Shown: one piece after another, positions 1 through 45,999 of the stretch
Layout of the letters: every line of letters begins with the position of its first letter
Position numbering within the stretch: position 1 is the first letter of the stretch
Assembly (NCBI GenBank): GCA_903873475.1
Contig: CAIQON010000284.1
Span: 1-45,999, forward strand
From: an uncultured bacterium
GTDB taxonomy: Bacteria > Pseudomonadota > Gammaproteobacteria > Burkholderiales > CAIKXV01
Length of the DNA stretch: 45,999 bases
Reading direction: 5' to 3'
The notes under the pieces: model-generated
Database searches by the model: none
Seen by the model: the letters and a program-made list of their open reading frames with translations, nothing else
What the model was told of the DNA's origin: nothing
Program-made: the position numbers and the translations under genes

Positions 1-1309
1 GAATCTCCGCGGATGCGGCCTTGGACTCCACCGAACGGCGCAGCTGCTCGTAGGCGGATTCGCGGTCCACGGCGCGTTCATAGACGCCCGCCACCAAGGA
101 TTCCGCCATCAGCCGGGACCGTTCCGCGTCGTCCGCAGGACCGATTCGCGAACGCGGCGGATGGATGAACGCCCTTTCGACGACCGTGGGCTGTCCCCGT
201 CCGTCGAGCACGCTGACCAGCGCCTCACCGACGGCGAGCTCGGTGATCGCGGCCACCGTGTCGAGTCGGGGATTGGGACGGAAGCTGTCCGCGGCGGCGC
301 GGACGGCACGCTGCTCGGAAGGCGTGAAGGCCCGCAACGCGTGCTGGACCCGGTTGCCCAACTGGGCGAGCACCCGCTCCGGGATGTCCCTGGGATTCTG
401 GGTCACGAAATACACGCCCACGCCCTTGGAGCGGATCAGCCGCACGACCTGCTCGACCTTCTCCTGGATGACCGGAGGGAGGTCGCTGAACAGGAGATGG
501 GCCTCGTCGAAGAAGAAGACGAGCTTCGGCTGGGAAAGGTCCCCGACCTCGGGCAGCCGCTCGAACAGCTCGCTCAGCATCCAGAGCAGGAAGGTCGCGT
601 AGAGCTTCGGAGCCTGCATGAGTCGGTCGGCGGCCAGCAGGTGGACCACACCGCGGCCGTCCACCGTCTGGAGGAGGTCCTCGAAGTCGAGCGCCGGCTC
701 GCCGAAGAAGCGGTCGCCGCCCTGTTCGCCGATCGACAGCAGCCCGCGCTGGATCGCGCCGATGCTCGCCGGCGAGATGTTGCCGTATTCGGTCTTGTAT
801 TTCGCCGCGTTGTCGCCGACATGCTGCAGCATCGCCCGCAGGTCCTTCAGGTCGATCAGCAGCAGGCCGTTGTCGTCGGCGATCTTGAAGGTCAGCGCGA
901 GCACGCCTTCCTGGGTGTCGTTCAGGTTCAGCATGCGCGCGATCAGCACCGGCCCCATCTCGGAGACCGTTGCGCGCACCGGGTGGCCCTGTTCGCCGAA
1001 CACGTCCCAGAACATCACCGGGAAGGGTTCGAACGCATGGCTGTCGGCGACCCCGAGTTGCTCGGCGCGCGCCTTGAGCTTCGGGTTCCAGGTGCCGGCC
1101 TGGGAGATGCCGGACAGGTCGCCCTTCACGTCGGCCATGAACACCGGCACGCCCGCGCGGCTGAACTGCTCGGCCAGCCGCTGCAGCGTGACGGTCTTTC
1201 CGGTGCCGGTGGCCCCTGCAACCAGGCCGTGGCGGTTGGACAGTGAAGGCAGCAGGAACAGGTCCGTGCCGCCCTGGACAGCCTTGGCGATAGACATCGG
1301 CTCAGCCAT
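1..1309 (-). CDS. DUF853/YjgR-type HerA-like ATPase, 3' end beyond the window
   Basis: The reverse frame is open from an ATG at 1309 to the window edge, so about 436 residues are present and the C-terminus is missing. The protein begins [21 protein letters not shown] and has a Walker A motif, GATGTGKT, at residues 32-39. A Walker B segment, [12 protein letters not shown], lies near residues 265-272. A later stretch, [23 protein letters not shown], is typical of the DUF853 family. These proteins are cytoplasmic ATPases related to the HerA/FtsK class, and their physiological role is poorly defined. The gene is divergent from yebC, with about 150 bp between them. The ORF track misses it because the frame runs off the edge; the listed ORFs over this region are shadows. 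Family assignment is firm, but cellular function is not known from the sequence. Confidence 0.88.
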
Positions 1310-1370
1310 GAAACCCCCGGGGTGGATGCTGTGAACGCGACGGAGCGTAGCACAGCGCCCCGGGTGCAAA

Positions 1371-1399
1371 TTCCGCCCCATGCCCTGCCGGAGTAGAAT
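1371..1399 (+). promoter_or_regulatory. candidate sigma70 promoter for the yebC operon
   Basis: A TAGAAT hexamer at 1394-1399 matches the -10 consensus at five of six positions. It lies about 65 bp before the yebC start, in the gap shared with the divergent DUF853 gene. The 17-bp-spaced -35 position reads TTCCGC, a poor match. This is the best-looking -10 in the gap, but the call is weak. Confidence 0.35.
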
Positions 1400-1465
1400 C
1401 CGTGGCAGATGCCACCGGGCCGGTCGACGACCGGCGCGCGCGCTGCGAAAACCGAGGAGAACACC

Positions 1466-2191
1466 GTGGCCGGTCACAGCAAATGGGCCAATATCAAGCA
1501 CAAGAAGGCGATCGCCGATGCCAAGAAGGGCAAGGCGATGACGCGCTGCATCCGCGAGATCACCGTCGCGGCCCGGTCCGGTGGCGGCGACCCTGACGGC
1601 AACCCCCGGCTGCGGCTGGCCATCAGCAAGGCGCGCGAGGTCAACACGCCGAAAGACACGATCGAGAACGCGATCAAGCGCGGCAGCGGTGCACTGACCG
1701 GCGAATCGCTCGACGAGATCCGCTACGAGGGTTACGGCATCGGCGGCGCCGCGGTGATGGTCGATTGCGTGACCAACAACAAGGTGCGCACGGTTGCCGA
1801 CGTGCGCCATGCGTTCGCGAAGAACGGCGGCAACATGGGTACCGACGGCTCGGTCGCGTTCCAGTTCAAGCACTGCGGGCAGTTCGTGTTCGCACCCGGC
1901 ACCAGCGAAGAGAAAGTGATGGAAGTCGGCCTCGATGCCGGTGCCGAGGACGTCACCACCAACGAAGACGGCAGCGTCGAACTGATCTGCCCACCGGCAG
2001 AGTTCGCCGCAGTGAAGGCTGCGCTCGATGCGGCCGGCCTGAAGGCCGAGTTCGCCGAGGTCACGATGAAGCCGTTGTCCGAGACCGTGCTCGCCGGCGA
2101 CGAGAGTACCAAGATGCAGCGCCTGCTCGACGCGCTCGAGGCGCTCGACGACGTCCAGGAGGTCTACACCACGGCGCTGGTGGAGGATTGA
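1466..2191 (+). CDS. yebC: YebC/PmpR family regulatory or translation-associated protein
   Basis: This 241-residue protein starts at GTG 1466 and reads (M)[14 protein letters not shown], the signature N-terminus of the YebC/TACO1 family. GAGGAG at 1454-1459 sits six bases before the GTG. The longer track ORF from 1409 adds a non-homologous leader and is less likely. The length fits the family, which is about 240-250 residues. Members are cytoplasmic and have been described as DNA-binding regulators, and more recently as ribosome-associated translation factors; the sequence cannot decide between these. In many proteobacteria yebC lies directly before ruvC. Here a permease gene is inserted, and it overlaps the yebC stop by four bases. 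Confidence 0.95.
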
Positions 2192-3075
2192 CCGCCGGGC
2201 TGGTCCCGGCCGTCTTCGTCCTGCTCTGGAGTACCGGTTTCATCGGCGCGAAGCTCGGCACGCCGCATGCCGAGCCGCTGACCTTCCTGGCGCTGCGCTT
2301 CGCGGTCGTAGGGGTGCTGCTGGGCAGCATCTGCGTCCTGGCGCGCGCGCCGTGGCCGCGCAGTGCGCGCGAGTACGGGCACCTCGCGGTCGCAGGGCTG
2401 CTGGTGCAGGCGGGCTACCTCGGCGGCGTGTTCACCGCGATCCACCTCGGGCTGAGCGCCGGGGCGGCCGCGCTGATCGTCGGCCTGCAGCCACTGGTCA
2501 CCGCCTGCGTGGCAGGGCCGGTGCTCGGCGAGCGCATCGGCCGGCTGCAGTGGCTGGGGTTCGCGCTCGGCCTTGCCGGCGTGGTGCTGGTGCTCGGGCC
2601 GGACGCGAACGCCACCGGGGCGACGCCGGCCTCGCTCGGGTTCGCCTGCGTGGCGCTGTTGTCGATCACCGCCGGCACCGTCTACCAGAAGCGCTTTGCC
2701 GCCGGCATGGACCTGCGTACCGGGTCGCTGGTGCAGTTCGCAGCGGCCGCGCTGCTGCTGGTGCCGATCGCCTTCGCGACCGAGACGATGCAGGTGGACT
2801 GGACCGCGGAGTTCGTGTTCGCGCTCGGCTGGCTGGCCGTGGTGCTGTCGCTCGGCGCGATCACGCTGCTGAATGTGCTGATCCGGCGCGGAGCGGCGTC
2901 GAAGGTGGCCAGCCTGTTCTACCTGACCCCGGGCACGACGGCACTGATTGCCTGGGCGGTGTTCGGCGAAACGCTGGCCGCGTCCGGTATCGCCGGGCTG
3001 GTGGTCGCCGCGGTCGGCGTCGCGCTGGTGAATGCGGGTGGCCCGGCACCGGCGCGCGCTACACTACCACGGTGA
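2188..3075 (+). CDS. EamA/DMT-superfamily permease within the yebC-ruvCAB operon
   Basis: The 295-residue product is almost entirely hydrophobic, with about ten predicted membrane segments in two similar halves. This is the drug/metabolite transporter (EamA) layout, beginning [25 protein letters not shown] place the start at TTG 2188, inside the TTGA overlap with the yebC stop, because the first in-frame ATG (near 2707) would remove half the protein. The GGAGG at 2182-2186 is very close to this start, so initiation probably depends on coupling to yebC. The gene ends in GTGA, which also supplies the GTG start of ruvC. EamA proteins export metabolites or amino acids across the inner membrane; the substrate cannot be read here. 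A permease between yebC and ruvC is unusual. Confidence 0.85.
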
Positions 3076-3677
3076 CTTCCCCGATCAGCGCACGCAGCCA
3101 GCCGACCCGGCGCATCCTGGGCATCGATCCCGGGCTGCGGCGTACCGGCTTCGGCATCATCGAGGTGCGTGGGCAGTCGCTGACCTATGTCACGTCCGGC
3201 CTGGTGCGGGTGCCACCAGGCGACCTGCCGGAGCGGCTGAAGGCCATCCTCGACTGCCTCGGGCAGGTGATCGTGAGCCATGCTCCGGTGCAGGCCGCGA
3301 TCGAGAAGGTATTCGTCAACGTGAACCCGCAGTCCACGCTGCTGCTCGGGCAGGCCCGCGGTGCCGCGATCTGCGCGGCGGTGGCACACGACCTGCCGGT
3401 GTCCGAATACACCGCGCAGCAGGTGAAGCAGGCGGTCGCGGGCAACGGCCAGGCGAACAAGTCGCAGGTCCAGCAGATGGTGCGCCGGCTGCTGTCGCTG
3501 CCCGCCGATCCATCGTCGGACGCGGCCGACGCGCTGGCCTGCGCGATCTGCCACGCCCATGGCGGGCAGGGCATGGCAGGGCTTTCCACTGCGGGCTTCC
3601 GCATGCGCCGCGGCAGGCTGGTCTCCGCCGCCGATCTGCTGAAGGCGGGTGGCGTGATCGCCGGGGCGATCGAATGA
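3072..3677 (+). CDS. ruvC: Holliday junction endodeoxyribonuclease RuvC
   Basis: RuvC cuts Holliday junctions symmetrically, working with the RuvAB motor in recombinational repair. The 201-residue product contains [17 protein letters not shown] and the acidic catalytic set in its expected places: Asp19 (GIDPG), Glu78 (IEKVF), and Asp150 and Asp153 (SDAADALA). It starts at GTG 3072, overlapping the permease stop by four bases, and overlaps ruvA by ATGA at its end. It is somewhat longer than the usual length of about 173-180 because of a short N-terminal leader ([12 protein letters not shown]) and a C-terminal tail. An internal start just before RILGID would shorten the leader, but no better initiation site is visible. 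Confidence 0.96.
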
Positions 3678-4267
3678 TCGGGCGGCTGACCGGCATACTG
3701 CGCGAGAAGAACCCGCCGCAGGTGCTGCTCGACGTCGGCGGCATCGGCTACGAGGTCGACGTGCCGATGAGCACGTTCTACTCGCTGCCTCGCATCGGCG
3801 ACACGGTCACCCTGTGCACGCACCTGGCGATCCGCGAGGATGCACACCTGCTCTACGGGTTCGCCACCGAACGGGAGCGCCATGCGTTCCGCGCGCTGAT
3901 CCGCATCAGCGGCGTCGGTGCGAAGACCGCGCTCGCCCTGCTCTCGGGCATGGATGTCGATGGCCTGGCGGAGGCCGTCGTGCTGCAGGAGACCGCGCGC
4001 CTGACCCGGGTTCCCGGCATCGGCAAGAAGACCGCCGAGCGCCTGCTGCTCGAACTCAAGGGAAAGCTGGGCGATGCACTGCCCGGGGCACCGGGCGCGG
4101 GGGCGGGGGCGCCTGCCGGACGCAGCGATGCGAACGATGTGCTCAACGCCCTGCTCGCGCTGGGCTACAGCGACAAGGAGGCGATGTTCGCGGTGAAGCA
4201 GGTGCCCCCGGGCACTGCGGTCGGGGACGGTATCCGGGTGGCCCTGAAGGTGCTCTCGAAGGGGTGA
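3674..4267 (+). CDS. ruvA: Holliday junction branch-migration subunit RuvA
   Basis: RuvA binds the four-way junction as a tetramer and loads the RuvB helicase. The 197-residue protein begins [23 protein letters not shown], the OB-fold domain. It carries two helix-hairpin-helix motifs, [15 protein letters not shown] and [18 protein letters not shown]. An Ala/Gly/Pro-rich flexible linker (near residues 137-150) leads to the small C-terminal domain that contacts RuvB ([20 protein letters not shown]). The ATG overlaps the ruvC stop by four bases, so the two genes are translationally coupled. Confidence 0.97.
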
Positions 4268-4335
4268 GGGCGGCGCATGGGCTGCGAGCCACCGTCGGTT
4301 TTTCCGGCGTCTCGCGCGGATGCGCGCTTTGGCGC

Positions 4336-4365
4336 GATAATCGCGGCTTCGTACTGACCGAAGCC
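4336..4365 (+). promoter_or_regulatory. candidate -10 and short hairpin just upstream of ruvB
   Basis: The 102-bp gap between ruvA and ruvB contains GATAAT at 4336-4341, close to a -10 hexamer. Directly after it is a perfect inverted repeat, GGCTTCG (4345-4351) and CGAAGCC (4359-4365), with a 7-base loop ending five bases before the ruvB ATG. The hairpin could mask the ribosome-binding region or be a 5' structure of a ruvB-specific transcript. No good -35 is visible, so promoter status is uncertain. Confidence 0.35.
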
Positions 4366-4369
4366 CCGG

Positions 4370-5416
4370 ATGGCGATCGAGACCGATCGACTGATCAGCG
4401 CTGCACCCGCGTCCACGCAGGAAGAGGTGGTCGAACGCGCGCTGCGCCCGAAACTGCTCGACGAGTATGTCGGCCAGGAGAAGATCCGCGGCCAGTTGTC
4501 GATCTTCATCGAAGCCGCGCGCTCGCGCAGCGAGCCCCTCGACCATACGCTGCTGTTCGGGCCGCCGGGGCTGGGCAAGACGACGCTCGCGCACATCATC
4601 GCGCGCGAGATGGGCGTCGGGCTGCGCCAGACCTCCGGGCCTGTCCTCGAGCGGCCCGGCGACCTGGCCGCGCTGCTGACCAACCTCGAGCCGAACGATG
4701 TGCTGTTCATCGACGAGATCCACCGACTGTCGCCGATCGTCGAAGAGATCCTCTACCCTGCGCTGGAGGACTACCAGATCGACATCATGATCGGCGAGGG
4801 CCCGGCCGCGCGCTCGGTGAAGCTCGAACTCAAGCCGTTCACGCTGGTCGGCGCCACTACCCGCGCCGGCATGCTGACCAACCCGCTGCGCGACCGCTTC
4901 GGAATCGTCGCGCGGCTGGAGTTCTACACCGCCGAGGAACTGCGGCGGATCGTCACCCGTTCGGCGCAACTGCTCGAGTGCTCGATCGTCGACGACGGTG
5001 CGCTCGAGATCGCGTGCCGGGCACGCGGTACGCCGCGCATCGCCAACCGCCTGCTGCGCAGGGTGCGCGACTACGCGCAGGTCCGTGCCGACGGCTCGGT
5101 CACGCGCGAGGTCGCCGACGCGGCCTTGCGCATGCTCGACGTCGATGCCAGCGGGCTCGACATCATGGATCGCGCCCTGATGCTGGCGGTGATCGAGAAG
5201 TTCGAGGGCGGCCCGGTCGGCGTCGACAACCTCGCGGCTGCCATCGGCGAGGAGCGCGACACGATCGAGGACGTGATCGAGCCGTTCCTGATCCAGCAGG
5301 GGTACCTGAAGCGTACGCCGCGCGGCCGCGTTGCCACGCAGACCGCCTATCGCCACTTCGGCCTGCCGCAGCCTCGCCGCACGTCCACCCCGGAACTGTG
5401 GGATGAACCGTCCTGA
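4370..5416 (+). CDS. ruvB: Holliday junction branch-migration helicase RuvB
   Basis: RuvB is the hexameric AAA+ motor that drives branch migration with RuvA. The 348-residue product has Walker A GPPGLGKT at residues 64-71, Walker [11 protein letters not shown] with Asp115/Glu116, a sensor-1 region [10 protein letters not shown] near 160-169, and the arginine-finger stretch NPLRDRFG near 171-178. A winged-helix C-terminus ends QTAYRHFGL, as is usual. The length equals the family norm. It is separated from ruvA by 102 bp rather than overlapping, and its 3' end overlaps ybgC by 14 bases. Confidence 0.98.
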
Positions 5417-5912
5417 GGGCACGCCGGTGGCTGCGCCTGCGCCGACCACCGAGAGCTCGCGCCGCTTCCGGCTACCGGTGCGCGTCTACTACCAGGATAC
5501 CGATGCCGGCGGCGTCGTGTTCCATGCCTCGTACCTGAGCTTCTTCGAGCGGGCGCGCACCGAGCTCCTGCGCTCGATCGGCTTCGACATCGGCCGGCTC
5601 GCCGCCGAGGGCGTGCTGTTCGCGCTGCACCGGCTCGAGATGGAGTTCCTCAGGCCGGCGCGGCTCGACGATGCGCTCGTGGTCACGGCTGCGGTCGGCC
5701 AGCTCGGCCGCACATCCGCCCGTTTCGTGCAGACGGTCGAACTGGCCGATGGCACGATCGCGACGAAGGCCACGCTGTCGCTGGTATGCGTGTCGGCGAC
5801 ACGCTTCCGGCCGATGGGCATTCCGGAACCGCTGCGCGCGGCGCTCGAATCGTGGACACTCCCCTTCGGCGACGGCGCCGCAACGAATGACGGAGCGAAA
5901 TCGACAGGATGA
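5403..5912 (+). CDS. ybgC: Tol-Pal-associated acyl-CoA thioesterase YbgC
   Basis: YbgC is a cytoplasmic hot-dog-fold thioesterase encoded at the head of tol-pal operons. The 169-residue product has the motif [27 protein letters not shown], including the Asp and His region used in catalysis. I chose ATG 5403 (MNRPEGT) over the longer track ORF because that ORF's extra 24 residues are translated from inside ruvB without homology. A short Pro/Ala/Thr-rich leader of about 20 residues precedes the conserved domain. Its stop overlaps the tolQ start by ATGA. Position and sequence both support the assignment. Confidence 0.94.
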
Positions 5913-6583
5913 ACGTGACCCAGGACATGTCTGTATGGGGGCTGGTCGCGCACGCGAGCCTCTTCGTGCAGCTGGTGATGCTCGGGCTGTTGCTCGCGTC
6001 GCTGCTGTCATGGTGGTACATCTTCCGCAAGGCATTCGTGCTGCGCCAGGCCAAGGCGGACACCGAAGCCTTCGAGCGCGACTTCTGGAGCGGCGGCGAC
6101 CTGAACAGCCTGTACCAGGCAGCCGCTGCGGCCAAGCATCGTGCCGGCAGCCTCGAGCGCATCTTCGAGGCCGGCTTCCGCGAGTTCAGCAAGGTGAAGC
6201 GTCCGCCGGGGGCCGACCGCAGCGCGGCCATTGACGGCACGCGGCGCGCGATGAGCGCGACCTACCAGCGCGAGATGGACGTGCTCGAAGACAACCTGGC
6301 CTTCCTTGCCTCGGTCGGGTCGGTCGCGCCGTACATCGGGCTGCTCGGCACGGTCTGGGGGATCATGCACGCGTTCATGGGGCTGTCGACGGTGGCGCAG
6401 GCGACGCTGTCGCTGGTTGCCCCGGGTATCGCCGAGGCGCTGATCGCCACCGCGATGGGCCTGTTCGCGGCGATCCCGGCGGTGCTCGCATACAACCGCT
6501 TCAGCTACGACATCGACCGGCTCGCGGTGCGCTTCGAGAGCTTCATGGAAGAGTTCACCAACATCATGCAGCGGCAGGGCTGA
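5909..6583 (+). CDS. tolQ: Tol-Pal system proton-channel subunit TolQ
   Basis: TolQ forms, with TolR, the inner-membrane proton-driven stator that energises TolA during envelope constriction. The 224-residue protein belongs to the MotA/TolQ/ExbB family. It has one membrane segment near residues 15-38 (VQLVMLGLLLASLLSWWYIF) and two more in the C-terminal half (ASVGSVAPYIGLLGTVWGIM and IATAMGLFAAIPAVLAY), joined by a cytoplasmic loop. The stretch GTVWGIMHAF is typical of the family. It overlaps ybgC by four bases and is followed after 28 bp by tolR. Confidence 0.97.
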   Translation: MNVTQDMSVWGLVAHASLFVQLVMLGLLLASLLSWWYIFRKAFVLRQAKADTEAFERDFWSGGDLNSLYQAAAAAKHRAGSLERIFEAGFREFSKVKRPPGADRSAAIDGTRRAMSATYQREMDVLEDNLAFLASVGSVAPYIGLLGTVWGIMHAFMGLSTVAQATLSLVAPGIAEALIATAMGLFAAIPAVLAYNRFSYDIDRLAVRFESFMEEFTNIMQRQG

Positions 6584-6611
6584 GCATGGCCCTCCTTCGG
6601 AAGGCGGTGCG

Positions 6612-7043
6612 ATGAGCGCGTCGATCCGCAAGCGGCGGCCGCGCCGCATGATGAACCAGATCAACGTCGTGCCCTACCTCGACGTGATGCTGGTGCTGCT
6701 GGTGATCTTCATGGTGACCGCTCCGCTGACCAACCCCGGGCAGATCGAACTGCCTTCCGTCGGGCAGTCGTTGACCGCACCGGCGCTGCCGATCGAGGTG
6801 ACGATCAAGGCCGACCGTGCGCTCGCGGTACGCGACCGGGCGCAGGGCGGGCCGGAGCGCGAACTGTCGAAAGCAGAACTGGTGAAGTTCATCCAGGGGC
6901 TGCAGTCGAGCGCGCCCGACCGGCCGGTGGTGATCGCGGCAGACAAGGCGGTGCGCTACGAGGCGGTGCTCGAGGTGATGGACCTGCTGCAGCAGAACCA
7001 GGTGAAGCGGGTGGGCCTGCTCGCCAAGCCGCACACGCCCTGA
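6612..7043 (+). CDS. tolR: Tol-Pal system stator subunit TolR
   Basis: TolR is the ExbD-family partner of TolQ. The 143-residue product has a short basic cytoplasmic N-terminus (MSASIRKRRPRRMMNQINVVPYLDVML) and one membrane helix, near residues 22-38. This helix carries the conserved Asp of the PYLDVMLVLL motif, which is the proton-relay residue in this family. A periplasmic domain follows and ends VGLLAKPH. The start lies 28 bp after tolQ. Confidence 0.96.
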   Translation: MSASIRKRRPRRMMNQINVVPYLDVMLVLLVIFMVTAPLTNPGQIELPSVGQSLTAPALPIEVTIKADRALAVRDRAQGGPERELSKAELVKFIQGLQSSAPDRPVVIAADKAVRYEAVLEVMDLLQQNQVKRVGLLAKPHTP

Positions 7044-7083
7044 GGCCGATGGCGATGACCTGCGGCCGGGCGTGGCGTGATGC

Positions 7084-8016
7084 ATGGCGGATCCGGCGCA
7101 CCCGGCTCCGCGGGGCGGCATATCCGTGCTGAACCGGGTCGGCTCAGGGCATCCGCTGCAATCCGTGCGCGACGAGCCGAAGGCCGTGCTGGCGGGCGTG
7201 CTCGCGCTGCTGGTGCACCTGGTCGCTGTGGTCGCCCTGACCTACGGGTTCCACATCCAGACCCGGCGCAACGAACCGGTCTCGGCCGAACTGTGGTCGG
7301 CGCTGCCGCCGCCCCCCGCGGCGGTGGCGCAACCGATGCCCGCACCTGCGCCCGCTCAACCCGAGCCGGCCTCCGCGCCGAAGCCTGTGCCGCGGCCCGA
7401 ACCGAAGCCGGTGCCGAAACCGCCCCCCGAGCCGAAGGAGGCGCCGGTCAAGGCGCAGCCGAAGGTCGACATCGAGCTGAAGGCCAGGGAGGCGGCGAAG
7501 GCGAAGCAGGCCGAGGCCGAGCGGCGCAAGCTCGAGGAGGCGAAGCAGCGCGAGGCTGAAAAGGCAAAGGCGCAGGCACAGGCCGATGCCAAGGCCAAGG
7601 CACAGGCACAGGCACAGGCAGACGCCAGGGCGCAGAAGGATGCGCTGGCGAAACAGGCGGAGGCCGATCGCATCCGGCGCGAACAGGACGAACTCGCGCG
7701 CCGGGCGGCCGAGGCTGCGGCGAGCGCGCAGGCCAAGGTGCTTGCATCGCACATCGACAAGATCCGGGGCAAGGTGCGCCGCTTCATCGTCGAGCCGCCA
7801 GGCGTGCCGCCGAACGCGACGGCCGAGTTCGACGTGGTGCTGATCCCCGGCGGCGACGTGCTGTCGGTGAAACTGCGCCGGTCCAGCGGCAATGCGCTGT
7901 ATGACGAGGCCGTCGAGCGCGCGATCATGCGCGCGCAACCTCTGCCCATTCCGCCTGAACCCCAGTTGTTTCCGCAGTTCCGTACACTATTGCTGCAGTT
8001 CAGGCCCCAGGAATGA
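7084..8016 (+). CDS. tolA: Cell-envelope integrity protein TolA
   Basis: TolA spans the periplasm and links the TolQR motor to TolB and Pal. The 310-residue product has a cytoplasmic N-terminus, a single membrane segment (AVLAGVLALLVHLVAVVALTYGF, near residues 34-56), a Pro/Ala-rich stretch (about 72-120) and a long Ala/Lys/Glu/Gln-rich helical domain (about 125-220). A C-terminal globular TonB-like domain contains GDVLSVKLRRSSGNALYDEAVERAI. The low-complexity helix and the domain order are diagnostic. The start is at ATG 7084, 40 bp after tolR. Confidence 0.95.
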   Translation: MADPAHPAPRGGISVLNRVGSGHPLQSVRDEPKAVLAGVLALLVHLVAVVALTYGFHIQTRRNEPVSAELWSALPPPPAAVAQPMPAPAPAQPEPASAPKPVPRPEPKPVPKPPPEPKEAPVKAQPKVDIELKAREAAKAKQAEAERRKLEEAKQREAEKAKAQAQADAKAKAQAQAQADARAQKDALAKQAEADRIRREQDELARRAAEAAASAQAKVLASHIDKIRGKVRRFIVEPPGVPPNATAEFDVVLIPGGDVLSVKLRRSSGNALYDEAVERAIMRAQPLPIPPEPQLFPQFRTLLLQFRPQE

Positions 8017-8101
8017 GCCGCCATGGATTTTTTCGACGTACCTGACCCCTGAAGCCGTGCCCGGCCGTTCAATGCCTGCAGTCACGCTAGACTTGGCCCT
8101 C

Positions 8102-9466
8102 ATGAAGATACTGATGGTTTCAACAATGGTGCGCCCCGCCGCCGTGTCGCCGCGGCATCTCCCGCCGCCGATCGCCCGCGCCTGCCTGTGGCTGCTCGCT
8201 GCCCTGCTCGTGGTGCTGCAGCCCGTGCTGGCGCCGTCGGCCTCCGCCCAGCTCAAGATCGAGATCACCGGCGCCGGCGCCAGCCAGTCGCCGATTGCCA
8301 TCGTGCCGTTCGCAGGCGAGGACCGGCTCGCGCAGGCGCTGACGCCGGTGATCATCGCCAACCTGCAGCGCAGCGGCCTGTTCCGCATGATCGACGTGCA
8401 GGACGTGCGGCCGCTGCCGGTGCAGCCGTCCGAGCTTCGGTATCCCGATTTCAGTTCGCGGGGCGCTGATGCGGTGGTGATCGGTTCGACCACGGTGCTG
8501 CCCGACGGGCGGGTGGAAGTGCGCTTCCGCCTGATGGATGTCGCGAAGCAGTCGCAACTCGCCGGCTTCAGCTACACGGTTAACCCGGGACAACTGCGCC
8601 TGACCGCCCATCGCATCTCGGACGCGATCTATGAGCGGCTGACCGGCGATGTCGGCGTGTTCAGCACCAAGATCACCTATGTCGAGCGGCAGGCCAACCG
8701 GTTCGAACTGAAGATCGCCGATGCCGACGGGTCCAATGCGCAGACGGTGCTCGCGTCGAGCGAGCCGATCATCTCGCCCAAGTGGTCGCCCGACGGTACC
8801 CGCCTCGCCTATGTGTCGTTCGAGCGCAAGAAGCCGATCATCTACGTGCAGTCGCTGGTCAACGGGTCGCGCATCGTGCTGGCCAACTTCCGCGGCAGCA
8901 ACAGCGCGCCGGCCTGGTCGCCCGACGGCAACCGGCTCGCGGTGGTGCTCACCCGCGACGGGCCCTCCCAGGTCTACCTGATCGACGCCGACGGCTCGAA
9001 CGTCCAGCGTCTCACGAAGTCCAACGCGATCGACACCGAACCGGCGTTCACCCCCGACGGGCGTTCCATACTGTTCACCTCCGACCGTGGCGGCAGCCCG
9101 CAGATCTATCGTGTAGCGGCGGGCGGCGGCGAGGTGGAGCGCCTGACCTTCGAAGGAACCTACAACGTTTCGCCACGGGCGAGCCCCGACGGGCGCAGCT
9201 TCACGTTCGTGCAGCGAACCGGCGGCCGCTTCAACATCGCGATCCAGGATTTCGCCACGCGCCAGGTGCAGGTCCTGACCGATACCGCCGTCGACGAATC
9301 GCCCAGCTTTGCCCCGAACGGCCGCATCATCCTCTACGCAACCGAGGTCAGGGGGCGTGGTATCTTGGCTGCAGTGTCCAGCGACGGACGCGTGCGGCAG
9401 CGGCTGACGGCAGGCTCGAACGACGTGCGCGAGCCGGCGTGGGGTCCTCTGTTGAAGGCACAGTGA
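8102..9466 (+). CDS. tolB: Tol-Pal system periplasmic beta-propeller protein TolB
   Basis: TolB is a periplasmic protein that binds Pal and TolA. From ATG 8102 it has 454 residues. An N-terminal signal peptide has the hydrophobic core ACLWLLAALLVVLQPVLA and a probable cleavage after SASA, before QLKIEITG. A D1 domain follows, then a six-bladed WD40-like propeller marked by repeats such as SPKWSPDGTRLAYVSF, APAWSPDGNRLAVVL and EPAFTPDGRSILFTS. The start is uncertain: in-frame ATGs at 8072, 8114 and 8126 are also possible and none has a clear ribosome-binding site. The gene lies 85 bp after tolA and 11 bp before pal. Confidence 0.96.
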   Translation: MKILMVSTMVRPAAVSPRHLPPPIARACLWLLAALLVVLQPVLAPSASAQLKIEITGAGASQSPIAIVPFAGEDRLAQALTPVIIANLQRSGLFRMIDVQDVRPLPVQPSELRYPDFSSRGADAVVIGSTTVLPDGRVEVRFRLMDVAKQSQLAGFSYTVNPGQLRLTAHRISDAIYERLTGDVGVFSTKITYVERQANRFELKIADADGSNAQTVLASSEPIISPKWSPDGTRLAYVSFERKKPIIYVQSLVNGSRIVLANFRGSNSAPAWSPDGNRLAVVLTRDGPSQVYLIDADGSNVQRLTKSNAIDTEPAFTPDGRSILFTSDRGGSPQIYRVAAGGGEVERLTFEGTYNVSPRASPDGRSFTFVQRTGGRFNIAIQDFATRQVQVLTDTAVDESPSFAPNGRIILYATEVRGRGILAAVSSDGRVRQRLTAGSNDVREPAWGPLLKAQ

Positions 9467-9477
9467 AAGGAAAGACC

Positions 9478-10161
9478 ATGACTGAACTGTCGATGCAACC
9501 CACCGTGGCCCCGGCTGCCACCCATCGCGTACCGGGCCTGTCGCGCACCGGTTATCGTTCGGCCTGGATCGGGATGCTGTGCCTGGCCGCGCTGGCGGGG
9601 TGCTCCTCCACGCCCGATTCCGAGCAGTCGAGCGCGCAGGTCGAGTCGCGCACGATCGGCGAACAGGGCGCGCTGACGAAGCCCGCGACCGATGCATTGC
9701 CGAAGGCGCCGGTTGGCCAGCCCCCGATCAGCGGTGCCCCGATCGGTACCGACCAGACGCCGTCCGGCCAGTTGCCCGCAGTGCTGAGCGATCCGAAGAG
9801 CCTGCTGTCGCGGCGCAGCGTCTTCTTCGAGTACGACAGCAACGTGGTGCGCGACGAGTTCCGGCCGATGATCCAGGCACATGCACGCTTCCTGCTCGAC
9901 AACCCGAAGTTCCGGGTGACGATCCAGGGCAACACCGACGAACGCGGCAGCCGCGAGTACAACCTCGCGCTCGGGCAGCGCCGCGCGGATGCCGTTCGCC
10001 AGGCGATGGCGGTGCTGGGCGTGACCGAGCGCCAGATGGAGCCGGTCAGCCTCGGCGAAGAGCGTCCGCGTGCCAGCGGCAGCACCGAAGCAGCCTATGC
10101 CGAGAACCGGCGCGCCGACATCCTGTACGACGGCGAAGACAAGCTGCCGGCCGGCAAGTGA
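9478..10161 (+). CDS. pal: Peptidoglycan-associated outer-membrane lipoprotein Pal
   Basis: Pal anchors the outer membrane to peptidoglycan. The 227-residue product has a longer than usual N-terminus before a lipobox (LAALAGC), with the lipidated Cys at residue 42. A Pro/Gly/Ser-rich linker follows, and then an OmpA-like domain (about 115-220) with FFEYDSNVV and the peptidoglycan-binding stretch NTDERGSREYNLALGQRRADAV. AAAGGAAAG at 9466-9474 is a good ribosome-binding site for ATG 9478. The stop overlaps the GTG start of cpoB. Confidence 0.96.
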   Translation: MTELSMQPTVAPAATHRVPGLSRTGYRSAWIGMLCLAALAGCSSTPDSEQSSAQVESRTIGEQGALTKPATDALPKAPVGQPPISGAPIGTDQTPSGQLPAVLSDPKSLLSRRSVFFEYDSNVVRDEFRPMIQAHARFLLDNPKFRVTIQGNTDERGSREYNLALGQRRADAVRQAMAVLGVTERQMEPVSLGEERPRASGSTEAAYAENRRADILYDGEDKLPAGK

Positions 10162-11264
10162 TCGCAGGCGTATCCGTGGCGCGCGGGCATGCGCGCCGCG
10201 CGACGGCATGGCTGGCGTGCGCGGCGATCGCGGCTGGCATCGTGCCGGCAGCACACGCGCAACTGTTCACCGATACCGAATCGCGCAAGGCGATCGCTGC
10301 ACAGCGCGAGACGATCGCCGCACAGCAGCAGCAGATCGCCGACCTCACCCGGCAGTCGGGCGAACTCTCGGCGCGGATCAACCAGCTCGAGAACGCGCTC
10401 AAGGCGCAGTCGCTGCTGGAGGTGCTCAACCAGGTCGAGGCAGCGCAGGCCGAAATACGTACGTTGCGCGGCCGGCAAGAGGTCCTGTCGAACGCGATCG
10501 ACACGGCCACGCGCAGGCAGCGCGACATGTACATCGACATCGACTCGCGGCTGAAGCGGCTCGAGGCGCCCGCTCCCGGCAGCGGCACGCCACCATCGAC
10601 CACTGCGCCGGCTGCCGCGCCTGGGGCCGCCGTGCCGCCGGGGGCAGGCGCTGGCGGCACCGTGCCGTCATCGGCGGCCACTGGATCGCCCCAGCCGCCG
10701 GCAGCGTCCGGCGCAGCTGGCGCGGCGGCTGCGCCGGCCAGCGCGGCAACCACCACGCCGGCCGGTACGGTCAGCAGCAGCGTTGCAACGGGCCGGGGCC
10801 CGATCGTCGCGCCGCCGTCAGCTGGGACGGCCGCTGCAGCCGTGCCGCCCGGCGGCGTGAACAGCGCACTCCCCGCCGGGTCGGACCCCGTCGCAGAGCA
10901 GCGTGCCTACGATGCTGCGCAACAGTTGCGTCGCATCGGCAACTACGCCGGCGCGATCGCTGCCTTCCAGTCGTTCGTGAAGACCTGGCCAAGGAGCCGG
11001 CTGGCCCCGGCGGCGCAGTACTGGATCGGCGATTCGCATTTCAACCTGCGCGAATTCCGGCTGGCGATAACGAGCCAGCGGCAACTGATCGCGACCTGGC
11101 CCGACCACGAGAAGGTACCCGACGCGCTGCTCAACATCGCCAGCAGCCAGGCTGAACTCGGCGAGACGGCCGCCTCGCGCAAGACGCTCGAGGAACTGGT
11201 CGCGCGTTATCCGCAGTCCGAAGCCGCCGAGCGCGCGAAGCGCAGGCTCGCGCCGCGCAAATGA
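10158..11264 (+). CDS. cpoB: Cell-division coordinator CpoB (YbgF)
   Basis: CpoB is a periplasmic protein that coordinates peptidoglycan synthesis with Tol-Pal during division. From GTG 10158 the product has 368 residues. It has a signal peptide ending IVPAAHA before QLFTD, and a coiled-coil segment (about 40-135, rich in Gln, Ala and Glu) used for trimerisation. A long low-complexity Ala/Pro/Gly/Thr linker (about 137-235) leads to C-terminal TPR repeats (AYDAAQQLRRIGNYAGAIAAFQSFVKTWP onward). The GTG overlaps the pal stop (GTGA), giving coupled translation. The linker is much longer than in E. coli. The end lies four bases before queE. Confidence 0.93.
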   Translation: MIAGVSVARGHARRATAWLACAAIAAGIVPAAHAQLFTDTESRKAIAAQRETIAAQQQQIADLTRQSGELSARINQLENALKAQSLLEVLNQVEAAQAEIRTLRGRQEVLSNAIDTATRRQRDMYIDIDSRLKRLEAPAPGSGTPPSTTAPAAAPGAAVPPGAGAGGTVPSSAATGSPQPPAASGAAGAAAAPASAATTTPAGTVSSSVATGRGPIVAPPSAGTAAAAVPPGGVNSALPAGSDPVAEQRAYDAAQQLRRIGNYAGAIAAFQSFVKTWPRSRLAPAAQYWIGDSHFNLREFRLAITSQRQLIATWPDHEKVPDALLNIASSQAELGETAASRKTLEELVARYPQSEAAERAKRRLAPRK

Positions 11265-11268
11265 CCCG

Positions 11269-11958
11269 ATGAGTGCGCGTCCGGATGCGGTCGAAGCACC
11301 GGGTTCGCCGGGCGCCGCGGTCCGCCTGCGCATCACCGAGATCTTCTTCTCCCTGCAGGGCGAGACCAGCCGTGTCGGGCTGCCCACCGCCTTCGTGCGC
11401 CTGACCGGATGCCCGCTGCGCTGCGGCTACTGCGATACCGCTTACGCGTTCCACGGCGGCCGCATGATGGATATCGATGCAGTGCTGGCCGAAGTGGCCG
11501 CCTTCGACGCACACTGGGTGACCGTCACCGGCGGCGAGCCGCTGGCGCAGCGCGCCTGCCACGACCTGCTGCGCGCCCTGTGCGACGCGGGGCGGTCGGT
11601 ATCGCTCGAAACCAGTGGCGCCATCGACATCTCCGCTGTCGATCCCCGGGTGTCGACGATCCTCGACATCAAGACGCCGGGATCCGGCGAGGCCGCGCGC
11701 AACCTCTGGCAGAACCTCGACCGACTGGATCGCCAGGACGAGGTGAAGTTCGTGCTGTGCAGCGAAGCAGACTACGAGTGGGCCAGGGACATGCTCGAGA
11801 CGCATGCGATCGCAGCGCGCTGCCCGGTGCTTTTCTCGCCGTCCTTCCAACAGTTGCCGGCCGCCCGGCTTGCGGAATGGATCCTGCGCGACCGCCTGCC
11901 GGTGCGCATGCAGGTGCAGCTGCACAAGCAGCTCTGGGGGGAGGCGCAGGGACGATGA
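11269..11958 (+). CDS. queE: 7-carboxy-7-deazaguanine synthase QueE
   Basis: QueE is a radical-SAM enzyme that contracts 6-carboxytetrahydropterin to 7-carboxy-7-deazaguanine in queuosine synthesis. The 229-residue protein has the iron-sulfur motif CPLRCGYC with Cys48, Cys52 and Cys55, preceded by the family stretch [33 protein letters not shown] is the SAM-binding Gly-Gly-Glu motif. It begins four bases after cpoB and overlaps queC by ATGA. The tol-pal-queE-queC arrangement is common in betaproteobacteria. Confidence 0.96.
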
Positions 11959-12683
11959 GCGAGACGGTGGCAACCGTGGCGCAAGGGGCGCCGAACGTGC
12001 CCGGCGCAGCAAGGCCGGCCGTGGTGCTGTTGTCCGGTGGCCTCGATTCGGCCACCGTGCTGGCGGTGGTGAAGGCCGGTGGCTTCGCGCCGCACGCGTT
12101 GTCGATCGACTATGGGCAGCGCCATCGCGCCGAACTCGATGCCGCTGCCCGTGTTGCGGCAGCGGTCGGCGTTGCCGCGCATCGGGTGGTGCGGGTCGAT
12201 GCCGGGCAGTTCGGCGGCTCGGCGCTGACCGATGCGGCGATCGACGTGCCGGTCGATGGCGTCAGTCCCGGCATCCCGGTCACGTACGTGCCGGCGCGCA
12301 ACACGCTGATGCTCGCGCTCGCGCTCGGCTGGGCCGAAGTGCTCGGCGCCTCCGAGATCTTCATCGGCGTCAACGCGATCGACTACTCCGGCTATCCGGA
12401 TTGCCGGCCCGCCTTCGTCGCGGCCTTCGAGGTGATGGCCAACCTCGCCACGCGCGCCGGCATCGAAGGCCGGCGGCTGCATGTGCGGGCGCCGATCATC
12501 GACCTCGACAAGTCGCAGATCATCCGCCTCGGCCTGTCGCTCGGGGTCGACTATGCGCAGACCGTATCGTGCTACCAGGCAACCGACGATGGCCTTGCCT
12601 GCGGGCGGTGCGATGCCTGCCGGCTGCGGCGCGACGGTTTCGAGCGTGCCGGCGTCGTCGATCCGACGCGCTATCGGGATTGA
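11955..12683 (+). CDS. queC: 7-cyano-7-deazaguanine synthase QueC
   Basis: QueC is an ATP-dependent enzyme that converts 7-carboxy-7-deazaguanine to preQ0. The 242-residue product has the PP-loop motif [10 protein letters not shown] (SGGLDS at residues 27-32). A zinc site near the C-terminus is formed by Cys206, Cys216, Cys219 and Cys222 ([17 protein letters not shown]). It overlaps queE by four bases, so the two successive enzymes of the pathway are coupled. The track ORF from 11409 is only an upstream frame extension. Confidence 0.97.
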
Positions 12684-12752
12684 GCGTGGCGCGCGGCATG
12701 CGTCGGACGCACGGGCCTTGATTTCCGTCGCGCAGGGCCCGATGCTTCGCCA

Positions 12753-13874
12753 ATGATCCCGGAAGCCACGCCTCACACCGGCACGCTGGTCGCTTCGCTC
12801 GCGTTCGTGCTGGCATTCGTGTTCGGTGCGACCGCCCAGCGTACGCACTTCTGCACGCTTGGTGCGGTGTCCGACTGGATCAACATCGGCGACCTGTCGC
12901 GCATGCGCATGTGGCTGCTGTCGATCGCGGTGGCGATGCTGGCGGCCAACGGCCTGCAGGCCGCCGGGCTGATCGACCTCGGAAAGTCGATCTATGTCGC
13001 GCCCAACCTGATGTGGCTGTCGCACATCGTCGGTGGCCTCCTGTTCGGCATCGGCATGACGCTCGGATCCGGCTGCGGCAGCAAGACGCTGATCCGGATC
13101 GGCGCCGGCAACCTGAAGTCGGTCGTGGTGGCGCTGTTCCTGGGGCTGTCGGCCTGGATGACGCTGCGCGGGCTGTTCGGTCAGTGGCGGGTCGACTGGC
13201 TGCAGCCGGTGGCGGTGAACTTCGAACGCTGGTCGATCCCCGGGCAGGACCTGCCGACCCTGCTCTCCGGCACCCGCGCGACGGCTGCGATGGCGATGGG
13301 CTGCGCAGCCGTGATCGCCACGGCGATCGCGGCCTTCGTGTTCGGCAGCCGTGAGTTCCGCGGCAACCGCGAGGGCATCCTCGGCGGCACCGTGGTCGGC
13401 CTGCTGGTGGCGGCCGGCTGGTTCGTCACGGCCAACCTCGGCTACCGGGAGAATCCCGAGACGCTGGAACTCACCTTCTACGCGACCAATTCGCGCGTAG
13501 CCGAATCGTTCAGCTTCGTGGCACCGGTGGCCTACACGCTCGAACTGCTCGCGATGTGGACCGACCGTTCGCTGCACGTCACCTTCGGCATCGCGGCGGT
13601 GGCGGGCGTGATCGCGGGGGCGTTCGCGATGGCGATGGCGACTCGCACCTTCCGCTGGGAGTCGTTCACCTCGCCGGCCGACATGCGCAACCACATGCTG
13701 GGCGGCATCCTGATGGGCTTCGGCGGCGTCACCGCGCTGGGATGCACGATCGGCCAGGGCATTAGCGGGTTGTCGACGCTGGCCCTCGGGTCGTTCATCA
13801 CCTTCGCTTCCATCGTCGCGGGTTGCGCCGCGACGATGAAATTGCAGTACTGGAGAATGATGCGCGAGGAGTGA
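12753..13874 (+). CDS. YeeE/YedE family sulfur-compound permease
   Basis: The 373-residue protein is an integral membrane protein of the YeeE/YedE (DUF395) family, members of which take up thiosulfate or other sulfur compounds. It has about nine hydrophobic segments and the small Cys-containing motifs expected of the family: RTHFCTLGAVSDW near residue 34, GSGCGSKT near 108-114, and LGCTIGQGISG near 331. A partner TusA-like protein is not encoded next to it. It begins 69 bp after queC and ends about 25 bp before the -10 of the tRNA-Lys promoter. The substrate is not shown by the sequence. Confidence 0.88.
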   Translation: MIPEATPHTGTLVASLAFVLAFVFGATAQRTHFCTLGAVSDWINIGDLSRMRMWLLSIAVAMLAANGLQAAGLIDLGKSIYVAPNLMWLSHIVGGLLFGIGMTLGSGCGSKTLIRIGAGNLKSVVVALFLGLSAWMTLRGLFGQWRVDWLQPVAVNFERWSIPGQDLPTLLSGTRATAAMAMGCAAVIATAIAAFVFGSREFRGNREGILGGTVVGLLVAAGWFVTANLGYRENPETLELTFYATNSRVAESFSFVAPVAYTLELLAMWTDRSLHVTFGIAAVAGVIAGAFAMAMATRTFRWESFTSPADMRNHMLGGILMGFGGVTALGCTIGQGISGLSTLALGSFITFASIVAGCAATMKLQYWRMMREE

Positions 13875-13876
13875 TC

Positions 13877-13904
13877 TTGCGTCTTCGCGCAGAGTCGTTA
13901 TAAT
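13877..13904 (+). promoter_or_regulatory. sigma70 promoter of the tRNA-Lys gene
   Basis: A perfect TATAAT lies at 13899-13904, and 16 bp upstream is TTGCGT at 13877-13882, which shares TTG with the -35 consensus. The bases after the -10 are very GC-rich (CGCGGGC), a discriminator of the kind found at stable-RNA promoters under stringent control. The predicted start is about 10 bp before the mature tRNA. Confidence 0.7.
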
Positions 13905-13921
13905 CGCGGGCTTCGCTCCGG

Positions 13922-13997
13922 GGGCCGTTAGCTCAGCCGGTAGAGCAGCGGACTTTTAATCCGTTGGTCGCCAGTTCAAATCTGGCACGGCCTACCA
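13922..13997 (+). tRNA. tRNA-Lys (anticodon UUU)
   Basis: The 76-base sequence folds into a full cloverleaf. The acceptor stem is GGGCCGT/ACGGCCT with a G-U first pair. The D arm is GCTC...GAGC, the anticodon stem is GCGGA/TCCGT around the loop CTTTTAA (anticodon TTT at 13955-13957), and the T arm is GCCAG/CTGGC around TTCAAAT. The discriminator base A and a gene-encoded CCA end at 13997. It closely resembles E. coli tRNA-Lys (GGGTCGTTAGCTCAG...). No second tRNA follows. Confidence 0.98.
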
Positions 13998-14109
13998 TCG
14001 AGCGAATCACGAACTGCACCGGCATTCCCTCTCGTCGCACGCTTGGGCCATCGCCCATCGCCCACGAGCGGAACGCGGCGGCGCGGCCTTCGGTGAGCTT
14101 GCGCGCCCG

Positions 14110-14135
14110 ATGCACGACAATGCACGACAGTGCAC
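14110..14135. repeat. short tandem repeat between tRNA-Lys and the reductase gene
   Basis: The 241-bp gap after the tRNA contains two and a half copies of a 10-base unit, A-TGCACGACA, ending in GTGCAC. The rest of the gap has a possible -10 (TATAGA at 14198-14203) upstream of the reductase but no convincing -35 or terminator. The repeat might be a regulator site or simple slippage. Confidence 0.4.
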
Positions 14136-14238
14136 CCCGGGCCGTTCCCGTCCCTCGCCGTGCTCGTCACGGTCACTGCGCCCGCCACACGGATTGCTAT
14201 AGACTCGCGCCCATCTCGAATCCGTCCGGCTCGATCGA

Positions 14239-15291
14239 ATGCCACGCAACATCGTAGTGCTCGGCGCAGGCGCCATAGGCTGCAACGTCTCCACTGACCT
14301 CGCGCGTGCCGGCCATGCGCCGCTGGTGGTAGACCCCTGGCCGGCGCAGGTCGAGGCGCTGCGCACGCACGGCCTGAAGATCACCCTGCCCGATGGCGAA
14401 GAGCATGCGCCGCCGATCGAGGCGGTACACCTGTGCGACTTCGCCAGCCACCGGCGAACCTACGAGACCTACGACCTCGCGCTGATCATGATGAAGTCGC
14501 AGGACGCGCGCTGGATGGCCGAGTTCGTACGGCCGCACCTCGCGCCCGATGCGATCGTCGTGGGGTTGATGAACGGCATGAACGACGAGACGATCGCATC
14601 GGTGGTCGGCCGCGAGCGCACGGTCGGTGCCTGCATCGAACTGGCTGCCGAGTTGTTCGTGCCGGGCGAGACCCGGCGCAAGACCCAGCGCGAGCGCACC
14701 TGGTTCGCGCTGGGTGAACTCGACGGCCGCATCACGCCGCGGCTGGAGGGGCTGCGCGAACTGCTGTCGTGTACCGCACAGGTGACCACCACGGCCAGCA
14801 TCCGCGATGCCAAGTGGACGAAGCTGGTCACCAACTCGATGGTGCTGTCGCCGTTCGCGATGCTCGGCGTGCAGTCCTATGAAGCCACCCAGGACCCGCA
14901 GATCTTCGACCTGATCCGGCGCATCGGCTGCGAGACGATCGCCGTCGGCCAGGCGCATGGCTACCGGCTGCAGCCCATCTTCGGGCTGACCGAGGCAGAG
15001 TTCGGCGTGCAGTCGGGAAACACGCCGGAGGCCATCGTCGAGAAACTCGTGACCACGCTGGTCGGCCACATCGGCAAGAACTCGCGCAACACCGCGTTCC
15101 AGGACCTGCTGAAGAAGCGGCGCAGCGAGACCGAATACATCAACGGCCTGGTGGTATCGCTCGGCCGCGAGGCTGGCATACCCACGCCGGGCAACAGCGC
15201 GGTATGCGACATCGTGCACCGGATCGAGCGTGGCGAACTCGGGCCGTCGGTCGAGAACATGGGCCTGGTCGACTTCGACGGGCAGGGCTGA
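14239..15291 (+). CDS. ketopantoate reductase (PanE/ApbA) family oxidoreductase
   Basis: The 350-residue product starts MPRNIVVLGAGAIGCNVS, a Rossmann NADPH-binding glycine motif at residues 9-14. It continues with the family's two-domain layout. NGMNDE near 113-118 and a Lys-containing segment, DAKWTKLVTNSM near 190-200, match the catalytic Lys and Asn region of ketopantoate reductases. True PanE proteins are usually about 300 residues; this one is longer, with an extended C-terminal helical domain. It may therefore be a paralogue acting on another 2-keto acid rather than the pantothenate enzyme. It stands alone, convergent with the TctC-like gene that follows. Confidence 0.82.
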   Translation: MPRNIVVLGAGAIGCNVSTDLARAGHAPLVVDPWPAQVEALRTHGLKITLPDGEEHAPPIEAVHLCDFASHRRTYETYDLALIMMKSQDARWMAEFVRPHLAPDAIVVGLMNGMNDETIASVVGRERTVGACIELAAELFVPGETRRKTQRERTWFALGELDGRITPRLEGLRELLSCTAQVTTTASIRDAKWTKLVTNSMVLSPFAMLGVQSYEATQDPQIFDLIRRIGCETIAVGQAHGYRLQPIFGLTEAEFGVQSGNTPEAIVEKLVTTLVGHIGKNSRNTAFQDLLKKRRSETEYINGLVVSLGREAGIPTPGNSAVCDIVHRIERGELGPSVENMGLVDFDGQG

Positions 15292-15300
15292 CGCGGCCCC

Positions 15301-15322
15301 GCCCGCGGCACGCTGCCGGGGC
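15301..15322. terminator. candidate bidirectional hairpin between convergent genes
   Basis: GCCC-g-CGGCA, loop CGC, TGCCGGGGC forms a nine-pair stem with one bulged G. It lies in the 30-bp gap between the stops of the reductase gene (+) and the TctC-like gene (-). Its position suits shared termination, but there is no T-tract on either strand, so intrinsic activity is uncertain. Confidence 0.35.
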
Positions 15323-16338
15323 TACTGGTTTCCGATCCCCGCCTCGGCGATCACCCGCTTCCACTTCTCCACCTCGGCCGCGAAGTACTTGCGGAACGCG
15401 TCGACGCTGCCGCCCAGCGGCTCGAAGCCGTTGCCGGCGAACTGCTGCAGCATCTCGGGATGCCGGATCGCCGCATTGACCGCGGTGTTGATGCGTTCCT
15501 GGATCGGGCGTGGCGTCTTGCCCGGCGCCAGCAGCCCGTACCAGCCGGAGAATTCGTAGCCCGGCACGCCCGCCTCGGCGATGGTCGGTATGTCCTGCGC
15601 CAGCGACGAGCGCGTCGCTCTGCTTACGCCGAGCGCGCGCACCTTGCCGTTGCGTACGTAGGGCAGGGCGGTCGAGATGCCGACCAGCGCGACATTCACC
15701 TCGCCCGACAGCAGCGCGGCCATCGACGGTCCGGTGCCCTTGTACGGGACATGGACCATCCGGATGCCGGTTGCGTTGGCGAGCAGTTCGGTGCCCATGT
15801 GCGACGCGCCGCCGGCACCGCCTGATCCGAAGGTGACCTGCCCGGGCCGAGCCTTCGCCTGGGCGATCAGTTCGCCCAGCTTCGAGAACTGCGTCGACGG
15901 ATGGGCGGCCAGCAGAGACGGCTGGCTTGCGACCAGGGCAACGGGCGCGAGGTCGCGCAGCACGTCGAAAGACGCGTTGCGGTTGAGGGTGCCGACATAG
16001 GAGATGCCGACGCTCTGCATCAGCAGCGTCTGCCCGTCGGGGTTGGCGCGCGTGACCAGTTCGGTCGCGATCAGCCCGCCGCTGCCGGCACGGTTGTCGA
16101 CCACCACCTGCTGCTTCCACGCGTCGGCCAGCCGCAGTGCGAGCAACCGCCCGAGGATGTCGATGCCACCGCCCGGGGCTGCCGCGGCAATCAGCCGCAC
16201 CGGCCGTGCCGGATACGACTGCACCTCCGCCGAGGGTGCCTCGGCGGCGGCGGCGCTGTTGCAGGTGCCGGCGATGGCCAGGCAGGCGAGCACGGATGCA
16301 CGCGTGCGTCGTGCCACTGCTGTACAGGGATGCGTCAT
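15322..16338 (-). CDS. tripartite tricarboxylate transporter (TctC/Bug) substrate-binding protein
   Basis: The 338-residue product is a periplasmic binding protein of the Bug/TctC family. It has a signal peptide (ASVLACLAIAGTCNSAAAAEA), then YPARPVRLIAAAAPGGGIDILGRLLA, the standard family opening. NRAGSGGLIATELV, HVPYKGTGPSMAALLSGEV and IAEAGVPGYEFSGWYGLLAPGKTP are further typical blocks. A strong ribosome-binding site, GGAGGAG, precedes ATG 16338; the 882-residue track ORF is a frame extension. No tctA or tctB membrane gene is present, so it is an orphan binding protein, as is common in Burkholderiales. The ligand, usually a carboxylate, cannot be predicted. Confidence 0.92.
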   Translation of the reverse strand: MTHPCTAVARRTRASVLACLAIAGTCNSAAAAEAPSAEVQSYPARPVRLIAAAAPGGGIDILGRLLALRLADAWKQQVVVDNRAGSGGLIATELVTRANPDGQTLLMQSVGISYVGTLNRNASFDVLRDLAPVALVASQPSLLAAHPSTQFSKLGELIAQAKARPGQVTFGSGGAGGASHMGTELLANATGIRMVHVPYKGTGPSMAALLSGEVNVALVGISTALPYVRNGKVRALGVSRATRSSLAQDIPTIAEAGVPGYEFSGWYGLLAPGKTPRPIQERINTAVNAAIRHPEMLQQFAGNGFEPLGGSVDAFRKYFAAEVEKWKRVIAEAGIGNQ

Positions 16339-16442
16339 TGATTGCTCCTCCGATAGCCGGGCCGGCCGCGCATGGATGGCAGCCGGTCTCGAGGCCGCGC
16401 AGTGTGCCTCGCGCAGGGGGCTGCCGCAACCGTGCCCACCGC

Positions 16443-16461
16443 CTGCCGCAGCCCGCGGCAG
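16443..16461 (-). terminator. candidate hairpin downstream of the unknown membrane-protein gene
   Basis: CTGCCGC, loop of five bases, GCGGCAG forms a perfect seven-pair GC-rich stem 30 bp after the stop of the membrane-protein gene. It lies in the 152-bp gap before the TctC gene. No T-tract follows on the minus strand, so it may be a transcript-end stabiliser rather than an intrinsic terminator. Confidence 0.3.
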
Positions 16462-16490
16462 CGCTGGCCAGCGGCTGGTGTCGCCGATGT

Positions 16491-18038
16491 TCAGCCCGCC
16501 TCTGCGCGCGTCCTGCGGGGCGGGGAGAATCGTTCCCGGTCGTGCACGTCCAGCAGCGGCATCAGCATGAACTCGTCGATGCCCTGCGCCCTGAGTGCCG
16601 TGGCGACCAGATGCAGGTGCACCTCGAAATTGTTCCGGTCCAGGGCGGTCGATGAAACGGTGAAGAAGGGCGGTATCAGGGGCGACGCGGTGCGCAACAG
16701 GAACACCGCCGTGTTCGTGCGGTCGGGGACGCGTGTCGCCGCCAGCAGCAAGTAGGGCCCGGCGGTGACGGTCGATGGCGCCGGCTGTCCACGGATGAAG
16801 CGCAGTGCGAACGCGAACTCGCGGCCTGGCCTGGCTGCAGCCATCGCCTCCGGATCGGGTGGACGCGCCTCGATCAGCACCCGTCGGGGATGCAGCGGGT
16901 CGTCGCCGAATCGGCGGTACACCGCGAGCGGCGTCGCGCCGCGCATGGCCGCGCTCGCGTCGCGCGATTCGCTGCCTGCCGCATCGACGACCACGATGCG
17001 CGCCTGCACGGGCAGGGCTCGCAGCAGCAGGCCCGTGCCGGACCAGGCGTCGTCCAGGTACGAAACGCCGAGCAGGCCGAGTGCGGCCGCCAGCGCGGCC
17101 ATGCGAGCCAGGCCGCCAGCCTCTTCCCGGAAGGCCCAGCAGAGCAGCGCCGTGCCGTAGAGCAGCACGGGTACGGCGAGGTCGGGCAGCACGCTGCCCC
17201 AGCCCTCCCGGGCGATGGCAGCCCGGCCGCAGGCCGCCGCGACCAGCAGCGCGCCGGCGGACAGGCCATGGCGGCGCACGCGTGCGCGCAGGTCTGCGGT
17301 GTCGCACGCGCAGGCGAACAGGGCCAGCATCAGCAGGGAGGCCGGCAGGCCAGGGGCCAGCGCACCGCCGTCGACCACCGCCCACAGGGAATGGAGCGCC
17401 GCTGCGATGAACACGGCAATGGCGACCGGGTGCCAGTGATGGCGCCGCGCAATGCCGGGAGCGGCAGCGAGCGCAGCAGTGACCGCGGCCACCAGCGATA
17501 GCCCTGCCGCCCAGCGTTCCATCGCCGGGACGAGGATGGGCAGCGTGGCACCACTGGAGGGGGCGGCAAGCCCGCCCAGGGCCGATCCCCCCTCGAGCAG
17601 CGTCGCCAGGGCGGCGCGGCCCAACTCGCTGTGCAACAGCGAGACGGTGGCGAACGCGGTGCCCGACCAGTGCCTGCCCTCGGCTTGCCAGGGCAGTTCG
17701 AGTCGTTCCTGGACGCCCAGCAGCGCGAACAGCCCGATCGCATGGGCGAACACGACCAGCGTGAGCAGGAGGTACGCGGCATCCGCATGTTCCCACCACG
17801 CAGCGGCACGATGGCGCATCAGCGCCAGCACGGCCAGCAGCGCCGCTGCGCCGGCTGGCACGAGCAGAAGCGTGTCGCCGGTGCTTCCGGGACGGAGCGG
17901 ATGCAGCAGCCAGTGCACGAACAGGCGTGCGATGTCCGAATGGCGCGTTGCCACCGCCAGCGCGATGCATGTGCTGGCGAGCAACCAGAGGGCGGCGGTC
18001 GACCCCGGGGCGTGCTGCTCGCGTACGATCGTGCTCAA
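16491..18038 (-). CDS. unrecognised polytopic membrane protein with a soluble C-terminal domain
   Basis: I do not recognise this protein. From TTG 18038 it has about 515 residues. The first 340 or so contain about nine hydrophobic segments, for example TAALWLLASTCIALAVA, GDTLLLVPAGAAALLAVLAL, AYLLLTLVVFAHAIGLFALLGV and ALAAALGLLGVSYL. The last 160 or so are soluble, beginning LLLRALPVQARIVVVDAAGSESRD and ending DEFMLMPLLDVHDRERFSPPRR. The C-terminal part has alternating hydrophobic strands but no motif I can name. The start is inferred: the track ORF begins at 18296 inside the divergent gene's region, and the TTG is the first plausible codon before the first membrane helix. It is read toward the TctC gene, 152 bp away, and is divergent from the outer-membrane protein. 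Confidence 0.6.
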   Translation of the reverse strand: MSTIVREQHAPGSTAALWLLASTCIALAVATRHSDIARLFVHWLLHPLRPGSTGDTLLLVPAGAAALLAVLALMRHRAAAWWEHADAAYLLLTLVVFAHAIGLFALLGVQERLELPWQAEGRHWSGTAFATVSLLHSELGRAALATLLEGGSALGGLAAPSSGATLPILVPAMERWAAGLSLVAAVTAALAAAPGIARRHHWHPVAIAVFIAAALHSLWAVVDGGALAPGLPASLLMLALFACACDTADLRARVRRHGLSAGALLVAAACGRAAIAREGWGSVLPDLAVPVLLYGTALLCWAFREEAGGLARMAALAAALGLLGVSYLDDAWSGTGLLLRALPVQARIVVVDAAGSESRDASAAMRGATPLAVYRRFGDDPLHPRRVLIEARPPDPEAMAAARPGREFAFALRFIRGQPAPSTVTAGPYLLLAATRVPDRTNTAVFLLRTASPLIPPFFTVSSTALDRNNFEVHLHLVATALRAQGIDEFMLMPLLDVHDRERFSPPRRTRAEAG

Positions 18039-18163
18039 GTGGCGCCCATCCCTGCCGCTAACAAGGGTCCAGGTGCAGCCCCGGGTGCTGCCCCGGCTGG
18101 CTTGGGTTCCAGGACAGCGGTTGGTATCATCAGCACTGGCTTCAAATGACTGAGGTTTTCCCG

Positions 18164-18874
18164 ATGGCGCACCGCACGAGCACAGAGATCGGCAGCAGGA
18201 CCATCCGCAACGCACGGTCGCGCCTGTCTGCTGCAGGGGTTTCCCTGGTGCAGGCAGCCTGTTTCGCGGGTGTCCTTGGCTGCACCGGATCGGCACTGGC
18301 GCAGTCGCCGTCGGCGACCGGCTGGTATACCGGGTTCGGATTGGGCCAGTCGCGCCTCGGTTTCAAGACTGGCGACTTCAGCATCGGTGGCGCAGGCACG
18401 GTCGCCACGTTCGACGACAGCAACACGGCGTACAGGTTCTTCGCCGGCTATCGCCTGCTGCCGTGGCTGGCCGTCGAAGGCGGCTACGACAATCTCGGAA
18501 ACAACGCGGTCATCTACACCAGCGGTGGCGGTAGCGCCAGGCTCGCCTACAAGGTCGATGCCGTGAAGCTGGCCGGTGTCGGTTCGATCCCCTTCGGCAA
18601 CACCGGTTTCTCGGCATTCGGCAAGGTCGGCTTCGGCTACACCCGGGTGCGCGCGGACAGCGGCAACTTCCCCGCTGTCGTGGGCCGGGCCGAACTGTCC
18701 GAGCGTGACTGGAAGATCTCGCCGGTCATCGGCGCTGGCTTGCAGTACCAGCTGCCGCGTGGTCTCGCGCTGCGCGCCGAATACGAGCAGTACAACGAGG
18801 TCGGCGACTCGCCGCTGCCGAGCGGACGCGCACGCGCCAGCCTCTGGTCGCTGTCGCTGATGTACCTGTTCTAG
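18164..18874 (+). CDS. outer-membrane beta-barrel protein (OmpA/OmpW-like porin domain)
   Basis: The 236-residue product has a signal peptide ending near GSALA before QSPSATGWYTGFGLGQSRLGF. Alternating amphipathic strands then run to the end: YRFFAGYRLLPWLAVEGGYDNLG, FSAFGKVGFGYTRVRAD, VIGAGLQYQLPRGLALRAEYEQYN, SLWSLSLMYLF. The terminal Phe is the usual BAM-recognition residue of outer-membrane barrels. The pattern matches an eight-stranded OmpA-type barrel without a peptidoglycan domain. I chose ATG 18164 because GAGG lies eight bases before it; the track's ATG at 18146 would add six residues. Function, whether structural or a small-solute channel, is open. Confidence 0.82.
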   Translation: MAHRTSTEIGSRTIRNARSRLSAAGVSLVQAACFAGVLGCTGSALAQSPSATGWYTGFGLGQSRLGFKTGDFSIGGAGTVATFDDSNTAYRFFAGYRLLPWLAVEGGYDNLGNNAVIYTSGGGSARLAYKVDAVKLAGVGSIPFGNTGFSAFGKVGFGYTRVRADSGNFPAVVGRAELSERDWKISPVIGAGLQYQLPRGLALRAEYEQYNEVGDSPLPSGRARASLWSLSLMYLF

Positions 18875-18899
18875 CTTCGTCTGGCAGCGCATGGCCGGT

Positions 18900-19640
18900 T
18901 CAGCGCAGCAGCAGCGCCGCGCCGGAGACGACAAGCAGGACGGCGACGATGCGGCGGAAGCCGGCGGGTGTCGCGCGCGCATGCATGCGTGCCCCGATGC
19001 CCAGCCCGAGCAGCGCACAGGGCAGTGCCAGCGCCGCGAGAACCAGCGTGCCGCGATCGAAGTGGCCGAGGCTCAGGTAACCCAGCCCGCGCAGCGTGCC
19101 CAGTACAACCAGCACTGCGGACATCGAGGCGCGAAACCTGCCTTTCTCCATCTTCAGCCATTCGAGGTACACGCCGTAGACCGGTCCGGCGAGGCCGCCG
19201 AAGGTCGTGCCCACGATCGCTGCGAAGGTTGCCAGCGGTGGCACGACCAGCCAGCGTGGCAGGCGTGGACCGGTCGACGGCCGGTCGCCCTTGAACAGCG
19301 ACCACAGGCCGAAGCCCGCGACGAATGTGCCCAGCGCGGTGACCAGCGTGTCGTCGCCGAGCCGGTCGAACAGGTACAGGCCGACCGCGACGCCGACCAG
19401 GCTCCAGGGCAGCAGCGGCTTGAGGTCATGCCAGGCAATCTGGTCGCGATGGCGCACCGCGATGCCGATCGAGGACAGCACCGCGATCAGCGTGACCACG
19501 GGCACCACCATCGTCAGCGGCAGGAACAATGCGAGCGCCGGGATCAGGATAGCGCCGAATCCGGCCAGGTTGCGTATCGCGAAGCCGGCGGTGAAGATCA
19601 GCGCCGCCCACGCCAGCTGGAACGTGCTCAGGCCTTCCAT
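18900..19640 (-). CDS. TauE/SafE family sulfite/organosulfonate-type permease
   Basis: The 246-residue product has about eight membrane segments in two halves, with the family features NLAGFGAILIPALALFLPL near the N-terminus and GGLAGPVYGVYL in the second half. TauE/SafE proteins are inner-membrane carriers linked to export or uptake of sulfite, sulfoacetate or other C2 compounds; the substrate here is unknown. It starts four bases after the RSH stop, so it is probably co-transcribed with the stringent-response gene, an unusual partner. Its stop faces the outer-membrane protein gene 25 bp away. Confidence 0.87.
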   Translation of the reverse strand: MEGLSTFQLAWAALIFTAGFAIRNLAGFGAILIPALALFLPLTMVVPVVTLIAVLSSIGIAVRHRDQIAWHDLKPLLPWSLVGVAVGLYLFDRLGDDTLVTALGTFVAGFGLWSLFKGDRPSTGPRLPRWLVVPPLATFAAIVGTTFGGLAGPVYGVYLEWLKMEKGRFRASMSAVLVVLGTLRGLGYLSLGHFDRGTLVLAALALPCALLGLGIGARMHARATPAGFRRIVAVLLVVSGAALLLR

Positions 19641-19644
19641 CGGC

Positions 19645-21780
19645 TCACTGGTCGCGCTCCCGCGGCTGTCCCTTCACGCGGACGATGCGCGCCACCTCGG
19701 GGATCAGTCGCAGCCGTTTCATGATCTGCGCCAGGTGGAAGCGGTTGGTCACCTGCAGCGTGAAGTTCATCGTCGAATAGGCGCTGGAGTCGGACTGCTC
19801 GACGCTGACGTTGTCGATGTTCGACCCCGCTTCGGCGATGCCGCCGGCCACGCGTGCGAGAACCCCGCGCTCGTTCGCCACCGACAGTCGGATGTTCACG
19901 AGGAACGTGCGGCGTGTCTTGTCGTCCCATTGCACGTCGACCCAGCGGTCGGATTCATGCCGGCTCTTGCGGATCACCGGGCAGTCCTGGGTGTGGATCA
20001 CGATGCCCTGGCCCTTGCTGACCAGGCCGATCACCGGGTCGCCCGGGATCGGGTTGCAGCAGCGCGCCAGCTGCGCGGCCATGCCCTCGGTGCCGCGGAT
20101 CAGGATGGTGCCCGGCATCTGCTGCTCTGACGGGGCGATGCCCGATCGCTGCAGCAGGCTGGCGGCGACCACGGCGGCGAGCCGCTTGCCCAACCCGATA
20201 TCGGCGTGCAGTTCCGACTTGCTCTTCGCGCCCGACTCGCGCAGGTACTTGTCCCAGCTGTCGGCGCCGATCTCCGCCGGCGTACCCTTGAGCGTAGCCA
20301 GTGCCTGGTTCAGCAGCCGCTCGCCGAGCAGCACCGACTCCTCGAGCTGCATGGTCTTGAGGACGTGCCGGATCTGCGAGCGCGCGCGCGCGGTGGCGAC
20401 GAAATTGAGCCAGGCCGGGTTCGGCCGCGCCTGTACCGCGATGATGATGTCCACGCGGTCGCCGTTCTTCAGCTCCGTGCGCAGCGGCATCAGCTCGTCG
20501 TTGATCTTCACCGCGATCGCGCGGTTGCCGATGTCCGTGTGCACGAAGTACGCGAAGTCGACCGCTGTCGCGCCGCGCGGCAGCGCCATGATCTTGCCCT
20601 TCGGCGTGAACACGTACACCTCGTCGGGGAACAGGTCGACCTTCAGGTGTTCCAGGAACTCGACCGCGGTGCCCGAGGTGGTCTGCAGTTCGAGCAGGCT
20701 CTGCAGCCACTGGTGGGTCTTCTGGTGCAACTCGTTCAGGTCGGCGTCGGAGGTCTTGTACAGCCAGTGCGAGGCCACGCCGGCCTCGGCGATCTTGTGC
20801 ATCTCGTGCGTCCGGATCTGCACTTCCAGGGGCATGCCGAACGGGCCGAACAGCGTCGTGTGCAGCGACTGGTAGCCGTTCGCCTTCGGGATCGCGATGT
20901 AGTCCTTGAACTTGCCCGGGAAGGGCTTGTAGAGGCCGTGCAGGATGCCCAGCGTCACGTAGCAGGACGGCACGTCTTTCACGATCACGCGGAAGCCGTA
21001 GATGTCCTGAACCTGCGCGAACGACAGTTGCTTCTCGAGCATCTTGTTGTAGATCGAGTGCAGGTGCTTCTCGCGCCCGGTGACCGCTGCGTCGATGCCG
21101 CCCTCCTTGAGTCGCGCGAGGATCGCGTCGAGCACCTTGCCGACCACTTCGCGGCGGTTTCCGCGCGAGGTCTTGAGCGCCTTGGAAAGCACCCGGTACC
21201 GTGTCGGGTGCAGGTAGCGGAACGACAGGTCTTCCAGTTCCTGGTAGATGCTGTTGAGCCCCAGCCGGTTGGCTATGGGCGCGTAGATGTCGAGCGTCTC
21301 GCGCGCGATGCGCTTCTTGCGTGCCGGATCCATCACCTGCATCGTGCGCATGTTGTGCAGGCGATCGGCGAGCTTGATCAGGATCACGCGCACGTCGCGC
21401 GCCATCGCCAGCAGCATCTTGCGGAAATTCTCGGCCTGGAAGTCTTCCTTGCTCTGGAACTCGATCGCGTCGATCTTCGACACGCCGTCTACCAGTTCGG
21501 CGACCGGCTTGCCGAACGATTCGGCGATCTCCTCCTTCGTGACGGCCGTGTCCTCCATCACGTCGTGCAGGAGAGCGGCGGTCAGCGCCTGCGGATCGAG
21601 GTGCCACTGGGCCAGGATCTTCGCGACCGCGAGCGGATGCGAGATATAGGGTTCGCCGCTCTTGCGGAACTGCCCGTGGTGCGCGGCCTCGCTGAATGCG
21701 TAGGCGCGTTGCAGCCTGGAAACGTCGTCTGCCTTGAGGTAGGACGTGAGGTCCTTGAACAGCAGTTCGGATTCGAGCAT
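19645..21780 (-). CDS. spoT: bifunctional (p)ppGpp synthetase/hydrolase (RSH, SpoT type)
   Basis: The 711-residue RelA/SpoT homologue makes and degrades the alarmone (p)ppGpp. The domains are in standard order. The hydrolase domain has HDVMED (His72/Asp73) and KLADRLHNMRT. The synthetase domain has GREKHLHSIYNKM, KDYIAIPKANGYQSLHTT and EVQIRT. A TGS domain (VYVFTPKGKIMALPRGATAVDFAY), a Cys-containing linker (ARCCNPIPGD) and a C-terminal ACT domain follow. The synthetase segment reads KFKD where bifunctional enzymes have RXKD and monofunctional RelA has EXDD, and the hydrolase residues are intact, so both activities are expected. It lies downstream of rpoZ with a terminator-like hairpin between them, and a TauE permease follows after four bases. 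Confidence 0.97.
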   Translation of the reverse strand: MLESELLFKDLTSYLKADDVSRLQRAYAFSEAAHHGQFRKSGEPYISHPLAVAKILAQWHLDPQALTAALLHDVMEDTAVTKEEIAESFGKPVAELVDGVSKIDAIEFQSKEDFQAENFRKMLLAMARDVRVILIKLADRLHNMRTMQVMDPARKKRIARETLDIYAPIANRLGLNSIYQELEDLSFRYLHPTRYRVLSKALKTSRGNRREVVGKVLDAILARLKEGGIDAAVTGREKHLHSIYNKMLEKQLSFAQVQDIYGFRVIVKDVPSCYVTLGILHGLYKPFPGKFKDYIAIPKANGYQSLHTTLFGPFGMPLEVQIRTHEMHKIAEAGVASHWLYKTSDADLNELHQKTHQWLQSLLELQTTSGTAVEFLEHLKVDLFPDEVYVFTPKGKIMALPRGATAVDFAYFVHTDIGNRAIAVKINDELMPLRTELKNGDRVDIIIAVQARPNPAWLNFVATARARSQIRHVLKTMQLEESVLLGERLLNQALATLKGTPAEIGADSWDKYLRESGAKSKSELHADIGLGKRLAAVVAASLLQRSGIAPSEQQMPGTILIRGTEGMAAQLARCCNPIPGDPVIGLVSKGQGIVIHTQDCPVIRKSRHESDRWVDVQWDDKTRRTFLVNIRLSVANERGVLARVAGGIAEAGSNIDNVSVEQSDSSAYSTMNFTLQVTNRFHLAQIMKRLRLIPEVARIVRVKGQPRERDQ

Positions 21781-21830
21781 CAGCGCTGCAGCCCGGGTGG
21801 GTGGTTCATCGGCTTCGAGAGCCTACCAGA

Positions 21831-21871
21831 AAGCAAAACGCCGCCCGGGGCCTTCGCGGCGGGGCGGCGTT
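21831..21871 (-). terminator. Rho-independent terminator or attenuator between rpoZ and spoT
   Basis: On the minus strand AACGCCGCCC, a 15-base loop and GGGCGGCGTT form a perfect ten-pair stem, directly followed by TTGCTTTC, a short U-rich tail. It lies about 65 bp after the rpoZ stop and 50 bp before the RSH start. It is the best intrinsic terminator in the window. Complete termination would require a separate promoter for the RSH gene. Confidence 0.72.
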
Positions 21872-21938
21872 GCCGAGTGCGCCCGATGCGTGTCGCTGCA
21901 CGCACCAGGACCGGCGGGCGCGTGGCGCCCTGCACGGC

Positions 21939-22148
21939 TCAGGTATTCGGCGCGCGGTGCATGATGTCGAGGCTGATCTTGCCCATGGCGATCTCGCGCA
22001 GCGCGATCACCGTCGGCTTGTCCTTGTTTGCCTCGACCAGCGGCGTGGCGCCCATCGTCAACTGGCGTGCGCGGTAGGTGGCCGCGAGCGTGAGTTCGAA
22101 ACGGTTGGTGACCTGCTTGAGGGCGTCATCTACGGTGATACGGGCCAT
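21939..22148 (-). CDS. rpoZ: RNA polymerase omega subunit
   Basis: The 69-residue product begins [30 protein letters not shown], the canonical omega-subunit sequence. It continues with [19 protein letters not shown]. Omega helps assemble RNA polymerase and forms part of a ppGpp-binding site in proteobacteria. The gmk-rpoZ-spoT order is conserved and links the alarmone enzyme to one of its targets. It starts 45 bp after gmk. Length and motifs are normal. Confidence 0.97.
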
Positions 22149-22168
22149 GTGTAAATCTCCGGCAGCCT

Positions 22169-22185
22169 GGCGCGCGAGGCGCGCC
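22169..22185 (-). other. compact GC hairpin in the gmk-rpoZ gap
   Basis: GGCGCGC, loop GAG, GCGCGCC forms a perfect seven-pair hairpin within the 45-bp gap. There is no U-tract, so it is more likely a pause, processing or stability element than a terminator. Confidence 0.35.
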
Positions 22186-22193
22186 GGGCGGGT

Positions 22194-22802
22194 TCATCTG
22201 AGCGCTTGTATCAGCGCCTGGTGGCGTACGAGTTGCGCGGGACGCATCAGGCGGTGCGCGATCACGATGCTCTGCAGTTCGCGCGCAGCGGTGGCGAATA
22301 CCGAATTCACTATAACATAGTCGAATTCGCCGACATGGGCTATCTCGGCGCGCGCTGCCCTGACGCGGCGGGCGATCACCTCTTCGCTGTCCTGCCCGCG
22401 GCCGCGCAACCTCGACTCGAGCGCTTCGATCGACGGCGGCAGTATGAACACGCTCACCGCCTGCGGGTACAACTGCCGCACCTGCTGCGCACCCTGCCAG
22501 TCGATCTCGAGCACGATATCCTCGCCCGCCGCCAGCGCATCCAGCACCCAGGTTCGTCCGGTGCCGTAGCAGTTGCCGTGCACCCGCGCATGTTCGAGCA
22601 GGTCGTTCGACTCGATCATCCGCTCGAATTCGGGCATGGCCACGAAATGGTAATCGTGCCCGTCCGCCTCGCCCGGCCGAGGCGCGCGTGTCGTGTAGGA
22701 CACCGACTTGCGGACCGCCGGGTCGGCCGCGAGCAGCGCATTGACCAGCGAGGTCTTGCCCGCACCCGAAGGCGCGCTGACGACGAACAGGCAGCCGCTC
22801 AT
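22194..22802 (-). CDS. gmk: guanylate kinase
   Basis: Gmk phosphorylates GMP to GDP with ATP, in the cytoplasm. The 202-residue product starts MSGCLFVVSAPSGAGKTSLVNALL, with the P-loop at about residues 9-17. The GMP-binding region SYTTRAPRPGEADGHDYHFV and the lid region around RLRGRGQDSEEVIARRV follow. The start codon directly abuts the yicC stop with no gap, indicating co-translation in a yicC-gmk-rpoZ unit. Confidence 0.97.
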   Translation of the reverse strand: MSGCLFVVSAPSGAGKTSLVNALLAADPAVRKSVSYTTRAPRPGEADGHDYHFVAMPEFERMIESNDLLEHARVHGNCYGTGRTWVLDALAAGEDIVLEIDWQGAQQVRQLYPQAVSVFILPPSIEALESRLRGRGQDSEEVIARRVRAARAEIAHVGEFDYVIVNSVFATAARELQSIVIAHRLMRPAQLVRHQALIQALR

Positions 22803-23678
22803 CTATTCGACATTCTGGATCTGCTCGCGCATCTGCTCGATCAGCACCTTGAGCTCGATGGCGGCCTGGGTGGTGGCGGTATCGACCGATTTCGAGCCCA
22901 GCGTGTTGGATTCGCGGTTGAATTCCTGCATCAGGAAGTCGAGCCGCTTGCCGACCGCACCGCCGCGCGACAGCGTGCGCCGCAGTTCATCGACGTGGGC
23001 GCAGAGACGGGACAGTTCTTCCTCGACGTCGATCTTCGACGCGTACAGTACGAGTTCATGGGCGAGGCGATCCGGGTCGGCCGCGATGCCTGCATCGGCC
23101 AGCCGGGCCAGCAGCCGTTCGCGCTGTGCCGCGAGCAGCGCCGGGATGCGCGGCTTGACGTCGGCTACGATCGCCGCGACGCCGTCGGCACGCTCCAGGA
23201 TGAAGGCGCGCAACTTGTCGCCCTCGCGCTCGCGCGATGCGTTGAACTGCAACAGCGCCTCGTCGCACAGCCCGAGCACGATGTCGCGCAGCGCATCGCC
23301 GGCGAGCGCCTGGGTCACCAGCACGCCGGGCCAGCGCAGGATCTCCGCGACGCCCAGCGCGGGCGCACCCGGGGCTGCCGTGCGCACGGCGGTGGCCAGT
23401 TGCAGCAGGTTCGCCAGCGCGGCCGGATCGAGCGACCCCTGGGTGCCGCCGGTGCCCGCGGCGTTGATCGACATGCGGCATTCGACCTTGCCGCGTCCGA
23501 CCTTCGCCGCCACGCGCTCGCGCATCGGCTGCTCGAACGGCCGCAGTTCTTCCGGCATCCGGAACTGCAGGTCGAGGAAGCGGTTGTTCACCGCGCGCAA
23601 TTCGAGCGTGAACACGCCCTGCGGCAATTCGCGCGTGGCCACCGCGTAGCCGGTCATGCTGCTGATCTTGCCTGCCAT
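22803..23678 (-). CDS. yicC: YicC family endoribonuclease
   Basis: The 291-residue product starts MAGKISSMTGYAVATREL and ends ELKVLIEQMREQIQNVE, both characteristic of YicC. KIDVEEELSRLCAHVDELRRTL and GKRLDFLMQEFNRESNTLGSKS are further conserved blocks. The E. coli homologue has been described as an endoribonuclease or RNA-decay adaptor. I chose ATG 23678; the track ORF adds 25 residues without homology. A shorter start at 23657 (MTGYA) is also possible. It is the first gene of the leftward unit, and a candidate promoter lies just upstream. Confidence 0.93.
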   Translation of the reverse strand: MAGKISSMTGYAVATRELPQGVFTLELRAVNNRFLDLQFRMPEELRPFEQPMRERVAAKVGRGKVECRMSINAAGTGGTQGSLDPAALANLLQLATAVRTAAPGAPALGVAEILRWPGVLVTQALAGDALRDIVLGLCDEALLQFNASREREGDKLRAFILERADGVAAIVADVKPRIPALLAAQRERLLARLADAGIAADPDRLAHELVLYASKIDVEEELSRLCAHVDELRRTLSRGGAVGKRLDFLMQEFNRESNTLGSKSVDTATTQAAIELKVLIEQMREQIQNVE

Positions 23679-23712
23679 GGGTCTGCCTGGGATCTGCCTG
23701 TGTGTTTCGGGG

Positions 23713-23741
23713 GTTGTAACCGCGCACGCCAGCGCAGACAA
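23713..23741 (-). promoter_or_regulatory. candidate sigma70 promoter for yicC-gmk-rpoZ
   Basis: On the minus strand TTGTCT (23741-23736) and TACAAC (23718-23713) are separated by exactly 17 bp. Each matches its consensus at four of six positions. The predicted start would lie about 25-30 bp before yicC, in the gap shared with divergent rph. Confidence 0.4.
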
Positions 23742-23782
23742 TCCGCGCCTCATATCGACGATAGCACAGCGCCTGCCCCCCG

Positions 23783-24562
23783 ATGACCCAGCCCGCCAGC
23801 AATGCCACCGCCCCCGCCCCCGCGCTCACCCGGCCCAGCGGACGCGCGCCCTCCGCCCTGCGGCGCGTGACCCTCGAACGCGGCTTCACGCGCCATGCCG
23901 AGGGTTCGGTGCTGGTCACCGCCGGCGAGACCCGGGTGATCTGCACCGCCAGCATCGAAGAAGGCGTACCGTCGTTCCTGCGCGGCAAGGGGCAGGGCTG
24001 GATGACCGCCGAGTACGGCATGTTGCCGCGCTCGACGCACACGCGCATGGCGCGCGAAGCGGCGCGCGGCAAGCAGTCGGGTCGCACCCAGGAGATCCAG
24101 CGCCTGATCGGCCGGTCGCTGCGCGCGGCGGTCGACCTCACGGCGCTCGGCGAGCGCACCCTGCAGATCGACTGCGACGTGATCCAGGCCGATGGTGGCA
24201 CCCGCACCGCGAGCATCACGGGCGCCTTCGTCGCGGTACACGATGCGTTGTCCGGGCTGGTCCGACAGGGCCTGATACCGGCGCTGCCGATCCGCGACCA
24301 TGTCGCGGCGGTGTCGGTCGGCGTCTGGCACGGCATGCCGGTGCTCGACCTCGACTACGCTGAAGACTCCGACTGCGACACCGACATGAACGTGGTGATG
24401 AACGGCAGCGGCGGCTTCATCGAGGTACAGGGCACGGCAGAGGGCGAAGCCTTCTCGCGCGAGGAGATGGACGCGCTGCTGGCGCTGGCGCAGAAGGGCA
24501 TCGCGGAACTGGTCGAGTTGCAGAAGCAGGTGTTGTCCACCCCGGCTGCGGGCGGTGCCTGA
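23783..24562 (+). CDS. rph: ribonuclease PH
   Basis: RNase PH is a phosphorolytic 3'-5' exoribonuclease that trims tRNA 3' ends. The 259-residue product contains [39 protein letters not shown] and [20 protein letters not shown], both diagnostic, and [19 protein letters not shown] with the acidic metal-site residues. A leader of about 18 residues rich in Ala and Pro precedes the conserved start. No clear ribosome-binding site is visible. It overlaps rdgB by eight bases. Confidence 0.97.
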
Positions 24563-25172
24563 AGTGGCGTCCGGGAACGCGCGTACACGCCTGGTGATCG
24601 CCAGCGGCAATGCCGGCAAGCTGCGCGAGATCGACCACATTCTCGCGCCGCTGAACTTCGAGGTGATCCCGCAGGGCGCGCTGGGAGTGACCGAGGCGCC
24701 CGAGCCGTACTGCACCTTCATCGAGAATGCGCTGGCCAAGGCGCGCCACGCCTCGGCGTCGACCGGGCTGCCGGCGCTCGCCGACGATTCCGGCATCTGC
24801 GTCCCGGCACTGGGCGGGGCGCCCGGCGTGCATTCCGCGCGCTATGCCGGCGAGCCGAAGTCGGATGCACGCAACAACGAGAAACTCGTTGCCGCGCTCG
24901 ACGGCATCGCCGACCGGCGCGCACACTACTGCTGCGTGATCGTGGTGGTGCGCTCGGCCGATGATCCGCAGCCGCTGATCGGCGAAGGTGTCTGGGCTGG
25001 CGAAGTCGCCCGGGCGCCGGCCGGAGAAGGCGGCTTCGGCTACGATCCGTGGTTCCTGATTCCCTCGGCCGGGCTGACCGCCGCACAGATGCCGGCGGAA
25101 CGGAAGAACCGGATCAGCCACCGGGCGATGGCGCTGGCGAGCATCGCCGGGAAGCTGCGCTCGGATTTCTGA
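24555..25172 (+). CDS. rdgB: XTP/dITP diphosphatase (non-canonical purine NTPase)
   Basis: The enzyme removes ITP, dITP and XTP from nucleotide pools. The 205-residue product has [18 protein letters not shown] at the N-terminus, [25 protein letters not shown], and [11 protein letters not shown] with RISHRAMAL, the standard HAM1/RdgB motifs. The start is GTG 24555, inside the end of rph. The rph-rdgB pair is widespread. In many betaproteobacteria hemW follows, but here a NYN-domain gene takes that place. Confidence 0.96.
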
Positions 25173-25176
25173 AGGC

Positions 25177-25223
25177 CCGCCGGTCCGCCGGCGGCGGGAT
25201 CAACCGCGCGAATGCCCGCGCGG
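25177..25223 (+). other. two adjacent GC hairpins in the rdgB-NYN gap
   Basis: CCGCCGG, loop TCCG, CCGGCGG (25177-25194) is followed by CCGCGCG, a six-base loop, CGCGCGG (25204-25223). Together they fill most of the 73-bp gap. Neither has a T-tract. They may weaken readthrough from rdgB or protect a transcript end. Confidence 0.4.
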
Positions 25224-25245
25224 GACCCCACATTAGGACATGTCG

Positions 25246-26745
25246 ATGGCGAGCCAGACCGAAATCACCAACATGGCCGTGTTCTGCGATTTCGAGAACG
25301 TGGCCCTCGGCGTGCGTGACGCCAACTACGCCAAGTTCGACATCGACAAGGTGCTCGAGCGGCTGCTGCTCAAGGGCAACATCGTGGTGCGCAAGGCGTA
25401 CTGCGACTGGGACCGGTACAAACAGTTCAAGCGCTCGATGCACGAGGCTTCGTTCGAACTGATCGAGATCCCGCATGTACGCCAGTCGGGCAAGAACTCC
25501 GCCGACATCCGGATGGTCGTCGATGCGCTCGACCTCTGCTACACGAAGGCCCACCTCGATACCTTCGTGCTGCTCACCGGTGATTCCGACTTCTCGCCGC
25601 TGGTGGCCAAGCTGCGCGAGAACGCGAAGACGGTGATCGGCGTCGGGGTCAAGCAGTCGACCTCCGACCTCCTGATCAACATCTGCGACGAATTCATCTA
25701 TTACGACGACCTGGTGCGCGAGCAGTTGCCTGGCCGCGGCGGCGTGCCGCGTGGCCGTACCGGCACCTCGCGCCGCTCGGGCTCGGCGCGGCCCGACGGC
25801 AACGGCCACGCGGTGCAGCCGATGGTCGGTCCGCCGCTCCCGCTGCACGAGTCGCTGCGCGGTCCGGCACGTGGTGCCCCGCGCGAGCGCAATGTCGATG
25901 CCGGTTCGCGCGAAGCGCCCGGTGAATCTGCCACCGACTCGGCAGTCGGCGCCCTGATGCCTGCCGCTGAGCCGACGGTGCGGCCGGTGGCCGAAGCGAC
26001 CCTCGTCCCGGCTGAAGGCGCGGGTATCGACGACCGTACACTGCCAGCCGCTGAAGGCGAAGCGGGCGCCGGGCCCGCGCCGCGCGGCCGGGCCCGCGCG
26101 AAGAGCACGCGTACCCGGGCCGGCTCGCGCCGCGGGTCGGCTGCGCCTGCCGTGGACGAGAACGCCACCGCGGCGGAGGCTGCCGAGGCCGAACCGGCAC
26201 TCGTCGTGACGGTCAGCGGTGCAGGGGCATCCGAGTCGACCGTGGTGCCGGCCGACGAGGCCGTGGTGGCGGAAGCGCCCGCGCCGACTGCGAAGGGGCG
26301 CGCCCGCCGCCCGCGGGCTGGCAGCAAGGCTGCACTGGCGGCTGCCGCGAAGCTCGCCGAGGCCGAGGCGGAGGCCGCAGCCGAAGCGGCGGCGCAGCCA
26401 TCGGCCGTCACGGGCAGCGAACTCGCCGAGGCGGGTACCAATCCGGCAGCCATCCACCCGGCCGATCCGGTCAGCGATGGTTCCGACAAGGCGCAGCAGG
26501 CAATCGACCTGGTCCTGGCCACGGTCGAGGCACTGGTGGCCGAACGTGGCGAGGAAGAACGCATCTGGGGCTCGATGGTCAAGCAGACGCTGAAGCGGCG
26601 CAATCCGGGCTTCAACGAGTCGTACTACGGCTTCCGCTCGTTCAGCGAACTGCTCGAGGAGGCCCAGGCCCGCCGGCTGCTCGAACTCACCCGCGACGAG
26701 AAGTCGGGCGGATTCATCCTGCGCCTGACCCATCACGACGACTGA
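25246..26745 (+). CDS. NYN-domain (PIN-like) ribonuclease with C-terminal OST-HTH/LOTUS-like domain
   Basis: The 499-residue product has three parts. Residues 9-160 are a LabA-like NYN domain of the PIN nuclease fold, with acidic metal-site residues in FCDFEN (Asp15), SADIRMVVDAL (Asp87) and LLTGDSDFSPLV (Asp113/Asp115). Residues about 162-415 are a disordered Ala/Glu/Pro/Arg linker with basic RGRARAKSTRTRAGSRRG-type patches. Residues about 425-499 (IWGSMVKQTLKRRNPGFNESYYGFRSFSELLEEAQ) resemble an OST-HTH/LOTUS winged helix, an RNA-binding module. I chose ATG 25246 because AGGA is seven bases upstream; the track's ATG at 25240 is one base from it. RNA cleavage or RNA-linked regulation is inferred; the target is unknown. 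Confidence 0.85.
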   Translation: MASQTEITNMAVFCDFENVALGVRDANYAKFDIDKVLERLLLKGNIVVRKAYCDWDRYKQFKRSMHEASFELIEIPHVRQSGKNSADIRMVVDALDLCYTKAHLDTFVLLTGDSDFSPLVAKLRENAKTVIGVGVKQSTSDLLINICDEFIYYDDLVREQLPGRGGVPRGRTGTSRRSGSARPDGNGHAVQPMVGPPLPLHESLRGPARGAPRERNVDAGSREAPGESATDSAVGALMPAAEPTVRPVAEATLVPAEGAGIDDRTLPAAEGEAGAGPAPRGRARAKSTRTRAGSRRGSAAPAVDENATAAEAAEAEPALVVTVSGAGASESTVVPADEAVVAEAPAPTAKGRARRPRAGSKAALAAAAKLAEAEAEAAAEAAAQPSAVTGSELAEAGTNPAAIHPADPVSDGSDKAQQAIDLVLATVEALVAERGEEERIWGSMVKQTLKRRNPGFNESYYGFRSFSELLEEAQARRLLELTRDEKSGGFILRLTHHDD

Positions 26746-26812
26746 CGTCCCGACAACTGACGTCTGCACAACTGACGTCCGGACAACTGACGTCTGCACA
26801 ACTGACGTCCGG
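26738..26812. repeat. five-copy 15-bp tandem repeat overlapping the NYN gene's stop
   Basis: Five contiguous 15-base units run from 26738 to 26812: one divergent ACGACTGACGTCCCG, then ACAACTGACGTCTGC and ACAACTGACGTCCGG twice in alternation. This gives a 30-bp higher-order period. Each unit contains the palindrome GACGTC. The stop codon TGA of the NYN gene (26743-26745) lies in the first unit. The CoA-transferase gene starts 58 bp after the array. Confidence 0.93.
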
Positions 26813-26870
26813 ACGACCTGCGCGCGGTTACCATCCCCGCCTCGGAATACATCGAAGAAAAGGGGGGGAG

Positions 26871-28139
26871 ATGGCCCAGTCACAGGCGACGGCGTCCGGC
26901 GGACTCCACGAACCGTCGGGCGACCAGGCGTTCCGGCCTTTCGCCGGGCTGCGGGTGATCGACCTCACCCGGGTGCTGGCCGGCCCGTACTGCAGCTACC
27001 TGCTCGGGCTGCTCGGCGCCGACGTGATCAAGGTCGAGCCGCCCGGCCGCGGCGAGACCATACGCCGCCGCACCGGCGGCGACCCGGCGCTCGCAGAGGC
27101 TGGCGTGTCGGTCGCGTGGTCGACCCAGTCGGCGAACAAGCGCTGCATCACGCTCGATCTCGACCGTCCACGCGGGCAGGAACTGTTCCGTGAACTCGCG
27201 GCAGGTGCCGACGTGCTGGTGCAGAACCTGCGCACCGGTTCGGCCGAGAAGCGTGGCATCGGCTACACGCAGCTGTCGGCGATCAATCCGAAACTGATCT
27301 ACTGTGCGATCACCGCCTACGGCGGCAATGGCCCGCGCGCCACGCATCCGGCCTACGACAGCGTGATCCAGGCGGTGTCCGGCCTGATGAGCCTCACCGG
27401 GCAGCCCGACGGTGATCCGCTGAAGGTGGGTCCTCCGGTCATCGACTACGTCACCGGCATGAATGCCGCGCTGGCGGTGGTGTGCGCGCTGTTCGAGCGC
27501 ACGCAGACGGGCCGGGGGCGCTGCATCGACCTGGCAATGCTCGACTCGAATTTCGCGCTGATGACCTCGGCGCTGACCCTGTTCGTGAACACTGGCCGGC
27601 AGCCGACGCGACCGGGCAACGACGCCGCCAGCCGCGCCCCGGCTTCGACCACCTACCGGGTGTCCGATGGCCAGTTCGCGATTGCGATCAACGAGGAGCA
27701 CCAGTATGTGCACCTGTTCCAGTCGATGGGGCTGGCGCATCTGCTCGACGATCCGCGCTTCGCGACGCTGGCCGATCGCAACCGCAACATCCCGGCGCTG
27801 CGGGCGGAACTGCAACGGGTTTTCGAGACCAACACCTCGGCGCACTGGGAGACGGTACTGAACGAAGCCGGTGCCCCGGGTGGGCGGGTCAACTCGCTGG
27901 CGGAGGTGACCGCGCATCCGCAGTTCGCCGCGCGCAACCTGTTCCAGCAGGTGTCCCTGGAGGCCAATGGCGCCAGTGCGCAGATGCAGTTGCCGCTCGC
28001 GCCGTTTTCAGTCGACGGTGACCGCGGATCGATCCGGCTGGCCCCCCGCCCGGTAGGTGCCGACACCGATGCCGTGCTCGGCGAGCTCGGTGTCGGCGCC
28101 GCTGAGCTGGCGGCGCTGCGGGCTGACGGGACGATCTGA
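26871..28139 (+). CDS. CaiB/BaiF family (class III) CoA-transferase
   Basis: The 422-residue product moves CoA between carboxylic acids by a mixed-anhydride mechanism. It begins its conserved domain with FAGLRVIDLTRVLAGPYCSYLLGLLGADVIKVEPPGRGE, the family signature, and contains NKRCITLDLDRPRGQELF and AYDSVIQAVSGLMSLTG. The catalytic Asp is expected in CIDLAMLDSNFALM, near residue 224. A G-rich ribosome-binding site (AGGGGGGGAG) directly precedes ATG 26871. It stands alone and convergent with gluQ ten bases away, so the acid substrates cannot be guessed from context. Confidence 0.93.
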   Translation: MAQSQATASGGLHEPSGDQAFRPFAGLRVIDLTRVLAGPYCSYLLGLLGADVIKVEPPGRGETIRRRTGGDPALAEAGVSVAWSTQSANKRCITLDLDRPRGQELFRELAAGADVLVQNLRTGSAEKRGIGYTQLSAINPKLIYCAITAYGGNGPRATHPAYDSVIQAVSGLMSLTGQPDGDPLKVGPPVIDYVTGMNAALAVVCALFERTQTGRGRCIDLAMLDSNFALMTSALTLFVNTGRQPTRPGNDAASRAPASTTYRVSDGQFAIAINEEHQYVHLFQSMGLAHLLDDPRFATLADRNRNIPALRAELQRVFETNTSAHWETVLNEAGAPGGRVNSLAEVTAHPQFAARNLFQQVSLEANGASAQMQLPLAPFSVDGDRGSIRLAPRPVGADTDAVLGELGVGAAELAALRADGTI

Positions 28140-28148
28140 GCGGGGGCG

Positions 28149-29045
28149 TCAGCCGTCGACGATCGAATCGCTGGCCGGAATGCGCGCGATCGACCAGTGG
28201 TCGATCGCGAACGCCAGCAGCGCATCGCGACCGGCATCGATCGGCGGCGGTACCTGGCCCAGGAAGGCCAGCGCCTGCCGTAGCCAGGGTACCGCCGCAT
28301 CGGCATGGTCGAGGTCGACTGCTCGCGCGAACGTCTGTTTCGACAGCTTCTGCCGCTGCGCATTGAGCGCAAGTGGCAGGTGGGCATGGCGTGGCGAGGG
28401 AAGGCCGAGCAGGTGCTGCAGCCAGAGCTGGCGGGGCGTCGAGTCGAGCAGGTCGGCGCCCCGCACCACGTCGGTGATGCACTGCGCCGCATCGTCCACG
28501 ACCACCGCGAGCTGGTAGGCGAAGATGCCGTCCGCCCGGTGCACGACGAAGTCGCCGACATCGCGTTCCAGGTGCTGTTCGATACGCCCGCGTATCCGGT
28601 CGTCGAAGGCGATCGTGCGGTCGTCGACGCGTACGCGCCAGGCGCGCACGCTGCGCCCGGGTGGCAGGCCGCTGCGACAGGTCCCGGGATAGACCGGGCC
28701 CTCGATGCCGACATGCGTCGAGGCCGACGCGACTTCGGTGCGCGTGCAGGCGCAGGGGTATGCATGGCCGGCGGCGATCAGGGCATCGAGCGCCGCGCGG
28801 TATGTGCCGATCTCCCGGCTCTGCACATGGACCTCTCCGTCCCAGGCCAAGCCGAGTCGTTCGAGCGTGCGACGGATCGCATCTGCCGCGCCAGGCCTGT
28901 TGCGCGGCGTGTCGAGGTCTTCGATGCGCAGCAGCCATTCGCCACCCGCGGCGTGGGCGTCGAGCCAGCCTGCCAATGCCGCCACCAGCGAGCCGAAGTG
29001 GAGCGCGCCGGTGGGAGACGGTGCAAAACGCCCTCGGTAATTCAC
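28149..29045 (-). CDS. gluQ: glutamyl-Q tRNA(Asp) synthetase
   Basis: GluQ attaches glutamate to queuosine in tRNA(Asp). It is a truncated glutamyl-tRNA synthetase lacking the anticodon domain. From GTG 29045 it has 298 residues, starting (M)NYRGRFAPSPTGALHFGSLVAAL, with the HIGH-like ALHFGS motif. LRIEDLDTPR and the KMSKS-like QKLSKQ follow. Zinc ligands CAC...YPGTC are present. The track start at 29114 adds 23 basic residues outside the family alignment; an ATG at 29096 is a third option. It fits functionally with queE and queC elsewhere in the window. Confidence 0.93.
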   Translation of the reverse strand: MNYRGRFAPSPTGALHFGSLVAALAGWLDAHAAGGEWLLRIEDLDTPRNRPGAADAIRRTLERLGLAWDGEVHVQSREIGTYRAALDALIAAGHAYPCACTRTEVASASTHVGIEGPVYPGTCRSGLPPGRSVRAWRVRVDDRTIAFDDRIRGRIEQHLERDVGDFVVHRADGIFAYQLAVVVDDAAQCITDVVRGADLLDSTPRQLWLQHLLGLPSPRHAHLPLALNAQRQKLSKQTFARAVDLDHADAAVPWLRQALAFLGQVPPPIDAGRDALLAFAIDHWSIARIPASDSIVDG

Positions 29046-29192
29046 CCGGTGATTGTGCCGCCGGCGAGGCGTATGCGCCAGCAGGCGGCCGGTCATCGCC
29101 TTCCATCCGGGCACCGGGCCGCGATTGCCGGATAATGCAGGCCTGCCCGGTTGCCGTCAGTCGGCGGCCGCCGGGGGCCTGTCCCACCGCCG

Positions 29193-30599
29193 ATGAACCT
29201 GCCGCTGCAGCTCGACATCCCCTATCGCGCCTCGGCGCTCGATCTCTATTCGCCAGTGGCCGGCGAGCCCTGGGCGATGCTCCTGGACAGCCATGCCGGG
29301 CGCGCGCATCCGCTCGCGCGGTTCGATATCGTGGTCGCCGATCCGGCGGTCACGATGGTCACACGGGGCGGCATCACCGAGATCGAACGCCATGGCGACC
29401 CGTCGCGCGCACCTGCGCTCGACCTCGCGCAGGGAGATCCATTCTCGCTGCTGCGCCGGGAACTCGCCCGGGCCGGCACGGCTGCCGCACCGACCAGCGC
29501 CGATCTGCCTTTCGCCGGCGGCGCGCTGGGCTACCTCGGCTACGATCTGGCGCGCCGGATCGAGCGCCTGCCCTCGATCGCGCAGGACGACCGGCACTGG
29601 CCCGAACTTGCGGTGGGCATCTACCGCTGGGCGGCGCTCACCGATCACTCGGCACGGCGCAGCGTGCTGGCGGTCGCCGATCCGGATGCGCTCGGCGCCG
29701 ATGCGATCGACCGGCTGCGTGCGCTGTTCTCGCAGGACGCGATCGGCGATCCGTTGGCCGGGCAATGCCCGGCGCGCATCGAAGGCGTCACGTCGAACCT
29801 GACCGAAGCGGGCTATCGCGAGCGCTTCGATCGGGTGGCGCGCTACATCCGGGATGGCGACGTCTACCAGGTGAACCTCGCGCAGCGTTTCAGCGCGGCG
29901 TACGCAGGCGATCCGCTCGCGCTGTACCGGCGCTTGCGCGAACGCGCATCCGGTCCGTGCAGCGCCTTCCTCGACCTGCCGTTCGGGCAGGTGCTGTCGG
30001 TATCGCCCGAACGCTTCCTGCAGGTGCGCGACGGCCGGGTGGAGACACGGCCGATCAAGGGGACACGGCCGCGCCACCCCGATCCTGCCGCCGATGCGGC
30101 GGCAATCGAGGAACTGTCGGCGAGCGGCAAGGATCGCGCCGAGAACGTGATGATCGTCGACCTGCTGCGCAACGACCTCGGCCGCTGCTGCCGCACCGGC
30201 AGCGTGTCGGTACCCAGTCTGTTCGCGGTCGAGAGCTTTGCCTCGGTGCACCACCTGGTGAGCACCGTTGCCGGTGAACTGGACGAGACGCGCGACGTGC
30301 TCGACCTGCTGCGCGGCGCGTTTCCCGGCGGGTCGATCACCGGCGCCCCGAAACTGCGCGCGATGCAGATCATCGAGGAACTGGAACCGCACCGTCGCGG
30401 CGTGTATTGCGGGACGATCGGCTACATCGGCTTCGACGGCGCCGCCGACCTCAACATCGCGATCCGTACCGCGACGCTGCGCGACGGCCAGGTCGACTTC
30501 TGGGCCGGTGGCGGCATCGTCTCCGACTCCGACGCCGGGCTCGAGTACGCCGAGACGCTGGCCAAGGCAGCCGCCTTCCTCGAGCTGGCCGACGGCTGA
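29193..30599 (+). CDS. pabB: aminodeoxychorismate synthase component I
   Basis: PabB converts chorismate and ammonia to 4-amino-4-deoxychorismate for folate synthesis. The 468-residue protein has ADLPFAGGALGYLGYDLAR in its N-terminal domain. The chorismate-binding domain contains GDVYQVNLAQRFSA, SVSPERFLQ, the PabB-type PIKGTRPR with the active-site Lys, NVMIVDLLRNDLGR, and FPGGSITGAPKLRAMQIIEELEP. TrpE would have PIAGT at the lysine position. I chose ATG 29193; the track start at TTG 29151 adds 14 residues. No pabA or pabC is adjacent. Confidence 0.94.
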   Translation: MNLPLQLDIPYRASALDLYSPVAGEPWAMLLDSHAGRAHPLARFDIVVADPAVTMVTRGGITEIERHGDPSRAPALDLAQGDPFSLLRRELARAGTAAAPTSADLPFAGGALGYLGYDLARRIERLPSIAQDDRHWPELAVGIYRWAALTDHSARRSVLAVADPDALGADAIDRLRALFSQDAIGDPLAGQCPARIEGVTSNLTEAGYRERFDRVARYIRDGDVYQVNLAQRFSAAYAGDPLALYRRLRERASGPCSAFLDLPFGQVLSVSPERFLQVRDGRVETRPIKGTRPRHPDPAADAAAIEELSASGKDRAENVMIVDLLRNDLGRCCRTGSVSVPSLFAVESFASVHHLVSTVAGELDETRDVLDLLRGAFPGGSITGAPKLRAMQIIEELEPHRRGVYCGTIGYIGFDGAADLNIAIRTATLRDGQVDFWAGGGIVSDSDAGLEYAETLAKAAAFLELADG

Positions 30600-30600
30600 A

Positions 30601-30649
30601 GGCGCGGCTGGACGTCACGCCGGTCGGTCAGCTGCACGTCCGGCGCGCC
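30601..30649. terminator. nested inverted repeat between convergent pabB and the GGDEF-EAL gene
   Basis: Outer arms GGCGCG (30601-30606) and CGCGCC (30644-30649) enclose inner arms GGACGT (30610-30615) and ACGTCC (30636-30641). The structure fills nearly all of the 53-bp convergent gap, so a shared termination role is plausible. No T-tract is present. Confidence 0.4.
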
Positions 30650-30652
30650 TGG

Positions 30653-33600
30653 TCATCCATCGGCGATGAGCGAGGCGTTCCGCCTGGGTGGCCGTATGAC
30701 CAGCGCCCTGGGCTTCTGTACGCCATAGCCCTGGGCATAGTCGACGCCGATCTGGCGCAGCTTCTCGATGATGCGTTCGTTCTCCGCGTACTCGGCGATG
30801 GTCCGGATACCCATCACCTGTCCGATGCGGTTGATCGCCTCGACCATCGCGCAGTCGATGGGGTCTTCGATCATGTCCTTCACGAAGCTGCCATCGATCT
30901 TCAGGTAGTCGACCTTCAGGTTCTTCAGGTAGGCGAACGACGACATGCCGCTGCCGAAGTCATCCAGTGCGAAGCTGCACCCGGAGGCGTTGAGCTCCGA
31001 GATGAAGCGGCTCGCCAGGTTCAGGTTGGCGATGGCCGCGGTTTCCGTGATCTCGAAGCACAGCGCCGACGGGGGGACGCCGCTCGAGCGCAACTGGTCG
31101 CGGATGAAGGCCACCAGCGTCTCGTCCGACAGCGAGGTACCCGACAGGTTGATGCCGCATACCGGCAGCAACGCGCCCGACACGCCTATCTCATCGGCCA
31201 GCCACTCGAGCGTGTGCTGGATCACCCAGCGGTCGATCTGCAGCATCATGTTGTAGCGCTCTGCAGCCGGGATGAAGGCGCCCGGTGGCGTGATGTTGCC
31301 GTTTTCATCGATCAGCCGAAGCAGTATCTCGAAGTGCGGCGCCGTGCCAGCCAGGCCCGGTTGCAGCGGCACGATCGGCTGTGCATGCAGGCGCAGGCGG
31401 TCCTGCTCCATGGCGGTATTCAGGCGCGAGACCCAATGCATCTCGCCCCGGCGCTGCGCGAGTTCCGCATCGTCAGGGCGGAAGACGTGCACGCGGTTGC
31501 GGCCACGCTCCTTCGCTGCATAGCAGGCGGTATCGGCGGCCGACATGACGGAGGCCGAGGTGCCCGACGTCTGGTCGACCGCGACCAGGCCGATGCTGGC
31601 GCCGATGATGAAGGACTTGCCTTCCCACATGAACCGGTAGTCGCGCACCGACTGCACGATCGCGTTGGCGATCCTGCGCGACTGCTCGGGCGGGCAGTCC
31701 TCGAGCAGCAGGCCGAACTCGTCGCCACCCAGGCGCGCCAGCGTGTCGCGCTTGCGCATCCGTTCCTGGAGTCGCGTGGCGAGTTCGCGCAGCAACTGGT
31801 CGCCGGCGGCGTGCCCGCAGGTGTCGTTGACCACCTTGAACTGGTCGAGGTCGAGGTAGGCCAGAGCGTGCGGGCCGGGTTCCTCGGCCATGGTGTCCAG
31901 GAGGCGCGTGAGCCGGCGCTCGAACTCGAACCGGTTGATCAGCCCGGTCAGCGCGTCGTGGGTGGCCTGGTAGGAGACCTGCTGCGCGATGCGCCGCTGC
32001 TGGGTCATGTCATGCAGTACCAGCACGACGCCGGTGATGCCGCTGTCGTTGTTGCGCAGCGGGGCAGCCGAGGCATCGACGAACAGTTCAGCGCCGTCGC
32101 CGCGCTCGAGCAAATGCTGGTCGCTGAGTTCCACCAGCGCGTTGCGCAGCAGGCACTCGCCGACCAGATCGAGCGGCCGGGCACGCTGCATTTCATGCGA
32201 GATGTGGCACAGGTCGCGGAACGGGCGGCCGAGCACCTGCGCCGATTGCACGCCGAGCAGCGTCTCGGCCACCGGGTTCAGGTACTCGACGAGGCCCTCG
32301 GCATCGGTCGTGATCACTGCATCACCGATCGAGGCCAGCGTGACCTCGACGCGCCGCTTCTCGCGGCGTAAAGCCTCTTCCGTGTGCTTGAGGTCGGTGA
32401 TGTCCATGAAGGCTGCGACCGCGCCGCTCGGCTTGCCTTCCTTGTCCAGCAAAGGCGTCGCGTTGCCGTACACGGTGCGTACGCGGCCATCCTTGAACAC
32501 CAGCTGCTGTTCGAAGTCGCGCACCTCGATGCCGAGCCCGGCCGCCACCTGCATCGGCAACTCGTAGGGCGCGATCTCGACATGGCTCTTGAAGGCCTGC
32601 GCATCGACGGGCAACAGTTCCGGCGGCGAGGCGAGGTTGCCGCTCGCGGCGGGCGCTGCATCGAGCAATGCGTACGACGCGCGGTTGCCGGTGATGCGCG
32701 TGCCGTCCGGGTCATGCGCGATCCAGACCGCGACCGGGACGGCATCGAGCACCGCCGCCAGTTCGGCGGCCTTCGCGCGCTCGCGCTGCTCGCTCTCCAC
32801 CAGGGCCGCCTGCGCGCGCTTGCGCTCGGTGACGTCGCGCACGATGCCCTGCAGCAGTGTCTCGCCGTCCAGTTCCAGCCGCGACAGGGAGACCTCGGCG
32901 TCGAAGGTCGTTCCATCACGCCGCCGAAATTCCCAATCGAAACCCTGTGCCGCGCCGGACAGTGCCAGTGCGCTGTGTAGCGCGAATCCTGCCGCCGATG
33001 GCGTACCGTCAGCCTGCGACTCTGGCAGCAGCAGCGCATGGGCATGCCCGACCAGTTCTTCGCGCGAGCGTCCGAACACCACGAGCGCCTTTGGGTTGCA
33101 ATCGACGATGGTGTCGGCATCGGTGCGGATAAGTACCAGGGCATCGTGCGCGAGGTCGAACATCGTGCGCAACTTGCGCTCGCTGTCGGCCAGCGCGCGC
33201 TTCGAAGCCTCGCGGTCGGTGATGTCCTGCACGGTGCCTATCATGCCGCGCGGCCTGCCGCCGGCGTCGTACTGCAGCAGCGCACGGGCCGACATCACCC
33301 GTTCGCGGCCGTCGGGCAGCAGGGTGCGGTAGTCGACCTGGAACTCGCCGCCCTTTTCCAGCACCCGGGCGCGTTCATCGATCACGCGCTGGCGGTCGTC
33401 GGGGTGCACGAAATGCGGCGAGCCGGATACCGTCGGCGTGAAGGCGTCCGGCGCCACGCCGAAGATGCGGTACAACTCGTCCGACCATTGCATCGAGCCG
33501 CGAACGAAGTCGTGATGCCAGCTGCCGACGCGCCCGACGCGCTGCGCGAGCAGCAGGTTCGATTCTCTCTCGCGCATGCCGGCCTCGGCTTCGCGTCGCT

Positions 33601-34432
33601 CGCTCTCGCGCCGCTCCAGCGAGCTCGCCATCTGGTCGAAGGCATGCGCGGCCACCTGCAACTCGGATGCGCCCGAGTGCAATGCACTGCGGGCCTGCAG
33701 GTTTCCGCTGCCGATCTGGCGCGAGACTTCGGCCAGCCTGTCGAGAGGCCGCAGGAGAAGCAGGTCAAGGCCCACCCATGCGGCCAGTATCGAAAGCGAG
33801 GCCAGCAGCGCCAGCGTGAAGAGATCGTCGCGCAGGTTCCGTCCAATGGCGCGTATCGGCGCCTCGACAGGCAGGCCGACCACCAGATAGGCACCGCCGG
33901 CGGTCGCCTGCAGCGGCAGGCTGGCGTATGCACGGGTAACGCCATCGGTGTCTTCGGCTACCAGCGTGGAGGAGGCATCCTTGCCCGTGGCGAGGCGCAG
34001 TTGCGGCGCCAGTGCCCAGCGAGACCCAGCGCGCGAGGTCTCTGGATGCATCGCCAGCAGCGTGTCCCGGGCATCGAATATCGCGATGGTGGCGGTCGCC
34101 GGCAAGCGGTTGCTCAGCGCGATGTCTCCGAGCACTCGCGGATGCGCCAGCGCATGGGTCACCGAGCCGACCGTGCCGTCTGCCGAGTCCACCGGGCGCG
34201 CGTTCTCTGCTGCCACTTCACGCTCGCGCAGGGCCCCTTGCAGCACCTGGGCCGCCTCCTGCTGCAGCGTGGTCATCGCCTGCCGCCGTTGCTGCGCATG
34301 CGTGTACAGCATGTGCAGCAGTACCGGCAGCATCGTGAGCAGCAGGATGCCCAGGAAACGCGCGCGAATCGAACCCGCGCGAGCGAATGGCGGTTGCGGC
34401 GGTTCGTGGTCTCTGTGTCGAGGCTGGGCCAT
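30653..34432 (-). CDS. membrane PAS-GGDEF-EAL cyclic-di-GMP signalling protein
   Basis: The 1259-residue sensor controls cyclic di-GMP. A membrane helix (about 24-44) and a second (about 203-226) bracket a periplasmic sensor domain. A HAMP-like linker (about 227-280) and three to four PAS/PAC units (about 295-410, 420-540, 550-685, 690-815) follow. The GGDEF domain has an intact GGDEF at 902-906 and an RxxD inhibitory site, RKRD, at 893-896. The EAL domain has EIL at 1035-1037 in place of EAL, Asn1095, EITE, DDFGSG at 1157-1162, Lys1178, Glu1214 and Gln1234. All major catalytic residues of both domains look present, so it may be able to make and degrade c-di-GMP. It is divergent from the thioredoxin gene across a 256-bp gap in which I see no convincing promoter. 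Confidence 0.94.
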
Positions 34433-34688
34433 GGACGGAAAAAGGGATGGGCAGCGACCTGCTGCTGTTGCATGGGGTCTATGTCCGCTTTCGGACTGAC
34501 GGCAACGATCGTATTAACGGCTCGCCCGACAGAATCTGAAGGCTCGAACCGACGTGCAGCAGCGCCCGGGAGAGGCCGCCGAAGCACGCCGCTGGCCCGC
34601 GCGCTGGATCCAGACCCACAAGTCGGACATGCTATCCTCTCTTCGCATGTCGCGGACCGTTTTCCGCCGGCACCGACGAGGAGGGGCG

Positions 34689-35078
34689 ATGGCCACGGTG
34701 GAACTGACCGACGCGAATTTCGAGCAGCTCATCACCCGCAACGAAAAGGTGATCATCGATTTCTGGGCACCCTGGTGCGGCCCGTGCCGGCAATTCGCGC
34801 CGCTGTTCGAGGCGGCGTCGGAGAAGCATCCCGACTTCGTGTTCGCCAAGGTCAACTCGGACGAGGAACAGGCGCTCGCCGGCCAGTTCGGCATCCGCTC
34901 GATTCCGACCCTGATGGTGTTCCGCGAACAGGTGATCCTGTTCAGCGAAGCCGGCGCGCTGCCCGCGCCACAGCTCGATGCGCTGCTCGAGCAGGCACGC
35001 ACGCTCGACATGGCCGAGGTGCACCGCGAGATCGCCGCGCGCAGCGACGGCGAAGGGCCGGAAGCCGGCCCTGCCTGA
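34689..35078 (+). CDS. thioredoxin
   Basis: The 129-residue product has the thioredoxin fold with the redox motif WCGPC (Cys30, Cys33) in IIDFWAPWCGPCRQFAP. The cis-proline stretch GIRSIPTLMVFRE follows. I chose ATG 34689 (MATVELTDANFEQLI) because GAGGAGGGG lies just upstream and matches the family start; the 174-residue track ORF carries 45 unrelated residues. A C-terminal extension of about 20 residues (DMAEVHREIAARSDGEGPEAG) exceeds classical TrxA. It is a cytoplasmic disulfide reductase, likely an additional thioredoxin. Confidence 0.93.
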   Translation: MATVELTDANFEQLITRNEKVIIDFWAPWCGPCRQFAPLFEAASEKHPDFVFAKVNSDEEQALAGQFGIRSIPTLMVFREQVILFSEAGALPAPQLDALLEQARTLDMAEVHREIAARSDGEGPEAGPA

Positions 35079-35213
35079 GCCACGTCGGCATGGCAAGGGC
35101 GGCACCGGCCGGTGTATCGTCTGTGCCGCCGATGACCAGGCCGGCGCGGTCCCCGGCCAGCGCATCCCGGGTGCCGCGGTCGTTTCGGCAGACCTGATGC
35201 ACTGGAGATCGAC

Positions 35214-35912
35214 ATGGTGACCATCCGCAGGAGCAACGAGCGTGGGTATGCACACCACGGCTGGCTTGAAGCGCGTCACTCGTTCTCGTTTGCCGGCTAC
35301 CACGACCCCGAGCACATGGGCTTTGGCCCGCTGCGCGTGATCAACGAAGACCGGGTGCAGGCCGGGCGCGGTTTCGGCAGCCATGGGCATCGCGACATGG
35401 AAATCATCACCTGGATCCTCGGTGGCGCGCTGGCGCATCGCGACAGCATGGGCAACGGCTCGACCATCCGGCCCGGCGACGCGCAGCGGATGAGCGCGGG
35501 TACCGGCGTGATGCACAGTGAGTTCAATCCGTCGGCGGACGAGCCGACGCACCTGCTGCAGATCTGGATCGAGCCGGACCGTCTCGGCGTCGAGCCCGGC
35601 TATGAAGAGGCGCATTTCCCACCCGAAACCCGGCAGGGCCGGCTGCGGCTGATCGCGTCGAACGACGGCCGCGACGGTTCGGTGAGAATCCACCAGGACG
35701 CGGCGGTATACGCGACGCTGCTCGACGGCGACGAGGTGCTGAAGCAGGCGGTCGCTGCCGGACGCCGCATCTACGTGCATGTCGCACGCGGCGAGGTGAC
35801 ACTGAACGGGCACCCGTTGTCGGCCGGTGATGCACTGAAGGCCGAGGGCGAGCGCGAACTGGTGCTCGAACGGGGTCGCGGTGCCGAGGTACTTTTGTTC
35901 GACCTTCCATGA
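35214..35912 (+). CDS. pirin family protein (YhhW/quercetinase-like bicupin)
   Basis: The 232-residue product begins MVTIRRSNERGYAHHGWLEARHSFSFAGYHDP, typical of the YhhW group of pirins. Metal ligands are expected in GSHGHRDMEIITW (two His, one Glu-containing strand) and GVMHSEFNPS. The C-terminal cupin lacks an obvious metal set, as is usual. Some members have quercetin 2,3-dioxygenase activity in vitro; the physiological role is unclear. GGAGA lies about six bases before the ATG. A DoxX gene follows, 52 bp downstream, a common neighbour in proteobacteria. Confidence 0.93.
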   Translation: MVTIRRSNERGYAHHGWLEARHSFSFAGYHDPEHMGFGPLRVINEDRVQAGRGFGSHGHRDMEIITWILGGALAHRDSMGNGSTIRPGDAQRMSAGTGVMHSEFNPSADEPTHLLQIWIEPDRLGVEPGYEEAHFPPETRQGRLRLIASNDGRDGSVRIHQDAAVYATLLDGDEVLKQAVAAGRRIYVHVARGEVTLNGHPLSAGDALKAEGERELVLERGRGAEVLLFDLP

Positions 35913-35964
35913 CCCGGCCCGACCTTGCGTCGGCGCCGCCCGGGCGCTACCTCACGGAGACACG

Positions 35965-36417
35965 GTGAAATCCGACCACGACCCTGAACCACGCAGCAGC
36001 TTCCTCGCGCGCTACGGCACCCTTGCCGCGCGCCTGCTGTTCGCGCCGCTGCTGCTCGGCTATGCCGCGATGAAGGTGCGTGCGCTGATGGGCAGCGTGC
36101 AGGCCGACGCGCTGCAGTCGTTTCCGATGGCGCAGGTCGCGCTCTACCTCACCATCCTGGTCGAGTTCGCGGGCGGGATGATGCTGGTGCTCGGCTACCG
36201 GACGCGGCTCGCCGCTGCCGCGGTGATCGTGCTGTTCGTCGGCGTGACTGCCCTGATGCTGCCGATGGTCGGCGCGCCTGGCGGCATGGGCATGGCGTAT
36301 GTCGACCAGATCATCAAGAACCTTGCTTTCATCGGTGGGCTGATGCTGCTGGCCGTGCATGGGGCGGGGCCGGTGAGCCTGGATGCGCGTGCAGCCCGCT
36401 TGAAAACGTCGCGTTGA
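35965..36417 (+). CDS. DoxX family membrane protein
   Basis: The 150-residue product has four membrane segments: AARLLFAPLLLGYAAMKV, VALYLTILVEFAGGMMLVLGY, LAAAAVIVLFVGVTALML and IIKNLAFIGGLMLLAVHG. The last contains the KNLAFIGG pattern typical of DoxX. I chose GTG 35965 with GGAG five bases upstream; the track ORF begins inside the pirin gene. DoxX proteins are linked with oxidative or redox stress, but no reaction can be assigned. The stop is 11 bp from the stop of the convergent TRAP gene. Confidence 0.88.
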   Translation: MKSDHDPEPRSSFLARYGTLAARLLFAPLLLGYAAMKVRALMGSVQADALQSFPMAQVALYLTILVEFAGGMMLVLGYRTRLAAAAVIVLFVGVTALMLPMVGAPGGMGMAYVDQIIKNLAFIGGLMLLAVHGAGPVSLDARAARLKTSR

Positions 36418-36428
36418 CCCGGCCTGGC

Positions 36429-38009
36429 TCAACCGTACAGAACCTTCGGCAGCCAGGTCGCGAGCCCAGGAAAATACCAGACCAGGAACATGCAGGCTGA
36501 CTGGATCGCCACGAAAGGGACGATCCCGCGGTAGATGTCGCCGGTGGTGACCTCGGGTGGCGCGACCCCTCGCAGGTAGAACAGCGAGAAGCCGAACGGT
36601 GGCGTGAGATAGCTCGTCTGCAGGTTGATGCCGATCAGGATCGCCAGCCACACCGGGTCGACGTCCATCTTCAGCAGCACCGGCGCGGCCAGCGTCACCA
36701 CGATGAAGATGATCTCGAACGGGTCCAGGAAAAACCCGAGTACGAAGATGATCGCCATCACCACGAACAGTGCGCCATCGGCGCCGCCCGGCATCGCGTT
36801 CAGGAACTCGTGCACCAGGTTTTCGCCGCCCAGCCGCGAAAAAACCACCGAGAACACGCTGGCACCGAAGAAGATCACGAACACCATGCCGGTGATCACC
36901 AGGCTGGATGTACCGGTCTCGGACAATGAACGAACGCATTGCGCGCGGGTGCCGCGCAGCAGCAGTGCCCAGGCAAGCAGCCCGATCAGCAGCACCACTG
37001 CCAGCGTGAGCAGGCCCAGCGCACCGGCTACGAGATCGACGATCGCCAGCAATGCCAGCAGCGCGATCCAGAACCAGAAGTTGAAGCGCTCGACCCGTTC
37101 CGGCGACAGGCTGCGCGAATACCACTCCGACAGCATGCGCACCAGCATCAGCACCAGCGCGCCGACCGCGCCGACCGATGCCGACTCGGTCGGCGTCGCC
37201 ACGCCGGCGATGATCGAACCGAGCACTGCGACGATCAGCAGCAGCGGTGGCACCAGCGCGATCACCACGCGGCGCGGCAGCGAGGCTTTCTGCGCTGCAT
37301 CGAGCACCAGCGCCGGCGCGGTATGCGGCAGGAAGAACGCGCGTCCGCCCACCCAGAGGATGTAGAGACCGGCGAGCAGCAGGCCGGGCAGGAAGGCGCC
37401 GGCGAACAGGTCGCCAACCGATAGTGTTTCGGGCTGGAAGTTGCCCTTGGCCATCTGTGCCTGGCTGTAGGCGCTCTGCAGCACCACCGCCAGCACCACC
37501 AGGATGGTCGAAGGCGGGATGATCTGCCCGAGCGTTCCGGAGGCACAGATCAGGCCGCTTGCCATCCGCTTGTCGTAGCCGGCGGCGAGCATCGAGGGCA
37601 GGCTGATCAGGCCCATGGTCACGACGGTCGCGCCGACGATGCCGGTCGATGCGGCGAGCAGCGTGGCGACGATGATCGCCGAGATGCCCAGGCCGCCGCG
37701 CACCGGGCCGAACAGCTGGCCCATGGTGGTCAGCAGGTCTTCCGCGATCTTCGAGCGTTCGAGCAGCACGCCCATCACCACGAACAGCGGTACCGCGATC
37801 AGCACGTCGTTGGTGAGGATGCCCCAGTAGCGCAGCGGCAGCGAGTTGAAGTAGCTCAGGTCGAACACGCCGAGCGACCAGCCGAGCACCGCGAACAGCA
37901 CCGCGACGCCCGGCAGCGTGAACGCGACCGGATAGCCGAGCATCAGGATGAACACGATCGATGCGAACAGCGCGACCGCGAGGATCTCTCCGAGCAGGAC
38001 AGCATCCAT
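36429..38009 (-). CDS. TRAP transporter large permease (DctM type)
   Basis: The 526-residue inner-membrane protein is the ion-coupled permease of a TRAP uptake system. It has about 13-14 hydrophobic segments, with family blocks MLGYPVAFTLPGVAVLFA, PLFVVMGVLLERSKIAEDLL, SGLICASGTLGQIIPPSTILVVLA and LQTSYLTPPFGFSLFYLRG. It is larger than the common 425-residue DctM because of an insertion of hydrophobic and charged segments near 240-330 (SEWYSRSLSPERVERFNFWFWIALL), as found in the TakM-type subgroup. I chose ATG 38009, which shares one base with the stop of the small permease gene; the 648-residue track ORF runs through that gene. Confidence 0.94.
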   Translation of the reverse strand: MDAVLLGEILAVALFASIVFILMLGYPVAFTLPGVAVLFAVLGWSLGVFDLSYFNSLPLRYWGILTNDVLIAVPLFVVMGVLLERSKIAEDLLTTMGQLFGPVRGGLGISAIIVATLLAASTGIVGATVVTMGLISLPSMLAAGYDKRMASGLICASGTLGQIIPPSTILVVLAVVLQSAYSQAQMAKGNFQPETLSVGDLFAGAFLPGLLLAGLYILWVGGRAFFLPHTAPALVLDAAQKASLPRRVVIALVPPLLLIVAVLGSIIAGVATPTESASVGAVGALVLMLVRMLSEWYSRSLSPERVERFNFWFWIALLALLAIVDLVAGALGLLTLAVVLLIGLLAWALLLRGTRAQCVRSLSETGTSSLVITGMVFVIFFGASVFSVVFSRLGGENLVHEFLNAMPGGADGALFVVMAIIFVLGFFLDPFEIIFIVVTLAAPVLLKMDVDPVWLAILIGINLQTSYLTPPFGFSLFYLRGVAPPEVTTGDIYRGIVPFVAIQSACMFLVWYFPGLATWLPKVLYG

Positions 38010-38587
38010 CAGGCGGCCCCTCCGGTGTCCCCGGGCTGCCCGCGCAGCGCGACCAGCGAGCGGCAGACCAGCGACACACCCTGCAGCCCGACCAGCGCCA
38101 CGAAAACGAGGAAGGTGCCTTTCAGCAAGTACAGCCGCGGCAGGCCGTCGGCATACTGCGAGGCCTCGTTCATCTTCAGCGAACTGGCGAAGAACGGCCA
38201 GCCGTAGGCGGCCATCATCCAGAGGAAGGGCGCCATGAACACGACGGTGCCGAACAGGTCGACCATCGCCTTGCGCCGTTCCGACATGCGCGCATAGAAC
38301 ATGTCGATGCGCACGAAGCCGCCCTTGAGCAGGCAGTACCCCGCACCGAACATGATCGCCGCCGCATGCGTCCACATGTACAGCTCCTGCAGCCAGGTCA
38401 TGCCGATACCCAGCGCGTAGCGCAGGTAGACGGTGGCGAAGCAGATCACCACCGTTGCCAGGAACAGCACGGCGGTGGTTCGGCCGATGCGATCGTTCAG
38501 CGCGTCGATCCTGTCGGCGGTGCCTAGCAGCAGGCGCTCAGCGCGCACCGGCCCGATCCGACGAGAGGTGCGGTGCCGCTCAGACAT
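38009..38587 (-). CDS. TRAP transporter small permease (DctQ type)
   Basis: The 192-residue protein has four membrane segments (TTAVLFLATVVICFATVYLRY, ELYMWTHAAAIMFGAGYCLL, MVDLFGTVVFMAPFLWMMAAYGW, LLKGTFLVFVALVGLQGVSLV). WLQELYMW is the usual DctQ motif. ATG 38587 overlaps the stop of the binding-protein gene by eight bases, so the three TRAP genes form one coupled unit: binding protein, small permease, large permease. The track start eight codons earlier is unlikely. Confidence 0.92.
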   Translation of the reverse strand: MSERHRTSRRIGPVRAERLLLGTADRIDALNDRIGRTTAVLFLATVVICFATVYLRYALGIGMTWLQELYMWTHAAAIMFGAGYCLLKGGFVRIDMFYARMSERRKAMVDLFGTVVFMAPFLWMMAAYGWPFFASSLKMNEASQYADGLPRLYLLKGTFLVFVALVGLQGVSLVCRSLVALRGQPGDTGGAA

Positions 38588-39692
38588 ACTTGAACTTGAG
38601 CGAGCGTGCATTGAACATCGCGCGGTCGGATACCTCCGTCAGCGCCGACGTCGTGTTGCGCGCCGAGAAGTAGGCATCGAAGATCTTCCTGCCGAGCGGA
38701 TCGAGCTTCGCGCGCTCATCGACCAGCAGTTCGCCGGCCGCGGTGCCGAGCGCGGCGAGGATCTCGTCGGGCAGGCGCAGGAACTTGATGCCGTGCTTCT
38801 GGCGCAGGGTGTCGGCAGCGCGTGCATTGATCCAGTTGTACTCGGCCAGCATGTCCTGATGGCACGACTGGCAGGCGTGTTCGACGATCGCCTTCAGCGA
38901 CGGCGACAGCGCGTTCCACGCCTTCTGGCTCACGATCGCCTGCTGGATCGCTCCCTGCTTCTGGATGCCGGGCCAGTAGTAGAACTTGCAGACCTGGTGG
39001 AAACCGAGGGCCATGTCGTTCGCCGGCCCGGTGAACTCGGCGGCATCGAGCGCACCCGACTGCAGGGCCGGGAACACGTCGCCTGGCGCCATCAGGGTCG
39101 GCACCGCACCGACGCGGCGGATCATCTCTGCGCCCAGCCCCGGCATGCGCATACGCACGCCCTTCAGGTCGGCGACGGTGCGCAGTTCCTTCTTGAACCA
39201 ACCGAACGGCGGCGTACCGATGTTGCCCACCGCGAAGCTCTTGACGCCGAACTGACCGGACAGTTCGTCCCACAGTTCCTGCCCGCCGCCGTACTCGAGC
39301 CAGGCCACGTGTTCGGTGTAGCTCATGCCGAACGGTGCGCTGAAGAAGTAGCCGAACGCGCGATGCTTGCCCAGGTGGAAGCCGGGTGTGTCGTGCGCCA
39401 TCTCGGCGGTGCCGTTCTGGACCGCCTCGAAGGTCTGCAGGCCCGGCACCAGTTCACCGGCGGCGAACACGCGTACGGTCAGCCGGCCTTCGGACATCTG
39501 GGTGATGCGCTGGGCCAGGCGCTCGGCCCCCGTACCCAGGCCCGGCAGGCCCTTCGGCCATGCGGTCACCATCCTCCACTCGATCCGGCCCTGGCTGATC
39601 GCGGGCGCGGATACGGTCGCAGCGGCGGTGGTGGTCGCTGCAAGGACGGCCGCCTTGCCGGCGGACTTGTTGAGGAAGGAGCGACGGTTCAT
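38580..39692 (-). CDS. TRAP transporter substrate-binding protein (DctP/TakP type) with Tat signal
   Basis: The 370-residue periplasmic protein captures the TRAP substrate. The N-terminus MNRRSFLNKSAGKAAVLAATTTAAA has a twin-arginine motif (RRSFLNK), so Tat export is likely. The mature part has IEWRMVTAWPKGLPGLGTGAERLAQRI, GVRMRMPGLGAEMIRRVGAVPTLMAPGDVFPALQSGALDAAEFTGPANDMALGFHQVCKFYYWPG and QDMLAEYN, the pattern of the TakP subgroup that binds 2-keto or related organic acids. An odd feature is HACQSCHQ at residues 272-279, a CXXCH sequence. The exact ligand is unknown. Confidence 0.93.
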   Translation of the reverse strand: MNRRSFLNKSAGKAAVLAATTTAAATVSAPAISQGRIEWRMVTAWPKGLPGLGTGAERLAQRITQMSEGRLTVRVFAAGELVPGLQTFEAVQNGTAEMAHDTPGFHLGKHRAFGYFFSAPFGMSYTEHVAWLEYGGGQELWDELSGQFGVKSFAVGNIGTPPFGWFKKELRTVADLKGVRMRMPGLGAEMIRRVGAVPTLMAPGDVFPALQSGALDAAEFTGPANDMALGFHQVCKFYYWPGIQKQGAIQQAIVSQKAWNALSPSLKAIVEHACQSCHQDMLAEYNWINARAADTLRQKHGIKFLRLPDEILAALGTAAGELLVDERAKLDPLGRKIFDAYFSARNTTSALTEVSDRAMFNARSLKFKYV

Positions 39693-39720
39693 GCGAGTCT
39701 CCGGTGGGGTGGTGGGTGGT

Positions 39721-40044
39721 TCAGCCGCGTGGCGAAGCCATCTGCTCGACCGTGCCGCGCGCGTTGTCGGTCAGCGCGAACACGGTGAAGAATTCGATCT
39801 CCGGTTCCATGCCGTAGCGTTCGACGATGCCGGCGCGCCACGGGCCGGTGTAGAACGCCTTGGCAGCGTCCAGCGACTGCCACTGGTAGACACCACCGGC
39901 GGTGCCCGACTCGCTCCAGATGAAGTGCTTGCTGATCAGCCCGGGTACCTCGCCGAAGCCGGGGGCGATCATGTTGAAATGGGCGAGGCAGGCGTCATGG
40001 TCGATCGAGGGTGGCAGGCGGTAGCGGACGATGGCGGTGATCAT
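39721..40044 (-). CDS. YdhR-like dimeric alpha-beta barrel protein (putative monooxygenase)
   Basis: The 107-residue protein begins MITAIVRYRLPPSIDHDACLAHF and has GEVPGLISKHFIWSESGTAGGVYQWQSLDAAKAFYTGPWRAGIVERYG, the typical YdhR-family blocks in the ferredoxin-like dimeric barrel fold. Such proteins have been proposed as small monooxygenases, but no cofactor is visible and activity is not established. It lies 28 bp upstream of the TRAP binding-protein gene in the same direction, probably the first gene of that operon. It is divergent from the GntR regulator. Confidence 0.85.
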   Translation of the reverse strand: MITAIVRYRLPPSIDHDACLAHFNMIAPGFGEVPGLISKHFIWSESGTAGGVYQWQSLDAAKAFYTGPWRAGIVERYGMEPEIEFFTVFALTDNARGTVEQMASPRG

Positions 40045-40066
40045 GGACGGGCCTTGGTAGTCGATG

Positions 40067-40159
40067 TGTGGTGCACTTTGTATATGATGTGGTCCAGTGT
40101 GGTGCGTCGAACTGGGCGTTTTGTTCGGTCAGGCGTGGTTTTATTGCCTTGCATGCAAG
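40067..40159. promoter_or_regulatory. candidate regulator-binding region between the TRAP operon and gntR
   Basis: Three direct repeats of TGTGGT(G/C)C(A/G) start at 40067, 40088 and 40098. The offsets of 21 and 10 bp place them on one face of the helix. TATGAT (40083-40088), a good -10 match, lies among them. Farther along is a perfect 12-bp palindrome, CTTGCATGCAAG, at 40148-40159, the symmetric form expected of a GntR-type operator. The 172-bp gap is AT-richer than its surroundings. Control of both divergent units by the adjacent GntR protein is inferred. Confidence 0.45.
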
Positions 40160-40216
40160 ACGCATGCCGGACGCCCGCTGGGGAATATATGAAAAAGTGG
40201 TTGCGGTGATTGCCCG

Positions 40217-40894
40217 ATGACTTCGCGCGAACCGGTCGAACGCCTGTCGGTCGATGCCGTGGCTGATGCATTGCGCGTCGACATCCTGCGCGGCACGATT
40301 GCCGTCGGCGAAGCGTTGCGGCAGGAAACGCTTGCGCAGCGCTTCGGGGTCAGCCACATCCCGGTGCGCGAGGCGTTGCGCCAGCTCGCCGCTGAAGGGT
40401 TGGTGTCGATCCGCCCGAACCGGGGCGCGGTGGTGGCCAGCCTGTCGCCGCACGAGGCGACTGAACTGCTCGAGATCCGCTGCACGCTCGAGACGCAGCT
40501 CGTGCGCTGGGCGCTGCCGCAGGCCGATGCCAGCATCCATGCACGCGCAGCCGACAGCCTCGACGTGTCCGAGCGCACCGCCGACGTCGATCGCTGGATG
40601 GAACTCAACTGGACCTTTCACAGCACGCTGTACGAACGCGCCGGCCGGCCGCGCATGGTGTCGATGATCCGTACGCTGAACAACCAGATCGACCGCTTCA
40701 TCCGCGTGCTGCTCAGCCGGTCGGACTATCGCTACCGCGCGCAGGAGGAGCACCGTGCGATCCTCGCCGCCTACCGGCTGGGCAACGAGGTGGCGGTGTG
40801 CAGCCTGCTCGGGCAGCATCTGCTGGATACGTCGACGCAGCTCGCGGCGGTGATCGAGCAGGGGGATGCCGGCCTGCTGCCGGGTGGACGCTAG
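40217..40894 (+). CDS. GntR family transcriptional regulator, FadR/FCD subfamily
   Basis: The 225-residue protein has an N-terminal winged helix (LRVDILRGTIAVGEALRQETLAQRFGVSHIPVREALRQLAAEGLV, about residues 19-63) and an all-helical FCD ligand domain (about 78-212). The FCD part includes ELLEIRCTLE, the WTFHSTLY segment and HRAILAAY, where a metal-binding Asp/His set is usual. FCD-type GntR proteins typically respond to organic-acid metabolites and repress adjacent catabolic genes. It stands between the divergent YdhR/TRAP operon and the aldehyde dehydrogenase, so it is the likely local regulator. Confidence 0.93.
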   Translation: MTSREPVERLSVDAVADALRVDILRGTIAVGEALRQETLAQRFGVSHIPVREALRQLAAEGLVSIRPNRGAVVASLSPHEATELLEIRCTLETQLVRWALPQADASIHARAADSLDVSERTADVDRWMELNWTFHSTLYERAGRPRMVSMIRTLNNQIDRFIRVLLSRSDYRYRAQEEHRAILAAYRLGNEVAVCSLLGQHLLDTSTQLAAVIEQGDAGLLPGGR

Positions 40895-40949
40895 AATCGT
40901 CCACGACGGAGGGCGTGGCGATGATGGTGGCAATCAGAGGGGTGGTGCT

Positions 40950-42476
40950 ATGACGCCGGCACAGGACGTGGCCGCGATCCTCGCACGGCTGCGGGTGGAG
41001 GCTTCGGTGTCGGTCGCCTCAGCGCACCCCGGATGCATCGTTTCGCACTCGCCGATCGATGGCGCGTCGATCGGCAGCGTGAGGCCTTCGGCTATTGATG
41101 GCGTCGCCGCCGCCATCGCGCGAGCCTCGACGACCGCCGCTACCTGGCGCAGCGTGCCCCCGCCTCTGCGCGGTGAACTCGTGCGCCGCTTCGGCCTGAA
41201 ACTGCGCGCCGCGAAGGACGACCTCGGCCGGCTGGTCACGCTGGAGAACGGCAAGATCCTGCAGGAAGGCCTGGGCGAAGTGCAGGAGATGATCGACATC
41301 TGCGACTTCGCGGTCGGGCTGTCGCGGCAACTGCATGGACTGACCATCGCCTCCGAGCGGCCCGGCCACCGGATGATGGAGACCTGGCATCCGCTGGGCG
41401 TGGTCGGCGTGATCTCGGCGTTCAACTTCCCGGTCGCGGTGTGGGCGTGGAACGCCGCGCTCGCCTGGGTGTGCGGCAACGCGGTGGTCTGGAAGCCATC
41501 GGAGAAGACGCCGCTGACCGCGCTCGCCTGCCAGCGGCTGTTCGAAGCTGCGTGCGAAGGATTCGACGCGGCACCGCCGGCGCTGTCGACCGTGCTTCAG
41601 GGCGATGCGTCGATCGGACAGGCGCTGGCCGCCGACGCACGGGTCGCGCTGGTGTCTGCGACCGGCAGCACGCGCATGGGCCGCGCGGTCGCGCCGGTAG
41701 TCGCGACGCGCTTCGGCCGTGTGCTGCTGGAACTCGGCGGCAACAACGCGATGGTGGTCGCACCGTCGGCCGACCTCGACCTCGCGGTGCGCGCGATCGT
41801 GTTTTCGGCGGTGGGTACTGCGGGCCAGCGCTGTACGACGCTGCGGCGACTGATCGTGCACGAATCGATCGCCGAGCGGCTGCTGCCGAGGCTGCGCGCA
41901 CTGTGGCCTACGCTGGCGGTCGGCGACCCGCGCGAGCCCGGTACGCTGGTCGGACCGCTGATTGATGCGGCGGCTGGCGAGGCGATGCAACGCGCGCTCG
42001 ACGCGGCGGCGGCCGAAGGCGGCACCGTGCTGGGCGGCGAGCCGCGCCTGCGCGACACGCATCCGCACGCCTGCTACCGCGCACCCGCACTGGTCGAGAT
42101 GCCGGCCCAGTCATCGATCGTGCGGCAGGAGACCTTCGCGCCGATCCTGTACGTGTTGCGCTATCGCACGCTGGAGGAGGCGATCGCGCTGAACAATGCC
42201 GTCGCCCAGGGCCTGGCCTCGAGCATCTTCACCACCGACCTGCGAGAAGCCGAACGCTTCCTGTCCGCTTCGGGCAGCGACTGCGGCATCGCCAACGTGA
42301 ACATCGGCCCGTCGGGTGCGGAGATCGGCGGCGCGTTCGGTGGCGAGAAGGAGACCGGTGGTGGGCGGGAGTCGGGAAGTGATGCGTGGAAGGCGTACAT
42401 GCGGCGCGCGACGAACACGATCAACTACTCGGACGAACTGCCGCTGGCGCAGGGAATACGCTTCGACGCGTGCTGA
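40950..42476 (+). CDS. amaB: ALDH7-family aldehyde dehydrogenase (AmaB-like, P6C dehydrogenase)
   Basis: The 508-residue product is an NAD(P)-dependent dehydrogenase resembling the antiquitin/AmaB group, which oxidises alpha-aminoadipic semialdehyde (in equilibrium with the cyclic imine P6C) in lysine and pipecolate breakdown. The signs are GVISAFNFPVAVWAWNAALAWVCGNAVVWKPSEKTPLTA, LELGGNNAMVV with Glu261, VGTAGQRCTTLRR with nucleophile Cys295, and GIANVNIGPSGAEIGGAFGGEKETGGGRESGSDAWKAYMRR near the end. I chose ATG 40950 with GAGGGG upstream; the track ORF begins inside the regulator gene. It lies 55 bp after gntR and is probably co-regulated with it. Other ALDH7 substrates are possible. Confidence 0.87.
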   Translation: MTPAQDVAAILARLRVEASVSVASAHPGCIVSHSPIDGASIGSVRPSAIDGVAAAIARASTTAATWRSVPPPLRGELVRRFGLKLRAAKDDLGRLVTLENGKILQEGLGEVQEMIDICDFAVGLSRQLHGLTIASERPGHRMMETWHPLGVVGVISAFNFPVAVWAWNAALAWVCGNAVVWKPSEKTPLTALACQRLFEAACEGFDAAPPALSTVLQGDASIGQALAADARVALVSATGSTRMGRAVAPVVATRFGRVLLELGGNNAMVVAPSADLDLAVRAIVFSAVGTAGQRCTTLRRLIVHESIAERLLPRLRALWPTLAVGDPREPGTLVGPLIDAAAGEAMQRALDAAAAEGGTVLGGEPRLRDTHPHACYRAPALVEMPAQSSIVRQETFAPILYVLRYRTLEEAIALNNAVAQGLASSIFTTDLREAERFLSASGSDCGIANVNIGPSGAEIGGAFGGEKETGGGRESGSDAWKAYMRRATNTINYSDELPLAQGIRFDAC

Positions 42477-42492
42477 ACCGGTCGCCAGCGCC

Positions 42493-42990
42493 TCAACCGG
42501 GATGCAGTTCGAACTCTCCGTTGATCTCCACCGCGATGCCGCGCGGCAGCGACACATGCCCGACCGCCGAGCGCGCATGGCAGCCTGCCTCCGGCCCGAA
42601 CAGTTCGAACAACAGGTCCGAGGCGCCGTCGATCACCTGCGGCGGCTGGTGGAAGTCGGGCGTGCAGTTGACCATGCCGAACAGGCGCAGCACGCGCTTC
42701 ACAGGGTCGAGCGAGCCGCAATGTGCCTTGATCGTCGCCAGCATGGTCAGGGCGACCGCGCGTGCGGTCGCATAGCCTTCGTCGACGGTGATGTCGACGC
42801 CGAACTTTCCGGTCTGCCGCACGCCGGGCAGACCTGGCAGGTCGAGGCCGTGGCCGGACAGGTAGAGGATGTTGCCCGCCTGGGTGCAGCCGGTGCGGTT
42901 GTTCTTCGGGAACGTGAACGGCGGCGGCAGCGTGTAGCCCATCGCGGCGAGGCGGGCCTCTATGGTCGGGGTGGCAGCAGCAGGGGTCAT
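42493..42990 (-). CDS. RidA/YjgF family protein (Atu1953-like subgroup)
   Basis: The 165-residue product resembles the YjgF/YER057c/UK114-like subgroup often annotated near chorismate-mutase-like or Atu1953-like proteins. Features are GNILYLSGHGLDLPG, ATARAVALTMLATIKAHCGSLDPVKRVLRLFGMVNC and PEAGCHARSAVGHVSLPRGIAVEINGEFEL. The Arg in HARSAVG aligns with the substrate-binding Arg105 of E. coli RidA, so imine or enamine hydrolysis is possible. I chose ATG 42990; the track ORF adds 56 unrelated residues. It is convergent with the aldehyde dehydrogenase (16 bp) and divergent from the triple-RidA gene. Confidence 0.87.
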   Translation of the reverse strand: MTPAAATPTIEARLAAMGYTLPPPFTFPKNNRTGCTQAGNILYLSGHGLDLPGLPGVRQTGKFGVDITVDEGYATARAVALTMLATIKAHCGSLDPVKRVLRLFGMVNCTPDFHQPPQVIDGASDLLFELFGPEAGCHARSAVGHVSLPRGIAVEINGEFELHPG

Positions 42991-43078
42991 CTCGTTCGTC
43001 CTCGCTTCGGTGCGTGGGAATGCGGTACGTCGGGCGCGCGCCCGATACAATCGTACATCGACCTTCAACGGACCCTCC

Positions 43079-44407
43079 ATGGCGACTCGAAAGACCCCCT
43101 CCAGCCTGCCGCAGGGCGCGGTCACCGCGCTGCTGCCGGTCGAGATCCAGCCCGGCAACGTGCGCTACGCCCCCGGCATCCGTGCCGGCCGCTGGGTGTT
43201 CGCCACCGGCCACAAGGGCACGGCCGACTTCACCAGCGGCATGGCACCCGAGGTGGTCGATGCCGAGGCGCCGCGCCACGGCGTGCCGAAGTACAAGAAG
43301 GAGGCGCGCCAGGTGTTCGCCAACTTCGCGAAGGTGCTCAAGGCCGGCGGCAGCGACCGCGCGCATGTGGTGCGCGTGGACCAGTACTACACCGGTGGTC
43401 ATGTGGTCGATGCCTACCATGAGGTCCGGCGCGAGTTCTTCCGCGGCCATGTGCCGCCGAGCACCTCGAACCTGCACCAGAAGTTCCTGCTCTCGGGGCA
43501 GGACATGGAAGTCCAGCTGATGGCCGTGGCCACCGACAGTGGCTTCGAGCCGACCCAGCATCGGCCGGCCAACCTGCCGGTGCATGCGACCTCCGGCTAC
43601 AGCCCGGTGCTCACCTGTGGCGACCATGTCTTCATCGCGGGACAGACCTCGGAGGCGCTCAAGACCGAGGAAGGTCCGCTGGACCCGGCGGCACGCATGC
43701 CGGCCGGCCACCTGTGGAAGGGCACGCCGATCAAGCTCGAGGCCGGCTTCGCCATAGAACGCAAGCTCAAGCCCGCGCTGGCGGTGGTCGGCAACACGCT
43801 GGCCGACGTGGTGAAGGCGCAGGTCTACCTGCGCGACATCGACGACGTGCCGGCGTTCAACGAGGTCTGGGCCGGGCAGTTCGGCGGCGACATCCCGGCC
43901 ACCACCATCATCACGACCTCGAACCCGGGCTTCATCTGCGAGACCGGGCGCATCGAGATCAACACGATCAGCCTGAAGCATGGCGGGCGCACGAAGAAGA
44001 AGGTGATCGATGCCGGCGTGCCGGTGGCGTTCGCCGGCCATCCGCAGGCGGTGCGTGCCGGCGACCTGCTGTTCCTGTCCGGCCTGATGGCGGTCGATGC
44101 ACGCGGGGCGCTCGCGACCGACGTGCGCATCGACCCGCGCCAGCCGTGGTTCGGTACACCGGCCGAACTGCAGATGAACCGCATCCTCGAGCAGGCCGAG
44201 GCGATCTGCCGCAAGGCGGGTACCTCGCTCGCGAACACGGTGCGCGCGCAGCAGTTCCACACGGATCTGTCGGGCTTTCACCCGGCCTGGCGGGCCTGGC
44301 AGAAGCACCTGCCCGGGCACTACCTGCCGTTCTCGGCGATCGAGGTGCCGGCGCTGGCGGTGCCGGGCGCGGTCGTGATGCTGGACCTGTGGGTGTACGT
44401 GCCGTGA
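43079..44407 (+). CDS. three-domain RidA-family fusion protein
   Basis: The 442-residue product contains three successive RidA/YjgF-like domains, at about residues 30-152, 174-300 and 318-442. Each opens with a glycine-rich strand (GRWVFATGHKG, GDHVFIAGQTSE, GDLLFLSGLMA) and includes the family's helix-strand block (HVVRVDQYYTG, DVVKAQVYLRDIDDVPAFNEVW, NTVRAQQFHTDLSGFHPAWRAW). The Arg of RidA's PARS motif is replaced in all three: PPSTS, PATTI and YLPFS. Single-domain RidA proteins form trimers, so this chain could fold as a covalent pseudo-trimer. Deaminase activity is doubtful without the Arg. I chose ATG 43079; the track ORF from 42962 adds 39 residues. The function is unknown. Confidence 0.85.
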   Translation: MATRKTPSSLPQGAVTALLPVEIQPGNVRYAPGIRAGRWVFATGHKGTADFTSGMAPEVVDAEAPRHGVPKYKKEARQVFANFAKVLKAGGSDRAHVVRVDQYYTGGHVVDAYHEVRREFFRGHVPPSTSNLHQKFLLSGQDMEVQLMAVATDSGFEPTQHRPANLPVHATSGYSPVLTCGDHVFIAGQTSEALKTEEGPLDPAARMPAGHLWKGTPIKLEAGFAIERKLKPALAVVGNTLADVVKAQVYLRDIDDVPAFNEVWAGQFGGDIPATTIITTSNPGFICETGRIEINTISLKHGGRTKKKVIDAGVPVAFAGHPQAVRAGDLLFLSGLMAVDARGALATDVRIDPRQPWFGTPAELQMNRILEQAEAICRKAGTSLANTVRAQQFHTDLSGFHPAWRAWQKHLPGHYLPFSAIEVPALAVPGAVVMLDLWVYVP

Positions 44408-44469
44408 CAAACTGCAATCACCGGCACCCTTCTTGCTCGAAACCGGACACTTCAACGTCGAGGATTGCC

Positions 44470-45492
44470 ATGAACCGTCATTCACCGTCCCGTCCTTCGA
44501 ACCTGCCGCGCCGTACCCTGGTCGCCGCCGTGGCCTCCGCGCTGCTGGCCGGCCCCGGCCTCGCGCTCGCCCAGCCGTCCGACCCGGCCTCGGGTTACCC
44601 GTCGCAGCCGATCCGTTTCATCATCCCGGCGACGGCCGGTGGCGGTACCGACGTGGTCACGCGGCTGATCGCGAAGTACATGACCGAAGCCTGGAACTCG
44701 CCGGTACTTGTCGAGAACCGTGCTGGCGCGGGGGGCGTGATCGCTGCGCAATACGTGTCGACGCAGAAGCCCGATGGCTATACCTTCCTGGCGATTCCGA
44801 GCGCGTTCGGCGTGCGCTCGGCGATCGACCCTAAGCTGCCCTACGATCCGTTGAAGGCCTTCGTCGGCGTGGGCCAGACCGCGCGTTCGCCGAGCTTCAT
44901 GGTCGTGTCGCCCGCGCGCGGCTTCAAGACGCTGAAAGATCTCATCGCCTTCGCCAGGGCGCAGCCGCAGGGCATCGTGTACGGCTCGGCCGGCGTCGGA
45001 AGCACCGCACACCTGCATGCAGCCGCGACCGCGCACCTGGCGGGCTTCAAGGCCGAGCATGTTGCCTACAAGGGCACGCCGGAAGCAGTGAACGATGCGA
45101 TGAACGGCCGCGTGCTCTACGCATTCGCGCCCGGGCCCAATGCGCTGCCCCTGGCGCGTGAAGGCAAGCTGCAGATCCTCGTCACCAGCTCGTTGCCCGG
45201 CACGAAGTACATGCCCGGGCTGCAGTCGCTGGCGCAAGCTGGCGTACCCGGTTACGAGAGCGAAGACTGGTTCGGCGTGCTCGCCCCGGCCGGCACGCCG
45301 CTGGCGATCCGCGAGCGGGTCTCGAAGGAGATGGCGCGCATCCTGTCACTGCCCGACGTGCGCGAGCGCTTCAGCACGTTCGGTGCCGAACCGGTATCGT
45401 CGACGCCGCAGGCATTCGACGCGTTCGTGCGCGAGTACATCATCCGCACCCGCAAGCTGGCCGAGGAAATCGGCATGAAGCCGGAAGGCTGA
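44470..45492 (+). CDS. tripartite tricarboxylate transporter (TctC/Bug) substrate-binding protein
   Basis: The 340-residue product has a basic start (MNRHSPSRPSNLPRRTL), a hydrophobic signal core (VAAVASALLAGPGLALA) and then YPSQPIRFIIPATAGGGTDVVTRLIAKYM, the Bug-family opening. VENRAGAGGVIAAQYV, HVAYKGTPEAVNDAMNGRV and LAQAGVPGYESEDWFGVLAPAGTP complete the pattern. No tctAB genes are present. It lies 62 bp after the triple-RidA gene and 10 bp before the M20 gene, suggesting an operon in which a captured carboxylate or N-acylated compound is processed. The ligand is not known. Confidence 0.93.
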   Translation: MNRHSPSRPSNLPRRTLVAAVASALLAGPGLALAQPSDPASGYPSQPIRFIIPATAGGGTDVVTRLIAKYMTEAWNSPVLVENRAGAGGVIAAQYVSTQKPDGYTFLAIPSAFGVRSAIDPKLPYDPLKAFVGVGQTARSPSFMVVSPARGFKTLKDLIAFARAQPQGIVYGSAGVGSTAHLHAAATAHLAGFKAEHVAYKGTPEAVNDAMNGRVLYAFAPGPNALPLAREGKLQILVTSSLPGTKYMPGLQSLAQAGVPGYESEDWFGVLAPAGTPLAIRERVSKEMARILSLPDVRERFSTFGAEPVSSTPQAFDAFVREYIIRTRKLAEEIGMKPEG

Positions 45493-45502
45493 GGAGGACA
45501 CG

Positions 45503-45999
45503 ATGTTCGATCATCCCGACCATGCGCGCGCGCTCGCGCTGATCACCCCGGAAGCGGTACGCGACACCCTGGTCGAGATGGTCGACATCTGCAGCCCGAC
45601 CGGGCGCGAGGCGGCGCTGGCCGAGTACATCGTCGCGCGGCTGCAGCGCTCGGGCATCCGCTCCTACCTGCAGGAGGTCGGCCCCGGCCGCCCGAACGCG
45701 ATCGGCGTGCTCTCGGGCACCGGCAACGGCAACAACCTGCTGTTCACCGGGCACATGGACACCTCCTCCGACGGCGACGAAGACTACCTGCCCGCCGAGG
45801 GCTTCAAGCCGAAGGCGATCGTGCGCGACGGCTGGATCTGGGGCCTGGGCGCGAACAACATGAAGAGCGGCCTCGCCTCGGCCATGGTTGCGATGGAGGC
45901 GCTGGCCAAGGCCGGCGTGAAGCTCGAAGGCGACGTGCTCTATGGCGGCGTGGTGGGCGAGACCGAGAAGTGCCAGGTCGAGGAGTTCCGCTCCGAGGC
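45503..45999 (+). CDS. M20 family amidohydrolase/peptidase, 3' end beyond the window
   Basis: The frame is open from ATG 45503, preceded by GGAGG five bases upstream, to the window edge; about 165 residues are present. VDICSPTGREAALAEYIVARLQ and LLFTGHMDTSSDGDEDY match the M20 family, which hydrolyses N-acyl amino acids or peptides with two metal ions. The usual GxGAxDMKGG reads GLGANNMKSG, so the bridging Asp is Asn. The usual Glu-Glu pair appears as VVGETEKCQVEEF. This may be a subfamily trait or loss of the metal site; the C-terminal ligands lie outside the window. It is in line with the TctC gene and is probably co-transcribed with it. Confidence 0.86.
   Translation, partial: MFDHPDHARALALITPEAVRDTLVEMVDICSPTGREAALAEYIVARLQRSGIRSYLQEVGPGRPNAIGVLSGTGNGNNLLFTGHMDTSSDGDEDYLPAEGFKPKAIVRDGWIWGLGANNMKSGLASAMVAMEALAKAGVKLEGDVLYGGVVGETEKCQVEEFRSE

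Follow-up and report, generated by a model that had tools for sequence, protein, structure and literature searches.

A NYN-LOTUS protein of Burkholderiales with conserved islands in its long disordered linker: a probable stand-alone endoribonuclease

What does a bacterial protein do that joins an NYN nuclease domain to a LOTUS winged helix through about 250 residues of predicted disorder, and does the long connection itself contribute to that function? The question is raised by a gene in the window (the whole stretch of 45,999 nucleotides from an uncultured Burkholderiales bacterium that was analysed here; Table 1). We consider it likely, judging from sequence and predicted structure, that the product belongs to the bacterial NYN(DUF88)+OST-HTH family and works as a stand-alone, metal-dependent endoribonuclease, with the LOTUS domain and islands in the linker aiming it at RNA in decay or quality control.

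Table 1. Features of the NYN-LOTUS gene, with positions in the window. dN/dS values of the islands are biased low because the island windows were picked by eye on the same sequences.
Feature	Position	Strand	Basis
NYN-LOTUS gene	25246..26745	+	ORF, 499 aa, ATG 25246 to stop 26745; sole NYN gene in the genome
NYN (PIN-like) nuclease domain, residues 9-157	25270..25716	+	Pfam, AlphaFold, Foldseek, dN/dS 0.05
Asp15, predicted metal-site residue	25288..25290	+	aligns with VPA0982 D14 / MARF1 D358
Asp87, predicted metal-site residue	25504..25506	+	aligns with VPA0982 D92 / MARF1 D426
Asp113, predicted metal-site residue	25582..25584	+	aligns with VPA0982 D115 / MARF1 D452
Predicted disordered linker, residues 160-411, Ala/Gly/Pro/Arg/Glu-rich	25723..26478	+	AlphaFold pLDDT, dN/dS 0.30
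Island 1, residues 185-210, GNGHAVQPMVGPPLPLHESLRGPARG	25798..25875	+	dN/dS about 0.11
Basic island 2, residues 278-299, APRGRARAKSTRTRAGSRRGSA	26077..26142	+	dN/dS about 0.06
Island 3, residues 349-381, basic KGRARRPRAGSK then predicted helix 361-379	26290..26388	+	dN/dS about 0.12
Island 4, residues 401-425, running into LOTUS helix 1	26446..26520	+	dN/dS about 0.02
OST-HTH/LOTUS winged-helix domain, residues 412-494	26479..26727	+	Pfam, profile match 2kpm, AlphaFold

A second possible ATG lies upstream of the start given in Table 1, at position 25240. The downstream codon is preferred because the AGGA at 25235-25238 is well placed for it, with a spacing of 7 nt that suits 25246 better than 25240. 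No promoter or terminator sites were found where these were looked for around the gene. At the stop codon starts a 15-bp tandem repeat (GACAACTGACGTCCG, about five copies, 26737-26814), each copy of which holds an in-frame TGA owing to the period and in which the palindrome GACGTC recurs. The pattern used in the search was not found elsewhere in the same genome. An array of similar units (14-16 bp) occupies the equivalent place in genome G002, and no array follows the stop of the gene in G005, G007 or G009.

The combination of NYN and OST-HTH domains is not new. OST-HTH was named in 2010, when the bacterial NYN(DUF88)+OST-HTH architecture was also described (Anantharaman, Zhang and Aravind, PMC2848206), and the bacterial proteins, which were found without conserved neighbours, were proposed to be stand-alone RNA-degradation enzymes (PMC2848206). 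The protein studied here is of this kind: it shares with them the N-terminal NYN domain, the C-terminal OST-HTH domain, the lack of a widely conserved neighbour and the prediction as a stand-alone RNase, and it differs in having a linker of about 250 residues with four conserved islands where theirs spans about 30-50.

The N-terminal NYN domain, already recognised in the original prediction, is confirmed by a profile match to PF01936 (131 bits against a cut-off of 24.2, E 5e-38, residues 10-153) and by the AlphaFold model, in which residues 9-157 form an ordered domain with pLDDT mostly above 90. Foldseek agrees, with 2qip (VPA0982 of Vibrio parahaemolyticus, E 9e-12) and the NYN domain of MARF1 (E 2e-8) as the best fold matches. 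VPA0982 is the closest solved NYN domain and has the acidic triad in common with the protein here, from which it differs in that the solved chain consists of the NYN domain without linker or LOTUS. The protein is not a member of the TIGR00288 NYN family, for which it scores 37.3 bits against the required 178.45.

The acidic metal-site residues said to be kept are indeed in place: Asp15 and Asp113, with Asp87 between them, map in that sequence order on residues named as catalytic in VPA0982 (D14/D92/D115) and MARF1 (D358/D426/D452) (PMC11346440, PMC6294520). All three are without variation in 45 sequences, including some at just 25-29% identity. Replacement of such aspartates, by D13A in a CRISPR-associated NYN protein (PMC11346440) and by D426A/D427A in MARF1 (PMC6294520), abolished or strongly reduced cleavage. 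By homology, the NYN domain would bind a divalent metal via D15, D87 and D113 and cut RNA.

The assignment of the C-terminal 75 residues to a LOTUS-like domain also stands. Within the full-length protein the match to PF12872 falls just below the cut-off of 23.8 bits (22.9 bits, E 7.7e-5, residues 429-473), and it rises to 27.3 bits when residues 415-499 are scanned alone; the same model is matched by 49 of 50 homologous C-terminal segments. LOTUS domains of bacteria have been solved as 2kpm (NE0665) and 2kzv (CV_0373), and a profile built from the homologous C-terminal segments finds a distant likeness to the former (E 1.1e-5). In the AlphaFold model residues 412-494 fold into an ordered winged helix (pLDDT 86) with the element order H-H-H-H-E-E, and the conserved basic residues K446, R451 and R452 correspond to the near-invariant K32/R37/R38 of alignment A2. 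Searched with the LOTUS domain alone, Foldseek returned generic winged helices without any match at E 0.001 or below, although TDRD7, Oskar and bacterial LOTUS structures were within the best 50 matches; the name LOTUS thus rests mainly on the sequence profile. The top profile match of the LOTUS alignment, S100-A4, was judged to be chance, as it consists of two 13.8-bit repeats in a chimeric construct.

The C-terminal helical extension of eLOTUS domains is absent from the model, which ends with strand 490-494 and five residues; bacterial LOTUS domains lack this Vasa-binding extension (PMC5458760). The eLOTUS domain of Oskar did not bind RNA in one study (PMC5458760), and binding of G-quadruplex RNA is reported for LOTUS domains, bacterial ones included (Ding et al. 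2020, as cited in PMC12247748). In the protein studied here the winged helix would bind the substrate, perhaps a structured or G-rich RNA.

Between these two domains, the disordered linker of about 250 residues proposed originally is borne out by a low-confidence stretch of that length in the AlphaFold model, with pLDDT about 45-55 apart from the single helix 361-379. It is not net basic as had been supposed, with 29 K/R against 34 D/E; instead, the charge gathers in basic islands beyond what is seen in shuffled sequences (P < 0.001). Nor is it a mere stretch of low complexity, since four islands in it are conserved. Across five complete long-linker orthologues dN/dS is 0.30 for the linker overall, compared to 0.05 for the NYN and LOTUS domains and 0.02-0.12 for the islands, the last values being biased low by the choice of windows. 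Despite that choice, the contrast between islands and linker is still seen as blocks of identity.

It is possible, if doubtful, that no specific function attaches to the long linker, which would then be a drifting, GC-rich, low-complexity sequence that needs only to be flexible. This explanation opposes the linker part of our reading alone and fits an RNase reading of the whole protein. Linker length and most of the linker sequence do vary freely within the genus (248-261 residues in five complete genes and about 269 in a sixth that is cut by a contig end), the sister species G004 and G001 cope with only about 90 and 75 residues, and disordered tails of like composition are common in relatives. 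Against it stand the four slowly changing islands, one of which, a Pro/hydrophobic motif, stands out in composition from the sequence around it. The 90-residue linker of G004 gave no BLAST alignment to the long linker. Island 1 is present in seven genomes, all of this genus, in a scan that covered 300 genomes from the order; its own genome yielded no second copy. Weak matches to it in G140 and G209 were judged to be chance, as the regions are plainly other genes. The linker with its conserved islands is a lineage-specific addition and, as the substitution rates indicate, under selection, and the four islands under purifying selection in this genus, two of them Arg/Lys-rich, are new.

In this genus the flexible linker would tether the NYN domain to the LOTUS domain, and its islands may hold RNA or partner proteins. 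The two islands rich in Arg and Lys would strengthen RNA binding, and the Pro/hydrophobic island (QPMVGPPLPLHESL) would serve as docking site for a partner protein; the enzyme could then act over some distance along a transcript that it holds, or work as part of a larger decay complex. Known nucleases offer two comparisons. RNase E carries a C-terminal scaffold, a disordered region with Arg-rich and partner-binding short motifs. The likeness lies in a disordered region with Arg-rich islands and is an analogy only, the nucleases being unrelated. MARF1 (limkain b1) of animals, an endoribonuclease that degrades mRNA (PMC6294520), has an NYN active site (6fdl, 5yaa) that is likewise joined to LOTUS domains; these are numerous and accompanied by RRMs, and MARF1 docks on the decapping complex, whereas the protein here has one LOTUS domain and, by Pfam, no RRM. 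A more specific proposal, which we put forward tentatively and hold to be on the whole unlikely, is that the linker is a docking scaffold in this genus, with island 1 binding an RNA-decay or translation component and the basic islands holding RNA. The protein would then be a counterpart in bacteria of MARF1 or of the RNase E scaffold, with relatives carrying such a scaffold after the LOTUS domain.

At least 474 confirmed relatives occur in the bacterial genomes scanned, and the best 80 of these were kept. Among the matches listed most are from Betaproteobacteria, with some from Gammaproteobacteria and Desulfobacterales, one from Holophagales and one from a Bacteriovorax MAG, the last ones being open to MAG binning errors. 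With a threshold of E 1e-50, 117 of 300 genomes in the order and 39 of 274 in the class carry the NYN domain, as a single copy in each, and these matches are at least 73% identical apart from two at 64%, so that presence or absence is nearly all-or-nothing. Compared to RNase PH in the 11 genomes from other families of the same order that allowed both proteins to be compared, NYN is about 9 points more identical on average (73-85% against 67-75%) and is the more identical of the two in 10 of the 11. When this genome is set against G002 or G005, the NYN domain shows no amino-acid change (dN 0.000, dS about 0.25). The low synonymous divergence is not a strong signal in its own right, as rdgB and the CoA transferase have similar or somewhat higher dS. 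As far as these comparisons show, what is new is a subfamily, single-copy and patchy in distribution, with an NYN domain that is on average some 9 points more identical between families than RNase PH.

Also new is that disordered extensions differ in place within the subfamily: one large clade has a tail at the C-terminus, and several other clades have enlarged linkers. In compact relatives NYN and LOTUS are about 30-50 residues apart. In the large clade, which includes Oxalobacteraceae, Burkholderiaceae, Zoogloeaceae and others, the LOTUS domain is instead followed by 118-412 residues. Mapped on the tree, the long-linker label requires seven changes, at least six of them on starred branches, whereas two suffice for the long-tail label. 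The post-LOTUS tails at L020, L068, L073 and 39 other loci are rich in Ala, Arg, Pro and Glu, are predicted to be disordered and contain RG-rich stretches such as RRGRGRGR. Several order members without the subfamily (L105-L111) encode a distant NYN protein of about 30% identity, with a C-terminus that is 2kpm-like where examined, and these proteins are probably a separate bacterial NYN-LOTUS lineage.

The patchy spread bears on a second alternative, since it suits a dispensable regulator better than a component of core decay. The protein might thus serve regulation and not bulk RNA decay, acting, like LabA of cyanobacteria, on a single transcript or a handful of them within a narrow circuit, or even without catalysis. 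The LabA-like NYN profile does match, weakly (PADLOC, E 2.3e-8). A non-catalytic role would have no need of the three catalytic aspartates, yet these are invariant, and we hold regulation of either sort to be quite improbable.

The gene neighbourhood has less to say about function than the original prediction implied. Proximity to rph and yicC is real, but the order rph, rdgB, NYN-LOTUS gene, CoA transferase is kept across this genus wherever contigs allow a view, and neither rph nor rdgB lies beside the gene among the loci of other relatives with flanking sequence. In those other loci no neighbour recurs outside individual sublineages. The proximity to rph and yicC therefore carries little functional weight, and a functional link via the neighbourhood was rejected, the gene order being conserved in this genus only. 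The remark that the gene sits where hemW often follows rdgB was right: of 30 genomes from the order's other families, 18 have hemW at most about 4 kb from rph. This genus has hemW at other sites, for example 124 kb away in G005, and here the NYN-LOTUS gene comes after rdgB, which documents a local rearrangement and tells little on function. Within the window spoT, gmk, yicC, rph and rdgB are grouped at 19645-25172, and YicC is now an endoribonuclease family in Pfam.

That the protein is a defence nuclease damaging RNA upon phage infection, as is thought for some NYN proteins of CRISPR and defence islands, is very unlikely: the PADLOC NYN model matches and distant NYN relatives occur on phages and plasmids, but phage and most plasmid relatives are less than 60% identical, close relatives are on plasmid records of only a few Burkholderiales (Caballeronia, Eleftheria), the gene is single-copy at a fixed chromosomal locus in the genus with no adjoining defence genes, and its sequence is nearly frozen where defence genes usually change fast.

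The predicted stand-alone endoribonuclease is ordinary in kind. The literature searched contained no biochemical, genetic or functional study of this NYN-LOTUS subfamily and no role for any bacterial NYN-LOTUS protein. Eukaryotic LOTUS proteins, which organise germ granules and mRNA silencing, are thought to derive from bacterial ones (PMC2848206). This is a small subfamily with one copy per genome and a nearly frozen sequence. Since genera such as Duganella, Janthinobacterium and Thauera include cultured members, the substrate can be sought directly. Both folded domains are almost unchanged across Proteobacteria. The protein is a useful test case, and its islands are exact deletion targets for learning what disordered regions contribute to a bacterial nuclease.

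Follow-up and report, generated by a model that had tools for sequence, protein, structure and literature searches.

The triple-Rid gene and its predicted fold

The window, the whole stretch of 45,999 nucleotides that was analysed, encodes at positions 43079-44407 of the forward strand a protein of 442 amino acids built from three Rid repeats (PF01042, approximately residues 14-152, 160-302 and 304-442). Directly downstream lies a gene for a TctC/Bug-type periplasmic solute-binding protein (44470-45492, forward strand). On the other side are a gene for a single-domain Rid protein (PF14588; 42493-42990, reverse strand), which keeps the Arg of its motif, HARSAVG, and one for an L-piperidine-6-carboxylate dehydrogenase (40950-42476, forward strand), which scores 801.7 bits with NF050084 (cut-off 730). 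After the TctC gene comes an M20 (ArgE/DapE-like) hydrolase (45503-45997, forward strand), cut by the end of the window; only close relatives have it at this place in the gene order. A complete TRAP transporter set (DctM, DctQ, DctP) was observed upstream at 36429-39692 on the reverse strand, near the dehydrogenase and a GntR/FCD regulator, and is conserved in one related locus (L026). A scan for promoters and terminators found nothing.

Pfam recognises Ribonuc_L-PSP (PF01042) in three separate stretches of the open reading frame (E 6.6e-33), and TIGR00004 from NCBIfam also matches three stretches of the protein, with a score below the TIGR00004 cut-off. The protein is by sequence a member of the Rid superfamily and, as a single chain of three tandem Rid domains, has the arrangement known as 3x-RidA. 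Its start is common to five orthologues (L001-L005). Pairwise identity among the three domains is only 23-29%, and a recent internal duplication was therefore rejected as their origin. A chance repeat was rejected on the results from Pfam, AlphaFold2 and Foldseek. Inspection by eye shows no apparent signal sequence, and Pfam detects no DNA-binding domain.

AlphaFold2, given only 21 orthologue sequences as input, returned a single compact model with three Rid repeats (mean pLDDT 85, pTM 0.88). Residues 193-214 are of low confidence in this model, and this stretch contains the invariant W213 as well as G210. The loop ARMPAGHLWKG (residues 205-215, window positions 43691-43723), in which A205, W213 and G215 are invariant and model confidence is low, might close over a cleft as a lid. 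In a Foldseek search of the PDB, single domains of the model matched solved Rid proteins with target TM values of 0.80-0.89, as expected of the Rid fold. The only whole-chain matches among the 50 PDB matches listed were the chorismatases 4bps, 5ag3 and 5a3k, aligned over about 390 columns with a moderate target TM of 0.56-0.60, an rmsd near 6 Å and 12-14% identity. Chorismatase FkbO (4bps), a single chain like the protein described here, was reportedly found by Juneja et al. in 2013 to be monomeric and pseudo-threefold symmetric, with a relationship to Rid trimers. The initial annotation had proposed three RidA-like domains forming a covalent version of the usual homotrimer. Its coordinates and its three motifs (PPSTS, PATTI and YLPFS) were correct, the three domains are found both by Pfam and in the model, and the predicted pTM together with the whole-chain matches to pseudo-threefold proteins speaks for a putative intramolecular pseudo-trimer. 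Cyanuric acid hydrolase AtzD, whose Toblerone fold is thought to derive from three concatenated YjgF-type units (PMC3758960), is absent from the 50 matches listed; it differs in using a central barrel and a metal, whereas the triple-Rid protein is recognised by PF01042.

Distribution and conserved neighbours

One scan of GTDB representatives gave 28 loci, nearly all in Betaproteobacteria or in metagenome-assembled genomes of the Burkholderiales. All 11 genomes of the window's own family carry between two and five matches each, of about 388 genomes elsewhere in the order three had a strong match, and a phylum sample of about 400 genomes held no other genome with a full-length match at 1e-12. 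The window's genome itself has two triple-Rid paralogues, with 47% and 41% identity, and a total of 19 PF01042 matches over about 16 genes (on contigs C88, C181, C204, C220, C266, C282, C283 and others). Several metagenome-assembled genomes labelled Bordetella parapertussis (L005, L010, L012, L013, L022 and L027) carry the environmental betaproteobacterial triple-Rid family and look misnamed. Two other genomes encode, near triple-Rid paralogues, a further and divergent multi-Rid protein of about 460 amino acids (L078:2973-4361 and L082:11058-12443), which in a rough alignment also appears to be without the Arg.

The dN/dS ratio against close orthologues is about 0.06-0.07. In more distant pairs it is 0.14-0.30, values for which synonymous sites approach saturation. 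Purifying selection is seen in all three domains. A pseudogene or a sequencing artefact was rejected on the basis of the orthologues and the low dN/dS.

In each of the 22 main-group (group I) loci with enough flanking sequence, the TctC gene comes directly after the triple-Rid gene. These copies are 62-95% identical to that in the window, compared to about 28-47% for other TctC genes, and TctC genes adjoin several of the paralogous triple-Rid genes too. A single-domain PF14588 Rid protein is encoded beside the pair in about 18 of the 20 loci that could be judged. In most families it is on the same strand and downstream, whereas in the window's own family it is divergent; at two loci (L015 and L020) the last four bases of the TctC gene are also the first four of its called reading frame. 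All 24 complete copies of this partner have the Arg (HARS or HART). The cassette of triple-Rid, TctC and single Rid is conserved across many loci. No pathway enzyme is common to all cassettes: among the neighbours of several paralogue groups examined with Pfam, only TctC and the single Rid are shared. L-piperidine-6-carboxylate dehydrogenase is found near the triple-Rid gene only in the window's own family, and for that reason was rejected as a general pathway partner. The paralogue group at about 47% identity (L070:5715-9242) adjoins genes for leucyl/phenylalanyl-tRNA and arginyl-tRNA protein transferases and a ferredoxin, and has no TctC neighbour.

The Arg105 position and candidate cleft residues

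The equivalents of Arg105 were placed by alignment to the PARS motif of E. coli RidA/TdcF, domain 3 by matching YLPFSAIEV with FPARSCVEV. The residues found there are Ser128 in domain 1 (PPSTS; codon 43460-43462), Thr275 in domain 2 (PATTI; 43901-43903) and Phe418 in domain 3 (YLPFSAIEV; 44330-44332), all on the forward strand. In 53 aligned three-domain relatives these positions hold S or T in domain 1, T, V, L or I in domain 2, and F, L, Y or I in domain 3. Arg is absent from all three in 53 of 53, and neither R nor K occurs within two residues of them in any of the 53. The Arg at TdcF Arg105 that marks the imine deaminases of the RidA subfamily is therefore missing from the whole set. Nor does Trp occur at positions 128, 275 or 418 in any of the 53 sequences, so the Rid4/Rid7 footprint, a Trp at the Arg105 position, is also absent. 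The low dN/dS against close orthologues shows that the loss at three positions is neither chance nor sequencing error.

The survey of relatives bears out the absence of the PARS Arg from every domain, as the initial annotation had it, but the loss is less unusual than was implied there. According to Niehaus et al. 2015 (PMC4433059), Rid4 to Rid7 have no Arg and about 10% of RidA proteins have Ser instead; like the triple-Rid protein, these largely keep the glutamate while replacing Arg105, but they are single-domain proteins, whereas here the replacement differs from one domain to the next. Several single-domain Rid proteins of the window's own genome are without the Arg as well, with the motifs PAST, PANT, PAAT and PASA.

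The cleft residues of TdcF are Tyr17, Gly31, Asn56, Asn88, Arg105, Pro114 and Glu120 (PMC1884159). They were mapped onto the triple-Rid protein by our own alignment, using the 53 three-domain proteins. Gly31 is mostly retained. Asn88 corresponds to H114 in domain 1 (52/52), N261 in domain 2 (42/53) and W404 in domain 3, a variable, mostly aromatic position. The Glu120 position is occupied by E144, E293 and D436, and is strictly Glu across relatives only in domain 2 (E in 53/53); domain 1 has E in 33, D in 13 and other residues in seven of 53, and domain 3 has D in 50 and E in two.

Eight residues (R99, D101, Q102, H114, R117, K246, Q248 and E293) are kept in every relative with a letter at the column, which for R99 and R117 means 52 of 52. 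Most lie in one segment of domain 1 (43373-43468, forward strand), a candidate cleft face in which R99, D101, Q102, Y113, H114, R117 and S130 are invariant and T129 is 98% conserved. R117 is three residues, or about one helical turn, after H114. The unusual invariant residues of domain 2 are W213, K246, Q248, Y250 and N295, and those of domain 3 are R389 and W438. Conservation is asymmetric, as judged from the invariant set in domain 1 and the acids that persist in the other two domains: the most constrained parts are the Arg side of domain 1 and the acid sides of domains 2 and 3. This pattern, expected of a single functional cleft, suggests that one such cleft may be formed between domains.

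Possible functions of the triple-Rid protein

In our view the triple-Rid protein is an enzyme that has probably been repurposed, not broken, given its strong conservation next to an Arg-bearing Rid protein and a binding protein of transporter type. As a fuller description, we give about an even chance to a pseudo-trimeric Rid-superfamily enzyme of the cytoplasm in which a cleft between domains has been repurposed, and whose substrate would be tied to the adjacent TctC-type protein. The observations behind it are the three domains, the family-wide Arg loss, the conserved residues, the cassette, the purifying selection and the predicted compact fold; from them we infer catalysis, the identity of the active cleft, the class of substrate and how the work is shared with the partner Rid. 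On this proposal the three Rid domains, fused in one chain, would fold back into the usual trimer shape, and fusion would have left the three clefts free to diverge. All three would have lost the Arg that binds carboxylate, and on the side of domain 1 the cleft would have gained a new polar set (R99, D101, Q102, H114, R117, T129 and S130) facing a retained acid, E293 or D436, of a neighbouring domain. That single cleft may then bind and convert a small molecule, either an organic acid or a nitrogen compound, that is connected with the TctC-type protein, while the neighbouring Arg-bearing Rid might handle a reactive imine or enamine of the same pathway. The link to the transporter could be loose, since genes of the TctC type abound in these bacteria.

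The main rival is that the protein is still an imine/enamine deaminase of conventional chemistry, in which another Arg of the cleft, either R99 (strand 4) or R117 (helix 2), has taken over the function of the lost one. The initial annotation had held the usual deaminase chemistry to be unlikely. Its loss is plausible, because none of the 53 relatives has Arg at any of the three positions, but the invariant R99 and R117 are candidates for a relocated cleft Arg. Their invariance, the place of R117 one helical turn past the Asn88 equivalent and the acids kept at the Glu120 positions of domains 2 and 3 would all suit such an enzyme, as would the normal Rid encoded alongside and, in the window's family, the dehydrogenase. 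The compound used by L-piperidine-6-carboxylate dehydrogenase equilibrates with a cyclic imine. Against this, R99 does not look like a specific replacement, since a basic residue at its position is general in Rid proteins (Lys78 in the goat protein, and K246 and R389 in domains 2 and 3 here), and the Rid7 protein of S. enterica, which is without the Arg, showed no imine hydrolase activity (PMC4433059). We judge a relocated Arg to be unlikely. Loss of the Arg from all three canonical sites next to a conserved partner with an intact Arg would also fit a protein that binds a ligand or acts as a scaffold without catalysis, for example one that senses the compound taken up or one that partners the neighbouring Rid. 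The invariant polar clusters and retained acids suggest instead a chemical or ligand site, and a sensor would have to work without any DNA-binding domain that Pfam can detect. A pure scaffold, which had been raised as a possible role, is disfavoured by the invariant polar residues of domain 1 and the acids kept in domains 2 and 3, and the non-catalytic reading as a whole seems quite unlikely. The whole-chain fold matches and the persistence of E293 and D436 bring to mind a chorismatase-like hydrolase acting on an enol-ether or cyclic acid through the Glu or Asp of one cleft, but with 12-14% identity over the match and no shikimate-pathway gene among the neighbours examined, this is highly improbable.

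The idea of a covalent trimer made by fusion is already published: three-domain 3x-RidA proteins, presumed covalent trimers, were described by Niehaus et al. 2015, with EF_0115 of Enterococcus faecalis as an example (PMC4433059, the only paper in which a literature search found the term). The protein described here shares that tandem fusion. As far as the accessible description allows comparison, the published proteins are a subset of the RidA subfamily, whereas the present family is without the Arg in all three domains and has its own cassette. What is new is that Arg loss throughout the family is combined with a new, asymmetric set of residues and a conserved cassette. We would put forward only tentatively that this is a new class of Rid-superfamily enzyme, in which concatenation freed one inter-domain cleft for an Arg-independent reaction within a cassette dedicated to uptake and conversion that includes a periplasmic binding protein and a conventional Rid. 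The functions of Arg-less Rid proteins were called mysterious in 2015 (PMC4433059). The triple-Rid family offers a tractable handle on them, being fused and asymmetric, with conservation that points to one candidate cleft, and the conserved cassette narrows the search for its substrate. Alongside chorismatase and AtzD, it would be a further example of a Rid trimer concatenated and then repurposed.
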